Of a stretch of 53,378 bases of DNA, positions 1 through 53,378 are shown piece by piece. Source of the DNA: Zoogloea sp. GTDB taxonomy: Bacteria > Pseudomonadota > Gammaproteobacteria > Burkholderiales > Rhodocyclaceae. Made by a program: the position numbers and the translations under genes. Every line of letters starts with the position of its first letter. Position 1 is the first letter of the stretch. Location: assembly GCF_017302315.1 (NCBI RefSeq), contig NZ_JAFLDT010000019.1:1-53378 (forward strand). Direction: 5' to 3'. The notes beneath the pieces are model-generated. The model saw only the letters and a list, made by a program, of their open reading frames with translations, did not search any database and was not told where the DNA came from.

Positions 1-2
1 TG

Positions 3-926
3 ATCTGCCTGATCTCCGGCGGCGGCTCGGCCCTGCTGCCGCTGCCGGGGGAGGGCGTCAGCCTGGAGGATAAGCAGGCCATCAACCGGGCCCTGCTCAA
101 GTCCGGCGCCACCATCTCGGAGATGAACTGCGTGCGCCGCCACCTCTCGGCCATCAAGGGCGGGCGCCTGGCGGCGGCCTGCCACCCGGCCCGGGTGCTC
201 AATCTGCTGATCTCCGACGTGCCCGGCGACAACCCCATGGACATCGCCTCCGGCCCCACCGTGGCCGACCCCACCACCTGCGCCGATGCGCTGGAGATCG
301 TCCGCCGCTACGCCATCGACCTGCCGGCTGGCGCCCGCGCCCTGCTGGAGAGCGGCCGGGGTGAGACGGTGAAGCCGGGCGACCCGCGCCTGGAGGGCGT
401 CGAGACCCACCTGATCGCCACCCCCCAGATGGCCCTGGAGGCCGCCGCCGAGGTGGCCCGTGTGGCCGGCATCACCCCCGTGCTGCTGGGCGACAGCATC
501 GAGGGCGAGGCCCGTGACGTGGGCAAGGTGATGGCCGCCATCGCCCTGCAGGTCAAGCGCCACGGCCAGCCGGTGGCGGCACCCTGCGTGCTGCTCTCCG
601 GCGGCGAAACCACCGTCACCGTGCGCGGCAACGGCCGCGGCGGGCGCAACGTGGAGTTCCTGCTGTCCCTGGCCGTGGCCCTGGACGGCGCCGCCGGCAT
701 CCACGCCGTGGCCGGCGACACCGATGGGGTGGACGGCCTGGAGGAGGTCGCCGGTGCGCTGATCGCCCCCGACACCCTGTCCCGCGCCTGGGCGAAGGGC
801 ATTCGCCCCCGGGACAGCCTCGACAACAACGACGGCCACGGCTTCTTCGAGGCCCTGGGCGACAGCCTCGTCACGGGGCCGACCCTCACCAACGTCAACG
901 ACTTCCGCGCCATCCTGATTAGCTGA
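3..926 (+). CDS. Glycerate 2-kinase (MOFRL family), 5' end outside window
   Basis: The frame is open from base 3, so the N-terminus lies outside the window. The visible part starts in a glycine-rich ISGGGSALLPLP segment and continues with LISDVPGDNPMDIASGPTVA, typical of the GckA/TtuD glycerate kinase family. The C-terminal MOFRL domain is recognised by LSGGETTVTVRGNGRGGRN, AGDTDGVDG and the closing GHGFFEALGDSLVTGPTLTN. The family phosphorylates D-glycerate to 2-phosphoglycerate in glyoxylate or tartrate degradation. Older annotations call it hydroxypyruvate reductase (TtuD), so that label may appear. It ends normally, and the next gene on the same strand is a decayed LysR regulator. That regulator might once have controlled it, but this is only suggested by position. 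Confidence 0.9.
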   Translation: MCLISGGGSALLPLPGEGVSLEDKQAINRALLKSGATISEMNCVRRHLSAIKGGRLAAACHPARVLNLLISDVPGDNPMDIASGPTVADPTTCADALEIVRRYAIDLPAGARALLESGRGETVKPGDPRLEGVETHLIATPQMALEAAAEVARVAGITPVLLGDSIEGEARDVGKVMAAIALQVKRHGQPVAAPCVLLSGGETTVTVRGNGRGGRNVEFLLSLAVALDGAAGIHAVAGDTDGVDGLEEVAGALIAPDTLSRAWAKGIRPRDSLDNNDGHGFFEALGDSLVTGPTLTNVNDFRAILIS

Positions 927-992
927 CGCAGCCGTGGGCTTGAATTCACTCGACCAGAACACGCCCCATCAACCTCTCACCCGGAGACCGCC

Positions 993-1257
993 ATGGGCCG
1001 CTACGCCGAACTGCGCTGGCCGAAAAGGGCAGCTTCGCCGCCGCCGCCCTGATCGAGCAGGTCTCTCCAGTCGTCATGGGGCGCCGCCACGTGGCCCCCC
1101 ACGGCCCCGGCTTCCAGGCCCTGCACCCGGACATCAAGCTGTCCTTCGACCTCACCGACAGCGTGGTGGACCTGGTGCGCGAAGGCTACGACATGGGCAT
1201 CCGCATCGGCGAATTCACCGACCCCAACTACGTGGCCGTGCGCCTCTACCCTAACTT
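993..1257 (+). pseudogene. LysR-family regulator remnant (deletions, frameshift, no C-terminus)
   Basis: A plausible start (ATG at 993 behind GGAGACCGCC) reads MGRYAELR. The protein then continues in another frame as ALAEKGSFAAAA, the usual beginning of a LysR helix-turn-helix, so a few bases have been lost near 1014. In that second frame IEQVSPVVMGRR is followed directly by HVAPHGPGFQALHPDIKLSF and LTDSVVDLVREGYDMGIRIG. These belong to the effector-binding domain, so the second half of the HTH, the linker helix and part of the effector domain are deleted. Similarity stops at VAVRLYPN, about 20 bp before the end of the convergent Fic remnant. Roughly 80 of about 300 residues survive, so a working regulator is not possible. 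Confidence 0.8.
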
Positions 1258-1274
1258 GAACCAGACTCACCCAA

Positions 1275-2028
1275 TCACCCCACCAACTCATACCCCGTAC
1301 TCCGCCCACCCCCCGCAGCCTTCCGCAGCACCCCCAATTCCAGCAACTGCGTGATATTCCGCAATGCCGTGTCCGGCGATCACTTGGCGATGGCCGCCCA
1401 TTTGCTGCTGGTGAGCTTGCCGTCGAACCCGTCGAGCAGCTTGATTTGACGCTCGTTCAGGCGCACCTCCACCCAGCGTTGCCAGAAGCGAGCTTTCAGC
1501 AGCACGTCATCCAGGGTGGTCTGGGCGCTGGCAATGGCTTGACCCAGGGTGTTCAGGAACCACGTCAGCCAGCCGGTCACGTCCAGCGTGCCTTTCTGGG
1601 TCCGTTCGAGCACTGCGTAGTAGTCCTTGCGCTCCCGCTGGATCTGCGCGGACAGGCTGTAGAAGCGTTGGGGGCTGCCATCGGCGCGGGCCAGGAAGTG
1701 GTCGCCCACGGCGCGGGCGATGCGTCCGTTGCCGTCGTCAAAGGGGTGCAGGGTGACGAACCAGAGGTGTGCCAGCCCGGCCTTGATGAGTGTGGGTTCG
1801 CCGGTTTCGGCATTGGCCCAGGTCAGAAAGCGCTCGATTTCGGCGGGAAGCCTGTCGGCGGGTGGGGCTTGAAAGTGGTCCTTCCGCCTGATTCCATGCC
1901 CGGAGACGACCTGCATGGGGCCATCGGCATCGGTGCGCCACTGGCTTTTGGCGATCCGGGTCATGCCGGAGTAGCCAGTCGGGCCAGTCGTCGTCCTGCC
2001 AGATGTAGAGGTTTTCTCCGCTGTTCAT
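1275..2028 (-). pseudogene. Fic-family protein remnant (internal deletion, frameshift, in-frame stop)
   Basis: From ATG 2028 the start MNSGENLYIWQDDDWPDW matches the N-terminus of DUF4172/Fic proteins. Near 1975 it jumps, with a frame change, to GYSGMTRIAKSQWR in the middle of the Fic domain. About 130 codons are therefore missing, including the region that normally carries the inhibitory S/T-x-x-x-E-G/N helix. The catalytic loop LHPFDDGNGRIAR is intact (about 1740-1700). The frame stops at TGA 1380-1382 after KWAAIAK. Reading through it continues for 34 codons as SPDTALRNITQLLELGVL and GGGRSTGYELVG, the normal C-terminal winged helix, to the true stop at 1275-1277. Fic enzymes transfer AMP to proteins; this copy is broken in three ways. 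Confidence 0.85.
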
Positions 2029-2141
2029 GCGGAGATTAAACGCCCGATTCTCCGCAGCGGCAAGTGATTCTCCGTGTTGCGTGCGGTGAATGTGCCTGCC
2101 TTTTCCAGCGCCGTCTTCATGGGGGGGAAGGGGTAGGGACT

Positions 2142-2303
2142 GTGGGGGCGACTTCAGTCGCCCGCGGACTTTGATCAAGGGTGTGCCGGTGATCAATGCG
2201 TGGATGGGCGACTGAAGTCGCCCCTACAAGTCGCCCCTATGAGTCGACTCTGTGGAGAGGCCGCGTCGATCGTCAGACGACGCGTCAAACGGAGGAAATC
2301 AGG
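2142..2303. repeat. REP-type repeat pair with conserved tail, copy A
   Basis: Two inverted REP units face each other: one at 2142-2163 (GTGG followed by GGGCGACTTCAGTCGCCC) and its reverse complement at 2206-2227, which read on the minus strand is preceded by GTAG. Each unit can fold by itself, and the pair forms a larger hairpin. The spacer carries TGATCAAGGGTGTGCC. A tail at 2272-2303 (core GACGCGTCAAACGGAGGAAA) is shared with copy C near 25.46 kb, which lies in the opposite orientation. A GTAG tetranucleotide before an imperfect palindrome is the hallmark of REP sequences mobilised by RAYT (TnpA-REP) transposases. The gene-free stretch 2029-2359 holds only this element. Confidence 0.75.
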
Positions 2304-2359
2304 ATGAACTCGACCCCGTAAGGGAGTCGAGTCGGTTGTGCTCAAGGGCAGGCCTGGCC

Positions 2360-3010
2360 TCAGTCCGGTTTGCGCGCCACCATGCCGATCAGGGCGGAGC
2401 GGCCGCGGTGGCCGCTGCCTTCGGCGATGTCTTCCTCGTACTCGACGAGTTCTTCTATCACCCAGTCGGCGAAGGCGTCATGCAGGGTCTCCGGGGTGTA
2501 CAGGTTTTCGATGGCGGAGGGGCCGCCGGTGCGGTATTCGTGCTGCTTCGGGGTGTAGCCCTGCAGCAGGATGCGGCCGCCGGGGCGGGTGAGCTGCTTC
2601 ATCACCTCGAACTGGCGCTCACGCCATTCCGGCCCGACGAACTGGATGAAGATGCCCACCACCCAGTCGAAGGCATCGTGCAATTCGGCGGGCGGCCAGC
2701 CGGGGGCGAGCATGTCCACCTGCATGAAGCGCACGTCCATCTTGCGCCCCGCGGCCAGGCGCCGGGCCTTCTCGACGGCGACGGCGGAGATCTCGATGGC
2801 GGTCACATCCAGACCCTGCTCGGCCAGCCACACCGAGTTGCGGCCTTCCCCGTCGGCGACCGACAGGGCGGTGCGGCCACTCTCCAGCAGGGTCGCCCGG
2901 TGGGCAAGAAATCGGTTCGGCTCGGTGCCGAACAGGTATTCCTCGCCGGCATCCCGATAGCGGGTGCTCCACAGTGTCTCCTGACTCATGGGTTGATCCT
3001 CATTGTTCAT
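2360..3010 (-). CDS. Class I SAM-dependent methyltransferase
   Basis: A 216-residue Rossmann-type methyltransferase of the TehB/thiopurine methyltransferase-like group. Motif I is degenerate (ALSVADGEGRNSVWLAEQG, about 48-66), followed by the acidic strand VTAIEIS and the post-motif QVDMLAPGWP. The start FGTEPNRFL resembles small-molecule methyltransferases, and the substrate cannot be named. The ATG at 3010 overlaps the stop of the upstream hydrolase (ATGA), which suggests translational coupling. A second ATG at 2989 (MSQETLW) has its own GAGG eight bases upstream and could be the main start. There is no signal peptide, so it should be cytoplasmic. Confidence 0.85.
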   Translation of the reverse strand: MNNEDQPMSQETLWSTRYRDAGEEYLFGTEPNRFLAHRATLLESGRTALSVADGEGRNSVWLAEQGLDVTAIEISAVAVEKARRLAAGRKMDVRFMQVDMLAPGWPPAELHDAFDWVVGIFIQFVGPEWRERQFEVMKQLTRPGGRILLQGYTPKQHEYRTGGPSAIENLYTPETLHDAFADWVIEELVEYEEDIAEGSGHRGRSALIGMVARKPD

Positions 3011-3945
3011 TGGGCGTGAGCTCCCTCTCCGGGAGCGTGATTGACATCCGGATACCCCGCCAAAGGCAGGACATCCGGGTGTAGGGACAGGGGCGCGAGC
3101 GCTCGGTTCAGAAAATCGATCACCTCGGCCATGACGCTGTCGAGCTCGCTGCAGTCATCGTGGCCGCCTGGCAGGAGGAACAGGCTCACCGCTTCGCTCT
3201 TGCGACCGGCATGGATGGCCCGCGCGTCGTCGGCGGGAACCACCTGGTCGTCGGTGCCGTGGATCAGCAGCACCGGGCAGTGGATCAGGCCGATGGTGTG
3301 GCCGGGGGCGATGTCGTCGAAGCGCCGGCCGATGGTGCGCTGCACGTACCACAGGATGTAGGCGCCCAGGGGAAAGTGGGGAATGTGCATCGATCGCAGC
3401 CAGCGCCGCATCATGGTGGCGGGGTGGGCGAAGGCGGCCAGGCTCACCACGCCCGCCACGGAGGGGGTTCGGGAGGCCATCAGCAGCGCCGCCCCGGCGC
3501 CAACCGAGTGGCCGATGACGCCGAGCCGACGGGCATCCACCTCGGGGCGGGCCTGCAGCCAATTCACCGCGCTGGTGAGGTCTTCGGCAAAACGCGGCAG
3601 GGAGGCGAAGCTGTCGCCGTCACTGCGCCCGTGGCAGCGCGCGTCGAAGAACAGAATTGCGAAGCCTGCCTCGTGCAGCGGGCGGGCCAGGGGCAGCATC
3701 ATCTGCGCATTGCCGCCCCAGCCATGGAGCACCGCCACGGCCGGGGCCCGCGGGTCTGCGGGGATGAACCAGCCGAAGAGGGACTTGCCCCCGGCGCCCG
3801 GAATGGTCACGGCTTCCCAGGGCAGGCCGTCGGGCGCCGCCGTCTCCACCACCCGCGGCGCAGCCAGGCCTTTTCGGATCAGCAGGTTGAGCCCGAGCAC
3901 CGCGAGCACGGCAAGGGCAGGGAGCAGGATGGGGGCCAGGGGCAT
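3007..3945 (-). CDS. Alpha/beta hydrolase with N-terminal membrane anchor
   Basis: 312 residues. A hydrophobic N-terminus (LPALAVLAVLGLNLLIRKG, about 8-26) should act as a membrane anchor or uncleaved signal. The fold is shown by HGWGGNAQMM (oxyanion region, near 74), the nucleophile elbow GHSVGAGAAL (Ser near 145), the acid strand HGTDDQVVP and the late histidine GGHDD. It resembles the BAAT/prolyl oligopeptidase-like hydrolases often called alpha/beta fold hydrolase or YqkD-like; the substrate is unknown. It overlaps the downstream methyltransferase gene by four bases and is divergent from a MarR regulator gene that may control it. Confidence 0.85.
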   Translation of the reverse strand: MPLAPILLPALAVLAVLGLNLLIRKGLAAPRVVETAAPDGLPWEAVTIPGAGGKSLFGWFIPADPRAPAVAVLHGWGGNAQMMLPLARPLHEAGFAILFFDARCHGRSDGDSFASLPRFAEDLTSAVNWLQARPEVDARRLGVIGHSVGAGAALLMASRTPSVAGVVSLAAFAHPATMMRRWLRSMHIPHFPLGAYILWYVQRTIGRRFDDIAPGHTIGLIHCPVLLIHGTDDQVVPADDARAIHAGRKSEAVSLFLLPGGHDDCSELDSVMAEVIDFLNRALAPLSLHPDVLPLAGYPDVNHAPGEGAHAQ

Positions 3946-4034
3946 CGGGGTGAGGGCGTCTTCAGGGTGTGGCGATGTGTGTGCAACTTCATCTGCCGCG
4001 GCGCTGCCGGCTTTCGCGAATAGATGGATATCAA

Positions 4035-4040
4035 TATAAT
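4035..4040 (+). promoter_or_regulatory. Perfect TATAAT -10 element in the MarR/hydrolase divergent region
   Basis: An AT-rich island (4024-4043) in GC-rich DNA contains an exact TATAAT. Its expected transcription start (about 4047) is at the ATG at 4048 of the MarR gene, so the message could be leaderless. No good -35 hexamer is present 16-18 bp upstream. The complementary strand offers overlapping TATATT and TAAAAT for the divergent hydrolase gene. A regulator bound here could silence both directions. Confidence 0.45.
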
Positions 4041-4047
4041 TTTACCC

Positions 4048-4554
4048 ATGAACGCGACTTCCCCCGCCACCCTTTCAGACGGCGCACCCACCGATACGCT
4101 CGCCTTTGCCGTCCTCAAGCAGTTTCGCCTGATCTACGGTTCGGTCAAGCAGCATTTTCGTGAAGTCGAAAATAGCTGCGGTGTGTCGGGGTCGCAATTG
4201 TGGCTGCTCCACGAGATCGCCCACACCCCGGGCGTGGGGGTGTCGGCCTTGGCCGAGCGTCTGTCCATCCACCAGTCCACCTGCAGTCAGCTGGTGGATA
4301 AGCTCGAAACCCGCGGGCTGGTGAGCAAGCAGCGGCGCCAGGATGATCAGCGCCGGGTGGGCCTGCTACTCACCGACAAGGCCGCCGCCGTCCTTGTCGC
4401 CGCCCCCGGGCCGGTGGAGGGCGTGCTGCCCCAGGCCCTGCAGGGCCTGCCCGATGACACCCTGCAGCAGCTCCACGCCAGCCTGGCCGACGTCATCGCC
4501 CAGCTGATGGTCCGCGACGAGCGCAGCGCCGACAGGCCCCTCGCCGACCTCTAG
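4048..4554 (+). CDS. MarR-family transcriptional regulator
   Basis: 168 residues from ATG 4048; an upstream in-frame ATG at 4024 would place the TATAAT inside the coding region and has no ribosome binding site. The winged helix-turn-helix is clear: GSQLWLLHEIAHTPGVGVSA, then LSIHQSTCSQLVDKLETRGL as the recognition region, and KQRRQDDQRRVGLLLTDKA as the wing with its D-x-R core. MarR proteins bind DNA as dimers and usually repress their own gene and a divergent neighbour in response to phenolics or oxidants. Here the neighbours are a hydrolase-methyltransferase pair (divergent) and an AhpD-like gene (downstream). The ligand is not deducible. Confidence 0.88.
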   Translation: MNATSPATLSDGAPTDTLAFAVLKQFRLIYGSVKQHFREVENSCGVSGSQLWLLHEIAHTPGVGVSALAERLSIHQSTCSQLVDKLETRGLVSKQRRQDDQRRVGLLLTDKAAAVLVAAPGPVEGVLPQALQGLPDDTLQQLHASLADVIAQLMVRDERSADRPLADL

Positions 4555-4566
4555 CCGGTCTCCACT

Positions 4567-4587
4567 CACTCCGCCGGAGTGCGTTTT
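4567..4587 (+). terminator. Probable intrinsic terminator after the MarR gene
   Basis: CACTCC-GCC-GGAGTG hairpin followed by CGTTTT, 12 bp after the MarR stop codon. The stem is short (6 bp) and the T-run has four bases, so termination may be partial. Confidence 0.45.
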
Positions 4588-4687
4588 CCGCCAACCCGGT
4601 TGCACATCCTGCCGATCTGCAGCGGGGGCCGCCGGGGCATGGTGTTGCGCCGCTACACTGGCCGCACAACAACACCTGGAGACAGCC

Positions 4688-5269
4688 ATGAGCACCCTTC
4701 CCGTCAGCCGCTACCCCGTTCCCGAACTCGCCAACCTGCCCGCCGACATCCGCGACAAGATCCTCGCCGTGCAGGAGAAGGCTGGCTTCGTGCCCAACGT
4801 CTTCCTCACCCTGGCCCACCGGCCGGCCGAGTTCCGCGCCTTCTTCGCCTACCACGATGCCCTCATGGAAAAGGATGAAGGCCTCACCAAGGCCGAGCGC
4901 GAGATGATCGTGGTGGCCACCTCCGGCGCCAACAACTGCCTGTACTGCGTGGTCGCCCACGGCGCCATCCTGCGCATCCGCGCCAAGAACCCCCGGGTTG
5001 CCGACCAGCTGGCCACCAACTACCGCAAGGCCGAGATCACCCCGCGCCAGCGCGCCATGCTCGACTTCGCCATGAAGCTCGCCCTGGATTCGGGCGCTGT
5101 CGGTGACGAAGACATCGCCGCCGTGAAGGCCCACGGCTTCGACGACGAGGCGGTGTGGGACATCGGCGCCATCACCGCCTTCTTCGCCATGAGCAACCGC
5201 CTGGCCAACCTCACCGGCATGCGGCCGAACGATGAGTTCTTCCTGATGGGGCGGCTGCCGAAGGGCTGA
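4688..5269 (+). CDS. Peroxidase-related enzyme, AhpD/carboxymuconolactone decarboxylase family
   Basis: 193 residues, all-alpha. The AhpD core is seen as LTKAEREMIVVATSGANNC followed by the redox pair in CLYCVVAHG (CxxC with a histidine four residues later, about 82-89). The C-terminal VWDIGAITAFFAMSNRLANL is typical of the uncharacterised peroxidase-related subfamily. In AhpD the two cysteines and the histidine reduce peroxides using lipoyl or thiol donors; the donor here is unknown. A GGAGACAGCC ribosome binding site precedes the ATG. It lies downstream of the MarR gene in the same direction, behind a weak terminator, so an oxidant-responsive pairing is possible but not shown. Confidence 0.85.
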   Translation: MSTLPVSRYPVPELANLPADIRDKILAVQEKAGFVPNVFLTLAHRPAEFRAFFAYHDALMEKDEGLTKAEREMIVVATSGANNCLYCVVAHGAILRIRAKNPRVADQLATNYRKAEITPRQRAMLDFAMKLALDSGAVGDEDIAAVKAHGFDDEAVWDIGAITAFFAMSNRLANLTGMRPNDEFFLMGRLPKG

Positions 5270-5369
5270 GGGCGCGGCCAACCGGAGAGCCCGGTGTAAA
5301 TGGATGTCGTGTTTGAGGCCAAGAACCTGCGCCGTATGGCGCGGCTTGCCCAGGTCTCTTCGCTGCCGA

Positions 5370-5396
5370 AATTGTCGCGTCACTGATGCGACAATT
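5370..5396. other. Perfect 9-bp inverted repeat in intergenic DNA
   Basis: AATTGTCGC and GCGACAATT are separated by eight bases. No T-run follows, so it is either a weak terminator for the AhpD-like gene or a binding site for a dimeric regulator upstream of the J-domain-like gene. The gap 5270-5560 otherwise shows only a TAAAAT hexamer at 5503-5508 that could be a -10 box. Confidence 0.4.
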
Positions 5397-5560
5397 GGGC
5401 TGTACTCACTTCCTGTGACTGCTGCCGCTCAAGGCGGAACGGGAGCAGCGCCTGCATGGGGCGCTGGTAAATGGCCGAGCCGAAGGCCCCCCTGGCGTGC
5501 GGTAAAATTCGGGCTGCACCGTCACAACACACCAGCCCCTTCGTCTTCGCTTGCCCGACC

Positions 5561-6670
5561 ATGCCTCCGTCGTCCCGCACCCGCGCCCTTTCCCCCAGCC
5601 TGGTCCTCACGAGCAGTGCGCCGCTCAGCAAGGAGCAGAAGGCGTTCAATACCCTGATCAAGAAGATCGACGCCCGGCGCGCCGAACTGACCGACTGGGG
5701 TCAGGAGATCGTGCAGTTCAGACAGCGGTATGTCAGCGATCTGTTGCCCCTGCAGGACGAGGAAGCGGATCAGCACATCCAGCTCGCCCGACGCCTGGAC
5801 CTCGCCCATGGGCAGAAGGGGGTGACGAAGGGCGAGAAGCGCAAGCTGTCCGTCTTGATTACCCAGCTTGCCCAGTTCATCCTCGGTCGCAGGGAGGATG
5901 ACGAGGTCAAGGCCTTGTACAACCGGCACAGCCAGTCCGACTTCGATGAGGAGGAGGCTGAACAGTTGGACGGCATGAAGTCCATGCTGGAGGAGATGCT
6001 GGGTGTGGAGCTCGGCGACGATGTCGACCTGAGCTCACCGGATGAGGTGGTACGGCGGATACAGCAGCAGTTTGAGGCCCAGGGAGAAGCCGGGCAGGCC
6101 GAGCCCAAGCCACGCAAGAAGACCGCCAAACAACTGGCGCGGGAGGCGCATCAGGAGGCGGAAGAGAAGCAGATGAGCCAGTCGATCCGGGAGGTCTATC
6201 GCAAGCTGGCCAGCGCGCTGCACCCCGACCGGGAGCCGGACCCCATTGAGCGCGAGCGCAAGACCGCGCTGATGCAGCGGGCCAATGAGGCCTACGAGAA
6301 AGGCAATCTGCTGCAACTGCTTGAACTGCAGCTCCAGCTCGAACACATTGACCAGGCCCACCTGGCGACGCTTGGAGGGGAGCGGCTCAAGCACTACATC
6401 AAGATCCTGAAGGGTCAGCTGGAAGAGCTGGAGATGGAGATCCTGCACGTCGAGCATGGCTTCATCGCCGAGTTTGGCCTGTCGCCCTTCGAGAAGATCC
6501 GCCCGAAAGACCTCATGGCAATTCTGCAGGCCGACTTGGCGCAGTGTGAGTGCAGCATCCGGCAGGCCAAGGCCGACCTGGACATGACCAACGATCCGAA
6601 GCAGCTCAAGGCGTGGCTCAAGACGGTCTCCTTGCGCCAGCAGCGTGCCCCGGATTTCGACTTCTTCTGA
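5561..6670 (+). CDS. J-domain-like protein with coiled coils
   Basis: 369 residues from ATG 5561; an ATG at 5471 is in frame but would cover the probable promoter. The middle carries a J-domain-like segment, SIREVYRKLASALHPDREPD, with the HPD tripeptide that in DnaJ stimulates the DnaK ATPase, followed by MQRANEAYEKGNLLQLLELQ. On both sides the sequence is rich in charged residues and leucine (LKGQLEELEMEILHVEHG), so long helices or coiled coils are likely. The usual DnaJ Gly/Phe region and zinc fingers are absent. Proteins of this type are annotated as molecular chaperone DnaJ in proteobacteria, with no known client. It appears monocistronic. Confidence 0.75.
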   Translation: MPPSSRTRALSPSLVLTSSAPLSKEQKAFNTLIKKIDARRAELTDWGQEIVQFRQRYVSDLLPLQDEEADQHIQLARRLDLAHGQKGVTKGEKRKLSVLITQLAQFILGRREDDEVKALYNRHSQSDFDEEEAEQLDGMKSMLEEMLGVELGDDVDLSSPDEVVRRIQQQFEAQGEAGQAEPKPRKKTAKQLAREAHQEAEEKQMSQSIREVYRKLASALHPDREPDPIERERKTALMQRANEAYEKGNLLQLLELQLQLEHIDQAHLATLGGERLKHYIKILKGQLEELEMEILHVEHGFIAEFGLSPFEKIRPKDLMAILQADLAQCECSIRQAKADLDMTNDPKQLKAWLKTVSLRQQRAPDFDFF

Positions 6671-6729
6671 GGCTGGATGCTGGCGGAAAGGGGGGACGGG
6701 CGCTGCCGGTGGATCCTCTCCCTGGCTCC

Positions 6730-6966
6730 CTAGACGGCAAGAAAAGATGAACCACTCTCCTTCTTCACCCACTCTTCGTCACTCTTGACGTGCTTTTCGG
6801 CCCTCTGGGCGAGCTTGATGGCAATGGCGATTGACCGTTCGACGAGCGCATCTTCGTTGGCCGCGCTCAGTTCAACCTTCTGGATCAAGCCGGCGAAGAT
6901 GGTGGCGGACATGCTCGCCACGACCGATTCGCTATGTTGCAGATGCAGGAATTCTTCATTGGCCAT
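6730..6966 (-). CDS. Small conserved-looking hypothetical protein
   Basis: 78 residues from ATG 6966, chosen because GGAG lies eight bases upstream; an in-frame extension to 7029 lacks such a site. The sequence MANEEFLHLQHSESVVASMS followed by long amphipathic helices (LVERSIAIAIKLAQRAEKHV) suggests a soluble helical protein. No motif is recognised and there is no signal peptide. It is convergent with the J-domain-like gene and divergent from the lipoprotein gene at 7090. Similar small proteins are seen near phage- or stress-related genes, but nothing here supports a function. Confidence 0.65.
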   Translation of the reverse strand: MANEEFLHLQHSESVVASMSATIFAGLIQKVELSAANEDALVERSIAIAIKLAQRAEKHVKSDEEWVKKESGSSFLAV

Positions 6967-7089
6967 GGGTGATTCTCCGGTTTGATTGAAAGACGGCTGA
7001 CGCTGCCACAGTATGCGCCTTGACTGCAAGCTCGCCGGTGCGTTGCAGGCGCGTGCTCAAGCGGCGCTGAAGTCCCGTATCATTTTTCG

Positions 7090-8214
7090 ATGGACTCCGT
7101 GATCCCGAATTTCACGCGCCCCCTGAGGCAGCGTCACGCCGTGCTCGGAGCGCTCGCCGCGGCGCTGCTGGCGGGCTGTGCCTCGGCGCCGCCCTTGCCC
7201 CATCGCGTCGACGCGGATCCGCAGTTGCGGCTGCCCGCTGTGCACGGGGCAGGGCAGGACCGGCGCGGACGTTTCCGGGAATTCTTCTGCGCTGTGCTGG
7301 ACGCTCGCAAGGATGCGCTGCCGGACCACCGGGCCTGCGATCTGGCCTTGACCCGGCTTGAGCCGGAGCCCCCGGGTACGGGCGTGGGGGTTGAACTGGG
7401 GGCGGTGCAGCGCAAGCTCACGCTGCTCTTCGTGCCCGGTGTCGGCTGGGACTGCTTTGCGGACTGGCTGGCCATGGAGGACACGATTCCCCGGCATCTG
7501 GGGCAATTCGGGTTCGACATGCATACGGTGCCCATCGACGGTCTTGGCAGCAGCGCATCCAATGCCACGCGGATCCGGGATTCCGTTCTGGCGATGCCCC
7601 GGGATGAGTCAGGGCCTCACCTGGTATTGATGGGCTACTCCAAGGGGGCGGTCGATATCCAGGTGGCCCTTGACCGCCACCCGGAGATTCACCACCGGGT
7701 GGCGGCCGTGGTCAGTCTGGCGGGTGTCATCGGTGGTTCGCCCCTGGCGGAAGCGATGGGCGAAGACGAACTCGACTTGCTGCAGTATTTTCCCGGCGCC
7801 CGTTGCGCCCCGGTGGATGGCGGCGTGATCAACGACATCCGGCCGGCGACGCGCCGGGCCTGGCTGGACAGCCATCCCCTGCCGCCCGGGATTGCCTACT
7901 ATTCGCTGATCACCGTCCCGGCACCCGGGCAGGTTTCGCGCTTGCTGCGCAGCAGCTACAGGACGCTGGCGCTGACCGATGCAAACAACGACAGCCAGGT
8001 GATTCTCGCCGATCAATACCTGCCCGGCAGTGCCCTGCTCGGCTTGCTCAATGCCGATCACTGGGCTGTCGCGGTGCCGATCGCCCGCACCCACGGCATG
8101 ATCGGTACGCTTCTGGTCAATCGTAACGCCTATCCCCGCGAGGCCTTGTACGAGGCCCTCATGCGCCTGATTGCCGAAGACGTGCATCAGGCTGGCACGC
8201 GCCTGGCGCGTTGA
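7090..8214 (+). CDS. Lipoprotein with alpha/beta-hydrolase fold
   Basis: 374 residues. The N-terminus has basic residues, a hydrophobic stretch and the lipobox LLAGC (Cys about 29), so it should be a lipoprotein. The body shows hydrolase features: LLFVPGVGWDCFADWL as the first strand and oxyanion loop, and LVLMGYSKGAVDIQVALDRH as the nucleophile elbow (G-Y-S-K-G). A likely histidine lies in NADHWAVAVP. The family, substrate and partners are not recognised; a lipase or esterase role is an inference. No Shine-Dalgarno precedes the ATG at 7090, but TATCAT lies at 7078-7083, so a leaderless start or a later start (GTG 7141) should be considered. Confidence 0.7.
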   Translation: MDSVIPNFTRPLRQRHAVLGALAAALLAGCASAPPLPHRVDADPQLRLPAVHGAGQDRRGRFREFFCAVLDARKDALPDHRACDLALTRLEPEPPGTGVGVELGAVQRKLTLLFVPGVGWDCFADWLAMEDTIPRHLGQFGFDMHTVPIDGLGSSASNATRIRDSVLAMPRDESGPHLVLMGYSKGAVDIQVALDRHPEIHHRVAAVVSLAGVIGGSPLAEAMGEDELDLLQYFPGARCAPVDGGVINDIRPATRRAWLDSHPLPPGIAYYSLITVPAPGQVSRLLRSSYRTLALTDANNDSQVILADQYLPGSALLGLLNADHWAVAVPIARTHGMIGTLLVNRNAYPREALYEALMRLIAEDVHQAGTRLAR

Positions 8215-8263
8215 ACCCCGAAACGGGCCTGAAGCCTTGTGGGCGGGGGATGGCGAAGTCGCC

Positions 8264-8503
8264 CTAGTGCATGCCCTCACGGGCGTCTGCGTCGCCCATG
8301 GCGACCCGCTTCCCGATGGCCACCAGCCGCGCCGGATCGGTGCCGGCCAGGTCGATGCTGAGCGTGAGCACCCCCACGCCGGCGTGGGCTTCCCGTGCCA
8401 GGGTCAGGATCAGGGACTTGATCAGCATGGCTTCGTCGTGGATGCCTTCGGGAGGGGCGACGGCCTCGCGGGGGCCACGGGGTTGGTGGAGGGTGATGCG
8501 CAT
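8264..8503 (-). CDS. Small hypothetical protein
   Basis: 79 residues, MRITLHQPRGPREAVAPPEG followed by a helical part and VGVLTLSIDLAGTDPARLVA. Codon third positions are strongly G/C, as in neighbouring genes, which favours real coding over chance. It has no signal peptide, no cysteines and no recognised motif. It lies 117 bp downstream of the AraC-type regulator on the same strand and is convergent with the lipoprotein gene. The ribosome binding site is weak (GGGAT). Confidence 0.55.
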   Translation of the reverse strand: MRITLHQPRGPREAVAPPEGIHDEAMLIKSLILTLAREAHAGVGVLTLSIDLAGTDPARLVAIGKRVAMGDADAREGMH

Positions 8504-8619
8504 GGCGGATCCCGCGGGGGCGATGAAGACGGGCCCAGCCTAGCGGATGGCCCGTGACCGTGCTTGACCCGGGCCGCCACTGAGCATGACATTTTGCGCC
8601 AGGGCCGGCAGTCTGCGGT

Positions 8620-9687
8620 TTAGCTGCCGGGGGACTGGCGGTATTCGGAGGGTGCCTTGCCGTTCCAGCGTTTGAAGGCGCGGGTAAACGCGCTCTGTTC
8701 GGAAAAGCCGAGAAGGAAGGTGATTTCGGTGACGCTTTTTCGCGGGTCGTCCAGATAGCGCAGGGCAAGCTCATAGCGGGTCTTCTCGAGGAGTCCGCGG
8801 TAGCTGAGCCCCAGGGCGGCCAGTTTGCGTTGCAGGGTCCGGGTGCTGAGGCCGAGGGATTCGGCCAGTCTGGTGTCGCTGGGTTCGCCCGAGGTCAGCT
8901 CGTGCAGCAGGTGTGCCCGGCAGCGGCTTTCCAGGTCGTCGTTCCGCAGCGTTGCCAATTCCGAGGCCAGGATGGCGTCACAGGTGGTGGCGAGCTCCCG
9001 GTTCGAGGTGGGGAGGGGACGGTCCGCGACCGGCCAGGAGAGCAGGATGCTGTCGTGGGTTTCGCCAAACCGGACCGGACCGCCGAAGAAGTCTTCGTAG
9101 GGCCGGATGGCGGCCGGCGTCGGCCGGCGCAGGGTGACCAGGGCCGGCGCCAGATCGGTGCCATCATTGGTCCGGCACAGGGAAACAATCAGTGACAGTC
9201 CGAAGTCGGCCATGACCCATCCGGTCAGGGTGTCGCCGCGCCCGTGGTCATAGATGAACTGCAGGCCCTCGGGTGTTTCAACGCAGCGGCTCGACATGCG
9301 CTGCCCCAGGGTCTTGGTGTAGCGGGCCATGCGTTTCAGGGCCGTGCGCAGGGAGCCGCTGGACAGCCAGGCATAGCCCAATGTACCGAGATGGGAGGGG
9401 TGCCAGCATTCGGCGGCCCCCAGTGCAAAGGCGGGGTCGGGTATGCACCGGGCCGCTTTCTCGAATGCCGAGTCCAGAAGTGCGCTGGGCAGTCGCGTCC
9501 GTGCGTCGGGGAGCGTTGTCGAGGGGATGCCGAGTTCCCGGGCAAAGTGTGCCGGATCGATACCGTGGCGTTCGATCAGGCGCAAACCAACCAGACCGAA
9601 GGATGCGAGGAAGGTCTCTGTCGCCATGCGCGCTCGGGATGAAAGGGGGTTGGCACGAATCATCGGGCCAGCGGCAGGTTTATTCAA
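8620..9687 (-). CDS. AraC-family transcriptional regulator (OruR/ArgR-like, with Arabinose_bd domain)
   Basis: Up to 355 residues; ATGs at 9687, 9663 and 9627 are in frame, and family length favours 9627 (MATETFLASFGLVGL). The N-terminal two thirds match the ligand-sensing domain found in OruR-like regulators (LGTLGYAWLSSGSLRTALKR, then the VMADFGLSLIVSLCR region). The C-terminus has the double helix-turn-helix: LAESLGLSTRTLQRKLAALG and ITFLLGFSEQSAFTRAFKRW with the ending APSEYR. It is divergent from the nap operon with about 110 bp between. The putative FNR box in that gap makes control of nap by this protein possible but unproven. The inducer is unknown. Confidence 0.87.
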   Translation of the reverse strand: MNKPAAGPMIRANPLSSRARMATETFLASFGLVGLRLIERHGIDPAHFARELGIPSTTLPDARTRLPSALLDSAFEKAARCIPDPAFALGAAECWHPSHLGTLGYAWLSSGSLRTALKRMARYTKTLGQRMSSRCVETPEGLQFIYDHGRGDTLTGWVMADFGLSLIVSLCRTNDGTDLAPALVTLRRPTPAAIRPYEDFFGGPVRFGETHDSILLSWPVADRPLPTSNRELATTCDAILASELATLRNDDLESRCRAHLLHELTSGEPSDTRLAESLGLSTRTLQRKLAALGLSYRGLLEKTRYELALRYLDDPRKSVTEITFLLGFSEQSAFTRAFKRWNGKAPSEYRQSPGS

Positions 9688-9725
9688 GCACCCCCGGCCC
9701 CGGGGGCGACCACCAGGGGCATTTC

Positions 9726-9767
9726 TTCACACGGATCAAGGTTTTTCGTTGTGGTCGGCACTAGCAT
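9726..9767 (+). promoter_or_regulatory. FNR/Dnr-type box and -10 element of the nap operon
   Basis: TTCACACGGATCAA at 9726-9739 matches the FNR-family dyad TTGAT-N4-ATCAA at 8 of 10 positions, with a perfect right half. TAGCAT at 9762-9767 is a plausible -10 box. A start at about 9774 would put the dyad centre (9732.5) near -41.5, the standard class II activator position. The nap operon begins at 9797. Fit of sequence and spacing supports anaerobic activation; no binding data are available. Confidence 0.55.
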
Positions 9768-9796
9768 CGGCCCACAACTAAAACCCCGAGCCGATC

Positions 9797-10297
9797 ATGG
9801 ATGTTTCCCGCCGTCGCTTTCTGGGTGGTCGCACGCCCGGGCCGGTGCCTTTCCGTCCGCCCTGGAGTGTTTCCGAGGCCCTCTTTCTCGATCGCTGCAC
9901 CCGCTGCGACGACTGCCTGAAGGTGTGTCCCACCGGTCTCCTGCAGCGGGGTCCGGCGGGCTTTCCCGTTGCCGATTTCAGCGAGGCCGCGTGCACCCTG
10001 TGTGGTGACTGCGCCCGCGCCTGCGCCACGGGTGCCATCGGCCGCGACACCACGCTCCGTCCATGGCTTTTCGGCATTGCCATCAGCGAAGGCTGTCTGG
10101 CCGCCCAGAACGTTGAATGCCGCGTCTGCGGCGAGCTTTGCGATGCCTCGGCGATCCGCTTTCGGCCCCGTATCGGCGGCGCGCCCCTGCCCGAGGTGGA
10201 CAACACCCTGTGCACCGGCTGCGGTGCCTGCATCGCCCCCTGTCCCGTCACCGTGATCCAGCGTGTGGCCCTCAACCCAGCTCCGGAGCTTCCATGA
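9797..10297 (+). CDS. napF: Ferredoxin-type protein NapF
   Basis: 166 residues with [4Fe-4S] motifs: CTRCDDCLKVCP (near 35), CTLCGDCARACA (near 70) and CTGCGACIAPCP (near 140), plus a partial group CRVCGELCDASAI. NapF is a cytoplasmic iron-sulfur protein that assists maturation of the NapA catalytic subunit. The start MDVSRRRFLGG resembles a Tat motif, as in other NapF proteins, but no hydrophobic region follows, so it should stay in the cytoplasm. It is the first gene of napFDAGHBC, and its stop overlaps the napD start (ATGA). Confidence 0.92.
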   Translation: MDVSRRRFLGGRTPGPVPFRPPWSVSEALFLDRCTRCDDCLKVCPTGLLQRGPAGFPVADFSEAACTLCGDCARACATGAIGRDTTLRPWLFGIAISEGCLAAQNVECRVCGELCDASAIRFRPRIGGAPLPEVDNTLCTGCGACIAPCPVTVIQRVALNPAPELP

Positions 10298-10602
10298 ACA
10301 TCGTCAGTCTCGTTCTGCGCATCAAACCGGAGACCCGTGCCGAGGCAGAGGCCGCCCTGTGCGCCTATCCCGGTGTCGAGTGCCACGGCATGTCCGATGA
10401 CGGCAAGCTCGTCGTCACCGTCGAGGATGCCGAGGGGGCGGCCATGTCCGACACCCTGATCGCCCTGCATCGGGTGCCCCAGGTGCTGGCTGCGACCCTG
10501 GCCTACGAGCACACCGACACCATGCTTTCCGATTCCCTGCCCGAAACGCTCCCCCAAGCCACGCAATCCACGAATTCCCCCTGCGAGGAGGCTCAATCAT
10601 GA
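10294..10602 (+). CDS. napD: NapD, Tat-signal-binding chaperone of NapA
   Basis: 102 residues beginning [13 protein letters not shown], with [19 protein letters not shown] and a final segment [17 protein letters not shown] that closely follow the ferredoxin-like fold of NapD. NapD binds the twin-arginine signal of NapA and delays its export until the cofactors are inserted. The ATG at 10294 overlaps the napF stop by four bases and has CCGGAG just upstream. The stop overlaps the napA ATG in the same way, so napF, napD and napA are translationally coupled. The C-terminal Ser/Thr/Pro-rich tail after residue 80 is variable in the family. Confidence 0.92.
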
Positions 10603-13148
10603 CCATCAACCGACGCGATTTCATCAAGACCCAGGCCATTGCCACGGCCGCCGCCACGGCCGGCATTGCCGTGCCCGCCCTCGCTGCCAAGGAGGCGGAG
10701 CCCGCCGGAAACGCCACCGCCGTGCGCTGGGACAAGGCCGCCTGCCGCTTCTGTGGTACCGGCTGTTCGGTGCTGGTGGGGGTGCAGAACGGCCGCGTGG
10801 TGGCCACCCAGGGTGATCCGGATTCCCAGGTCAACCGCGGCCTCAACTGCATCAAGGGCTATTTCCTGTCCAAGATCATGTATGGCGAAGACCGCCTGAC
10901 CCGGCCGCTGCTGCGCATGAAGGATGGCAAGTACAGCAAGGACGGCGAGTTCACCCCGATCAGCTGGAATGCCGCCTTCGACATCATGGCCGAGAAGTGG
11001 AAGGAGGCGCTGAAGACCACCGGCCCGGGCTCCATCGCCATGTTCGGTTCCGGCCAATGGACCATCTGGGAGGGCTATGCCGCTGCCAAGCTGATGAAGG
11101 CCGGCTTCCGCTCCAACAACCTCGACCCCAACGCCCGCCACTGCATGGCCTCCGCCGTGGCCGGCTTCATGCGCACCTTTGGCATCGACGAGCCGATGGG
11201 CTGCTACGACGACATCGAGCAGGCCGATGCCTTCGTGCTGTGGGGCTCCAATATGGCGGAGATGCACCCCATCCTGTGGACCCGCATCACCGACCGCCGC
11301 CTGACCAAGACCGACACCCAGGTGCACGTGCTGTCCACCTTCGAGCACCGCAGCTTCGAGCTGGCCGACAACGGCATGATCTTCGCGCCGCAGACCGACC
11401 TGGCCATCCTCAACTACATCTGCAACTACATCATCCAGAGCGGCAAGGTTAACCAGGAGTTCGTGAAGAAAAACGTGAACTTCAAGATCGGCGAGACCGA
11501 CATCGGCTTCGGCCTGCGTCCCGCCCACGCTCTGGAAAAGGATGCCAAGTTCAACGGCTACCCCGGCGCCGAAGGCAAGCCCAAGAACAACCCCAACGAT
11601 GCCCGCCCGAGCACCTTCGAGGAGTTCAAGAAGTTCGTCTCCGAATACACCGTCGAGAAGGTATCCAAACTCTCCGGCGTGCCGGTCGACCGCCTCAAGA
11701 AGCTCGCCGAGGTGTATGCCGACCCGAAGAAGAAGGTGGTCAGCTTCTGGACCATGGGCTTCAACCAGCACACCCGTGGCACCTGGGTGAACAACATGAT
11801 CTACAACGTCCACCTGCTGGTGGGCAAGATCTCCACCCCGGGCTCCGGCCCCTTCTCCCTCACCGGCCAGCCGTCGGCCTGCGGCACCGCCCGCGAAGTG
11901 GGCACCTTTGCCCACCGCCTGCCCGCCGACATGGTGGTGACCAACCCCGAACACCGTCACCACACCGAGGAGCTCTGGCAACTGCCGGACGGCACCATCT
12001 CCGACAAGATCGGCCTCCACGCCGTGGCCCAGAGCCGCGCCCTGAAGGACGGCAAGCTCAAGTGCTACTGGACCAGCACCACCAACAACATGCAGGCCGG
12101 ACCCAACGTCAACCAGGAGATCTACCCGGGTTGGCGCAACCCAGCCGCCTTCGTGGTGGTGTCGGACGTGTACCCCACCGTGTCGGCCCTGGCCGCCGAC
12201 CTGATCCTGCCTTCCGCCATGTGGACCGAGAAGGAAGGCGCCTTCGGCAACGCCGAGCGCCGCACCCAGTTCTGGCGCCAGCAGGTCAAGGCGCCCGGCG
12301 AGGCCAGGTCCGATCTGTGGCAGTACATGGAGTTCTCCAAGCGCTTCAAGATGGAGGAGGTGTGGCCGGCCGAGCTGCTCGCCAAGAAGCCCGATTACAA
12401 GGGCAAGACCTTGTACGACGTGCTCTACGCCAACAAGGTGGTGAACAAGTTTCCCAAGACCGATCTGGTCAAGGCCAATGACCACGCCATCAAGAATTAC
12501 ACCAACGATGAATCGGAGGCCTTCGGCTACTACGTGCAGAAGGGCCTGTTCGAGGAATACGCCCTGTTCGGCCGCGGCCATGGCCACGACCTGGCCCAGT
12601 TCGATGTCTATCACAAGGCCCGCGGTCTGCGCTGGCCGGTGGTGGATGGCAAGGAAACCCTGTGGCGCTTCCGCGAGGGCTATGACCCCTACGTGAAGGC
12701 CGGTGAGGGCGTGAAGTTCTACGGTCACAAGGACGGCAAGGCGGTGATCTTTGCGCTGCCCTACCAGGATCCGCCCGAGAAGCCCGATGCCGAGTTCGAC
12801 CTGTGGCTGTGCACCGGCCGGGTGCTGGAGCACTGGCACACCGGCAGCATGACCCGCCGCGTGCCCGAGTTGCACAAGGCGGTGCCCGAGGCCCAGGTCT
12901 TCATGCACCCGGACGATGCCAAGAAGCGCGGCCTGCAGCGCGGCATGCAGGTCAAGGTGCTGTCCCGGCGCGGCGAGATGCTGGCCCGCATTGAAACCAA
13001 GGGTCGCAACAAACCCCCGGTCGGCCTGATCTTCGTGCCCTTCTTCGATGAATCGAAGCTGGTCAACAAGCTCACCCTCGACGCCACCTGCCCGATCTCG
13101 AAAGAGACGGACTACAAGAAGTGCGCCGTGAAGGTGGTTCGCGCCTAA
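10599..13148 (+). CDS. napA: Periplasmic nitrate reductase catalytic subunit NapA
   Basis: 849 residues, close to the usual 830-850. A twin-arginine signal ([10 protein letters not shown], then an Ala-rich stretch to about residue 30) sends the folded enzyme to the periplasm. The [4Fe-4S] cluster ligands are C49, C52, C56 and about C84 (CRFCGTGC and CIKGYF). Cys182 in [11 protein letters not shown] is the expected molybdenum ligand. The C-terminal bis-MGD binding region includes [20 protein letters not shown]. The enzyme reduces nitrate to nitrite with electrons from NapC via NapB. It overlaps napD by four bases; napG follows after 22 bp. A long open frame on the opposite strand is a GC artefact. 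Confidence 0.97.
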
Positions 13149-13170
13149 GCAGGATCGCCAGGAGATCATC

Positions 13171-14082
13171 GTGGACAGCGGCAGGAAGCCCGCCCGCAGC
13201 CCGTCCGACGCCCCCCCGGCGTCGGCGGCGCGGCGCAAGTTCATCAACAGTGTGGCTGCCGCTGCCGGCGGTGGCTGCCTGTTGGCGCTGGGTGCGGGGC
13301 TCTACTCGCGCAGTGCCGCGGCCCTGCCGGCCCAGGCCCTGCGTCCGCCCGGCGCCCTGCCGGAGCACGACTTTCTGGCGGCCTGCGTGCGCTGCGGCCT
13401 GTGCGTGCGCGACTGCCCGTATGACACCCTGAAGCTGTCCGACCTGGGCGATCCGGTGGCTACCGGCACGCCCTATTTCCATGCGCGCCAGGTGCCCTGC
13501 GAGATGTGCGAGGACATCCCCTGCGTCAAGGCTTGCCCCACCGGCGCACTGGACCGGGCGCTCACCGACATCAACAAGGCACAGATGGGCCTCGCCGCCC
13601 TCGTGGACCACGAGAGCTGCCTCAACTTCCTCGGTTTGCGCTGCGATGTGTGCTACCGGGTGTGCCCGGTGATCGACAAGGCCATCACCCTCGAAACCCA
13701 GCACAACCCCCGCTCCGACCGCCACGCCATGCTGCTGCCCACCGTCCATTCGGACGCGTGCACCGGCTGCGGCAAGTGCGAGAAGTCCTGCGTACTGCCC
13801 GTGGCGGCCATCAAGGTCTTCCCCCGCGTGCTGGCCCAGGGCGCGCTGCCCGCCCACTACCGCAAGGGCTGGGAAGAAAAGGCCCGCCACGGCGGCTCGC
13901 TGATCGGCGAGCAGGTGGAGATGCCGGTGCGCGGATTCGACGGCCCCACGGCCGGTCGTTCGGCCACCGAAACGGTGGTGGCGCCCCATGCCCCGGCCCC
14001 GGACATTCCGGTGGCGCCCAGTGTGCCGGCAGCCCCGCCGCCCAAGGGGGCGGGCGGGCTCAATTCGAAATGGAAGCCGTAA
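13171..14082 (+). CDS. napG: Ferredoxin-type protein NapG (quinol dehydrogenase component)
   Basis: 303 residues from a GTG start at 13171, set by AGGAG six bases upstream. A Tat-like signal [15 protein letters not shown] follows a short N-region. Four [4Fe-4S] motifs are visible: [26 protein letters not shown], the longer [17 protein letters not shown], and [11 protein letters not shown]. NapG with membrane NapH forms a quinol dehydrogenase that passes electrons to the periplasmic Nap enzyme, in parallel with NapC. The last 60 residues are Pro/Ala-rich and probably disordered. Only two bases separate it from the napH start. Confidence 0.94.
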
Positions 14083-14084
14083 CC

Positions 14085-14954
14085 ATGGCGACCACCACCC
14101 TCAACGCAAAGCCCCAAGCGGCCTGCGCCCCGGCCCGCAGCCTGTGGCAGCGCCAGCGCTGGCTGATCCTGCGGCGCAGCAGCCAGGTGCTGATCCTGCT
14201 CGCCTTCCTCACGGGCCCGTGGTTCGGCCTGTGGATCGCCAAGGGCAACCTGTCCTCGTCCCTGACCCTGGGCGTGCTGCCCCTGACCGACCCGCTGCTG
14301 GTGCTGCAGACCCTGCTCACCGGTCATGTGCCTTACTCCTCAGCGCTGATCGGCGCAGCCATCGTGCTGGGCTTCTACCTGCTGGTGGGAGGGCGGGTGT
14401 TCTGTAGCTGGGCCTGCCCGGTGAACGTGGTTACCGATGCCGCGGCATGGACGCGCCGCCGCCTGGGCATCAAGACCGGGCGGGTGCCCGATGCAGCCAC
14501 CCGCTACTGGCTGCTGGGTGGCCTGCTGGTCGCCGCCGCCGTCACCGGCACCCTGGCGTGGGAGTGGGTCAATCCCGTTTCGCTGCTGCACCGGGGCCTG
14601 ATCTTCGGCATGGGCGGCGGGCTCTTCGTGATCGGCGGCATCTTCATCTACGACCTGCTGGTGGCGAGTCGGGGCTGGTGCGGTCACCTGTGCCCCATGG
14701 GCGCCTTCTACGGGCTGCTCGGCAAGAAGGCCTTGCTGCGTGTTGCTGCCCCCAATCGCAAGGCCTGCGATGACTGCATGGATTGCTTTGCCGTGTGCCC
14801 CGAACCCCAGGTGATCCGCCCCGCCCTCAAGCGGGTGGGGCAGGAAAGCCCCCTGATCCTGGCCGCAGACTGCACCACCTGCGGCCGCTGCATCGACGTG
14901 TGCGACAAACAGGTTTTCAAGATGACTCATAGGTTCGACCAAAGGAGCGAGTGA
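14085..14954 (+). CDS. napH: Membrane quinol dehydrogenase subunit NapH
   Basis: 289 residues. The start at ATG 14085 (MATTTLNAKP) has GGAAG nine bases upstream. Four or five membrane helices are visible, for example LILLAFLTGPWFGLWIA, IVLGFYLLVGG and WLLGGLLVAAAVTGTLAW. Cys motifs CSWACPVN and GWCGHLCPMGAF sit at helix ends. Two C-terminal [4Fe-4S] motifs, CDDCMDCFAVCP and CTTCGRCIDVC, face the cytoplasm. It oxidises quinol together with NapG. The stop overlaps the napB start by one base (TGATG). Confidence 0.94.
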   Translation: MATTTLNAKPQAACAPARSLWQRQRWLILRRSSQVLILLAFLTGPWFGLWIAKGNLSSSLTLGVLPLTDPLLVLQTLLTGHVPYSSALIGAAIVLGFYLLVGGRVFCSWACPVNVVTDAAAWTRRRLGIKTGRVPDAATRYWLLGGLLVAAAVTGTLAWEWVNPVSLLHRGLIFGMGGGLFVIGGIFIYDLLVASRGWCGHLCPMGAFYGLLGKKALLRVAAPNRKACDDCMDCFAVCPEPQVIRPALKRVGQESPLILAADCTTCGRCIDVCDKQVFKMTHRFDQRSE

Positions 14955-15445
14955 TGAACAAGCCGACCTTCAATTCCACCCGCCTGCGGGCTGCCGCACT
15001 GGCCATGACCTTGTCCATGAGCCTGGCACAGACCTTCCTCGCCCCCGCCGCCGCCATGGCCGCCACCGAAGCGCCCGTCAAGCTGCAGAGCCTGCGTGGC
15101 GCCGAGATCAATGCCAGCGATCCGGAAGGCGATGGCACCCGCTACGGTCGTGACCAGCAGCCGCTGCCGCGGGACTTCGTGCAGCAGCCGCCGCTGATTC
15201 CCCACACCATCAAGGGCTACACCGTCACCAAGAACTTCAACAAATGCCTGGACTGCCACGCCTGGGCGCGGGCCAAGGAAAGCGGTGCCACCAAGATTTC
15301 GGTGACCCACTTCAAGGATAGGGAAGGTCAGGAGCTGTCCAGCGTGTCGCCGCGCCGCTATTTCTGCAACCAGTGCCACGTACCCCAGAGCGATGCCAAG
15401 CCGCTGGTGGGCAATACCTTCAAGCCCGGCACCGGCATGCGCTGA
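14954..15445 (+). CDS. napB: Diheme cytochrome NapB, nitrate reductase electron-transfer subunit
   Basis: 163 residues with a cleavable signal peptide (AALAMTLSMSLAQTFLAPAA, cleaved near AMAATE). Two CxxCH heme sites are present, CLDCH and CNQCH, with the NapB signature PPLIPHTIKGYTVTKNFNKC upstream. It passes electrons from NapC to NapA in the periplasm. The ATG at 14954 overlaps the napH stop; a GTG three bases earlier is in frame but less likely. napC follows after 26 bp. Confidence 0.95.
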   Translation: MNKPTFNSTRLRAAALAMTLSMSLAQTFLAPAAAMAATEAPVKLQSLRGAEINASDPEGDGTRYGRDQQPLPRDFVQQPPLIPHTIKGYTVTKNFNKCLDCHAWARAKESGATKISVTHFKDREGQELSSVSPRRYFCNQCHVPQSDAKPLVGNTFKPGTGMR

Positions 15446-15471
15446 CCGACAGATCACGGGAGTCCGGATAA

Positions 15472-16131
15472 ATGGAAACCAACAACAAGGGCTTTATCGG
15501 CCGCATCCGATCACTCGGCTGGGGCTTCGCCGCCATGCTGTTCATCGGCGGCATCCTGTTCTGGGGCGCTTTCAACACCGCCATGGAATGGACCAACCGG
15601 GAGGCGTTCTGCATCTCCTGTCATGAGATGAAGGACAACGTCTACGAGGAGTACCGCAACACCATCCACGCCTCCAACCGCTCCGGCGTGCGGGCCACCT
15701 GCCCCGACTGCCATGTGCCGAAGGAGTGGGGGCCCAAGATCATCCGCAAGATCCAGGCCTCCAATGAGGTTCTTCACAAGGTGCTGGGCACCATCGACAC
15801 CCCCGAAAAATTCAATGCCAAGCGGCTTGAGTTGGCCAAGCATGAATGGGAGCGCATGAAGAAGACGGATTCCCGCGAGTGCCGCAACTGCCACAACTTT
15901 GACAGCTTCGACTACGCGGAGCAGGGCCGCCGCTCGTCCAGGATGCACCAGACCGGTCTCAACGAAGGCAAGACCTGCATTGACTGCCACAAGGGCATTG
16001 CCCACCAGCTACCCGAGGTGGAGCAGGCCATCGGTGCACCCAAGGGCGGTGCCGCGCCGGAGGAGTTCCACCCGGTGACACCGAAGCCCGAAGAGGCCCG
16101 CCCGGACACGGACAAGGCAGCCAAGGGCTGA
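15472..16131 (+). CDS. napC: Tetraheme cytochrome NapC (NapC/NirT family)
   Basis: 219 residues. One N-terminal membrane helix ([19 protein letters not shown]) anchors a periplasmic domain with four CxxCH sites: CISCH, CPDCH, CRNCH and CIDCH. NapC oxidises membrane quinol and feeds NapB. The family motif [10 protein letters not shown]-like (here [20 protein letters not shown]) and KGIAHQLPE at the end fit. The C-terminal 35 residues are charged and Pro-rich. It is the last gene of the operon, followed by a strong terminator at 16181. Having both NapC and NapGH gives two quinol entry routes. Confidence 0.95.
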
Positions 16132-16180
16132 ACCCGGAGCAGGGGGGGCAGAACGCCGGGCCGTAAAGCCCGGTATGGGG

Positions 16181-16216
16181 AGCGGATGGGCCGCAATTGC
16201 GGCCCATCCGCTTTTT
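16181..16216 (+). terminator. Intrinsic terminator of the nap operon, perfect 32-bp palindrome
   Basis: The left arm AGCGGATGGGCCGCAA is followed at once by its exact reverse complement (16197-16212), then by TTTT. Only a central AATT turn can form the loop. A smaller stem CCGGGC-CGTAAA-GCCCGG lies just upstream (about 16157-16174). It ends the nap transcript 50 bp after napC and sits between convergent genes. Confidence 0.85.
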
Positions 16217-16251
16217 GCTGTGCACAACCTGGCGCTGCCGGTCGGCGTTTT

Positions 16252-16881
16252 TCAGGGGGCGCTTCCGTCGTCCGCGTGCACGGGCGTGCGTCGGGCCATT
16301 GCCAGCACGGCCAGACCGGCTCCGAGCAGAACCAGCGTGCCTGGCGTGGGAAGGCCGGCGGGTGGCGTGGCGTCGATCCGCACGCCCACGTCCAGATAGT
16401 CATAGTAGTTTTCGCCCAAATCCTGCCAGCCACCGCCGGAGTGCTGGGCATACTCGTCCATCGGGTTCGGTGCCTTGCCCGGGTGGATACCCTTGATTCC
16501 GCCATCCGGCTCGAAGGATACCCAGTAGGTTCCGGGGTCGATCATCCAGTCGAGGCCGAACACGCCGTACCAATCGAGGCCGCTTGCCCCGGGGAGCGCA
16601 TGTGATCGGCTGAAGAGGACGTCGCCCGGAATGTTGCCGCCATCCCGATGCAAGCGGATCGTCACCGATCCCGACGGACTCTCGATGTTCGAGTAGTAGC
16701 CCTCAACAGACTGAATGACCTGCTGTGATCCCACCGAGAATTCCCCTGCGAAGTACTGAGCCGTCTCAAACGACCAGGGTTGCCCATTCGTACCGGCCCC
16801 CGTATCGACGATGAGGGCGGCGGCGGCCGGCAAGGCGGCCAGGGCTGCGAACAAGGCTGAGCAATATTTCAAGGTGCGCAT
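16252..16881 (-). CDS. PEP-CTERM-sorted secreted protein
   Basis: 209 residues from ATG 16881, preceded by GGGAGG six bases upstream; the longer open frame upstream lacks a start signal. A signal peptide (MRTLKYCSALFAALAALPAA, cleaved near AAALIVD) begins a beta-rich body with no catalytic motif. The C-terminus carries LPTPGTLVLLGAGLAVLAMA followed by RR, the three-part PEP-CTERM layout: short motif, membrane helix, basic end. The usual Glu of PEP is replaced by Thr, and an unusual 12-residue tail follows the arginines. Such proteins are processed by exosortase and end up in the exopolysaccharide matrix. No exosortase gene is in this window. Confidence 0.8.
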   Translation of the reverse strand: MRTLKYCSALFAALAALPAAAALIVDTGAGTNGQPWSFETAQYFAGEFSVGSQQVIQSVEGYYSNIESPSGSVTIRLHRDGGNIPGDVLFSRSHALPGASGLDWYGVFGLDWMIDPGTYWVSFEPDGGIKGIHPGKAPNPMDEYAQHSGGGWQDLGENYYDYLDVGVRIDATPPAGLPTPGTLVLLGAGLAVLAMARRTPVHADDGSAP

Positions 16882-17168
16882 GTAAATCCTCCCGGGAGCG
16901 AAGTGCAGGGCCGCCGTGGAAGCAGATGGCGCGCTGCGGGGCACAGTATAAGGTTGCTCCGTCAAGGCCTTACCCACCTTCTGGCCGCCGGCTCGGCGGA
17001 TGACCGGGCACGCATTTTTCTTGGTTTCCTTGTGCTGTTCGGTACGACCGGAATATGTCACAAACTGTAACGGTTTCGCCCTGCCCCCGCGCGCCGTCCC
17101 GGCTGAACTGTCTCATCCTGAGTCACTGATGGTTCATGCCACTTCAATTACGTGTAAAGGGTGGTTAA

Positions 17169-19346
17169 ATGAGATTGCGTTCTATACGGCACACCATCTC
17201 GGCTGTCGCGGGTACCTGTTTGCTGGTTGCGGTGGCGGCTACGGTCGGTTTTGGGGTTTATTCTGCTGGCGACACCCAGGCCCTGGTCAGTGAACGGGTC
17301 AGCAATCAGGTGCAGGAGAGCACGCTGGTGAGTCTGAAAGGGGTCGCCGGGACGCAGGCGGGGATCATCCAGGCCAAGTTCGATCTTGCCCTGGATGCTG
17401 CACGAACGATGGCTCACGTTTTCGAGCTGGGCAAGCGGGAGAACGGCCTCTCCATGGGGCGCAGCCAGATCAATGCGGTTCTCCTCAATGTGCTGCAGCA
17501 CAACCCTGAATTCAACGGAACCTATTCATGCTGGGAGGCGGATGCCCTCGATGGTCGTGACGAGCAGTTCCGAACAGGGCGGGATGGCAACAATGCGCGC
17601 ACCGGTCGATTCACGCCCTATTGGAACCGGGACGCGAAAGGCAACATAGCCGTCCAGCCCCTGGTCGAGTACGACACCATGGACAAGCATCCGAACGGGG
17701 TGCTCAAGGGCGGCTGGTATATCGGCCCCCGGGATACAGGCAAGGAGAGTGTGCTTGATCCTTTCCCCTATATCGTCCAGGGCAAGCAAGTGTGGCTGAC
17801 GACGCTGTCCGTGCCGATCGTGGTGAATGGCAAGTTCCTTGGGGTGGCCGGGACGGACTACAACCTCGATTTCGTGCAGGAGCTCTCGCTGCAGGCGGAC
17901 CGTGGCCTCTTCGGCGGTAAGGCTGAGGTCATCATTGTCAGCAACATGGGCTTGATCGTGGCTGACAGCGAGAAGCCCGAGTTGATCGGCAAGCCCCTTG
18001 CCGAGGCGGTGCCCGGCGCTATCGCCACGACGCTCTTGAGCGAGATACAGGGGGGGCGATCCATGGCGTCCCTTGATGAGGCGAGCGGGCAGATCACGGC
18101 GTTGGCGCCAATCGCCCTTGGCCGCACGGGCAAGCCCTGGTCAGTGATGATCAAGGTCCACAAGGATGTGGTACTCGCCGATGCCTATGCCTTGGATCGG
18201 GATCTGGCTGATCGCTCGCGTAGCGCGGTGTGGTGGCAGGTGGTGGTGGGGCTGATCGTGGCGTGTGCCGGAACGAGCTTCCTGTGGTTTGCTGCAGGTT
18301 CCCTGAGCCGTCCGATCCAGGAGGCCGAGCGTTTGGCCAACATCATTCGCCTGGGGGATTTTTCCCGGCGCATGGCCTACCAGAATGATGACGAAGTGGG
18401 CAGGCTTGCCGTCGCTCTGAACGAGATGGCTGCGCGGCTGCAGTTGCAGGCGGGCATTGCCGACCGGATTTCCCAGGGTGACCTTGATATCCAGATCGAG
18501 TTGGCTTCGGAGAGTGATCAGCTAGGTATAGCGTTGCAGCGCATGGTGGACAATCTGAACGACGTCGTCAGCCGTTTGCAGCGCGGATCGAAGGAAATCA
18601 CCACCAGTGCCGAGCAGGTTTCGGATCTGAGCCAGGGCCTGTCGGAGGGGGCTGCGGCTTCCGCCGCTTCGGTAACGGAAATCGGGGCAACCGTGCAGCA
18701 GATGGCTGCGAACACCAAGCAGAATGCCCAGAATGCCGGTACGGCTGATGATCTGTCCCAGTCGGCAAAGGCTGTCGCCGTAAGCGTCAGCGAACACATG
18801 CAGCAGATGGTCCGCTCCATGGGCGAGATTGAGCAGGCTGGCGCAAGCATCACCGAGATCATCCGGGTGATCGACGAGATCACTGAGCAGACCAATCTGC
18901 TGGCACTGAACGCGGCCATTGAAGCGGCGCGGGCCGGCGAGCAGGGGCGGGGCTTTGCCGTTGTTGCCGATGAGGTGCGCAACCTTGCCAACCGCAGCGC
19001 CGAGGCGGCCAAGAAGGCAGCCACCCTGATCGAAGGCTCCGCGGAGAAGACCCGCCAGGGGGCCGCCATTGCCAATACGACGGCGAGCGCACTGACCGAG
19101 ATTCTGAGTTCCACGACCCGTGTTTCCACCTTGTTGTCGGAGATCTCGGCCGCTTCCCGGCAACAGGCTACCGGCTTCTCCGAGGTTGCGGTGGGGCTGG
19201 ATCAGATTGACGGGGTCACCCAGCGCAACAGCGGGGATGCGGAAGTCTGCGCCAACGCATCGGTTGTGCTCAGACAGCAGGCGGCGACACTGCTCGGACT
19301 GACCGGGCGTTTTCGCGTCCGTCGCGGAGGCGGCATGGGCGCATAG
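17169..19346 (+). CDS. Methyl-accepting chemotaxis protein with periplasmic dCache-type sensor
   Basis: 725 residues. Membrane helix 1 is at about 10-32. The periplasmic region to about 350 carries double-Cache features ([20 protein letters not shown] and [20 protein letters not shown]). Helix 2 ([20 protein letters not shown]) is followed by a HAMP domain and the signalling domain with the conserved hairpin tip [20 protein letters not shown]. It senses a small molecule, possibly an organic acid or amino acid as with other dCache receptors, and signals to CheA/CheW, which are not nearby. The C-terminus lacks a CheR-tethering pentapeptide. AAGGGTGG precedes the ATG. The 287-bp gap upstream shows no sigma-28 promoter that I can recognise. 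Confidence 0.92.
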
Positions 19347-19446
19347 ATGCAAACGTCCTGACGTCTCTCCTGCGTGCCAGATGGCGTGGCTCGGAGTAAG
19401 CTCACTGTCGTGATGTGGGCAGTGAGGCCGAAAGTCTGGGGTGCGT

Positions 19447-21489
19447 ATGGTTGAGATGGAGAGCGGGGGCGCGAGGACGGGAATGGCGCGACAGGCCATG
19501 CTGCAGCGGGCCATTCTCGACAGCATGCCCGACGGTATCCTGGCCGTGGACCCGGAACGGAGAATCGTTTCGGTGAACGAACGCTTCTTTACCGTATGGG
19601 GCATTCCCCAGCCGGTCGGCGCGCTGGAGGCCCTGTCAGGTACCCCGGCGGCCGCGCTGGTGGAGCAGACCCTGCTGCGGGTGGCCGATCCTGAGTGCTT
19701 CGCGGCCCGGGTCGGCCAACTCCATGCGGACCCGTGGCGGGAGGACATCAGCGATATTCTCCTGCTGGACGGCCGTACCCTGAGGTGCCACTCCGCGCCA
19801 CTGGGCCATGAAGGGGGGGAGCACCCGGGGCGGGTGTGGTACTTCCGCGACGTCTCCGACATCATCCAGTTCCAGGTGGCCCAGGCCGACAGCGAACGGC
19901 GCTATCGCACGGCCTTCCAGACGACCCTGGACGCCATTGCCGTGACGACCCTGGCGAATGGTGTGTATCTGGACGTCAATCAGGCCTTCCTCGACATCAC
20001 CGGATATGCCCGGGATGAGCTTATCGGCCGCAGTTCGCTGGATCTGGGCATCTGGGCGGATCCGGATGACCGTCGGCGCTTCAGCGAGAAGCTGCGTGCC
20101 AACCATGCCCGGTTGCAGTTCGAAGCGCGCTTCTGCAAGAAGAATGGAGAGATTTTCTGGGGCATGTTCTCCGTATCGCCGATGGAGTTCAACGGCGTGC
20201 CCTGCCTGCTCTCGATCACCCGCGACATCACCCTCAGCAAGGCCGCCCAGGAAGAACTGGCGCGCCACAGGGACCGCCTGGAGCAACTGGTGGATGCCCG
20301 CACTGCCGAATTGTCCCGGGCCAAGGAGGCGGCCGAGGCTGCCAACGTGGCCAAGAGCGCCTTTCTGGCCAACATGAGTCACGAGATCAGGACGCCGATC
20401 AATGCCATCACCGGGATGGCCTATCTCATCCGGCGAGGTGGCCTGAGCGATCAGCAGCGGGCGCAGCTCGACAAGCTGGTGGGGGCGGGAGAGCATCTGC
20501 TCAACATCGTCAATGCCGTGCTGGAGCTTTCCAAGATCGAGGCCGGAAAGGCTGTCCTGGCCGAGTCCCCCGTGCGGCTCAGTGTCATCGCCGACAACGT
20601 CGTATCCATGCTGCAGGGCCGTGCCCAGGCCCGGCACCTCCGGCTGAGTGCGGTACTGGAGGCGCTGCCGGACGATCTGGTCGGTGACCCGACGGCCGTG
20701 CAGCAGGCCTTGCTCAACTACGCCACCAATGCCGTGAAGTTTACCGAGTCGGGCAGCGTGACACTGCGTATCGGCCTGCTCGAAGCCACCGCTGACAGCG
20801 CGCTGCTACGCTTCGAGGTCGAAGACACCGGGGTGGGAATTGCTGCCGAGGCCTTGCCACGCCTGTTCGCCCCCTTTGAGCAGGCCGACAACACCATGAC
20901 CCGCAAGCATGGGGGCACCGGGCTTGGCCTGGCGATCACGCGCAAGCTTGCCGAGCAGATGGGCGGCACGGCCGGGGCCGAAAGCACGATGGGGTGCGGC
21001 AGCACGTTCTGGTTCACGGCCCGTTTCGTGCGCCGGCGCATCGTCGAGCCAGCGCGTCCCTCGTCCCAGCCCAGCCAGGCGGAAGCCGCCCTGGCGCGGG
21101 ACTACACCGGGCGTCGGATCCTGTTGGTGGAAGATGAACCCATCAACCGGGAGATCGCCTCGACAATGCTGGCCTATGCCGGTCTCACGGTGGACTGCGC
21201 CGAAGATGGGCTCCAGGCCCTCGAGAGGGTCGGCAGCCAGGCCTATGACCTGATCCTGATGGATGTGCAGATGCCCAACATGGATGGTCTTGAGGCCACC
21301 CGGCGGATACGCGGCTTGCCCGGCGGCAGGGCGGTACCCATCATCGCCATGACCGCCAATGCCTTCAGTGAGGATCGTGCCTGCTGTCTTGAGGCCGGCA
21401 TGGACGATTTTGTTGCCAAGCCCGTCAATCCGGAAGTGCTCTTTGCTGCCGTCCTGCACTGGCTGAAGGCGCCCCCCGTCAGCCACTGA
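19447..21489 (+). CDS. Hybrid sensor histidine kinase (PAS-PAS-HisKA-HATPase-REC)
   Basis: About 680 residues; ATG 19447 is chosen, with an in-frame GTG at 19441. There is no membrane helix, so it is cytoplasmic. Two PAS domains (about 15-125 and 145-255; the second contains [20 protein letters not shown]) precede a short coiled coil. The dimerisation domain has the phospho-acceptor His near residue 312 ([11 protein letters not shown]). The ATPase domain has [19 protein letters not shown] and [12 protein letters not shown]-terminal receiver has its Asp near 606 ([17 protein letters not shown]) and ends KPVNPEVL. No output regulator is adjacent. Its place just before norCB may be accidental. 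Confidence 0.9.
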
Positions 21490-21519
21490 CGTGGCGGCCG
21501 GGCCACCTGCCCGGCCACC

Positions 21520-21533
21520 TTGACCGCAGTCAA
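21520..21533 (+). promoter_or_regulatory. Perfect FNR/Dnr/NNR-type box upstream of norCB
   Basis: TTGACCGCAGTCAA is an exact dyad TTGAC-N4-GTCAA of the CRP/FNR superfamily. GAACAT at 21556-21561 could be the -10 box, giving a start near 21568 and a box centre near -41.5. NorC starts at 21607. Dnr/NNR proteins activate nor genes in response to NO under low oxygen; which paralogue binds here cannot be told from the site. Confidence 0.65.
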
Positions 21534-21606
21534 GGACGTCACCCCCCCCGATCCGGAACATCCGCCCCAAGCTGCGCCGTGCAGCGAAGCCATCCAGGGA
21601 GGTTCC

Positions 21607-22032
21607 ATGAGCGGGACATTCACAAAATCCATGGCGCGAAACATCTTCTATGGGGGCACCGTTTTCTTTGCGCTCCTGTTCCTCGCGCTGACCTTCGACT
21701 CGATGCAGGCCATTCCCAAGCGGGACAACCACGCCAACCTCACGCCGTCGGTCATTGCCGGCAAGAAGGTGTGGGAGGTTAACAACTGCATCGGTTGCCA
21801 CACCCTGATGGGTGAGGGCGCCTACTTCGCCCCGGAACTGGGCAACGTCTACAAGCGCCGCGGGCCTGAGTTCATCAAGGCCTGGATCCAGTCCCAGCCC
21901 ACGGGCACCCCGGGTCGTCGGCAGATGCCCAACTTCCATCTGACGGAACAGCAGCTCAATGACCTCGTCGAGTTCCTCAAGTACTCGTCCGAGATCAACA
22001 CTGCCAACTGGCCGCCCAACATCGAAGGCTGA
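21607..22032 (+). CDS. norC: Nitric oxide reductase subunit C (cytochrome c)
   Basis: 141 residues from ATG 21607 behind AGGGAGG. One N-terminal membrane helix (NIFYGGTVFFALLFLALTF) anchors a periplasmic mono-heme domain with CIGCH near 61-65 and the distal Met ligand in RRQMPNFHLT. NorC accepts electrons from soluble cytochromes and passes them to NorB. It forms a two-gene operon with norB, 27 bp downstream. The length and motif order are those of cNOR-type enzymes, as opposed to the quinol-dependent qNOR. Confidence 0.95.
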   Translation: MSGTFTKSMARNIFYGGTVFFALLFLALTFDSMQAIPKRDNHANLTPSVIAGKKVWEVNNCIGCHTLMGEGAYFAPELGNVYKRRGPEFIKAWIQSQPTGTPGRRQMPNFHLTEQQLNDLVEFLKYSSEINTANWPPNIEG

Positions 22033-23439
<1,407 letters not shown>

Positions 23440-23463
23440 AACACCCGTTAGCCGCAACACCCT

Positions 23464-23494
23464 CAAGCCCGGCGCTATGCCGGGCTTGTTGTTT
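23464..23494 (+). terminator. Intrinsic terminator after norB
   Basis: CAAGCCCGGC, a five-base loop GCTAT, then GCCGGGCTTG and a T-rich stretch TTGTTT. It is placed 25 bp after the norB stop and should close the norCB transcript. Confidence 0.8.
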
Positions 23495-23542
23495 GTGGGG
23501 GGCTGGAAGTGCAGGTGATCAACCGTCGGTGTGGCCTCTCTT

Positions 23543-23598
23543 GTAGAGGCGACTTCAGTCGCCTATCGGGCGTCGATCACAGACATGCCCCTGATCGG
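23543..23598. repeat. REP-type repeat, partial copy B
   Basis: GTAG followed by AGGCGACTTCAGTCGCC, then a spacer (CGTCGATCACAGACATGCCC) also found in copy C near 25.53 kb. The second REP unit of the pair is missing: similarity stops after CTGATCGG, exactly where the NtrC-type site of amtB begins. The gene-free stretch 23440-23754 therefore holds the norB terminator, this half element and the amtB control region. Confidence 0.65.
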
Positions 23599-23599
23599 A

Positions 23600-23614
23600 G
23601 CACCGACTTGGTGC
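23600..23614 (+). promoter_or_regulatory. NtrC-type enhancer site upstream of amtB
   Basis: GCACCGACTTGGTGC is a perfect dyad GCACC-N5-GGTGC, matching the NtrC consensus TGCACC-N5-GGTGCA except for the outer base pair. Its centre lies about 106 bp upstream of the start predicted from the sigma-54 element, a typical enhancer distance. A weaker half site GGTGCA occurs near 23658-23663. Confidence 0.6.
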
Positions 23615-23686
23615 CCTGCAGGGCGAGAGTGGGCCAGGCTTGGGCGCGTCTGGCGCCGGTGCAGGGGTTTTACCGGGGTTTTCGCC

Positions 23687-23702
23687 CGGCACAGGATTTG
23701 CT
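23687..23702 (+). promoter_or_regulatory. Sigma-54 (RpoN) promoter of amtB
   Basis: CGGCACAGGATTTGCT matches the -24/-12 consensus TGGCACG-N4-TTGCW at all but two positions, with the invariant GG and GC ten bases apart. Transcription would start near 23713, some 42 bp before the amtB ATG. Together with the NtrC-type site it predicts induction under nitrogen limitation. Confidence 0.65.
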
Positions 23703-23754
23703 GCGGGTGCACATCCGCCCGCCAGAGGCGTGTGTCACCTTTCAGAGAGCCCCC

Positions 23755-25047
23755 ATGCCAGGAAGCCCCCGTTCCGGTTCCGTTCGTATCGCGCCCGCTT
23801 TGTCCCTGGGTGCCCTGATCCTGCCCTTCACGGCCCTGGCCGACGGAGGGGCTGCCGCCCGCGCGGCGGATTCCGGCCACACGGCCTGGGTGCTGGTGGC
23901 CACCGCCCTGGTGCTGCTGATGACCTTGCCGGGGCTCGCGTTGTTCTACGGTGGCATGGTGCGGCGCAAGAACGTGCTCGCCACCATGACCCAGACCATC
24001 GCCATCGCGGCGGTGGTGACCCTGACCTGGTGCGCCATCGGCTACAGCCTCGCGATGCGTCCGGGGTCTGCTTTCGTGGGCGGGCTGGACCGCCTGTTTC
24101 TCGACGGACTGAGCCTGAACGCCTTGAGCGGCGGGGTTCCGGAGTCGGTGTTCGCCATGTTCCAGCTCAGCTTCGCCATCATCACCACGGCGCTGGTGCC
24201 GGGAGCCTTTGCCGAGCGCATGAAGTTTGCCGCGGTGCTGCTGTTTGCAGCCCTGTGGTCGGTGCTGGTGTATGCCCCGGTGGCCCATTGGGTGTGGGCG
24301 CCGGACGGTTGGCTGGCCGTGCTGGGGGCGCTGGATTACGCCGGCGGCACGGTGGTGCATATCAACGCGGGCGTGGCGGGGCTGGTATGTGCCCTGTATG
24401 TCGGCCCGCGCAGCGGCTACGGGCGTCAGCCCATGACGCCCTACAACCTGGCGCTGACCCTGACCGGGGCCGCTCTGTTGTGGGTGGGCTGGTTCGGGTT
24501 CAATGCCGGCTCGGGCCTCGCCGCCGATGGCCGGGCGGGCATGGCGATGCTGGCCACCCAGTTGGCGGCGGCTACGGCAGCGGTGGCTTGGATGGGCACC
24601 GAATGGCTGGTGCGCGGCCGCCCCAGCGCCCTCGGGCTGGTTTCCGGGGCGGTGGGGGGCCTGGTGGCGGTGACGCCGGCCTCGGGCTTCATCACGCCCG
24701 GCTCGGCCTTGCTGATCGGTGCGCTGGCCGGCGTGGGCTGCTACCTCGGCGCCACGGTGCTGAAGCGCCTGCTGCGCTGCGATGACGCCCTCGATGCCTT
24801 CGGCATCCACGGCGTCGGCGGCATTATCGGGGCTCTGTTCACCGGCTGGCTGGCCAGCCCGGCCATCGGCGGCGTGCACGGCGACACCCTGGCCCAGCTC
24901 GCCGGCATCGGCGCCACCCTGGTGTACAGCGGCGGAATGACCCTGATCGTGCTGATGGTGATCGACCGGCTGGTGGGCCTGCGTGTCGGCGAGCGCACCG
25001 AAAGTGAAGGGCTCGACCTGAGCGAACACGGCGAGGCCATCGCCTGA
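23755..25047 (+). CDS. amtB: Ammonium transporter AmtB
   Basis: 430 residues with an N-terminal signal-like segment and 11 membrane helices. The signature stretches are present: LALFYGGMVRRKNVLATMTQ, FQLSFAIITTALVPGAFAER, DYAGGTVVHINAGVAGLV with the first pore histidine, and DAFGIHGVGGIIGALFTG with the second. The trimeric protein conducts ammonium/ammonia into the cell. The ATG at 23755 has only a weak AGAGAG upstream. Unlike most amtB genes it is not paired with a glnK/PII gene; a small unknown gene follows instead. REP elements lie on both sides of the pair. Confidence 0.93.
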   Translation: MPGSPRSGSVRIAPALSLGALILPFTALADGGAAARAADSGHTAWVLVATALVLLMTLPGLALFYGGMVRRKNVLATMTQTIAIAAVVTLTWCAIGYSLAMRPGSAFVGGLDRLFLDGLSLNALSGGVPESVFAMFQLSFAIITTALVPGAFAERMKFAAVLLFAALWSVLVYAPVAHWVWAPDGWLAVLGALDYAGGTVVHINAGVAGLVCALYVGPRSGYGRQPMTPYNLALTLTGAALLWVGWFGFNAGSGLAADGRAGMAMLATQLAAATAAVAWMGTEWLVRGRPSALGLVSGAVGGLVAVTPASGFITPGSALLIGALAGVGCYLGATVLKRLLRCDDALDAFGIHGVGGIIGALFTGWLASPAIGGVHGDTLAQLAGIGATLVYSGGMTLIVLMVIDRLVGLRVGERTESEGLDLSEHGEAIA

Positions 25048-25085
25048 GCGCCATTTCCGGCAAACCGAACCCAAGGGAGTTTTCC

Positions 25086-25409
25086 ATGGAATCCGATTCA
25101 GTCATCTACGGCCTGCTCGGGCGGATCCACCTGCTGATGCGGCGGGTCAGCAACCGCATCACCGATGTGGAATACATGCGCGTGAACAAGGACTACGCCC
25201 GCGAGGTGGTGCGCCTGGCCATGGCCACCGGCAACCCCGAACTGGCCGAGCTGAGCGCCCGCCTGCGTCTGGCGATGGAGCTTGACGCGCCCGCGTCCGA
25301 GGCTGCCCTGACCACCGAGCGCAGCGGGCCGGGCCTGCTGGAGCGCCTGCGCACCGCCCGCCCGGAGGCTACCCACCCGACCCAGCGCTACGTCGGCTCC
25401 CTGCGCTGA
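25086..25409 (+). CDS. Small hypothetical protein downstream of amtB
   Basis: 107 residues, ATG behind AAGGGAG. The first part is helical and rich in charged residues (LLGRIHLLMRRVSNRITDVE, YMRVNKDYAREVVRLAMATG); the end is Pro/Arg-rich. There are no membrane helices, cysteines or PII T-loop features, so it is not GlnK. It starts 38 bp after amtB on the same strand, and no terminator is visible between them, so it is probably co-transcribed from the sigma-54 promoter. The function is unknown; a role in nitrogen regulation is only suggested by position. Confidence 0.65.
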   Translation: MESDSVIYGLLGRIHLLMRRVSNRITDVEYMRVNKDYAREVVRLAMATGNPELAELSARLRLAMELDAPASEAALTTERSGPGLLERLRTARPEATHPTQRYVGSLR

Positions 25410-25457
25410 GCGCGTGTGAAATCAACCCAAGAACCGCAGTTCGAGGTGTCGCCTGAA

Positions 25458-25594
25458 CCTAATTTCCTCCGTTTGACGCGTCATCTGACGGTCGATATGG
25501 TCTCTCCTGCAGGGGCGACTTCAGTCGCCCACCCACGCGTCGATCACAGGCATGCCCTTGATCGACGTCCGCGGGCGACTGAAGTCGCCCCCAC
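25458..25594. repeat. REP-type repeat pair with conserved tail, copy C
   Basis: The same arrangement as copy A but in the opposite orientation: the tail at 25458-25489 (reverse complement of GACGCGTCAAACGGAGGAAA, with one change elsewhere in the tail), then REP units at 25509-25530 (GCAG before GGGCGACTTCAGTCGCCC) and 25573-25593. The spacer keeps CGTCGATCACAGGCATGCCC. Similarity between A and C over about 140 bp makes this one repeat family rather than chance palindromes. No RAYT transposase gene is in the window. Confidence 0.75.
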
Positions 25595-25644
25595 AGTTCC
25601 TCACGCCACCCTCATGCCGCAGTTGCAAGGGCCCGATTTCGCCT

Positions 25645-27066
25645 TCAGGGCGGTAGCACGTAGCCCAGTTCGTCGGCGGCGAGGGCTTCGATCCAGCCCA
25701 GTTGCCGCTCCAGCACCGCGACCGTGGCTTCGGACGCGTCGCCCCGGCGTGCGTCCAGGCGCCGGCGCAGCTCGTCGTCCGGTGCGGAGCAGGCCAGGAT
25801 GCCAAAGCCCGCACCGCGAGTGAGGGCGATGTTCCGGAACGTGTCCCGCTCGGCCCGCTTCAGGAAGGCCGCATCGATGATTACCGACCAGCCGGCATCG
25901 AGCATGTCTGCGGCTGCTTCGGCCAGATGGGCGAAGGTGAGCCGGGTGGCCTCCGCCGTATAGATTCCGCCGTTTTGCGTATCGGGCCGGCTGTGGGCCA
26001 GGGCCGGCAGGCCGTGGAGGCGCTTGCGTTCCACGTCGGAGCGCAGGCGCAGGGTCGCCGCAGCCGGGTCGGCCATCAGCAGGGCGGTGCTGCGCACCGT
26101 CTTGCCCGAGCCGGACAGGCCATGGGTGATGGTCAGGCGCGGCGCCGGCGGCGTGGTCAGGCGTTCGGCCAGGTCCAGGTAGCTCGCCACCCCCTCCGGT
26201 TTGCCCGACAGAGCGGCCACCTTGGCCCGCACCATGGCCTTATACACCGCGTAGAAGCGCAGCACCGGTATGGCACCCACATCCCCCGATTCGCCGAGCC
26301 AGGCGCTCAGCAGCCAGGCGGCCAGGTCGGGGCGGCGGTGGTCGAGGAGATCCATCCAGGTGAAGGCCAGCTCGGAGGCCACATCGATCCAGCGCAGGGC
26401 GGGGTTGAACTCGATGCAGTCGAAGGGCACGACCTGCCCGTCGAGGAGCACCAGGTTGCCCAGGTGCAGGTCGCCGTGGCATTCGCGGATGAAGCCTGCG
26501 GCCTTGCGGGCGGCAAACACCCCGTGCCGACGGTCGAACTCGCTCTGTGTCCAGCCTTGCAGGCGTGCCAGACGGCTGGCCTCGGCCGGCTGCAGGGTGA
26601 GCAGCGTGGTGAAATTGTCGAGGGCCGGCGCCAGGATTTCGGTGGGCTCCCCCCAGGGGCTGCGTGCATCGGCCACGGCGGCGCCCCGGTGAAAGGCGTG
26701 GAGGGTCCGGGCCAGGCTGTCGAGGGCGTCGGGACCGAGCGCGCCCCGGTCACAGACGTGATCCAGGCGCTGACTCTCGGCAAAACGCCGCATCTTCACG
26801 GCGCACTCGCCGCTGTCGTCCACCTCCTCCAGGCCCAGGTAGAGCCCCGGGGCCAGGCGCCGGTTGAGGCGCAGCTCTTCATGGCAGCAGAAGCGGCGCT
26901 GCTCGGCCGTGCCGTAGTCGAGGAAGGGCAGGCTCAGGGGTTTCTTGAGTTTCCAGACGAAGCCGTCAGTCAGGAGGACCCAGGAAATGTGGGTCTCGAT
27001 GAGTTCGGCGCCGAGGCGGGCCTGGAAGCGCGCCAGCCAGTCGGGCAGGGGGGCAGATGCGCTCAT
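25645..27066 (-). CDS. Fusion of APH-type phosphotransferase and P-loop kinase domains
   Basis: 473 residues. The N-terminal half is an aminoglycoside-phosphotransferase/choline-kinase-like domain with the catalytic loop ECHGDLHLGNLVL (near 195) and FDCIEFNPALRWIDVASELA as the metal-binding segment. The C-terminal third has a Walker A GLSGSGKT (near 320) and SVIIDAAFLKRAERD, as in zeta-toxin/gluconate-kinase-like proteins. This pairing is a known, widespread but uncharacterised family of bifunctional kinases. The ATG at 27066 overlaps the stop of the CdsA-like gene (ATGA), so it is the last gene of the lipid cluster. A role in phosphorylating the alcohol headgroup is a guess from context. No antibiotic resistance should be assumed. 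Confidence 0.82.
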   Translation of the reverse strand: MSASAPLPDWLARFQARLGAELIETHISWVLLTDGFVWKLKKPLSLPFLDYGTAEQRRFCCHEELRLNRRLAPGLYLGLEEVDDSGECAVKMRRFAESQRLDHVCDRGALGPDALDSLARTLHAFHRGAAVADARSPWGEPTEILAPALDNFTTLLTLQPAEASRLARLQGWTQSEFDRRHGVFAARKAAGFIRECHGDLHLGNLVLLDGQVVPFDCIEFNPALRWIDVASELAFTWMDLLDHRRPDLAAWLLSAWLGESGDVGAIPVLRFYAVYKAMVRAKVAALSGKPEGVASYLDLAERLTTPPAPRLTITHGLSGSGKTVRSTALLMADPAAATLRLRSDVERKRLHGLPALAHSRPDTQNGGIYTAEATRLTFAHLAEAAADMLDAGWSVIIDAAFLKRAERDTFRNIALTRGAGFGILACSAPDDELRRRLDARRGDASEATVAVLERQLGWIEALAADELGYVLPP

Positions 27067-28007
27067 GCCACCCACCCGTAGCGGACGATGTGGAAGAAGA
27101 TGGGGGCGGAGAAGCTGATCGAATCCACCCGGTCGAGCATGCCGCCGTGGCCTTCAATCATGGCGCCCCAGTCCTTCACGCCCCGGTCGCGCTTGATGGC
27201 CGACAGCACGAAGCCGCCGAAGAAGCCCATCACGTTGATGACCAGGGCGATCAGCCCGGCCTCCAGGGGCGTGAAGGGGGTGATCCACCACAGGGCGGCG
27301 CCGACGGCGGTTGAGGTGAGCACGCCACCCACCAGGCCTTCCACGGTCTTCGACGGGGAGATGGCCGGCGACACCTTGCGCTTGCCGATGAGCTTGCCCC
27401 ACACGTACTGGAAGACGTCGCTGGATTGTACGGTGAGGATCAGGAAGACGATCAGCAACATGTTGCGTCCGGCGTAGCCGGCGATCTCCAGGGTGAGCAG
27501 GGCCGGTACGTGGGACAGGCAATACACGCAGATCATCAGCCCCCACTGGACCTTGGCCGCCCGTTCCAGGAAGCGCGTGGTGTCGGCCCCCAGGGAGGAG
27601 GAGATGGGCAGCAGCAGGAAGGCGTAGACCGGGATCAGGATGGAGAACAGGCCGTACCAGTGGGTGGCGATGAGCCAGTACTGGGCGGGCAGGAAGACGA
27701 AGAAGCTCCACAGCAGGGCGCGGTGGTCGCCCAGCCGGGTGTGGGTGAGGGAGATGAACTCCCGCAGACACTGGAAGGAGATGAAGGCGAACAGGGCGAT
27801 CACGCCCCACGGGCCGATCCAGATGGCCGCGCCGATCAGCGCGATCATGGCCCACCAGGCCTTGATGCGGGCGTTGAGGTTGTCGATGACACCGTGGGGC
27901 TCACCCCGGGCGACCCGGTACTTGAGACCGGCGCCGATCAGGCTGAACACGGCCAGCAGGCCGAAGATGCCGCCGAAGACGGCGATGAGGTCGTGGGATG
28001 CGTTCAT
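27063..28007 (-). CDS. ynbB: CdsA-family phosphatidate cytidylyltransferase, YnbB-like
   Basis: 314 residues, about eight membrane helices. The CTP-transferase signature is complete at the C-terminus: SPSKTVEGLVGG, then KRDRGVKDWGAMIEGHGGML and DRVDS. CdsA-type enzymes make CDP-diacylglycerol from phosphatidate and CTP, the activated lipid used by CDP-alcohol phosphatidyltransferases. The essential housekeeping cdsA normally sits with uppS and dxr; this copy is in a cluster with a YnbA-like transferase, so it is the E. coli YnbB counterpart and likely serves a special lipid. The start at ATG 28007 lies four bases after the plsC-like stop. Confidence 0.85.
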   Translation of the reverse strand: MNASHDLIAVFGGIFGLLAVFSLIGAGLKYRVARGEPHGVIDNLNARIKAWWAMIALIGAAIWIGPWGVIALFAFISFQCLREFISLTHTRLGDHRALLWSFFVFLPAQYWLIATHWYGLFSILIPVYAFLLLPISSSLGADTTRFLERAAKVQWGLMICVYCLSHVPALLTLEIAGYAGRNMLLIVFLILTVQSSDVFQYVWGKLIGKRKVSPAISPSKTVEGLVGGVLTSTAVGAALWWITPFTPLEAGLIALVINVMGFFGGFVLSAIKRDRGVKDWGAMIEGHGGMLDRVDSISFSAPIFFHIVRYGWVA

Positions 28008-28011
28008 GGGC

Positions 28012-28635
28012 TCAGTCGGCGGGTGGGGCCAGGTCAAGGAGCGCGGTGCGGGCGCGGGCAAGGAAGGCATCGCGGCTCTCCCCGTCGATGGGGGCCAGGG
28101 GCGGGCCGAAGCTCAGGGTGCACAACAGCGGCACCGGGATCAGGCTGCCCTTGGGCATCACCCGGCCCAGGTTCTCGATCCATACGGGGATCAGCTCGGC
28201 CTCGGGGTGGGCCTTGGCCAGGTGGTGCAGGCCGCTCTTGAAGGGCAGCAGGCCATCGCCCATGTTGCGGGTGCCCTCGGGAAAGAGGATCAGGGATTCA
28301 CCGGCGGACAGGGCTTCGCCCATCTGCTCTACCGGGTTGGGGCCGTTGCGCCCGGGCCGGCGGTCGATGCACACGCCGCGGAACACCCGGTTGATCAGGA
28401 AACGGCGCAGGGGCGTGGTCAGCCAGTAGTCGGCGCCCGCCACCGGCCGGGTGCGGCGGCGCAGGGGCGGCGGCAGGGACGCCCAGATCAGCACGAAATC
28501 CCCGTGGCTGCGGTGGTTGGCGAAGTACACCCGCGGGCGGGCGTCGGGCTCGCTGCCCAGCCACAGGGCGCGGACACCGGTGAGGGCGCGGGCAAAGCCG
28601 CACAGGGCGGAGGCGAGGAGGCGGTCGACAAACAT
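28012..28635 (-). CDS. Lysophospholipid acyltransferase, PlsC family
   Basis: 207 residues from ATG 28635 (MFVDRLLASALCGFARAL). The acyltransferase block I NHRSHGDF (H-x4-D near 40) and block III LFPEGTRN (near 117) are intact; block IV is seen around LIPVWIENLGR. PlsC enzymes add the second acyl chain to lysophosphatidate. It is not part of the E. coli ynbABCD set. Here it lies between the small membrane protein gene and the CdsA-like gene, supplying the phosphatidate that CdsA-type enzymes use. It is probably attached to the inner membrane. Confidence 0.85.
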   Translation of the reverse strand: MFVDRLLASALCGFARALTGVRALWLGSEPDARPRVYFANHRSHGDFVLIWASLPPPLRRRTRPVAGADYWLTTPLRRFLINRVFRGVCIDRRPGRNGPNPVEQMGEALSAGESLILFPEGTRNMGDGLLPFKSGLHHLAKAHPEAELIPVWIENLGRVMPKGSLIPVPLLCTLSFGPPLAPIDGESRDAFLARARTALLDLAPPAD

Positions 28636-28649
28636 CGGGTTTCCCGGAT

Positions 28650-29102
28650 TCAGCCCGCGGCCATGGCCGCGAGCAGGGTCAGGCCCTGGAGGGCCAGGGC
28701 AAGGGCCTGGCGGCGCAGCAGGCCCAGGGCGCCGCGCACCCGCTCGGCCAGGGGCCGAGGAGTGCGGGCGGGCTGGCCGAAAGCGCTGCCCAGGGCCTGA
28801 TCGAAGGCCTGCAGGTCGGCATCCACATCGACCGCAGCGGGGGCGCTCCAGCACTGGGCCCAGTGAGTGAACAGCGCTGCATCCAGGCCGCTGCGCACGG
28901 CATGGTAGGCCTGTATGGCGCCGGCCACCAGGCTCAGGGCGAGGCAGGCGATGCGGGCCGGGCCGCCGGGGGCCAGCAGCAGGGTGGCGAGGGCTGGCAG
29001 CAGCAGGGCCAGACTGAGCAGATGCAGGCTGCGCCCCTGGGCCAGGGCGGCGGCGGCAAGGGCGGCGCTGGCTGCCGCGTCGCGGGTGTCGTCAGGCGCC
29101 AC
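28650..29102 (-). CDS. Small membrane protein within the lipid cluster
   Basis: About 150 residues from a GTG at 29102, set by GGAG seven bases upstream, inside the end of the preceding phosphatase gene. Hydrophobic segments are LLSLALLLPALATLLLA, IACLALSLVAGAIQA and the C-terminal ALALALQGLTLLAAMAAG, so two or three membrane helices are likely. A soluble stretch between them (VDVDADLQAFDQALGSAFGQ) carries several Asp. No family is recognised. Its tight placement between the PAP2-phosphatase and PlsC genes suggests an accessory subunit of the same pathway. Confidence 0.65.
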   Translation of the reverse strand: MAPDDTRDAAASAALAAAALAQGRSLHLLSLALLLPALATLLLAPGGPARIACLALSLVAGAIQAYHAVRSGLDAALFTHWAQCWSAPAAVDVDADLQAFDQALGSAFGQPARTPRPLAERVRGALGLLRRQALALALQGLTLLAAMAAG

Positions 29103-30429
29103 CGGTGAGCTCCGCTGGCGGGCTGACCCGGGCCAGGGCCTGGCGGTGCTGCGGGCCCAGCACGACCCGGGGGCGGGTCTGCTGCAGGATCGCCAGCGCC
29201 GCATCCACCGAGCTTGCCCGGCCCGTGGCCAGCAACCAGGCGGCCACCGCGCTGGCGCTGCGCGAGTAGCCCAGGGCGCAGCACACCAGCACCGGGCCGT
29301 GCTGGCGCAGGCGCTCGATGGCGGCGGCGGCCTTTTCCAGCCGGGCGCTGTCGGGAGGGACCAGATCGAGCCAGGGCAATTGCATGTAGGCCCAGTTGCC
29401 CTTTGGCGCCGGGAGCTCGGCGGTGAGATCGAGCAGAGCCCGAAAGCCGTCGGCCCGCATGGCCCCGCTGTCGGGTAGACGGCCCAGCCACACGCCGTCG
29501 GCGATCAGCCCAGGGGCCGGGGAATTACGGGTCCACAGGCGCGAGTTGAGCCAGGCGCCCAGGGTGTAGGGGGCCAGCAGCAGGGCGGCACCCAGGGCAT
29601 GGCGGCCCGCGTGTTTCTGGAAGCCAGCCGGGCCGAGGAGGGCGTAGTTGAGGGCCACCAGGGCCAGGGCGATGCCCAGCCACACGAATACCAGCCCGCC
29701 GCCCCCGAGCAGGACCCCCAGGCCAGCCGCTGTCAGGGCGCCGCACAGGTAGGTGCCGGCCAGCCGGCGCCGTTCGGGGGACTGCGTCCAGCGGGCGGCG
29801 GAGAAGGGCGTGGGGCCTTCGTCCGGCCACAGCCACAGGCACAGCAGGCCCACCAGGGCACCGCTGGGAAGGTCGATGAAATGGTGCTGGTAGGTGGTGA
29901 GCACCGACACGGCGATCAGGGCGGCCCAGGCATCCACCAGCCAGCGCAGGGGGCCGCGGGTGGCGGTGGCAAAACGCACCCAGATGATGATGAGCAGGCT
30001 GATGTGCAGCGAGGGCGCCTGGTTGTAGGGCAGGTCGAAGCCAGCCAGGGCGTCGAAGAGGGCGCCAAAGAGGCCGTCGGCGTCGGGCCGGGCGAAGCTG
30101 AAGCGTAGCGGGAAGGCCAGGAAGCAGGCCACCGATACGAGCTGGGCCGTGAGCAGGCGCAGGGCGTGGCGATCCACCTGCAGGGCCGTGCGGCAGAGCA
30201 GAAAGGACAGGCCGTAGAACAGGTCGATGGACCAGTAGGGCAGGATGGTCCAGGGCAGGAAGGGGATGTGCTGCTCCCACTCGTACACCAGGGCATCGCT
30301 CACCTGCCAGCGGGCCGCCATGGAATTGGCGAAGCCGTAGCTGAGGAAGAAGAAGGGCCCCAGGAAGAGCAGCCAGGCGACGCCCCGTTGCCAAGGAATG
30401 GCGGTGGTGGGGCCGGCCGGGGTGTTCAT
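29092..30429 (-). CDS. ynbD: PAP2 membrane domain fused to dual-specificity phosphatase, YnbD-like
   Basis: 445 residues. The N-terminal two thirds have about eight membrane helices with PAP2-type residues (NQAPSLHISLLIIIWVRF and TYQHHFIDLPSGALVGLL: SxH and the HHxxxD-like motif). The C-terminal 150 residues are a dual-specificity phosphatase with the P-loop VLVCCALGYSRSASAVAAWL (C-x5-R). The protein matches E. coli YnbD in domain order. It should remove phosphate from a lipid or lipid headgroup at the membrane, such as a phosphatidyl-alcohol phosphate; the substrate is unknown. The ATG overlaps the stop of the upstream ynbC-like gene (ATGA). Confidence 0.85.
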   Translation of the reverse strand: MNTPAGPTTAIPWQRGVAWLLFLGPFFFLSYGFANSMAARWQVSDALVYEWEQHIPFLPWTILPYWSIDLFYGLSFLLCRTALQVDRHALRLLTAQLVSVACFLAFPLRFSFARPDADGLFGALFDALAGFDLPYNQAPSLHISLLIIIWVRFATATRGPLRWLVDAWAALIAVSVLTTYQHHFIDLPSGALVGLLCLWLWPDEGPTPFSAARWTQSPERRRLAGTYLCGALTAAGLGVLLGGGGLVFVWLGIALALVALNYALLGPAGFQKHAGRHALGAALLLAPYTLGAWLNSRLWTRNSPAPGLIADGVWLGRLPDSGAMRADGFRALLDLTAELPAPKGNWAYMQLPWLDLVPPDSARLEKAAAAIERLRQHGPVLVCCALGYSRSASAVAAWLLATGRASSVDAALAILQQTRPRVVLGPQHRQALARVSPPAELTGGA

Positions 30430-32183
30430 GGGGCGCGTCGCCGGGCCAGGGACACGGTGAAGATGCCCCACTCGTCGATGCGCTGTTCGAGCTTGTCGAA
30501 GCCGGCCGCATCCACCAGCTGGTCCATCTCGGCCTGGCTGCGCCGGCGCATCACCCAGGCCTCGCCGCCCCGGTGGCTGGTGAGGGCGCGGGCGATGAGT
30601 TCCAGTTGGGGGTGCCAGGGCTGGCCGGTGTACAGCAGCAGGCCGCCGGGTTCGATGGCGTCGGCCATGCCGGCCAGGGAGCGGCTCACCATGGCGTTGT
30701 CGGGAAAGAGCTCGTAGAGGCCGGAGACGATGCCGATGGTGGGGCGGGGGAACACGCCGGCCACCGAGGCCCGGTCGAAGGCATCGCCCTTCTCGAAGCG
30801 GGCGATGGCCTCGAGGCCCTTCTCGCGGATCAGGGCAGCGCCGTCGCGCACGTTGATGTCGCTGAAGTCGCGCAGCAGGATGGACTCGGGGCGGCGGGGG
30901 GCTTCGCTCAGGGCTTCGAGCACGTAGCGGCCGTGGCCGGCGGCGATGTCCAGCACCCGTAGGGGGCGGCCCTCGGTGTGCAGGCGGCCGAGGGCCAGGC
31001 GCAGGAGCTCCTCCAGGTGGCGCTTGCGCTGGCGGATGCCGCGCCAGCCGATGGCGTCGAGGTAGTTGCGGTCGATGGCCCGGCCCAGGGGGCCGCTGCC
31101 GGTGGCGGTGTTGCGATAGACGTAGTCGAGGGTGCTGCCCGAGTCGAAGCCGGTGCGGTGGCCCAGGGCAATGCCCGCCGACAGGCAGCCGCCGAGCTTC
31201 ATGCTGGCGCGGTAGGCGGCCCAGTAAAGCCCCCGTGGGCTGAGTGAGGAAAGGGGGCGGGCCAGGGCCTCGGATTCATCATGGGTGGCGCCGTGGCGGT
31301 CGGCATCGAGCAGGCTCACCGGTGCGGCGGGGTGGTCGAACTGGCGCAGGATGAAGTCGCGGGCCTTGTCGGTGGCGAGCTTGCGGTCCTGCTCGCCGAG
31401 GGTGTCGTGGTAGAAGCCGTCGAGGACGTGCTTCTCCTTGACTGCCGAGCCCAGCCCGTCGAAGAAGCGGTGCTGGGGGCCGTGATGGACCACCCAGTCG
31501 GCACCGGAGATGAGTAGCTGGGTGGGCAGGGTGATGGCCTGGGCGTCGGCGACGACCCGCTCGGCGGCTTCATACAGCCCGAGCAGGATGTTGACCGAGA
31601 TGGCCCGGGCGATCAGCGGATCCTTGTTGTAGCTGCGCTGACGGGCCGGATCGTGGGTCAGGAACTTGGCCTTGACGTAGCTGTTTACGAAGAAGTTGCC
31701 GCGCAGTTTTTCGAGCAGGGCCAGGCCCGGGCGGGCAAAGGGCACGTAGAGTTTGACCTGGAAGGCCGGCGAGGCGAGCACCAGGCCGCGTATCCGCGGC
31801 GCGTAGTCGTGGGCCCAGGTGGCCACCAGTACCGCGCCGACGCTCTGGGCCAGCACGGCCAGGTCGGCGTGGGCGATGCCGTGGTGGTCACGGATGTGAT
31901 CGACGAAGGTCTGTACGTCGCGTACCGAGGTGCCAAAGCTCGGCGAATGCCCGCGGGCGCCCGGCGAGTGGCCATGGCCGCGGGCGTCCCAGGCGAAGAA
32001 GTCGAAACCGGGCAGGTCCAGCTCGTCGGCCAGGTGGGCGATGCGGCCGGAGTGCTCGTGGCCCCGGTGGAACATCACCACGGCGCCCCGGCGGGGGGCT
32101 GTTGCGGGCCAGTGGCGGTAGAACAACTGCACTCCGTCGTGGGTTTCGAAATGATGTTCGGAGACCGGGCGGGGGGTGTTCAT
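30426..32183 (-). CDS. ynbC: Fusion of alpha/beta hydrolase and SAM methyltransferase, YnbC-like
   Basis: 585 residues. Residues about 10-290 form a monoglyceride-lipase-like hydrolase: MFHRGHEHSGRIAHLADEL, a nucleophile elbow AQSVGAVLV (Gly before x-Ser replaced by Ala), the acid strand LISGADWVVHHG and a late His in GFYHDTLGE. Residues about 320-585 are a methyltransferase with motif I VLDIAAGHGRYVLEAL and IGIVSGLYELFPDN. The two-domain order is that of E. coli YnbC. It could deacylate and methylate a lipid, but the reactions are not known. It overlaps the ynbD-like gene by four bases and follows the ynbA-like gene by eight bases. Confidence 0.85.
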   Translation of the reverse strand: MNTPRPVSEHHFETHDGVQLFYRHWPATAPRRGAVVMFHRGHEHSGRIAHLADELDLPGFDFFAWDARGHGHSPGARGHSPSFGTSVRDVQTFVDHIRDHHGIAHADLAVLAQSVGAVLVATWAHDYAPRIRGLVLASPAFQVKLYVPFARPGLALLEKLRGNFFVNSYVKAKFLTHDPARQRSYNKDPLIARAISVNILLGLYEAAERVVADAQAITLPTQLLISGADWVVHHGPQHRFFDGLGSAVKEKHVLDGFYHDTLGEQDRKLATDKARDFILRQFDHPAAPVSLLDADRHGATHDESEALARPLSSLSPRGLYWAAYRASMKLGGCLSAGIALGHRTGFDSGSTLDYVYRNTATGSGPLGRAIDRNYLDAIGWRGIRQRKRHLEELLRLALGRLHTEGRPLRVLDIAAGHGRYVLEALSEAPRRPESILLRDFSDINVRDGAALIREKGLEAIARFEKGDAFDRASVAGVFPRPTIGIVSGLYELFPDNAMVSRSLAGMADAIEPGGLLLYTGQPWHPQLELIARALTSHRGGEAWVMRRRSQAEMDQLVDAAGFDKLEQRIDEWGIFTVSLARRRAP

Positions 32184-32191
32184 CGCTGACC

Positions 32192-32806
32192 TCAGGGGTT
32201 CGTGCGGGCCTGGCGGACGCCGCTACGGATGCGGTTGAAGGTGTTGAGCAGGATGGCCAGGGCCGCCACCGGCATGATCCAGAAGGCCGCCGCGGGCAGG
32301 CTGCCGGCCAGGCCCAGCCACAGGCCGAGGGCACCGAACAGGAAGGCCCGGTCGCTCTTGCCCATGGGGCCGTCGTACTGGCGGGGGGCGCCGACCATGG
32401 GGCCGAGTGCACCGGCCATCTCGGAGACGGCCGACAGGAAGATCACCGCCCCGACGCTACCCCAGCCGAAGGGGGCGACGGCCACGAAGGGCAGGTAGAG
32501 GGCGGCATCGGAGAGCACGTCGGACAGCTCGTTGAAGTAGGCTCCGAGGGGTGACTGCTGGCCGAACTCCCGGGCCAGCATGCCATCCACCGCGTTGAAG
32601 GCCATGCGCAGAAACATCCACAGGGGCAGCAGCAGGAAGGCGCCGCTGTTGCCGGCCTGGAGGAACAGCCCCAGGCCGAGGGCCAGGGAGATCAGCATGG
32701 CCGCCAGGGTGACCTGGTTGGCGGTGACGCCGGCTGCCGCCAGCCGGCCGACGATGGGGCGGAGGAGTGCCTGAAAGCGGGGTTTAAGCTGATAGATGCT
32801 GATCAT
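32192..32806 (-). CDS. ynbA: CDP-alcohol phosphatidyltransferase, YnbA-like
   Basis: 204 residues from ATG 32806 (MISIYQLKPRFQALLRPIVG); six membrane helices. The CDP-alcohol phosphotransferase motif reads DGMLAREF, then GAYFNELSD. In the canonical D-G-x2-A-R-x8-G-x3-D-x3-D the third Asp is Asn here. The start and the SDRAFLFGALGLW region resemble E. coli YnbA. It should join a CDP-activated lipid to a small alcohol and is the head gene of the cluster. The identity of the alcohol is open: glycerol phosphate, inositol phosphate and others are used by relatives. Confidence 0.85.
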   Translation of the reverse strand: MISIYQLKPRFQALLRPIVGRLAAAGVTANQVTLAAMLISLALGLGLFLQAGNSGAFLLLPLWMFLRMAFNAVDGMLAREFGQQSPLGAYFNELSDVLSDAALYLPFVAVAPFGWGSVGAVIFLSAVSEMAGALGPMVGAPRQYDGPMGKSDRAFLFGALGLWLGLAGSLPAAAFWIMPVAALAILLNTFNRIRSGVRQARTNP

Positions 32807-32861
32807 CTTGCGCGTGGGGGATGCCGACCGGCAGATTTTGCCATGCATCCGGGCTGATGCT

Positions 32862-34145
32862 TCAGCCCTTCGTCGCTCCGCTCAGATGCCGGCCGATCTC
32901 GCCGAAGCCCGGGTTGTTGGGGAGCAGGGTGCCGTTGACCTCGATGATGGGTGTGCCGATGGCCCCGTTCCCCAGGCCCGCCCGCTGCAGGCGGTCGTTG
33001 AGGCGGGCCTCCGCGGCGGTGTCCTGATCGATGATGTACTCGCTGTAGAGCACACCCATGCTGTCGAACTGGCGCCGTTTTTCCGCACAGAAGCCGCAGG
33101 TGCTCAGGGAATACATGACGATGCGGTCGCGACCGGCGTCGTAGCGCGCGGCAAACGCCGCCTTCCCGGCTTCGGTTGTTTGGTTCAGGCCGGGCAGGGC
33201 CTCCAGGGCGGGCAATTGGCTGCCGACCACGCCGAAGGCGAAGAATGCAATCGCCCCGGTTATGGCCATGCCCCCCAGCAGCCCGATGGCCGACACCGGT
33301 CGGGCGGGCTCGCCCCAGGCATTACCGCCCTTCTGGCCGGGCACCACGAGCAGGAGCAGGGCCGCCACGGCGCCGACATAGGGGATCCAGGTGACCAGCG
33401 TCCACCACCCGCTTAGGCCCATATCATGGAGACGGAAGACGGTGCCGCGGGTGCCGTAAATCGCCAGTACAAGCAGGCCGAGGCCACCGATCAGCAGGCC
33501 GGGTGCGCCCAGGGTGAGGGCGACGACGGCCAGGACGAAGGTGCCGCCGAGAGCCAGCAGGCCGCTGAGCAGGAAGTTGCGCCGGCCGAAGCGACCGCGA
33601 AAGCCCAGTCCGAGGATGCCGCTTTCGGCGAGGGGGGGCGCCAGGTCGGCCCTGCCCTGGGGCCGGGCGGCCATCCCCTTCTCGGGGTCTGGCTGGCGTC
33701 GCTGGGCCTGCGAGGCGGTATAGCGCGGCATGTCGATGGCGCAGGCGCGGCACAGGGTGCGGCGGGGTTGCTGCTCACCGCAGGCCGGGCAGGTCATCAA
33801 CTCGATGGGCGCCACCTCCGGCGCTGGCGCCGGGGACGCTGCCATGGGGGCTTGGGGGAGCGGGCGGGGCGATGGGAGGGGCGGCTCGATGGTGGCGCGC
33901 AGCCCGATGGCGGCCAGCCGCTGTTGATAACGCAGGGCATCGTCTGCCCCCAGGCCCTTGCGCAGGCTCACCCGCTGGCCGGAGAACACGCTGTCCATGG
34001 TTTCCGCCGTGCATTTGAGCAGGGCCTGGAGCTGGCGCCGACAGGTGATGACATCGTGACCGGGAAGAACTTCTCCGAAGAACAGGATGGAATGGACTTG
34101 GGGCACGGCCGGCTCCGGTTTTAGGGCGCTTGATTCTATGCCCAT
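32862..34145 (-). CDS. Zinc-ribbon / DUF805 membrane / glutaredoxin-like fusion protein
   Basis: 427 residues in four parts. Residues about 15-90 form a small domain common in front of DUF805 proteins (FFGEVLPGHDVITCRRQL, VFSGQRVSLRKGLGADDALR). A zinc ribbon follows, CPACGEQQPRRTLCRAC (near 118-134). About 185-290 is DUF805, with membrane helices and the conserved FRLHDMGLSGWWTL. The last 100 residues are glutaredoxin-like: IVMYSLSTCGFCAEKRRQF with a CGFC active site, and IGTPIIEVNGTLLP, the cis-Pro loop. A membrane-attached thiol reductase is likely; the side of the membrane is not clear. It starts 102 bp from the divergent small gene at 34248. Confidence 0.8.
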   Translation of the reverse strand: MGIESSALKPEPAVPQVHSILFFGEVLPGHDVITCRRQLQALLKCTAETMDSVFSGQRVSLRKGLGADDALRYQQRLAAIGLRATIEPPLPSPRPLPQAPMAASPAPAPEVAPIELMTCPACGEQQPRRTLCRACAIDMPRYTASQAQRRQPDPEKGMAARPQGRADLAPPLAESGILGLGFRGRFGRRNFLLSGLLALGGTFVLAVVALTLGAPGLLIGGLGLLVLAIYGTRGTVFRLHDMGLSGWWTLVTWIPYVGAVAALLLLVVPGQKGGNAWGEPARPVSAIGLLGGMAITGAIAFFAFGVVGSQLPALEALPGLNQTTEAGKAAFAARYDAGRDRIVMYSLSTCGFCAEKRRQFDSMGVLYSEYIIDQDTAAEARLNDRLQRAGLGNGAIGTPIIEVNGTLLPNNPGFGEIGRHLSGATKG

Positions 34146-34247
34146 GGGGATGTGCGGGCAATGACAGGCGGGTGTTCCGGGTGTGACGGACTGGCTTCTC
34201 CCCGCGGGCGGGGAGTGCTATCTTCCAGGCCACTTCAGAGATTGCCC

Positions 34248-34496
34248 ATGACCCCTGCCAGCCCCTTCGAACGCCGCCCCACCGACCTCAACGAGGCGGA
34301 GGCCCAGATTGCCGCGATCCTCGCCCTGCTCGCCACTGCCGGTGTGGCCCATCGCAAGCCGCCACCACCACCCACCACCTGCTGCGGCCGCGGCTGCAAC
34401 GGCTGTGTCTGGGAGGGCTATTACGCGGCCCTGGGTTGGTGGAAGGATGACGCGCGCGCGCTGCTTGACAGGCCCTCTGCCCGGGTTGCCGCCTGA
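34248..34496 (+). CDS. Small Cys-rich oxidoreductase-like domain protein
   Basis: 82 residues. The core PPPPPTTCCGRGCNGCVWEG, followed by YYAALGWWKDDA, is the oxidoreductase-like domain (PF09791) found at the N-terminus of some eukaryotic reductases and as stand-alone bacterial proteins. Four clustered cysteines suggest metal or iron-sulfur binding. The start at ATG 34248 gives MTPASPFERRPTDLNEAEAQ; the ribosome binding site is weak. The stop lies immediately before the metH promoter. No function is established for the stand-alone forms. Confidence 0.75.
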   Translation: MTPASPFERRPTDLNEAEAQIAAILALLATAGVAHRKPPPPPTTCCGRGCNGCVWEGYYAALGWWKDDARALLDRPSARVAA

Positions 34497-34498
34497 GC

Positions 34499-34528
34499 TT
34501 GGCAATTTTCCCGAAAACCCCGTAAAAT
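34499..34528 (+). promoter_or_regulatory. Sigma-70 promoter of metH
   Basis: TTGGCA (34499-34504), an 18-bp spacer and TAAAAT (34523-34528). Transcription would start near 34535, right at the 5' edge of the SAH riboswitch. The -35 box overlaps the last bases of the upstream small gene's trailing region. Confidence 0.65.
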
Positions 34529-34536
34529 CCGTCGCT

Positions 34537-34603
34537 TGCCGAGGAGCGCTGCGACCTGCTGATCATGTGGGCCAGGCTCGGCAATCAACAACGGCGCTCG
34601 CAA
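34537..34603 (+). ncRNA. SAH (S-adenosylhomocysteine) riboswitch controlling metH
   Basis: The conserved blocks of the SAH riboswitch follow in order: GCCGAGGAGCGCTGCGACC, GCCAGGCTCGGC and AACGGCGCTCGC. GCCGAG pairs with CTCGGC to close P1-like stem, and GAGCGC with GCGCTC forms the pseudoknot-type interaction. SAH riboswitches occur upstream of metH, metF and ahcY mainly in beta- and gammaproteobacteria and raise expression when SAH accumulates. The metH start is 82 bp downstream. Confidence 0.88.
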
Positions 34604-34684
34604 ACCTTCCAGCCGGGTTTGCCGCGCCGTTTGCTTTTGCATCCGTCGCCTCCGGCTGTGTTTCACGCACTCCGAGGTAGATCC

Positions 34685-38386
<3,702 letters not shown>

Positions 38387-38424
38387 GCGCGTTCTCAAAT
38401 AGTCGAAGATCGGTCCTGTGACGT

Positions 38425-38460
38425 GAAGGGCGGGGAGGGTTGTTTCGCTCCCTGCCCTTC
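38425..38460 (+). terminator. Hairpin between convergent metH and the secreted-protein gene
   Basis: GAAGGGCGGGGAG and CTCCCTGCCCTTC can pair with one G-T mismatch around a ten-base loop. No T-run follows on either strand, so termination here may be weak or factor-assisted. It lies about 40 bp past the metH stop. Confidence 0.4.
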
Positions 38461-38478
38461 ATGCGCTGCGGATGACGC

Positions 38479-39207
38479 TCAGGGCTTCGTCCCGCTCTTT
38501 CCGTCGATCTTGGGTAGGCTCTCGTCCGCAGTGCGCGCGGCCATGTCGTAGTAACGGCACGACGCATTGGCTATGCGCAGGGCGTCGATGCGATTCAACA
38601 GTTTCTCTTCGTAGTCCTTTTCGCCGCTGATCGGCTGGGGCAGGCGCCGGTATGCTTCCAGGTCGCTGCGGATCGTCTCGGAGAGTTGCTTTAGCGCTTC
38701 GCGGGTGTCCTCGGGTGTATCGCTGTTTTCTCGGAAAGTTTGCTGGAGCGGGTTGGCCAGTCCTGCCAAGCCACTGGCCAGCGCTGCACCGTGCGGACAG
38801 GTCGCGATGGTTCCGATGACGCCGATCAAACCGCCAGCGATTGAAATCCGCTCGGCCCGGATCGTCTGCTTTTCGAGCTTGCTGCGTAGCACCCCGGTGC
38901 GCCCGTCGCACTGTTGGAGTAGCTGATCGAAGGCTTTGTTGATGGAGTCGATACTGTTCTGGAGCGCGGGTGCTTGATCTGCTGGCGCGGGAGCTCTGGC
39001 GCCTCTGGCGGCGGCCGGGGGCATCAAATTACGGTTTCGGCTCGCTTGGTCAAGCAGCGAGGAGATGGCGGCGTCGTCATAGGCCAGTGCGCTGCTGAAC
39101 TGGAGTACGGAGAGTAGTGCGGCCAGAAGCAGTTTCTTTATGGTGCCTCCCGGTGGGACGGAAATCACATCTTGCTGTCGCGGGGCTGCGTTGTCCGCGC
39201 AGATCAC
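38479..39207 (-). CDS. Secreted hypothetical protein, start codon unclear (possible AUA)
   Basis: The frame is open to GTG 39207, which overlaps the stop of the astacin-like gene (GTGA). A strong ribosome binding site GGGAGG, however, stands four bases before an ATA codon at 39141. Translation from there gives KKLLLAALLSVLQFSSALA after the first residue, a perfect signal peptide. GTG 39168 is a third option, without a binding site. The mature part is helical, with a hydrophobic glycine-rich middle (IAGGLIGVIGTIATCPHGAA) and charged helices. No family is recognised. The gene is probably co-transcribed with the protease gene upstream. Confidence 0.65.
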   Translation of the reverse strand: MICADNAAPRQQDVISVPPGGTIKKLLLAALLSVLQFSSALAYDDAAISSLLDQASRNRNLMPPAAARGARAPAPADQAPALQNSIDSINKAFDQLLQQCDGRTGVLRSKLEKQTIRAERISIAGGLIGVIGTIATCPHGAALASGLAGLANPLQQTFRENSDTPEDTREALKQLSETIRSDLEAYRRLPQPISGEKDYEEKLLNRIDALRIANASCRYYDMAARTADESLPKIDGKSGTKP

Positions 39208-40037
39208 TTCCCCGGCCCGGGATACATCTCCTTCATCTTGACAATGTCCTTGGGCGAGAGCGTCGCGTTGGTGTTGGTGGGGCCGCGGCCGTCGGCGAAC
39301 AGGCGTCCGTCGAAGGCGTAGAGCATGATGGAGGCGTCATCGAAGTCCGTGGCGGAGGTGCCGTCCATGGGGTACTTGCGGAGCACGTTGCGGTCGATGT
39401 CGTCGGGGCTCCAGAAGTTCGGGGGGCCCTGGAAGTACTTGAGCACGGCTTCCCGGTTCCAGACCCGGGAGAATTTGGGCGACTGGTGTTCGTGGATGCA
39501 GCCAAGGGCATGTCCGAATTCATGCAGCACCACGCGGGAATACTCGGTATCGTCGGTGTTGTCGCGCAGCCAGCCGTAGTTCATGGTGGGTTGGTGCGGG
39601 GGGAAGTAGGCGGCGTTGAGGGCGTCACGCCCGACCGCTGACCACGAGCCTGCGTCGGCGTAGAAGGAGATCCGGATCTCGGCGGCGCCGCTGGTGACGA
39701 ACTTGAGCTTCACGTTGACGGTCTTTTCCCACTGCAAGGCAACGGCTTTGACCTTCTTCTGCATCTTCGGCGAACCGTCGAGAAAGCGGCAGCGCAGGAC
39801 GGTGCCCGGTGCCCAACGCTTGGTCAGGCGCACGGCCATGCGCGCCTTGCCCATGACTTCCGCGTCCGTCAGGGGCTTGGGCGAGGCGTCCACCAGGGCG
39901 CTGCGCAGGCTGCGCCGTGCATGCAGCTCGGGGTCCAGTTCGTCGGGAATGATGCGTTCAAAGCAGATGCGCATCGGCCCCTCGTCCGGTGCGGCTGTTT
40001 GTACGGTGTCGGGCTTGCCTTTCGCTTGCTTGGCCAT
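39204..40037 (-). CDS. Astacin-like (M12A) zinc metallopeptidase
   Basis: 277 residues from ATG 40037, with AGGGA eight bases upstream. The zinc site HEFGHALGCIHEHQSP (near 165-180) fits HExxHxxGxxHE, with the Phe of HEFGH common in bacterial members. A Met-turn-like ASIMLYAFDG follows. Upstream, WEKTVNVKLKFVTSGAAEIR and DAGSWSAVGRDAL resemble the astacin fold start. There is no signal peptide (start MAKQAKGKPDTV), so secretion would need another route. The protein following it in the operon is clearly secreted. The substrate is unknown. Confidence 0.8.
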   Translation of the reverse strand: MAKQAKGKPDTVQTAAPDEGPMRICFERIIPDELDPELHARRSLRSALVDASPKPLTDAEVMGKARMAVRLTKRWAPGTVLRCRFLDGSPKMQKKVKAVALQWEKTVNVKLKFVTSGAAEIRISFYADAGSWSAVGRDALNAAYFPPHQPTMNYGWLRDNTDDTEYSRVVLHEFGHALGCIHEHQSPKFSRVWNREAVLKYFQGPPNFWSPDDIDRNVLRKYPMDGTSATDFDDASIMLYAFDGRLFADGRGPTNTNATLSPKDIVKMKEMYPGPGK

Positions 40038-40137
40038 GCTGTCATCCCTGTTTGGTTGCGCCTGAAGACATGGGGATATGTATTCAGGTTTAGCAGAGGG
40101 CATGCAGCATGCAAGGGCCGCGTGTGGTCCCTCGGGT

Positions 40138-40935
40138 TCAGCGTCCGAAGGTGGCCCGCACCACCTCCAGCAGCGCGTCAGCCACGTCGGCATCATCGGT
40201 CAGGCTCTCCACCAGCGCCGAGCGGCAGGCCTCCACCGGGTCCAGCCCGACCTTCACCAGCTTGGCTGCGTACACCAGCAGGCGGGTGGACACCACTTCC
40301 TCCAGGTCCACGTCCTTCAGGCTGCGCAGGCGCCCGGCGATGGACACGAGCTGCCGGGCGAGCATCGGGTCGCAGGCAGCTTCGCCTTGCAGGATGGATT
40401 CTTCCCGGGCTGCGGCGGGGAAGTCGAAGCGCAGGCTGATGAAGCGCTGCCGCGTGGAGGGCTTGAGGCCCTTCAGGAAGTTCTGGTAACCCGGGTTGTA
40501 GGACATCACCAGCATGAAGCTGTCGGGGGCGTGGAGGAGTTCGCCGGTGCGTTCGATGGGCAGCACGCGGCGGTCGTCGGCGAGGGGGTGGATCACCACG
40601 GTGGTGTCGCGGCGGGCTTCGACCACTTCATCCAGGTAGCAGATGCCGCCGCGGCGCACGGCGCGGGTCAGGGGGCCGTCGCTCCATACGGTCTGCCCAT
40701 CACCCAGCAGGTGCCGCCCTACCAGATCGGCGGCGGTGAGGTCGTCGTGGCAGGCCACGGTGTACAGGGGCAGGCCGAGGCGCGCGGCCATGTGGGCGAC
40801 GAAGCGGGTCTTGCCGACGCCGGTGGGGCCTTTGATGAGCAGGGGAAGGCGGTTCTTCCAGGCTTGCTCGAAGACCTCCACTTCGTTGCCGGCGGCCTCG
40901 TAGAAGGGAATCTCGGTGGTCATGGGGGCGTTCAT
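40138..40935 (-). CDS. norQ: NorQ-type MoxR AAA ATPase for NO reductase activation
   Basis: 265 residues from ATG 40935 (MNAPMTTEIPFYEAAGNEVE). Walker A is GPTGVGKT (near 37), Walker B ICYLDEVVEAR, and sensor MSYNPGYQN follows. The family is CbbQ/NirQ/NorQ. NorQ with NorD inserts the iron centre into NorB. CbbQ, the Rubisco activator, is the close alternative, but the coupled norF and norE genes favour NorQ. The gene overlaps norF by four bases (ATGA). No norD follows within the window; the next gene downstream is the astacin-like protease. Confidence 0.85.
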   Translation of the reverse strand: MNAPMTTEIPFYEAAGNEVEVFEQAWKNRLPLLIKGPTGVGKTRFVAHMAARLGLPLYTVACHDDLTAADLVGRHLLGDGQTVWSDGPLTRAVRRGGICYLDEVVEARRDTTVVIHPLADDRRVLPIERTGELLHAPDSFMLVMSYNPGYQNFLKGLKPSTRQRFISLRFDFPAAAREESILQGEAACDPMLARQLVSIAGRLRSLKDVDLEEVVSTRLLVYAAKLVKVGLDPVEACRSALVESLTDDADVADALLEVVRATFGR

Positions 40936-41204
40936 GTGAGGGCAATCCAGTAGGCGGTGGCGATGAGGGCCGAGACCAGGAGCAGCCAGCCGATCAGGAG
41001 GCCGCGCCAGAAGAATTTGACCCCGCGCAGGCCCATGAAGTCGAGCACCACGAGGCGCCCCTTGACGAAGCTGATGGCCAGCAGGGTGAGCATGGCCGGG
41101 GGGCCGGCGATGCCCAGGTGCTTGCCCACCTCGCCGATGGTCCAGGTGGCGAGGGTGGCCACCAGCAGGATGGCCCACACGGTGTTGAGCTGTCGGGTGT
41201 TCAT
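40932..41204 (-). CDS. norF: NorF-like small membrane protein (cytochrome c oxidase subunit IV family)
   Basis: 90 residues from ATG 41204, overlapping the norE stop by four bases. Three hydrophobic helices are visible: VWAILLVATLATWTIGEVG, AMLTLLAISFVKGRLVVLDF and LLIGWLLLVSALIATAYWIA. This size, layout and position between norE- and norQ-type genes are those of NorF, a subunit-IV-like protein needed for full NO reductase activity in Paracoccus. The motif KGRLVVLDFMGLRG is typical of the prokaryotic subunit IV family. Confidence 0.75.
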   Translation of the reverse strand: MNTRQLNTVWAILLVATLATWTIGEVGKHLGIAGPPAMLTLLAISFVKGRLVVLDFMGLRGVKFFWRGLLIGWLLLVSALIATAYWIALT

Positions 41205-41797
41205 CGCATCACATAGACCAGCGGAAAGAGGACGATCCACACCAGGTCTACCATGTGCCAGTAGGCCGCACCGCTTTCGATGCCGTTCATGTCGGCCGGC
41301 CCGTAGGCGCCCTGGCGGGTTTTCACCCACAGGGCCACCAGGATCACCATGCCGAGGATGACGTGCATGAAGTGGAAGAAGGTGAGGGACAGGTAAAACA
41401 TGTAGAAGGTGTTGGTGGACAGGTTGATGCCCGCCTCGAACTTGGCGGCGTACTCAATGCCTTTCACCACCAGGAAGCCGGCGCCGCAGGCGACGCCCCC
41501 CAGCAGCCAGCGCGCGCCGGTGGCGGAGCGGGCCCGACCGACGGCCTCGACCGCTCGTGCCACGCAGGCACTGCCGGAGATCAGCAGCACCGTGTTGAGG
41601 GCGCCGGCCTGCCGGTCCAGGGTCTGCTGCATGGTGTCGAAGAGGGCGACGTTGAGTGCCCGGGCGAAGGCATAGGCGGCAAAGAACACGCCGAAGGCCA
41701 GCAGTTCGGCAAGGATGAAGAACCAGATCGCCAGATCGCCCGGCGGTGCGGTGGCGGGGCCGGGGGAGGCGGGTGCGGGAACAGATGCGGGGTCCAT
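41201..41797 (-). CDS. norE: NorE-like protein (cytochrome c oxidase subunit III family)
   Basis: 198 residues from ATG 41797. Five membrane helices; the family signatures are LAIWFFILAELLAFGVFFAA, LVVKGIEYAAKF, and FYMFYLSLTFFHFMHVILGM. The C-terminal AAYWHMVDLVWIVLFPLVYV is typical of subunit III. It lacks the first two helices of real oxidase subunit III, as NorE does, and stands with norF and norQ. NorE and NorF support assembly or stability of NO reductase. A Pro/Ala-rich cytoplasmic N-terminus of about 20 residues precedes the first helix. Confidence 0.82.
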   Translation of the reverse strand: MDPASVPAPASPGPATAPPGDLAIWFFILAELLAFGVFFAAYAFARALNVALFDTMQQTLDRQAGALNTVLLISGSACVARAVEAVGRARSATGARWLLGGVACGAGFLVVKGIEYAAKFEAGINLSTNTFYMFYLSLTFFHFMHVILGMVILVALWVKTRQGAYGPADMNGIESGAAYWHMVDLVWIVLFPLVYVMR

Positions 41798-41831
41798 CGT
41801 CGGAGTGTCGCCGGGGTCGGTTCGGCTCACC

Positions 41832-41845
41832 TTGATCTGCCCCAA
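41832..41845 (-). promoter_or_regulatory. Candidate FNR/Dnr-type box upstream of norE
   Basis: Read on the minus strand, TTGGGGCAGATCAA has one perfect half (ATCAA) and a poor left half. It lies 35-48 bp before the norE ATG. At the usual -41.5 position the transcript would begin at the start codon itself. No convincing -10 box is present. The call is tentative. Confidence 0.35.
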
Positions 41846-41892
41846 GTTCTGCGGTTCGGGCGAGCGATGGTCCGCCCTCAAGTTTTGCGACT

Positions 41893-41922
41893 TTGCCGCG
41901 TTACTACCACTTTAGTTATAAC
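41893..41922 (+). promoter_or_regulatory. Sigma-70 promoter of the GGDEF response regulator
   Basis: TTGCCG (41893-41898), an 18-bp spacer and TATAAC (41917-41922) in a short AT-rich island, giving a start near 41929 and a very short leader with the binding site GGCGGGGA before ATG 41941. Confidence 0.5.
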
Positions 41923-41940
41923 AATAGTCAGGCGGGGACA

Positions 41941-42879
41941 ATGCGGATTCTGTTGGTGGATGACTCCCGGGCGGTGGCGTCGGTGATCGGGGCGCGACTG
42001 ACGACCATCGGTCACGAGGTCATCGTTGCCGAGAATGGCGAGGTCGCAGTGGCACGTTTCCGGGATGCCCGACCGGATCTGCTACTGATGGACATCGAGA
42101 TGCCGGTGATGAATGGCTTTGAGGCGGCCGAGCGGATTCGTGCCCTGGAAGCCAATGAAGACTGCGCGTGGACGCCGATCATCTTCCTCACCGCCTCCGA
42201 TACCCCGGAAAATCTGGTGACAGCCATCGAGGCCGGAGGGGATGACTTCATCGCCAAGTCGGTGCCCGAGGTGGTGCTCGAGGCCAAGATGAAGGCGATG
42301 GCGCGTATTGCATCCCTGCGGGCCGAATTGGCCCGGGCCAACCGCAAGCTCGCGTCCCTGGCCAATTGCGATGGCCTGACCGGCCTGTACAACCGGCGCC
42401 ACATGGACACGCGCCTGGATGCGCTGTGGGCCCAAGCGACGCGTACAGGTGCTCCCTTTGGTTTGCTGATGCTCGACGTGGACAACTTCAAACTTTACAA
42501 CGATCACTACGGCCATCAGGCCGGTGACGACTGTTTGCGGGCGATTGCCCGCATCCTTGCAGACGTTTGCGAGAAGGCCAATGGGGCAGGCCTGGCCCAG
42601 GGCGCCTTTGCGGCCCGCTATGGGGGGGAGGAGTTCTCCATGATCCTTCCGTCCGTGTCGCAGGATGCGTGTGCCCGGGTGGCCGGGGCGGCGGTGGCGG
42701 CCGTGCGGGGCGTGGCCATTCCCCATGCCCGGAATGCGGATCTTGGGGTGGTGACCCTTTCCCTCGGCGGCACCCGGACGGCCCGCGCCGAAGGGAGCCT
42801 GGTGCCACTCTTCCGCGCAGCGGACGGCAAGCTCTATGAGGCCAAGCGCCTGGGGCGGAATCGGGCCGAACTGGGTTGA
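41941..42879 (+). CDS. Response regulator with diguanylate cyclase (REC-GGDEF)
   Basis: 312 residues. The receiver domain (1-125) has MRILLVDDSRA, the phospho-acceptor Asp in LLLMDIEMPVMNGFEAAERI and the conserved Lys in DDFIAKSVPE. The GGDEF domain (155-312) begins NCDGLTGLYNRRHMD and has the active-site loop RYGGEEFSMILP. It should make cyclic di-GMP when phosphorylated. An RxxD inhibitory site is not obvious before the GGEEF loop. The start ATG 41941 has GGGGA upstream. No kinase gene is adjacent. It is divergent from the norE operon with 143 bp between the starts. Confidence 0.9.
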   Translation: MRILLVDDSRAVASVIGARLTTIGHEVIVAENGEVAVARFRDARPDLLLMDIEMPVMNGFEAAERIRALEANEDCAWTPIIFLTASDTPENLVTAIEAGGDDFIAKSVPEVVLEAKMKAMARIASLRAELARANRKLASLANCDGLTGLYNRRHMDTRLDALWAQATRTGAPFGLLMLDVDNFKLYNDHYGHQAGDDCLRAIARILADVCEKANGAGLAQGAFAARYGGEEFSMILPSVSQDACARVAGAAVAAVRGVAIPHARNADLGVVTLSLGGTRTARAEGSLVPLFRAADGKLYEAKRLGRNRAELG

Positions 42880-42909
42880 GCGTTGGGGCGCGAGCGTTGA
42901 CGCCTGCCT

Positions 42910-43398
42910 TCAGTAGATGAAGGGAATCAGTTTTCGCACCCGTCGGCGGTAGTCGGCGTAAGCGGGGAAGCGGGCCAGCAGCCATACTTCCTCGCGTCGT
43001 GACTTGAGGTCGAAAAAGGCGAACAGCAGGCAGGCCCAGGCCAGCGCCAGCCAGCCCTGCACAAAGAACGCCCAGCCGAACCCGGCACAGATCAGGCCGC
43101 AATAGATCGGGTGGCGCACCCACCCATAAAGCCCGCTCTCAACCAGTTCGCAGTTGTCCCGGGGGTGGGGCAGGGGGGTGAGATTGCGGCCGAGGCCGAT
43201 GGCGGCTGCCACGGCGCAGACCAACCCGGCCACCAGCAAGGCCAGCCCGAAGGCTTTGGCAGGGCCTGCCAACGGGGCAGGCCAGGGCGGCAGCGTGCCC
43301 TCGCCCGTGGGGCCGAAAATGAGCAGGCCGAACAGCAGCCCCTGCATGGCCACATAGCCTTCACCACGCTGCCCTTTCCACCAGGGTGCGCGCTTCAT
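42910..43398 (-). CDS. Membrane methyltransferase, isoprenylcysteine carboxyl methyltransferase family
   Basis: 162 residues from ATG 43398 with GGAAGG eight bases upstream. Four or five membrane helices. The C-terminal family signature is clear: LVESGLYGWVRHPIYCGLI, then REEVWLLARFPAYADYRRRV. This is the ICMT/PEMT-like group of integral membrane SAM-dependent methyltransferases, whose bacterial substrates are mostly unknown (lipids, isoprenoids or, in some cases, mercury and other compounds). It is convergent with the GGDEF gene. The adjacent gene at 43537 lies on the same strand upstream. Confidence 0.82.
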   Translation of the reverse strand: MKRAPWWKGQRGEGYVAMQGLLFGLLIFGPTGEGTLPPWPAPLAGPAKAFGLALLVAGLVCAVAAAIGLGRNLTPLPHPRDNCELVESGLYGWVRHPIYCGLICAGFGWAFFVQGWLALAWACLLFAFFDLKSRREEVWLLARFPAYADYRRRVRKLIPFIY

Positions 43399-43536
43399 GG
43401 CGAGGGCCTTCCGGTGAGACGAGGGGGCCGCGGGCGGGTCATGGGCAGTGTCTGGCCGAAATGGAGGGCCATCCTCCCACGGGGTCCGCCCCGGGTAAAG
43501 GGCGGGCGGCTTCACCGGGGGCTTGCGGGGTGCTCC

Positions 43537-43851
43537 TCAGCCCACCACGAATCCGGGAATGTCGATGCGTACTGCCGGCCGATCAAGCACCACAGCCACG
43601 CACGCGGCAAACTTGCGCGCCCATTCGCCGCCCTGGGCGAAGCGCTGTTCGCCGCCATATTTGGCGACGTTGAGGATGACATCGAGGATGAGCACCTTGC
43701 CGACCGGATTGCTGGGTGTGCACTCGAGGGCGTCAAATTCGTCCTGCAGCCATTCCCTGGCGGCGTCCTTGGACAAGGTGCTTACATCCTCGGCATGGAC
43801 GTTGAATTCGTATTCCCGGTCAGCCCGGAACACGACGGTGAGGTGGTGCAT
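43537..43851 (-). CDS. Small hypothetical protein
   Basis: 104 residues from ATG 43851, well defined by GAGGAG seven bases upstream. It begins MHHLTVVFRADREYEFNVHA and contains WLQDEFDALECTPSNPVGKV, ILDVILNVAKYGGEQRFAQG and an ending RIDIPGFVVG. It appears to be a small soluble alpha/beta protein with no signal peptide. No family is recognised. It is divergent from ampG (113 bp between starts) and is followed on the same strand by the ICMT-type gene after 138 bp. Confidence 0.7.
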   Translation of the reverse strand: MHHLTVVFRADREYEFNVHAEDVSTLSKDAAREWLQDEFDALECTPSNPVGKVLILDVILNVAKYGGEQRFAQGGEWARKFAACVAVVLDRPAVRIDIPGFVVG

Positions 43852-43963
43852 GCGTGTCTCCTCTTTATATTTTTGCCCTGATCTCCGCATTTTTCGGTGC
43901 CCGGCGGCCGGAATCAAGTAACCGATTGTTATCATCGGGCGCTTGTTCCAATGACACCTCCCC

Positions 43964-45226
43964 ATGACTGCTTCTCCCTGGCGTGCCCTCGCCAACCGCC
44001 GCATGCTCATCTGTGTGCTGACCGGCTTCTCCTCGGGCCTGCCCCTCTATCTGCTGCTCAACCTGTTGCCCGCCTGGCTGAAGACCGAAGGGCTGTCCCT
44101 GAAGGCCATCGGTGCCTTTGCGCTGATCCAGTTCCCCTATACTTGGAAGTTCATCTGGTCGCCCTTCCTGGATCGTTACGCCCTGCCCCTGCTGGGGCGC
44201 CGCCGGGGCTGGATGGGGGCCACCCAGCTACTGTTGCTGGGGTCCATCGCCTGGCTTGGCACCCTCTCACCCACCGTCGATCTGGGGCAGGTCATCGGTC
44301 TGACGGCGCTGATTGCCTTCCTGTCGGCCACCCAGGACATCGTGCTGGATGCCTATCGTCGCGAGTTGCTGCCGGAGATCGAACTGGGCATCGGCAATGC
44401 CATCCATGTGAATGCGTACAAGCTGGCCGGACTGGTGCCCGGTTCCCTGTCCCTGGTGCTGGCCGACCATCTGCCGTGGGCGCAGGTCTTTCTGGTGACC
44501 GCCCTGTTCATGGCGCCCGGCCTGGTCATGACCCTGATGGTGAAGGAACCCGTCACCGCAGCAGGGGCGCCGCGCACGCTGCGGGATGCGGTGGTCGAGC
44601 CCTTTCGCGAGTTCTTTGGCCGCCACGGCGTTCGGTCGGCCCTGGTGGTGCTGGCCTTCATCTTTCTCTACAAGCTTGGTGACTCCCTGTGCACGGCGCT
44701 GGCCACGCCCTTTTACCTGGACATGGGTTTCTCCAAGACCGAGATTGGTCTGATCGCCAAGAACGCCGGCCTGTGGCCGAGTGTGATCGGCGGTCTGCTG
44801 GGGGGGCTGTGGATGGTCAAGCTGGGCATCAACCGGGCCCTGTGGGTTTTCGGTGTGGTGCAGTGGGTGGCCATCTATGGCTTTGCCTGGCTGGCCTGGC
44901 TGGGGCCTGCCGAGTCCGACAGCGCCCGCCTGGGGGTTCTGGCCGTGGTCATCGGACTTGAGGCGCTGGGGGTGGGGCTCGGAACCACCGCCTTCGTGGC
45001 TTACATGGCCCGCACCACGCATCCTGCCTATACCGCCACTCAGCTCGCCTTGTTCACCAGCCTGATGGCGGTGCCGCGCACCTTCATCAATGCCTCGGCC
45101 GGCTGGCTGGTGGAGGCCATGGGTTGGTACAACTTTTTCCTGTTGTGTGGCGTCCTGGCCGTTCCGGGCATGCTCCTGCTGTTCAAGGTGGCGCCCTGGC
45201 ACGAGCGCCCGGAAGGCAGTGCCTGA
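43964..45226 (+). CDS. ampG: AmpG-family muropeptide transporter (MFS)
   Basis: 420 residues, twelve membrane helices. AmpG features include LICVLTGFSSGLPLYLLLNL, FPYTWKFIWSPFLDRYALP with GRRRGW after helix 2, and ATQDIVLDAYRRELL in helix 4-5. AmpG imports GlcNAc-anhydroMurNAc peptides from the periplasm for cell wall recycling. The protein is shorter than E. coli AmpG (491), lacking the two extra helices, as is usual in many betaproteobacteria. No ampD or beta-lactamase gene is adjacent. The downstream uracil-DNA glycosylase gene starts 28 bp after the stop. Confidence 0.88.
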   Translation: MTASPWRALANRRMLICVLTGFSSGLPLYLLLNLLPAWLKTEGLSLKAIGAFALIQFPYTWKFIWSPFLDRYALPLLGRRRGWMGATQLLLLGSIAWLGTLSPTVDLGQVIGLTALIAFLSATQDIVLDAYRRELLPEIELGIGNAIHVNAYKLAGLVPGSLSLVLADHLPWAQVFLVTALFMAPGLVMTLMVKEPVTAAGAPRTLRDAVVEPFREFFGRHGVRSALVVLAFIFLYKLGDSLCTALATPFYLDMGFSKTEIGLIAKNAGLWPSVIGGLLGGLWMVKLGINRALWVFGVVQWVAIYGFAWLAWLGPAESDSARLGVLAVVIGLEALGVGLGTTAFVAYMARTTHPAYTATQLALFTSLMAVPRTFINASAGWLVEAMGWYNFFLLCGVLAVPGMLLLFKVAPWHERPEGSA

Positions 45227-45253
45227 TCCTTTTTCGTCCTGCATCCTGTGCCC

Positions 45254-45961
45254 ATGACACCCCTCGAGACCGCCGCCCGTACCCTTTCCGACACCTTGGA
45301 CCGTCTGCGCTTTGCGCCGCCGGTGTCCCATGTTTATAACCCGCTGACCTATGCCTGGGCGCCCAATGCCGCCTATCTCCGGCGCTACGGGCAGGGGCAG
45401 AAGCGGGTGGTTTTCGTGGGCATGAATCCGGGGCCCTTCGGAATGGTCCAGACGGGGGTGCCCTTTGGCGAGATCGCCGCCGTGCGCGACTGGATGGGTA
45501 TCGAAGCAGAGGTGCTGAAGCCCGCGGTCCAGAATCCCAAGCGCCCCATCGAGGGGTTCGCCTGTGACCGCTCGGAGGTGAGTGGTCGGCGTCTTTGGGG
45601 GCTCTTTGCCGAGCGTTTCGGCACTGCCGAGGCCTTCTTTTCCGAGCATTTCGTGGTTAACTACTGCCCCCTTGCGTTCTTCGAAGGGGGGCGCAATCTC
45701 ACGCCCGACAAGCTGCCAGCGGGTGAGCAGGCGCCCCTGCTGGCGGCCTGTGACCGGCATCTGCGTCAGGTGGTGGAATGCCTCCGACCCGAGTGGGTGA
45801 TCGGTGTGGGGGCGTGGGCCGAGCAGCGTGCCCGTCTGGCCCTGGCCGGCCTGCCCTTGCAGGTGGGGCGGGTGCTCCATCCCAGCCCGGCAAGCCCTGC
45901 GGCCAATCGGGGCTGGAGCGAGGCAGCGACCCGTCAGCTCGCGGAGCAGGGTGTCTGGTAA
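45254..45961 (+). CDS. SMUG1-type uracil-DNA glycosylase (family 3)
   Basis: 235 residues from ATG 45254; a GTG at 45248 is in frame. The active-site motif GMNPGPFGMVQTGVPFGE (near 55-72) is nearly the same as in animal SMUG1, and the second motif HPSPASPAANRGW (near 210) provides the intercalating loop and catalytic histidine region. Family 3 enzymes remove uracil and oxidised pyrimidines such as 5-hydroxymethyluracil from DNA. Bacterial members are rare compared with Ung. It lies 28 bp after ampG and is probably co-transcribed. It is convergent with the phasin gene. Confidence 0.88.
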   Translation: MTPLETAARTLSDTLDRLRFAPPVSHVYNPLTYAWAPNAAYLRRYGQGQKRVVFVGMNPGPFGMVQTGVPFGEIAAVRDWMGIEAEVLKPAVQNPKRPIEGFACDRSEVSGRRLWGLFAERFGTAEAFFSEHFVVNYCPLAFFEGGRNLTPDKLPAGEQAPLLAACDRHLRQVVECLRPEWVIGVGAWAEQRARLALAGLPLQVGRVLHPSPASPAANRGWSEAATRQLAEQGVW

Positions 45962-46005
45962 TCGCAGCCCTCTGATCGCAGCCCGGGTGGGCCTTCGTTA
46001 CTGAA

Positions 46006-46503
46006 TCACTTCGTTCCGGCGCACTCCCCGACGCTTGCGTCCACCTGCCGGGCCATCTCCAACATGGTGTCGCGGGATGCCGTGGCGGCGTCGAGCATGG
46101 CCTTCATCACGTCGATCATCACTCTTGTTCCTGCGGCCGTGGTCGGGGTCTTCTCCACGACCGGGGCGCCGCTAGGTTGCGGGCTCCCGGAGCCGGCATC
46201 AAGCACACCGGAGAGCCCTTGCTGGTTTTCGGCGATCACTTCGTTGAAGTCGATGGCGTAGCCGACTGCCTGCTGGATGAGTTGATGAGCCATCTCCGAC
46301 TGGGTTGCGCACAGGGCCGGCACGCCCTGGGCCGCCATCATGGCCTTGATGCCCGAGACGTTGCTCTCCATGATGGAGCGGGTGGCCTTCAGGTTGAGGG
46401 AAATGAGCCGCTGGGCGCACACGAAGCTGCCTTCATAGAGCGCCTGCAAGGTCTTGATGTTGTCCTGGCCCCGTGGGGCGAGCAACTGCTGAAGCGTGAA
46501 CAT
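46006..46503 (-). CDS. Phasin family protein (PHA granule-associated)
   Basis: 165 residues, almost entirely helical. The phasin pattern is seen in LYEGSFVCAQRLISLNLKAT, an amphipathic start of the Phasin_2 domain, and in the C-terminal MKAMLDAATASRDTMLEMAR. Phasins coat polyhydroxyalkanoate granules. The ATG has GGAG eight bases upstream. A Gly/Ser/Pro-rich linker (SGSPQPSGAPVVE) interrupts the helices. No PHA synthase gene is in the window. It ends convergent with the SMUG1-type gene. Confidence 0.82.
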   Translation of the reverse strand: MFTLQQLLAPRGQDNIKTLQALYEGSFVCAQRLISLNLKATRSIMESNVSGIKAMMAAQGVPALCATQSEMAHQLIQQAVGYAIDFNEVIAENQQGLSGVLDAGSGSPQPSGAPVVEKTPTTAAGTRVMIDVMKAMLDAATASRDTMLEMARQVDASVGECAGTK

Positions 46504-46683
46504 GGGTGCATCTCCTTGGCGACGAACCGGGATCGTGAAGCAAGTCGGGCGCGGTCGAGGCCCGATGTCACCGGCTCAGGGGAACACCATAAACGCTCGC
46601 CGGCAGCCCGGGCTTGCGTACCGTCAAGAATGTGCATGATCGGGGCGTAGGCATGGGCTGCCGTTCGGAGCAGCGACCACAAG

Positions 46684-46712
46684 AAAAAGCCCCTGCGTTT
46701 CAGGCAGGGGCT
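46684..46712 (-). terminator. Intrinsic terminator of infA
   Basis: On the minus strand, AGCCCCTGC, loop CTGAAAC, GCAGGGGCT and then TTTTCTT. It starts 15 bp after the infA stop. Confidence 0.8.
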
Positions 46713-46726
46713 CTTGTGACGACCGT

Positions 46727-46990
46727 TCAGTAACGGCGCGGTGCCGGTGACGGCGCCCCACCGGGACGGGCCGGCAGGTGGCGGAAGGTGATGCGACCCT
46801 TGGAAAGATCGTAGGGCGACATTTCGAGGGTGACTTCGTCACCGGCGATGATGCGGATGTGGTTCTTCTTGAGCTTGCCACCGGAGTAGGCAATCAGGGT
46901 GTGACCGTTGTCGAGGGTGACGCGGTAACGACCGTCAGGCAGCACTTCGGTGACGCTGCCGTGCATTTCAATCAGTTCTTCCTTGGCCAT
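46727..46990 (-). CDS. infA: Translation initiation factor IF-1
   Basis: 87 residues from ATG 46990 behind AAAAGGAG. The OB-fold of IF-1 is complete: [40 protein letters not shown] and [22 protein letters not shown]-1 occupies the ribosomal A site during initiation. The usual length is 71-73; the extra C-terminal [14 protein letters not shown] is a betaproteobacterial feature of the stand-alone infA copy, distinct from the one in the ribosomal protein operon. The gene has its own terminator. Confidence 0.93.
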
Positions 46991-47213
46991 GTCGGGCTCC
47001 TTTTGGGTGGCCGGGCGGCGTCCCTGCGTGGGGCGTGTCGGCCGCGGCCCGCCACCGCCTTGGTGGGCCAGTTTGCGCCGCAGCCGCAAGGGGCGATGGC
47101 GATTTAATGTCGGCGCTTGGTTCGGCGGGCCGGCGACGGGTGCCCGCGAACAGGATCGCAGGCGAAGATGAAAGGCGTTTTACTCACGGCAGCAGGGCTG
47201 CTCCCCTGCATAC

Positions 47214-47246
47214 CAAAAAACAAGGCCACCGCGTTGGGTGGCCTTG
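47214..47246 (-). terminator. Intrinsic terminator of the tRNA-Lys pair
   Basis: On the minus strand, CAAGGCCACC, loop CAACGC, GGTGGCCTTG and then TTTTTT. It begins 12 bp after the CCA end of the second tRNA. Confidence 0.85.
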
Positions 47247-47258
47247 TCTCTGCAATCT

Positions 47259-47334
47259 TGGTGGGTTGTGAGTGGCTCGAACACTCGACCTACGGATTAA
47301 GAGTCCGCTGCTCTACCAACTGAGCTAACAACCC
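47259..47334 (-). tRNA. tRNA-Lys, anticodon CTT
   Basis: A 76-base cloverleaf read on the minus strand: acceptor GGGTTGT pairs with ACAACCC, discriminator A and encoded CCA. D-arm TAGCTCAGTTGGTAGAGCA; anticodon loop CTCTTAA with anticodon CTT (reads AAG); T-loop GTTCGAG. Second in a two-tRNA transcript. Confidence 0.95.
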
Positions 47335-47372
47335 ATTCTTTCAGGAGCCGGTATTTTAGCCCCACCACAGTC

Positions 47373-47448
47373 TGGTGGGTCGGGCGAGATTCGAACTCGC
47401 GACCAACGGATTAAAAGTCCGCTGCTCTACCGACTGAGCTACCGACCC
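47373..47448 (-). tRNA. tRNA-Lys, anticodon TTT
   Basis: A 76-base cloverleaf on the minus strand: acceptor GGGTCGG pairs with CCGACCC, discriminator A and encoded CCA. Anticodon loop CTTTTAA with anticodon TTT (reads AAA and AAG); T-loop GTTCGAA. First in the pair, 38 bp before the CTT gene. Confidence 0.95.
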
Positions 47449-47464
47449 CCCGGAAGAGACGCGC

Positions 47465-47492
47465 ATTATAGCCCTGCTATATCGTACGTCAA
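47465..47492 (-). promoter_or_regulatory. Sigma-70 promoter of the tRNA-Lys pair
   Basis: On the minus strand TTGACG, a 16-bp spacer and a perfect TATAAT, followed by a GC-rich discriminator GCGCG typical of stringently controlled stable-RNA promoters. The -35 box overlaps the end of the yedE-like gene. Confidence 0.8.
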
Positions 47493-48589
47493 GCGTTTTG
47501 TAACTGAACCCTGATGGACAGGCTTGCACCGGCCGCGATGGCCAGGACGGTGAGGACTGCACCGAGGGCTAGGGTGGACAGGCCACTGAGACCCTGACCG
47601 ATGGTGCAGCCAAGGGCGGTGACACCGCCGAAACCCATCAGCGTGGCGCCGATGAGGTGGCGAGCCAGATCGGGAGCATCGCGGAAGCCCTCGATGCGGA
47701 AGCTCCGTGTGAGCAGGGCGGCCAGCAGGGAGCCGGCGACTACGCCGAGGCTGAGGGCGATGCCCAGGCTGACGCTGCGGCTCTTGTCGGTCCATAGCAT
47801 CAGCAGATCGAGGGTATAGGCCAGGGGGGCAACGAAGCTGAGGGATTCCATGCGCCCGCTGTTCGTGGCCAAGAAGGCCGGCTCAAGGGTTTCGGGGTCT
47901 TCAGGCAGGAAACCAAGGTGCCCGCTCAGATACCAGCCTGCCACGATGGTGGCGCCGATGGCCACGCTGCCCAATAGGGGTGCGGGGCGCCACATCTCGC
48001 GGCTCGAAAGGGCAAACAGGCCCAGGCCGCCTGCAGCAATGCCGCCGCAGGCCAGCCACGCACTGCGTGGGTCCAGTGCGAAGCGTGTGGCGATGAGGCT
48101 GGGAAGATCCTGGTGGCTGTCGAGGGTGATCGCCACCGGATCCAGCCAGGCACTGCGCCAGCCGCCAAACAGGCCCCGTAGGGTCATGTAGGCGGACAGG
48201 CCGAGGAAGACGAAGACCACCAGCGATTTGAGGTTGCCGCTTCCGAGGCGTACCAGGGTCTTGGCGCCGCAACCCGACGCCAGGGTCATGCCGATGCCAA
48301 ACAGCAGCCCCCCGACAATGTGGGAAAGCCAGATCAGCCGGGTGCCGGTGTAGATGGACCCATGCACGTCGATCAGGCCGCCCATCTGCAGGGCCGTGGT
48401 GCCGGCCACCGCCGAGGCGGCGGCCAGGGCCCACATGCGCAGGCGGGTCCAGTCTTCCATGATGTGGATGTCGGCAATGGCCCCCATGGTGCAGAAGTTG
48501 CTGCGCTGGGCGGCATAGCCGAACACCCCCCCGATGCCGAAGGCGAGCCATGCGAGGGTGGCGATGTCGAGGGGGAGGCGGGCATCCAT
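47489..48589 (-). CDS. YeeE/YedE-family (TsuA-like) membrane transporter
   Basis: 366 residues from ATG 48589 with GGGGAG upstream; about nine membrane helices. The family's Cys-containing motifs are RSNFCTMGA (near 30), LASGCGAKTLVRLGSGN (near 105) and ALGCTIGQGLSGLSTLALG (near 330). YeeE/TsuA imports thiosulfate through a relay of these cysteines; other members handle selenium or sulfur species. All three Cys are kept, so a sulfur-compound transporter is a fair inference. It follows queC by 14 bp but is not part of the queuosine pathway. No TusA-like gene is adjacent. Confidence 0.85.
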   Translation of the reverse strand: MDARLPLDIATLAWLAFGIGGVFGYAAQRSNFCTMGAIADIHIMEDWTRLRMWALAAASAVAGTTALQMGGLIDVHGSIYTGTRLIWLSHIVGGLLFGIGMTLASGCGAKTLVRLGSGNLKSLVVFVFLGLSAYMTLRGLFGGWRSAWLDPVAITLDSHQDLPSLIATRFALDPRSAWLACGGIAAGGLGLFALSSREMWRPAPLLGSVAIGATIVAGWYLSGHLGFLPEDPETLEPAFLATNSGRMESLSFVAPLAYTLDLLMLWTDKSRSVSLGIALSLGVVAGSLLAALLTRSFRIEGFRDAPDLARHLIGATLMGFGGVTALGCTIGQGLSGLSTLALGAVLTVLAIAAGASLSIRVQLQNA

Positions 48590-48603
48590 GGGGGCTCCCC
48601 AAG

Positions 48604-49287
48604 TCAGCGGTAGGGCGTTGGATCGGCCACGCCGGCGGCCTCGAAGCCGGCCCGGCGCAGGCGGCAGGCGTCGCACAGGCCGCAGGCCCGGCCGTCGTCG
48701 TCGGCCTGGTAGCAGGACACGGTGAGGCCGTAGTCCACCCCCAGGGCGGTGCCGCGGCGGATGATGTCGGCCTTCGACAGGTCGATCAGCGGGGCGTGGA
48801 TGTGCAGTTTGTGGCCCTCCACGCCAGCCTTGGTGGCCAGATTGGCCATGGTTTCAAAGGCACTGATGAAGGCCGGGCGGCAATCCGGATAGCCGGAATA
48901 ATCCACCGCGTTGACGCCCACGTAGATGTGGTCGGCCCCGAGCACCTCGGCCCAGGCCAGGGCGATCGACAGCATGATGGTGTTGCGGGCGGGGACGTAG
49001 GTGATCGGGATGCCACCTTCCAGGCCTTCGATGGGTACCGCCAGGGCGGGGTCGGTGAGGGCCGAGCCACCGAACTGACCCAGGTCCACGTGGGCGACCC
49101 GGTGGGCGGTGGCCCCGAGGGCCTTGGCCACGCGCTGGGCGGCAGCGAGCTCGGCAGCGTGGCGCTGACCATACTCGACCGACAGAGCGTAGGCGTCGAA
49201 GCCTTCGGCGCGGGCTATCGCCAGGCAGGTGGCGGAATCCAGCCCGCCCGAGAGCAGGACGAGGGCGCGGGGGCGTGGGGTAGTCAT
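48604..49287 (-). CDS. queC: 7-cyano-7-deazaguanine (preQ0) synthase QueC
   Basis: 227 residues from ATG 49287 behind CCGGAG. The ATP-binding P-loop is [14 protein letters not shown] (near 10-23), and [17 protein letters not shown] is conserved. The zinc site is formed by [19 protein letters not shown] (near 192-210). QueC converts 7-carboxy-7-deazaguanine, ammonia and ATP to preQ0 in the queuosine tRNA modification pathway. queE, encoding the previous step, is 69 bp upstream on the same strand. Confidence 0.96.
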
Positions 49288-49356
49288 GATTTCTCCGGGA
49301 TTTCGGAAAATAGTAACGTCGACCGGCGGTCGACGGGGCACGACAGCGGGCCGGAT

Positions 49357-50016
49357 TCAGCGGCCGGGCTCGTTGCCCCAGATGATCTTGTGAAGCTGGA
49401 CCTGCATGCGTACCGGCAAGCGGTCACGGAGGATCCAAGCCGCCAGGTCGGCAGGCCTTAGCTGGCCCTGTACCGGCGCCAGCAGCACCGGGCAGCGCTC
49501 GGTGAGGCCGTATTCGGCGATCCGGGCCTTGGCCCATTCGTAGTCGGCCTCGTTGGCCAGCACCAGCTTGAGTTCGTCGCGCAGGGTCAGCAGGGGAATG
49601 TTGGCCAGCAGATTGCGGGCTTCCTCGCCGGAGCCCGGCGCCTTGAGGTCCATGATGCGCGACACGCGCGGGTCTACGCCGGCGATGTCGATGGCGCCGC
49701 TGGTTTCCAGGGAGACCGAGTAGCCGGCGTCGCAAAGGGCGGTCAGCAGGGGCAGGCAGTTCTTCTGGGACAGCGGCTCGCCACCGGTGACGCAGACGGT
49801 CTGGCAGTGGTGCGAGGCTACTTCGGCCAGGATGTCGTCGAGGCTGCGGGTGGCGCCACCCGTGAACGAGTATTCGGTGTCGCACCAACTGCAGCGCAGC
49901 GGGCAGCCGGTAAGGCGAACGAAGACGGTGGGCAGACCGGCCCGGGACGTTTCACCCTGGAGGGAGTGGAAGATCTCGGTGATGCGGAGGGTGGGGAGGC
50001 GACCAGTAGAAGGCAT
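49357..50016 (-). CDS. queE: 7-carboxy-7-deazaguanine synthase QueE (radical SAM)
   Basis: 219 residues. The N-terminal LRITEIFHSLQGETSRAGLP is characteristic. The radical-SAM cluster motif is C-x3-C-x2-C in TGCPLRCSWCDTEYSF (near 37-52), followed by VCVTGGEPLSQKN, the SAM-binding GGEP. QueE rearranges 6-carboxy-tetrahydropterin to 7-carboxy-7-deazaguanine. It lies between cpoB and queC, the usual order behind the Tol-Pal genes in proteobacteria. Confidence 0.95.
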   Translation of the reverse strand: MPSTGRLPTLRITEIFHSLQGETSRAGLPTVFVRLTGCPLRCSWCDTEYSFTGGATRSLDDILAEVASHHCQTVCVTGGEPLSQKNCLPLLTALCDAGYSVSLETSGAIDIAGVDPRVSRIMDLKAPGSGEEARNLLANIPLLTLRDELKLVLANEADYEWAKARIAEYGLTERCPVLLAPVQGQLRPADLAAWILRDRLPVRMQVQLHKIIWGNEPGR

Positions 50017-50071
50017 GGGGGAATGGCGTGGCCCGCCCCGGCCCGCGGATGCGGTCGGGGCGGGTGGGGCG

Positions 50072-50827
50072 CTACTTCTTCAGGCGTTGCCGGGCAATCT
50101 GCGCGGCGGAACTGCTCGGGTAGCGGGAGATCAGCTTTTCGAGGCTGCGGGTGGCGCCAACGTTGTCATTGCGGGCTTGCTGGGTACTGGCCAAACCAAG
50201 GAGGGCATCGGGTGCCCGGCTGTCTTCCGGCCACTGGCTGGCTACCTTGCCGTAGTGCTCGGCAGCGCCGATGTTGTCCTTCTGTTGATAGAGGGCACTG
50301 GCGGCCCAGAAGTGGGCGCTGGGCAGGAAGCTGCTGCTTGGGTACGCCTTGGTGAAGGCGATGAAGCTAACCGCGGCTTCCTTGTACTTGCCGCCACGTA
50401 GCTGCGTGAGGGCCGCTTCGTAGTCGCGGCTCTCTGCCGCAGGATCGGCCGCTGCCGCCGGAGCGGCCTGGGGCTGCACCTCTGTGGCGGCTGCGGCGGG
50501 CGCCTCGATCTTGCGCAGGCGGTTGTCGAGATCGACGTAGAAGTCCTTCTGCCGCTTGTTGGCATTGACCAGATCGTTGCTGAGCACTTCGTTCTCCCCG
50601 CGCAGGCGGGCGATCTCGGCTTTCAACTGTTCGATCTGGTTGGCAAGCTCGAGCTGGGCCCGGGCGCTTGCCTCCAGCTTGTCAAGACGGCTGCCCGTCT
50701 CGTTGCGCAGCGCATTGATGCGCGCCCTGGCCTCTTCGTCATCAAACAGGCCGGCCTGGGCCGCCGGGGCGACGCACAGCCCGGCCAGCAGTGCGGCCAT
50801 CAAGCGGGGCAGAAGGCGCTGGACCAT
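50072..50827 (-). CDS. cpoB: Cell division coordinator CpoB (YbgF)
   Basis: 251 residues with a signal peptide (LLPRLMAALLAGLCVAPAAQ, cleaved near AQA-GLF). A coiled coil (about 35-100, with LELANQIEQLKAEIARLRGE) should trimerise; an Ala/Pro linker leads to three TPR repeats (about 130-250: YEAALTQLRGGKYKEAAVSF and so on). CpoB is periplasmic, interacts with TolA and PBP1B, and coordinates peptidoglycan synthesis with outer membrane constriction. The ATG overlaps the pal stop by one base. Confidence 0.92.
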   Translation of the reverse strand: MVQRLLPRLMAALLAGLCVAPAAQAGLFDDEEARARINALRNETGSRLDKLEASARAQLELANQIEQLKAEIARLRGENEVLSNDLVNANKRQKDFYVDLDNRLRKIEAPAAAATEVQPQAAPAAAADPAAESRDYEAALTQLRGGKYKEAAVSFIAFTKAYPSSSFLPSAHFWAASALYQQKDNIGAAEHYGKVASQWPEDSRAPDALLGLASTQQARNDNVGATRSLEKLISRYPSSSAAQIARQRLKK

Positions 50828-51384
50828 CAGAACTCACCCGAATAGAGCATGTCGCCGCGACGGTTGGCGGACCAGCAGGCTTCGCTGGCATCGCTGCAGC
50901 TAGGCTTCTCTTCGCCGAGGCTGACGGATTCGAGCTGGGACTCGGATACGCCCAGCAGGGTCAGTGCCTTCTTGACTGCGTCGGAGCGCTTCTGGCCGAG
51001 GGCCAGGTTGTACTCGCGGCTGCCGCGCTCGTCGGTGTTGCCCTGGATCAGCATCTTCACGGACGGGTGGCTGGTCAGGAACTTGGCGTGGGCTTCAACC
51101 AGCGAACGGTACTCGTCCTTGATCACGTAGCTGTCGTAGTCGAACAGCACGCTGCGCTTGGACAGGATGTTCTTGGGATCCTTGAGCTCGGGGTAGGCGC
51201 TCTTGCCGCCGGCGCCGTTGGCGTCGACCGGCACGACGCGGTTGCTGTCCACGCCGGAGCTGGCTGCACCGCTGGGACGGTCTTCGACGGTGGCGCCGGA
51301 CTGGCCTTCGGTGGAGGGGGACGAGGAACAGGCGGCCAGCAGGCCGACGGTGATCAGGGACAGGGTGATGCGGGTGTACTTCAT
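50827..51384 (-). CDS. pal: Peptidoglycan-associated lipoprotein Pal
   Basis: 185 residues. Lipobox LLAAC (Cys about 19) after a signal peptide; a Ser/Gly-rich linker; then an OmpA-like domain with VLFDYDSYVIKDEYRSLVEA and the peptidoglycan-binding GNTDERGSREYNLALGQKR. Pal links the outer membrane to the wall and binds TolB. The C-terminus ends RRGDMLYSGEF with two Cys in a loop (CSDASEACWS). It lies 62 bp after tolB. Confidence 0.95.
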   Translation of the reverse strand: MKYTRITLSLITVGLLAACSSSPSTEGQSGATVEDRPSGAASSGVDSNRVVPVDANGAGGKSAYPELKDPKNILSKRSVLFDYDSYVIKDEYRSLVEAHAKFLTSHPSVKMLIQGNTDERGSREYNLALGQKRSDAVKKALTLLGVSESQLESVSLGEEKPSCSDASEACWSANRRGDMLYSGEF

Positions 51385-51446
51385 GGTGTGGGCTCCGGGA
51401 GCAATCGCAAGGGGCGGGGTGGAAAAGAGTGTAGGTTTTATAGGTG

Positions 51447-52733
51447 TCAGTTGCGTGGTTGCGGACCCCAGGCGGGTTCGCGCACGTCACCGGATTGTAC
51501 CGACAGACGCTGCTTGACACGACCGTCGGAAGACACGGCCGCCAGCACGCCACGGCCGCCCACTTCGGTGGCGTAGAGCACCATGCGTCCGTTGGGGGCG
51601 AAACTGGGCGATTCGTCCTTGGCCGAATCGGTGAGGATCTGGGTCTGTCGGGAGTTCAGGTCGAGCAGGGTGACCTGGAAGCGCCCACCATTGCGGGCGA
51701 CGTACACAAGGCTCTTGCCGTCCGGCGAGGGGCGCGGGCTGACGTTGTAGCTCCCTTCGAAGCTCACCCGCTGGGCATCGCCGCCACCGGCGGGTACGCG
51801 GTAGATCTGCGGGCTGCCGCCCCGGTCCGAGGTGAAGTAGATCCAGCCGTCGGTGGACCAGGCCGGTTCCGTGTCGATACCCGACGATGAGGCCAGGCGC
51901 TGCACGCCGGAACCATCGGCGTTCACCGAGTACAGTTGGGACTGGCCGTCCTTGGTCAGCACGACGGCCAGGCGGCGGCCATCCGGCGACCAGGCGGGGG
52001 CGGAGTTGGAGCCCTTGAAGTTGGCGGCCACGTTGCGCTGGCCGGTGGCCAGGGAGTGGACATAGACCACCGGTTTCTTGGCTTCGAAGGACACATAGGC
52101 GAGGCGACTGCCGTCCGGCGACCAGGCCGGCGAGATGATCGGCTCCTTGGAGGCGAGTGCGGTCTGGGCGTTGCTGCCGTCGGCGTCGGCGATCTGCAGC
52201 TCATAGCGCTGCCCGGACTTGAGCACGTAGGCAATGCGGGTTGAGAACACGCCGGGCTCGCCGGTGAGCTTCTCGTAAATGAAGTCGGCGATGCGGTGGC
52301 CGGTGGTGCGGTACTGGTTGGGCGCCATCACCATGGCCTGGCCACCCAGGCTGACCTGCTTGGCGGCATCGAAGAGGCGGAACTGCACCTGGTAGCGGCC
52401 GCTGCCGGACGGCGCGACGGTGCCCACGGCGAAGGCATCGGCACCCCGCGAGCGGACTCGGCCGAAGTCTGGCGGGGCGTCGGCGCCCATGGGGGAGGGG
52501 CCAAGCTCGACCATCTTGAACAGGCCGCTGCGCTCCAGGTCGGCACGCACCACGTCGGTGACGGCACGGGGAAGTGTCTGCTCGCCTTCGAAGCTGGCGA
52601 TGGCCACCGGCATGCGGTTGGTACCGGCACCGGTGATCTCGATGGAAAGCTGGGCCTGGGCCAGGGAGGACGCAAGGGCCAGCGCGCAGGCGGTGGCGGT
52701 ACCGCGCAGGAAGGTCAGGATGCGTGGGTTCAT
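51447..52733 (-). CDS. tolB: Tol-Pal system protein TolB
   Basis: 428 residues with a signal peptide (TATACALALASSLAQAQ). An N-terminal D1 domain (about 25-165) precedes a six-bladed beta-propeller with repeated SPAWSPDGSRLAYVSFE-type motifs. TolB is periplasmic; its N-terminus contacts TolA and its propeller binds Pal. The gene lies between tolA (21 bp upstream) and pal. Confidence 0.96.
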   Translation of the reverse strand: MNPRILTFLRGTATACALALASSLAQAQLSIEITGAGTNRMPVAIASFEGEQTLPRAVTDVVRADLERSGLFKMVELGPSPMGADAPPDFGRVRSRGADAFAVGTVAPSGSGRYQVQFRLFDAAKQVSLGGQAMVMAPNQYRTTGHRIADFIYEKLTGEPGVFSTRIAYVLKSGQRYELQIADADGSNAQTALASKEPIISPAWSPDGSRLAYVSFEAKKPVVYVHSLATGQRNVAANFKGSNSAPAWSPDGRRLAVVLTKDGQSQLYSVNADGSGVQRLASSSGIDTEPAWSTDGWIYFTSDRGGSPQIYRVPAGGGDAQRVSFEGSYNVSPRPSPDGKSLVYVARNGGRFQVTLLDLNSRQTQILTDSAKDESPSFAPNGRMVLYATEVGGRGVLAAVSSDGRVKQRLSVQSGDVREPAWGPQPRN

Positions 52734-52754
52734 GGGGGTGGTTTCACCGTGGGT

Positions 52755-53378
52755 TTAGTCGCGGAGCGGGTAGAACTTCAGCTCCAGCGTGCGGTTGAAT
52801 AGCTCCGGTTTGTCCGGTTTGGGTAGCGGACTGGACTTCTGGATGGCCCGCTCAATGGCGGCGTCGAGCTGGGCATTACCGGTTGAACGTTTGAGGCGCA
52901 CCTCGATCACCGAGCCGTCGGGAAGCTGGTCCACGTAGAAGATGGCAAACGGATCCCCGCTGACACCCGGCGGCAGTACGATGTTGCCCTTCACCTTGGC
53001 GCGGATCTTCTCCACATAGGCTTCCTGGGCCTTGCTGCGTGCTGCGCTGGCTTTGGCCCCGGCAACCCGGGCAAGTTCCTCCTGGAGCTGCTTGGACTGG
53101 CTGACGTTCTCCGAGTCCCGCGCCATCAGCTCGCGCATGCGGCGGTCTTCCAGCTCCCTGGCCTTTTCGGCATCGGCCTTGGCATTCTTGTCGGTCTTGA
53201 CGGGCTTTTCCACCGGCTTGACCGGCTTCTCGACCTTCACCGGTTCAGGCTTCGCCTTGGGCTCGGGTTTGGGTTTCGGCTCCGGTTTGGGTTCCGGCTT
53301 GGGAGGTTTTTCCACCTCCTTGACCGGTTTTGGCTGCGGCTTCTTGGGCTCCGGGGCCTTGATGGCGATGTCCGGGTG
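52755..53378 (-). CDS. tolA: TolA / TonB-like C-terminal domain protein, N-terminus outside window
   Basis: The last 207 codons; the frame is open through the right edge, so the membrane helix is not visible. The start of the visible part is Lys/Pro/Glu-rich (KPEPKPEPKPKPEPKAKPEP), then comes a long charged helix (ADAEKARELEDRRMRELMAR) and the C-terminal domain IRAKVKGNIVLPPGVSGDPF, ending ELFNRTLELKFYPLRD. This is the TolA domain III that binds TolB, colicins and phage proteins. TolA spans the periplasm and couples the TolQR motor to Pal. Confidence 0.9.
   Translation of the reverse strand, partial: HPDIAIKAPEPKKPQPKPVKEVEKPPKPEPKPEPKPKPEPKAKPEPVKVEKPVKPVEKPVKTDKNAKADAEKARELEDRRMRELMARDSENVSQSKQLQEELARVAGAKASAARSKAQEAYVEKIRAKVKGNIVLPPGVSGDPFAIFYVDQLPDGSVIEVRLKRSTGNAQLDAAIERAIQKSSPLPKPDKPELFNRTLELKFYPLRD

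Follow-up and report, generated by a model that had tools for sequence, protein, structure and literature searches.

A six-gene ynbABCD-like cluster of Zoogloea sp. as a candidate pathway for an undescribed phospholipid, with an Asn/Asn site in its CDP-alcohol phosphotransferase relative

The window analysed here is the whole stretch of 53,378 nucleotides of contig NZ_JAFLDT010000019.1 from Zoogloea sp. The seven minus-strand genes at 25645..32806 that a preliminary description had reported are all present, and they are listed below with the letters used hereafter.

32192..32806, minus strand: A, YnbA-like relative of CDP-alcohol phosphotransferases (CDP-APs), 204 aa (Pfam, motif, fold nearest to PIP synthases)
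30426..32183, minus strand: C, YnbC-like fusion of a monoglyceride-lipase-type hydrolase and a Methyltransf_20 methyltransferase, 585 aa (Pfam, fold, conserved residues)
29092..30429, minus strand: D, YnbD-like membrane protein, 445 aa, combining a divergent PAP2 domain with a dual-specificity phosphatase domain at the C-terminus
28650..29102, minus strand: s, small membrane protein, 150 aa from GTG 29102 (counterparts in other loci)
28012..28635, minus strand: P, PlsC-like acyltransferase, 207 aa (Pfam Acyltransferase, motifs)
27063..28007, minus strand: B, YnbB-like CDP-DAG synthase paralogue, 314 aa (Pfam CTP_transf_1)
25645..27066, minus strand: K, APH-like/AAA_33 kinase fusion, 473 aa (neighbour in Zoogloea only)

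The spacing was described earlier as 4-bp overlaps or gaps of at most 14 bp. This holds for the gaps (A-C 8, s-P 14 and P-B 4 bp) and for the 4-bp overlaps of C with D and of B with K, but D and s overlap by 11 bp if s begins at GTG 29102, a start chosen by the authors. A promoter and terminator scan returned two promoter-like sites and one terminator-like site, and nothing informative. The kinase gene K, counted as a cluster member in the preliminary description, adjoins B in 8 of the 80 near loci, all from Zoogloea, and occurs in none of the 42 sampled loci. Hence, the cluster proper consists of six genes (A, C, D, s, P and B) at positions 27063-32806. K matches Pfam AAA_33, and its APH match (20.9 bits) lies below the cut-off of 23.2.

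The counterpart in E. coli K-12 is ynbABCD (b1408-b1411), which encodes the same four protein types with 39-58% identity. The likeness in domain make-up was rightly recognised before, except that the PAP2 match of D falls short of the Pfam cut-off. The gene order does differ as had been stated, being A-C-D-s-P-B in the Zoogloea window and A-B-C-D in E. coli, and the E. coli cluster has neither a PlsC-like gene nor a small membrane gene. P and s are indeed additions relative to E. coli, but the form with P, with or without s, is common and not peculiar to Zoogloea. Of 5426 complete E. coli genomes, 4242 contain at least 80% of the ynbABCD operon; this figure includes copies into which insertion sequences have jumped. 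Another operon considered as an equivalent, gpgSDF for glucosaminyl-PG, consists of different genes according to the published account, and was set aside.

The genes of the cluster are conserved together. A, C and D occur jointly in 80/80 near loci, with P in 75/80 and B in 74/80; where P or B is missing, the contig always stops no more than 340 bases past the last detected gene. Across the phylum, C was found in 27 of 398 genomes, each of which also has a strong A, as do 37 genomes in total (Fisher p 6e-34); flanks were taken for 21 of the 26 other C-positive genomes. The order is reshuffled between lineages (ACDsPB, ABPCD, CDsABP, PBACD, BPACD and ABCD) while the genes remain together, and the exact E. 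coli order is met in one of the 42 sampled loci (L097). The 42 include two weak matches (L098, L099) and a divergent paralogue (L158), which lower the counts, and some of the 122 loci are not independent, as the same YnbC is common to L142 and L016 and to L163 and L043, and identical stretches occur in L053/L066 and L069/L071. Exceptions are L171 and L172 (A, C and D without nearby B or P), L177 (A and C only) and L216 (A alone). As for the proposed co-occurrence of all seven genes, six are conserved together in many lineages and K is confined to Zoogloea. The genes are therefore not scattered among relatives, which was the outcome named earlier as counting against a common pathway. Ten genomes have a strong A and no C; eight of them carry A-B-P, one a decayed A with a partial B, and one A alone, and neither C nor D was detected near A in any of the ten. 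As A-B-P is found without C and D, it is probably the core, with C-D-s as an optional finishing module.

The active site of A is unusual for its family. The CDP-AP signature D1xxD2G1xxAR...G2xxxD3xxxD4 comprises eight residues that have been termed absolutely conserved in the published passage on it (PMC4634129). A matches Pfam CDP-OH_P_transf at 34.2 bits, above the cut-off of 22, but it fails the full signature, as only six of the eight residues are kept and Asn71 and Asn92 replace D1 and D3. Both positions are Asn in 80/80 aligned YnbA sequences (after exclusion of two incomplete A sequences), and E. coli YnbA has the same Asn/Asn signature. D2, D4, AR and both Gly, together with the acceptor-side residues K150, D152, R153 and R192, show little or no variation in the same alignment. 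As a control, 66 CDP-OH_P_transf members in 21 genomes were classified: 61 are Asp/Asp (58 by the pattern and three by eye where the pattern slipped register), three are Asn/Asn and two were left unclassified. The Asn/Asn signature of CDP-APs was not found described in a literature search chiefly outside subscription journals, and this active site of YnbA is new here. The AlphaFold2 model of A has a mean pLDDT of 91.9, and its predicted fold is that of the CDP-APs, to which the best 28 Foldseek matches belong without exception.

The Asn/Asn members differ from the other CDP-OH_P_transf members in their neighbours as well. Within equal flanks of 3 kb, the Asn/Asn loci contain C and D (the window and L170) or B and P (L212), and none of B, C, D, P and K was found at the other 62 loci. 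The flanks of the first control, at most about 3 kb for 63 other members (shorter at six loci), were too narrow to reach B, which lies about 4 kb from A in A-C-D-s-P-B loci; therefore, the 21 whole genomes were searched with B and P profiles. Five strong B-P pairs were obtained, of which three lie beside the three Asn/Asn members, one beside an Asn/Asn sister protein (A2) and none beside the other 63 members; for the fifth, in genome G107, no A was found within 8 kb. The sister A2-B-P clusters (L218-L227) are Asn/Asn in 10/10 by alignment and have B and P nearby in 9/10 (the exception is L220). The A2 proteins are divergent relatives of the CDP-alcohol phosphotransferases, 26-36% identical to YnbA-type queries, and differ in an altered AR of the signature; C and D were not detected within the fetched 7 kb of these clusters.

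The catalytic residues of P, B, C and D are intact. P (Pfam Acyltransferase, 68 bits) retains H-x4-D and FPEGTR. B matches CTP_transf_1 at 221.8 bits, and housekeeping CdsA (NCBIfam PRK11624) at 88.4 bits over residues 148-306 only, where the cut-off of 385 is not reached. C matches Hydrolase_4 and Methyltransf_20 (512 bits), its hydrolase part has a monoglyceride-lipase fold, and an alignment of 82 sequences has little or no variation at S114, D229, H259 and the D412-G418 motif; A and C form a single open frame in locus L081. A weak mad2 match of C (16.7 bits, E 6e-4) was discounted as a sign of anti-phage defence. D matches DSPc at 47.3 bits (cut-off 33.5), and C384 and R390 of its Cys-x5-Arg loop are invariant in 18 sequences. 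The PAP2 match of D reaches 22.5 bits against a cut-off of 27.2, and all but one of 18 members have a PAP2 match with E <=0.05. Read against what are presumably the three PAP2 catalytic motifs, D conserves PSLH and HHxxD but not the Lys of motif 1, and PSLH and HHFxD presumably resemble inositol-phosphorylceramide synthase; a literature search for that link gave nothing relevant. In comparison with the PDB, the best 60 of 108 matches of D all fall within the phosphatase domain and not the PAP2 part. In published work, YnbD did not complement PGP and C55-PP phosphatase mutants (PMC7413402), a result that speaks against PGP as the substrate of D. The small protein s had no match in Pfam or NCBIfam and belongs to no known family, and its same-strand counterparts cluster together in 54 loci. 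Apart from s, the largest clusters of recurrent neighbours are either probable shadow frames or limited to related loci. Five loci, four of them independent, carry an MFS-acyltransferase fusion upstream of A.

With respect to the acceptor, PIP synthases (R. salmoninarum 5d91/5d92 and M. tuberculosis PgsA1) are the closest solved folds to the YnbA model (TMq 0.76) and its best PDB profile matches. The acceptor-phosphate arginines R153 and R191 of the R. salmoninarum enzyme, numbered by the authors from their spacing of 38, align with YnbA R153 and R192 in a weak alignment (26 bits, E 4.8e-5), and so appear to be kept. The preliminary description had included neither these apparently conserved phosphate-binding arginines nor the two Asp-to-Asn changes. 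Unlike PIP synthases, YnbA has Asn for D1 and D3, and Glu129 and Gly132 stand at the inositol-side Ser and Lys in the same weak 26-bit alignment. YnbA scores 40.4 bits against NCBIfam PIPSynth, below the cut-off of 170; its best NCBIfam match is archaetidylinositol phosphate synthase NF040950 (57.1 bits, residues 6-185, cut-off 180). Inositol-phosphate synthase (PF01658) was not found in the source Zoogloea genome or the E. coli control, and of the 36 other A-positive genomes four have it and 32 lack it. Hence, inositol phosphate is disfavoured as a general acceptor because most hosts of A are without its synthase, although inositol phosphate might be taken up instead.

The preliminary description saw here an enzyme set for phosphatidate, CDP-DAG, a phosphatidyl-alcohol and its later modification, and the gene identities support such predicted functions. 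The reading put forward, which stands about evenly between right and wrong, is that the six genes encode a phospholipid pathway of their own, running alongside the housekeeping one, with A-B-P as its core. In the reaction order that we infer, P would convert a lyso-form to phosphatidate, B would convert phosphatidate to CDP-diacylglycerol, and A would transfer the phosphatidyl group to a small phosphate-bearing acceptor other than inositol phosphate. The acceptor phosphate would then be removed by the DSP domain of D, the PAP2-like domain may act on lipid at the opposite membrane face, and C would trim or methylate the product. The in vivo roles, the acceptor and the sidedness are all proposals. 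Several observations weigh against this reading: an E. coli ynbB knockout had no phospholipid defect (PMC7018664), the arginine alignment is weak, A has lost two metal-ligand Asp, four A-positive genomes do possess inositol-phosphate synthase, the association of the genes has the exceptions given above, and the E. coli cluster lacks P and s.

Among the other explanations, a backup for MPIase is improbable. B is of the YnbB type, as in CdsA/YnbB MPIase biosynthesis, and would make CDP-DAG and putative GlcNAc-PP-DAG, with the other genes supplying or adjusting this membrane-protein-insertion glycolipid. Over-production of YnbB raises MPIase, and under CdsA depletion it restores MPIase and not phospholipid (PMC6362211, PMC7018664). 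However, phospholipid and MPIase are both normal in an E. coli ynbB knockout (PMC7018664), the published passages concern YnbB alone, as backup, and link neither ynbA, ynbC nor ynbD to MPIase, and no role is left for A, though the most compact arrangement observed is A-B-P. Likewise unlikely is a general remodelling without a dedicated end product, in which C would strip acyl chains from damaged or foreign phospholipids and P would restore them, with A, B and D recycling the head groups under stress. It would accord with the monoglyceride-lipase fold of C, with the MFS-acyltransferase fusion and with the polyphosphate accumulation of a ynbC transposon mutant, in which the authors of that study saw a possible sign of cell stress (PMC2435150). 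Against it, the ten genomes that lack C also have no D near A and eight of them keep A-B-P; thus, the synthetic genes occur independently of the lipase.

Slightly less probable again is that A is no longer a transferase and only binds CDP-DAG or lipid to regulate or scaffold B and P. Loss of two metal-ligand Asp, replaced in 80/80 sequences, could mean that transferase activity is changed or lost, but the near-invariance of the remaining signature and acceptor-side residues is as expected for a working site. A seven-gene unit in which K phosphorylates the alcohol that A then uses is very improbable, and K was rejected as a pathway member, since, in spite of its 4-bp overlap with B in the window and its place beside B in eight Zoogloea loci, it is missing from 72/80 near and 42/42 sampled loci.

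The lipids of E. coli K-12 have been studied for decades, yet it holds a four-gene lipid operon for three genes of which no product was found in the literature, chiefly outside subscription journals. The earlier statement that no ynb product has been assigned holds for ynbA, ynbC and ynbD, but not for YnbB, which reportedly synthesizes CDP-DAG in vitro and supports MPIase, though not bulk phospholipid (PMC6362211, PMC7018664). A broader proposal, tentative and somewhat less likely true than false, is that YnbA and the sister A2 form a clade that works with a remodelled metal site, in which Asn replaces two of the four Asp ligands, and that is accompanied by a dedicated acyltransferase and CDP-DAG synthase. 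Throughout Proteobacteria, including E. coli K-12, this clade would make a phosphatidyl-polyol (phosphate) lipid not yet described, from a phosphorylated acceptor other than inositol phosphate. If true, a phospholipid absent from the usual list would be added, with A, B and P as its minimal gene set and its acceptor class predicted, and a CDP-alcohol phosphotransferase would break a signature described as absolute.

The seven minus-strand genes of the preliminary description are present between 32806 and 25645, spaced by +8, -4, -11, +14, +4 and -4 bp; the junctions are mostly the 4-bp overlaps or gaps of at most 14 bp described there, one overlap being 11 bp.

27063-32806, minus strand: six genes, in the order YnbA-like (A), YnbC-like (C), YnbD-like (D), small membrane protein (s), PlsC-like acyltransferase (P) and YnbB-like (B)
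32192..32806, minus strand: A
25645..27066, minus strand: APH/P-loop kinase fusion (K)

The domains first named for these genes are borne out by Pfam and NCBIfam, with PAP2 and APH scoring under the curated cut-offs in the Pfam search, and s has no family match in either database. By alignment the catalytic residues, given under their usual motif names, are present: C has Ser114-Asp229-His259 as well as a SAM motif, P has H-x4-D plus FPEGTR, B a C-terminal CdsA-type signature and D Cys384-x5-Arg390. A Foldseek search with the predicted structure of C, whose mean pLDDT is 79.4, ranks monoglyceride lipases first.

The near loci are the best 80 of 358 confirmed YnbC matches, 70-97% identical in YnbC, and the nearest YnbC match (97%) is in a Zoogloea MAG, in keeping with a Zoogloea origin of the window. 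As they were picked via YnbC and include close relatives, genomes were also sampled by kinship with PF12147, the YnbC methyltransferase, as the probe (matches in 8/274 class genomes, 5 of them strong, 16/200 order genomes and 27/398 phylum genomes). A, C and D occur together in 80/80 near loci, P in 75/80 and B in 74/80, and each near locus that lacks P or B runs out of contig at most 340 bases past its last detected gene. The 42 sampled loci around PF12147 matches carry C in 41, A in 37, B and D in 35 each and P in 31. K is found in 8/80 near loci, all 8 labelled Zoogloea, and in 0/42 sampled loci, which reduces the proposed seven-gene unit to six genes. When co-occurrence and gene order were compared among genomes, A, B, C, D and P were together in many lineages and K was not.

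The orders across lineages are ACDsPB, ABPCD, CDsABP, ACDBP, ABCD, b'p'ACD and a'CD, with PBACD and BPACD in further near loci. Because the genes are kept adjacent despite this reshuffling, they are likely selected together. The exceptions are L171 and L172, where neither B nor P accompanies A, C and D, L177 (A and C only), L155 (C and D only) and L153 (without A). In L081 (1968-4397; MAG labelled Acetobacteraceae) a single open reading frame spans YnbA and YnbC. The commonest unassigned neighbour is s; its cluster comprises 54 loci, with no change of strand in any. The E. coli cluster, A-B-C-D, differs from that of the window in lacking P and s. In E. coli genomes, an insertion-sequence transposase lies under each of the five best-ranked ynbABCD matches. 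Three YnbC-type genes occur in genome G278 (L153, L156, L158); for one, at 43% identity, neither A nor B, D or P was detected.

The YnbA profile gave 37 strong matches (E <= 2.7e-47) in the 398 phylum genomes, and 27/27 C-positive genomes fall within these 37 (Fisher p 6e-34). The 10 genomes with strong A and without C have A-B-P adjacent in eight; L208 holds a decayed A and part of B, and L216 a lone A with a changed signature. Neither C nor D was found around A in the 10, within the 11 to 18 kb fetched. Since 8/10 carry A-B-P with no C or D nearby, the core is probably the CDP-alcohol phosphotransferase with the CdsA-like and PlsC-like proteins, and the hydrolase-methyltransferase and PAP2-DSP protein (with the small protein) probably form a module in many lineages. 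A 227-aa protein without Pfam match lies directly downstream of A-B-P in L213 (11036-11719), and has counterparts in three other A-B-P genomes (L214, L215, L217).

By Pfam and predicted fold, A is a relative of the CDP-alcohol phosphotransferases (CDP-APs). Their signature, D1xxD2G1xxAR...G2xxxD3xxxD4, is described as having eight absolutely conserved residues (PMC4634129), of which D1-D3 are metal ligands and D4 the likely base (PMC4634129, PMC6506517). In YnbA, D1 and D3 are Asn in 80/80 aligned sequences, E. coli among them, and 117/119 A matches of the near and sampled loci are Asn/Asn, the other two being pieces of one split gene (L042). The control comprised all 66 CDP-OH_P_transf matches of 21 genomes sampled evenly across the phylum: 61 are Asp/Asp (58 by pattern, 3 on visual reading where the pattern had lost register), three are Asn/Asn (window, L170, L212), and L280 and L288 are not assignable to either class. 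Judged by the eight-residue signature, A is not a canonical CDP-AP member. This distinct active site, together with the co-conservation, strengthens the original idea of a lipid pathway.

The Asn/Asn type also tends to lie with B and P. In the 21 whole genomes the B profile has five strong matches (E <= 9e-76), the next ones (E >= 4.5e-32) being presumably ordinary CdsA, and the P profile has five (E <= 3e-35), each adjoining a strong B. Three of the five pairs adjoin the three Asn/Asn members. That of G486 adjoins A2 (L226), a sister protein of YnbA, likewise Asn/Asn and not counted among the 66; near that of G107 (L289, G107:C1:814000-830000) no recognisable A was found within 8 kb. The remaining 63 members all lie away from the strong B and P matches: in different genomes, on separate contigs or, in G107, at a distance of about 200 kb or more. 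The A2 type, comprising the weak YnbA-profile matches L218-L227, is Asn/Asn in 10/10 by alignment, with B and P nearby in 9/10 (L220 is the exception), and the Asp/Asp weak matches L228 and L229 have neither nearby.

PIP synthases are nearest in fold to the predicted YnbA structure (mean pLDDT 91.9), with TMq 0.76 for 5d91; AF2299 follows (TMq up to 0.69), and PGP synthase and PS synthase reach at best 0.54 and 0.34. A weak profile alignment with 5d91 (26.3 bits, E 4.8e-5) sets G-K-S-D-R153 of YnbA opposite E-R-S-E-R, and R192 opposite an Arg 38 residues on; from the spacing, the 5d91 pair was taken as the published R153 and R191. This pair binds an anion in the crystal, is described as present in all PIP synthases and absent from eukaryotic PI synthases, and Ala in place of its counterparts severely lowers mycobacterial PIP synthase activity (PMC4634129). 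In this weak alignment E129 and G132 of YnbA stand opposite the Ser and Lys that match, by spacing, mycobacterial S132 and K135, residues near phosphate and ring. A search of the window's own genome found no inositol-phosphate synthase, which had no match in the E. coli control genome and occurs in 4/36 other A-positive genomes. Since the Arg pair appears to be kept, the inositol-side residues differ and the synthase is scarce, we infer that the acceptor carries a phosphate and differs from inositol phosphate. A later dephosphorylation would suit the DSP phosphatase domain found in D, whose PDB matches include mitochondrial PTPMT1, though well below the best. In E. coli, YnbD reportedly failed to rescue mutants lacking PGP or C55-PP phosphatases (PMC7413402), and hence the substrate of D is probably neither.

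A protein encoded 55 bp upstream of A (32862-34145) looks DUF805-like and has an end that resembles glutaredoxin. It is 49-66% identical in L006-L008 and L011, where A is 83-96%; the figure for L005 is 94%. By these identities it is fast-evolving. An MFS transporter-acyltransferase domain fusion (626 aa in L025) lies upstream of A on the same strand in five loci, four independent (L016/L142, L025, L033, L035), and presumably resembles lysophospholipid transporter-acyltransferases. Five places in the window (within 2147-2222, 23548-23563 and 25514-25589) carry the palindrome-like GGCGACTGAAGTCGCC or the reverse complement of it, with 10 two-strand matches versus 0.08 expected; four copies form two pairs 60 bp apart, one directly downstream of K. 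It looks like a REP-type intergenic repeat.

YnbB is reported to make CDP-DAG in vitro and to support the glycolipid MPIase, not bulk phospholipid, and its knockout is described as having no phospholipid or MPIase defect (PMC6362211, PMC7018664). A ynbC transposon mutant showed diffuse LtrA and accumulated polyphosphate, with polar effects possible (PMC2435150). YnbD is listed as the fourth putative PAP2 of E. coli, with no function ascribed there (PMC7413402), and YnbA appears as an entry in the table of a c-di-GMP screen (PMC13031359). The literature searched gave no product for YnbA, YnbC or YnbD. The enzyme families are known; what is new is a probable, undescribed pathway and a distinct active site.
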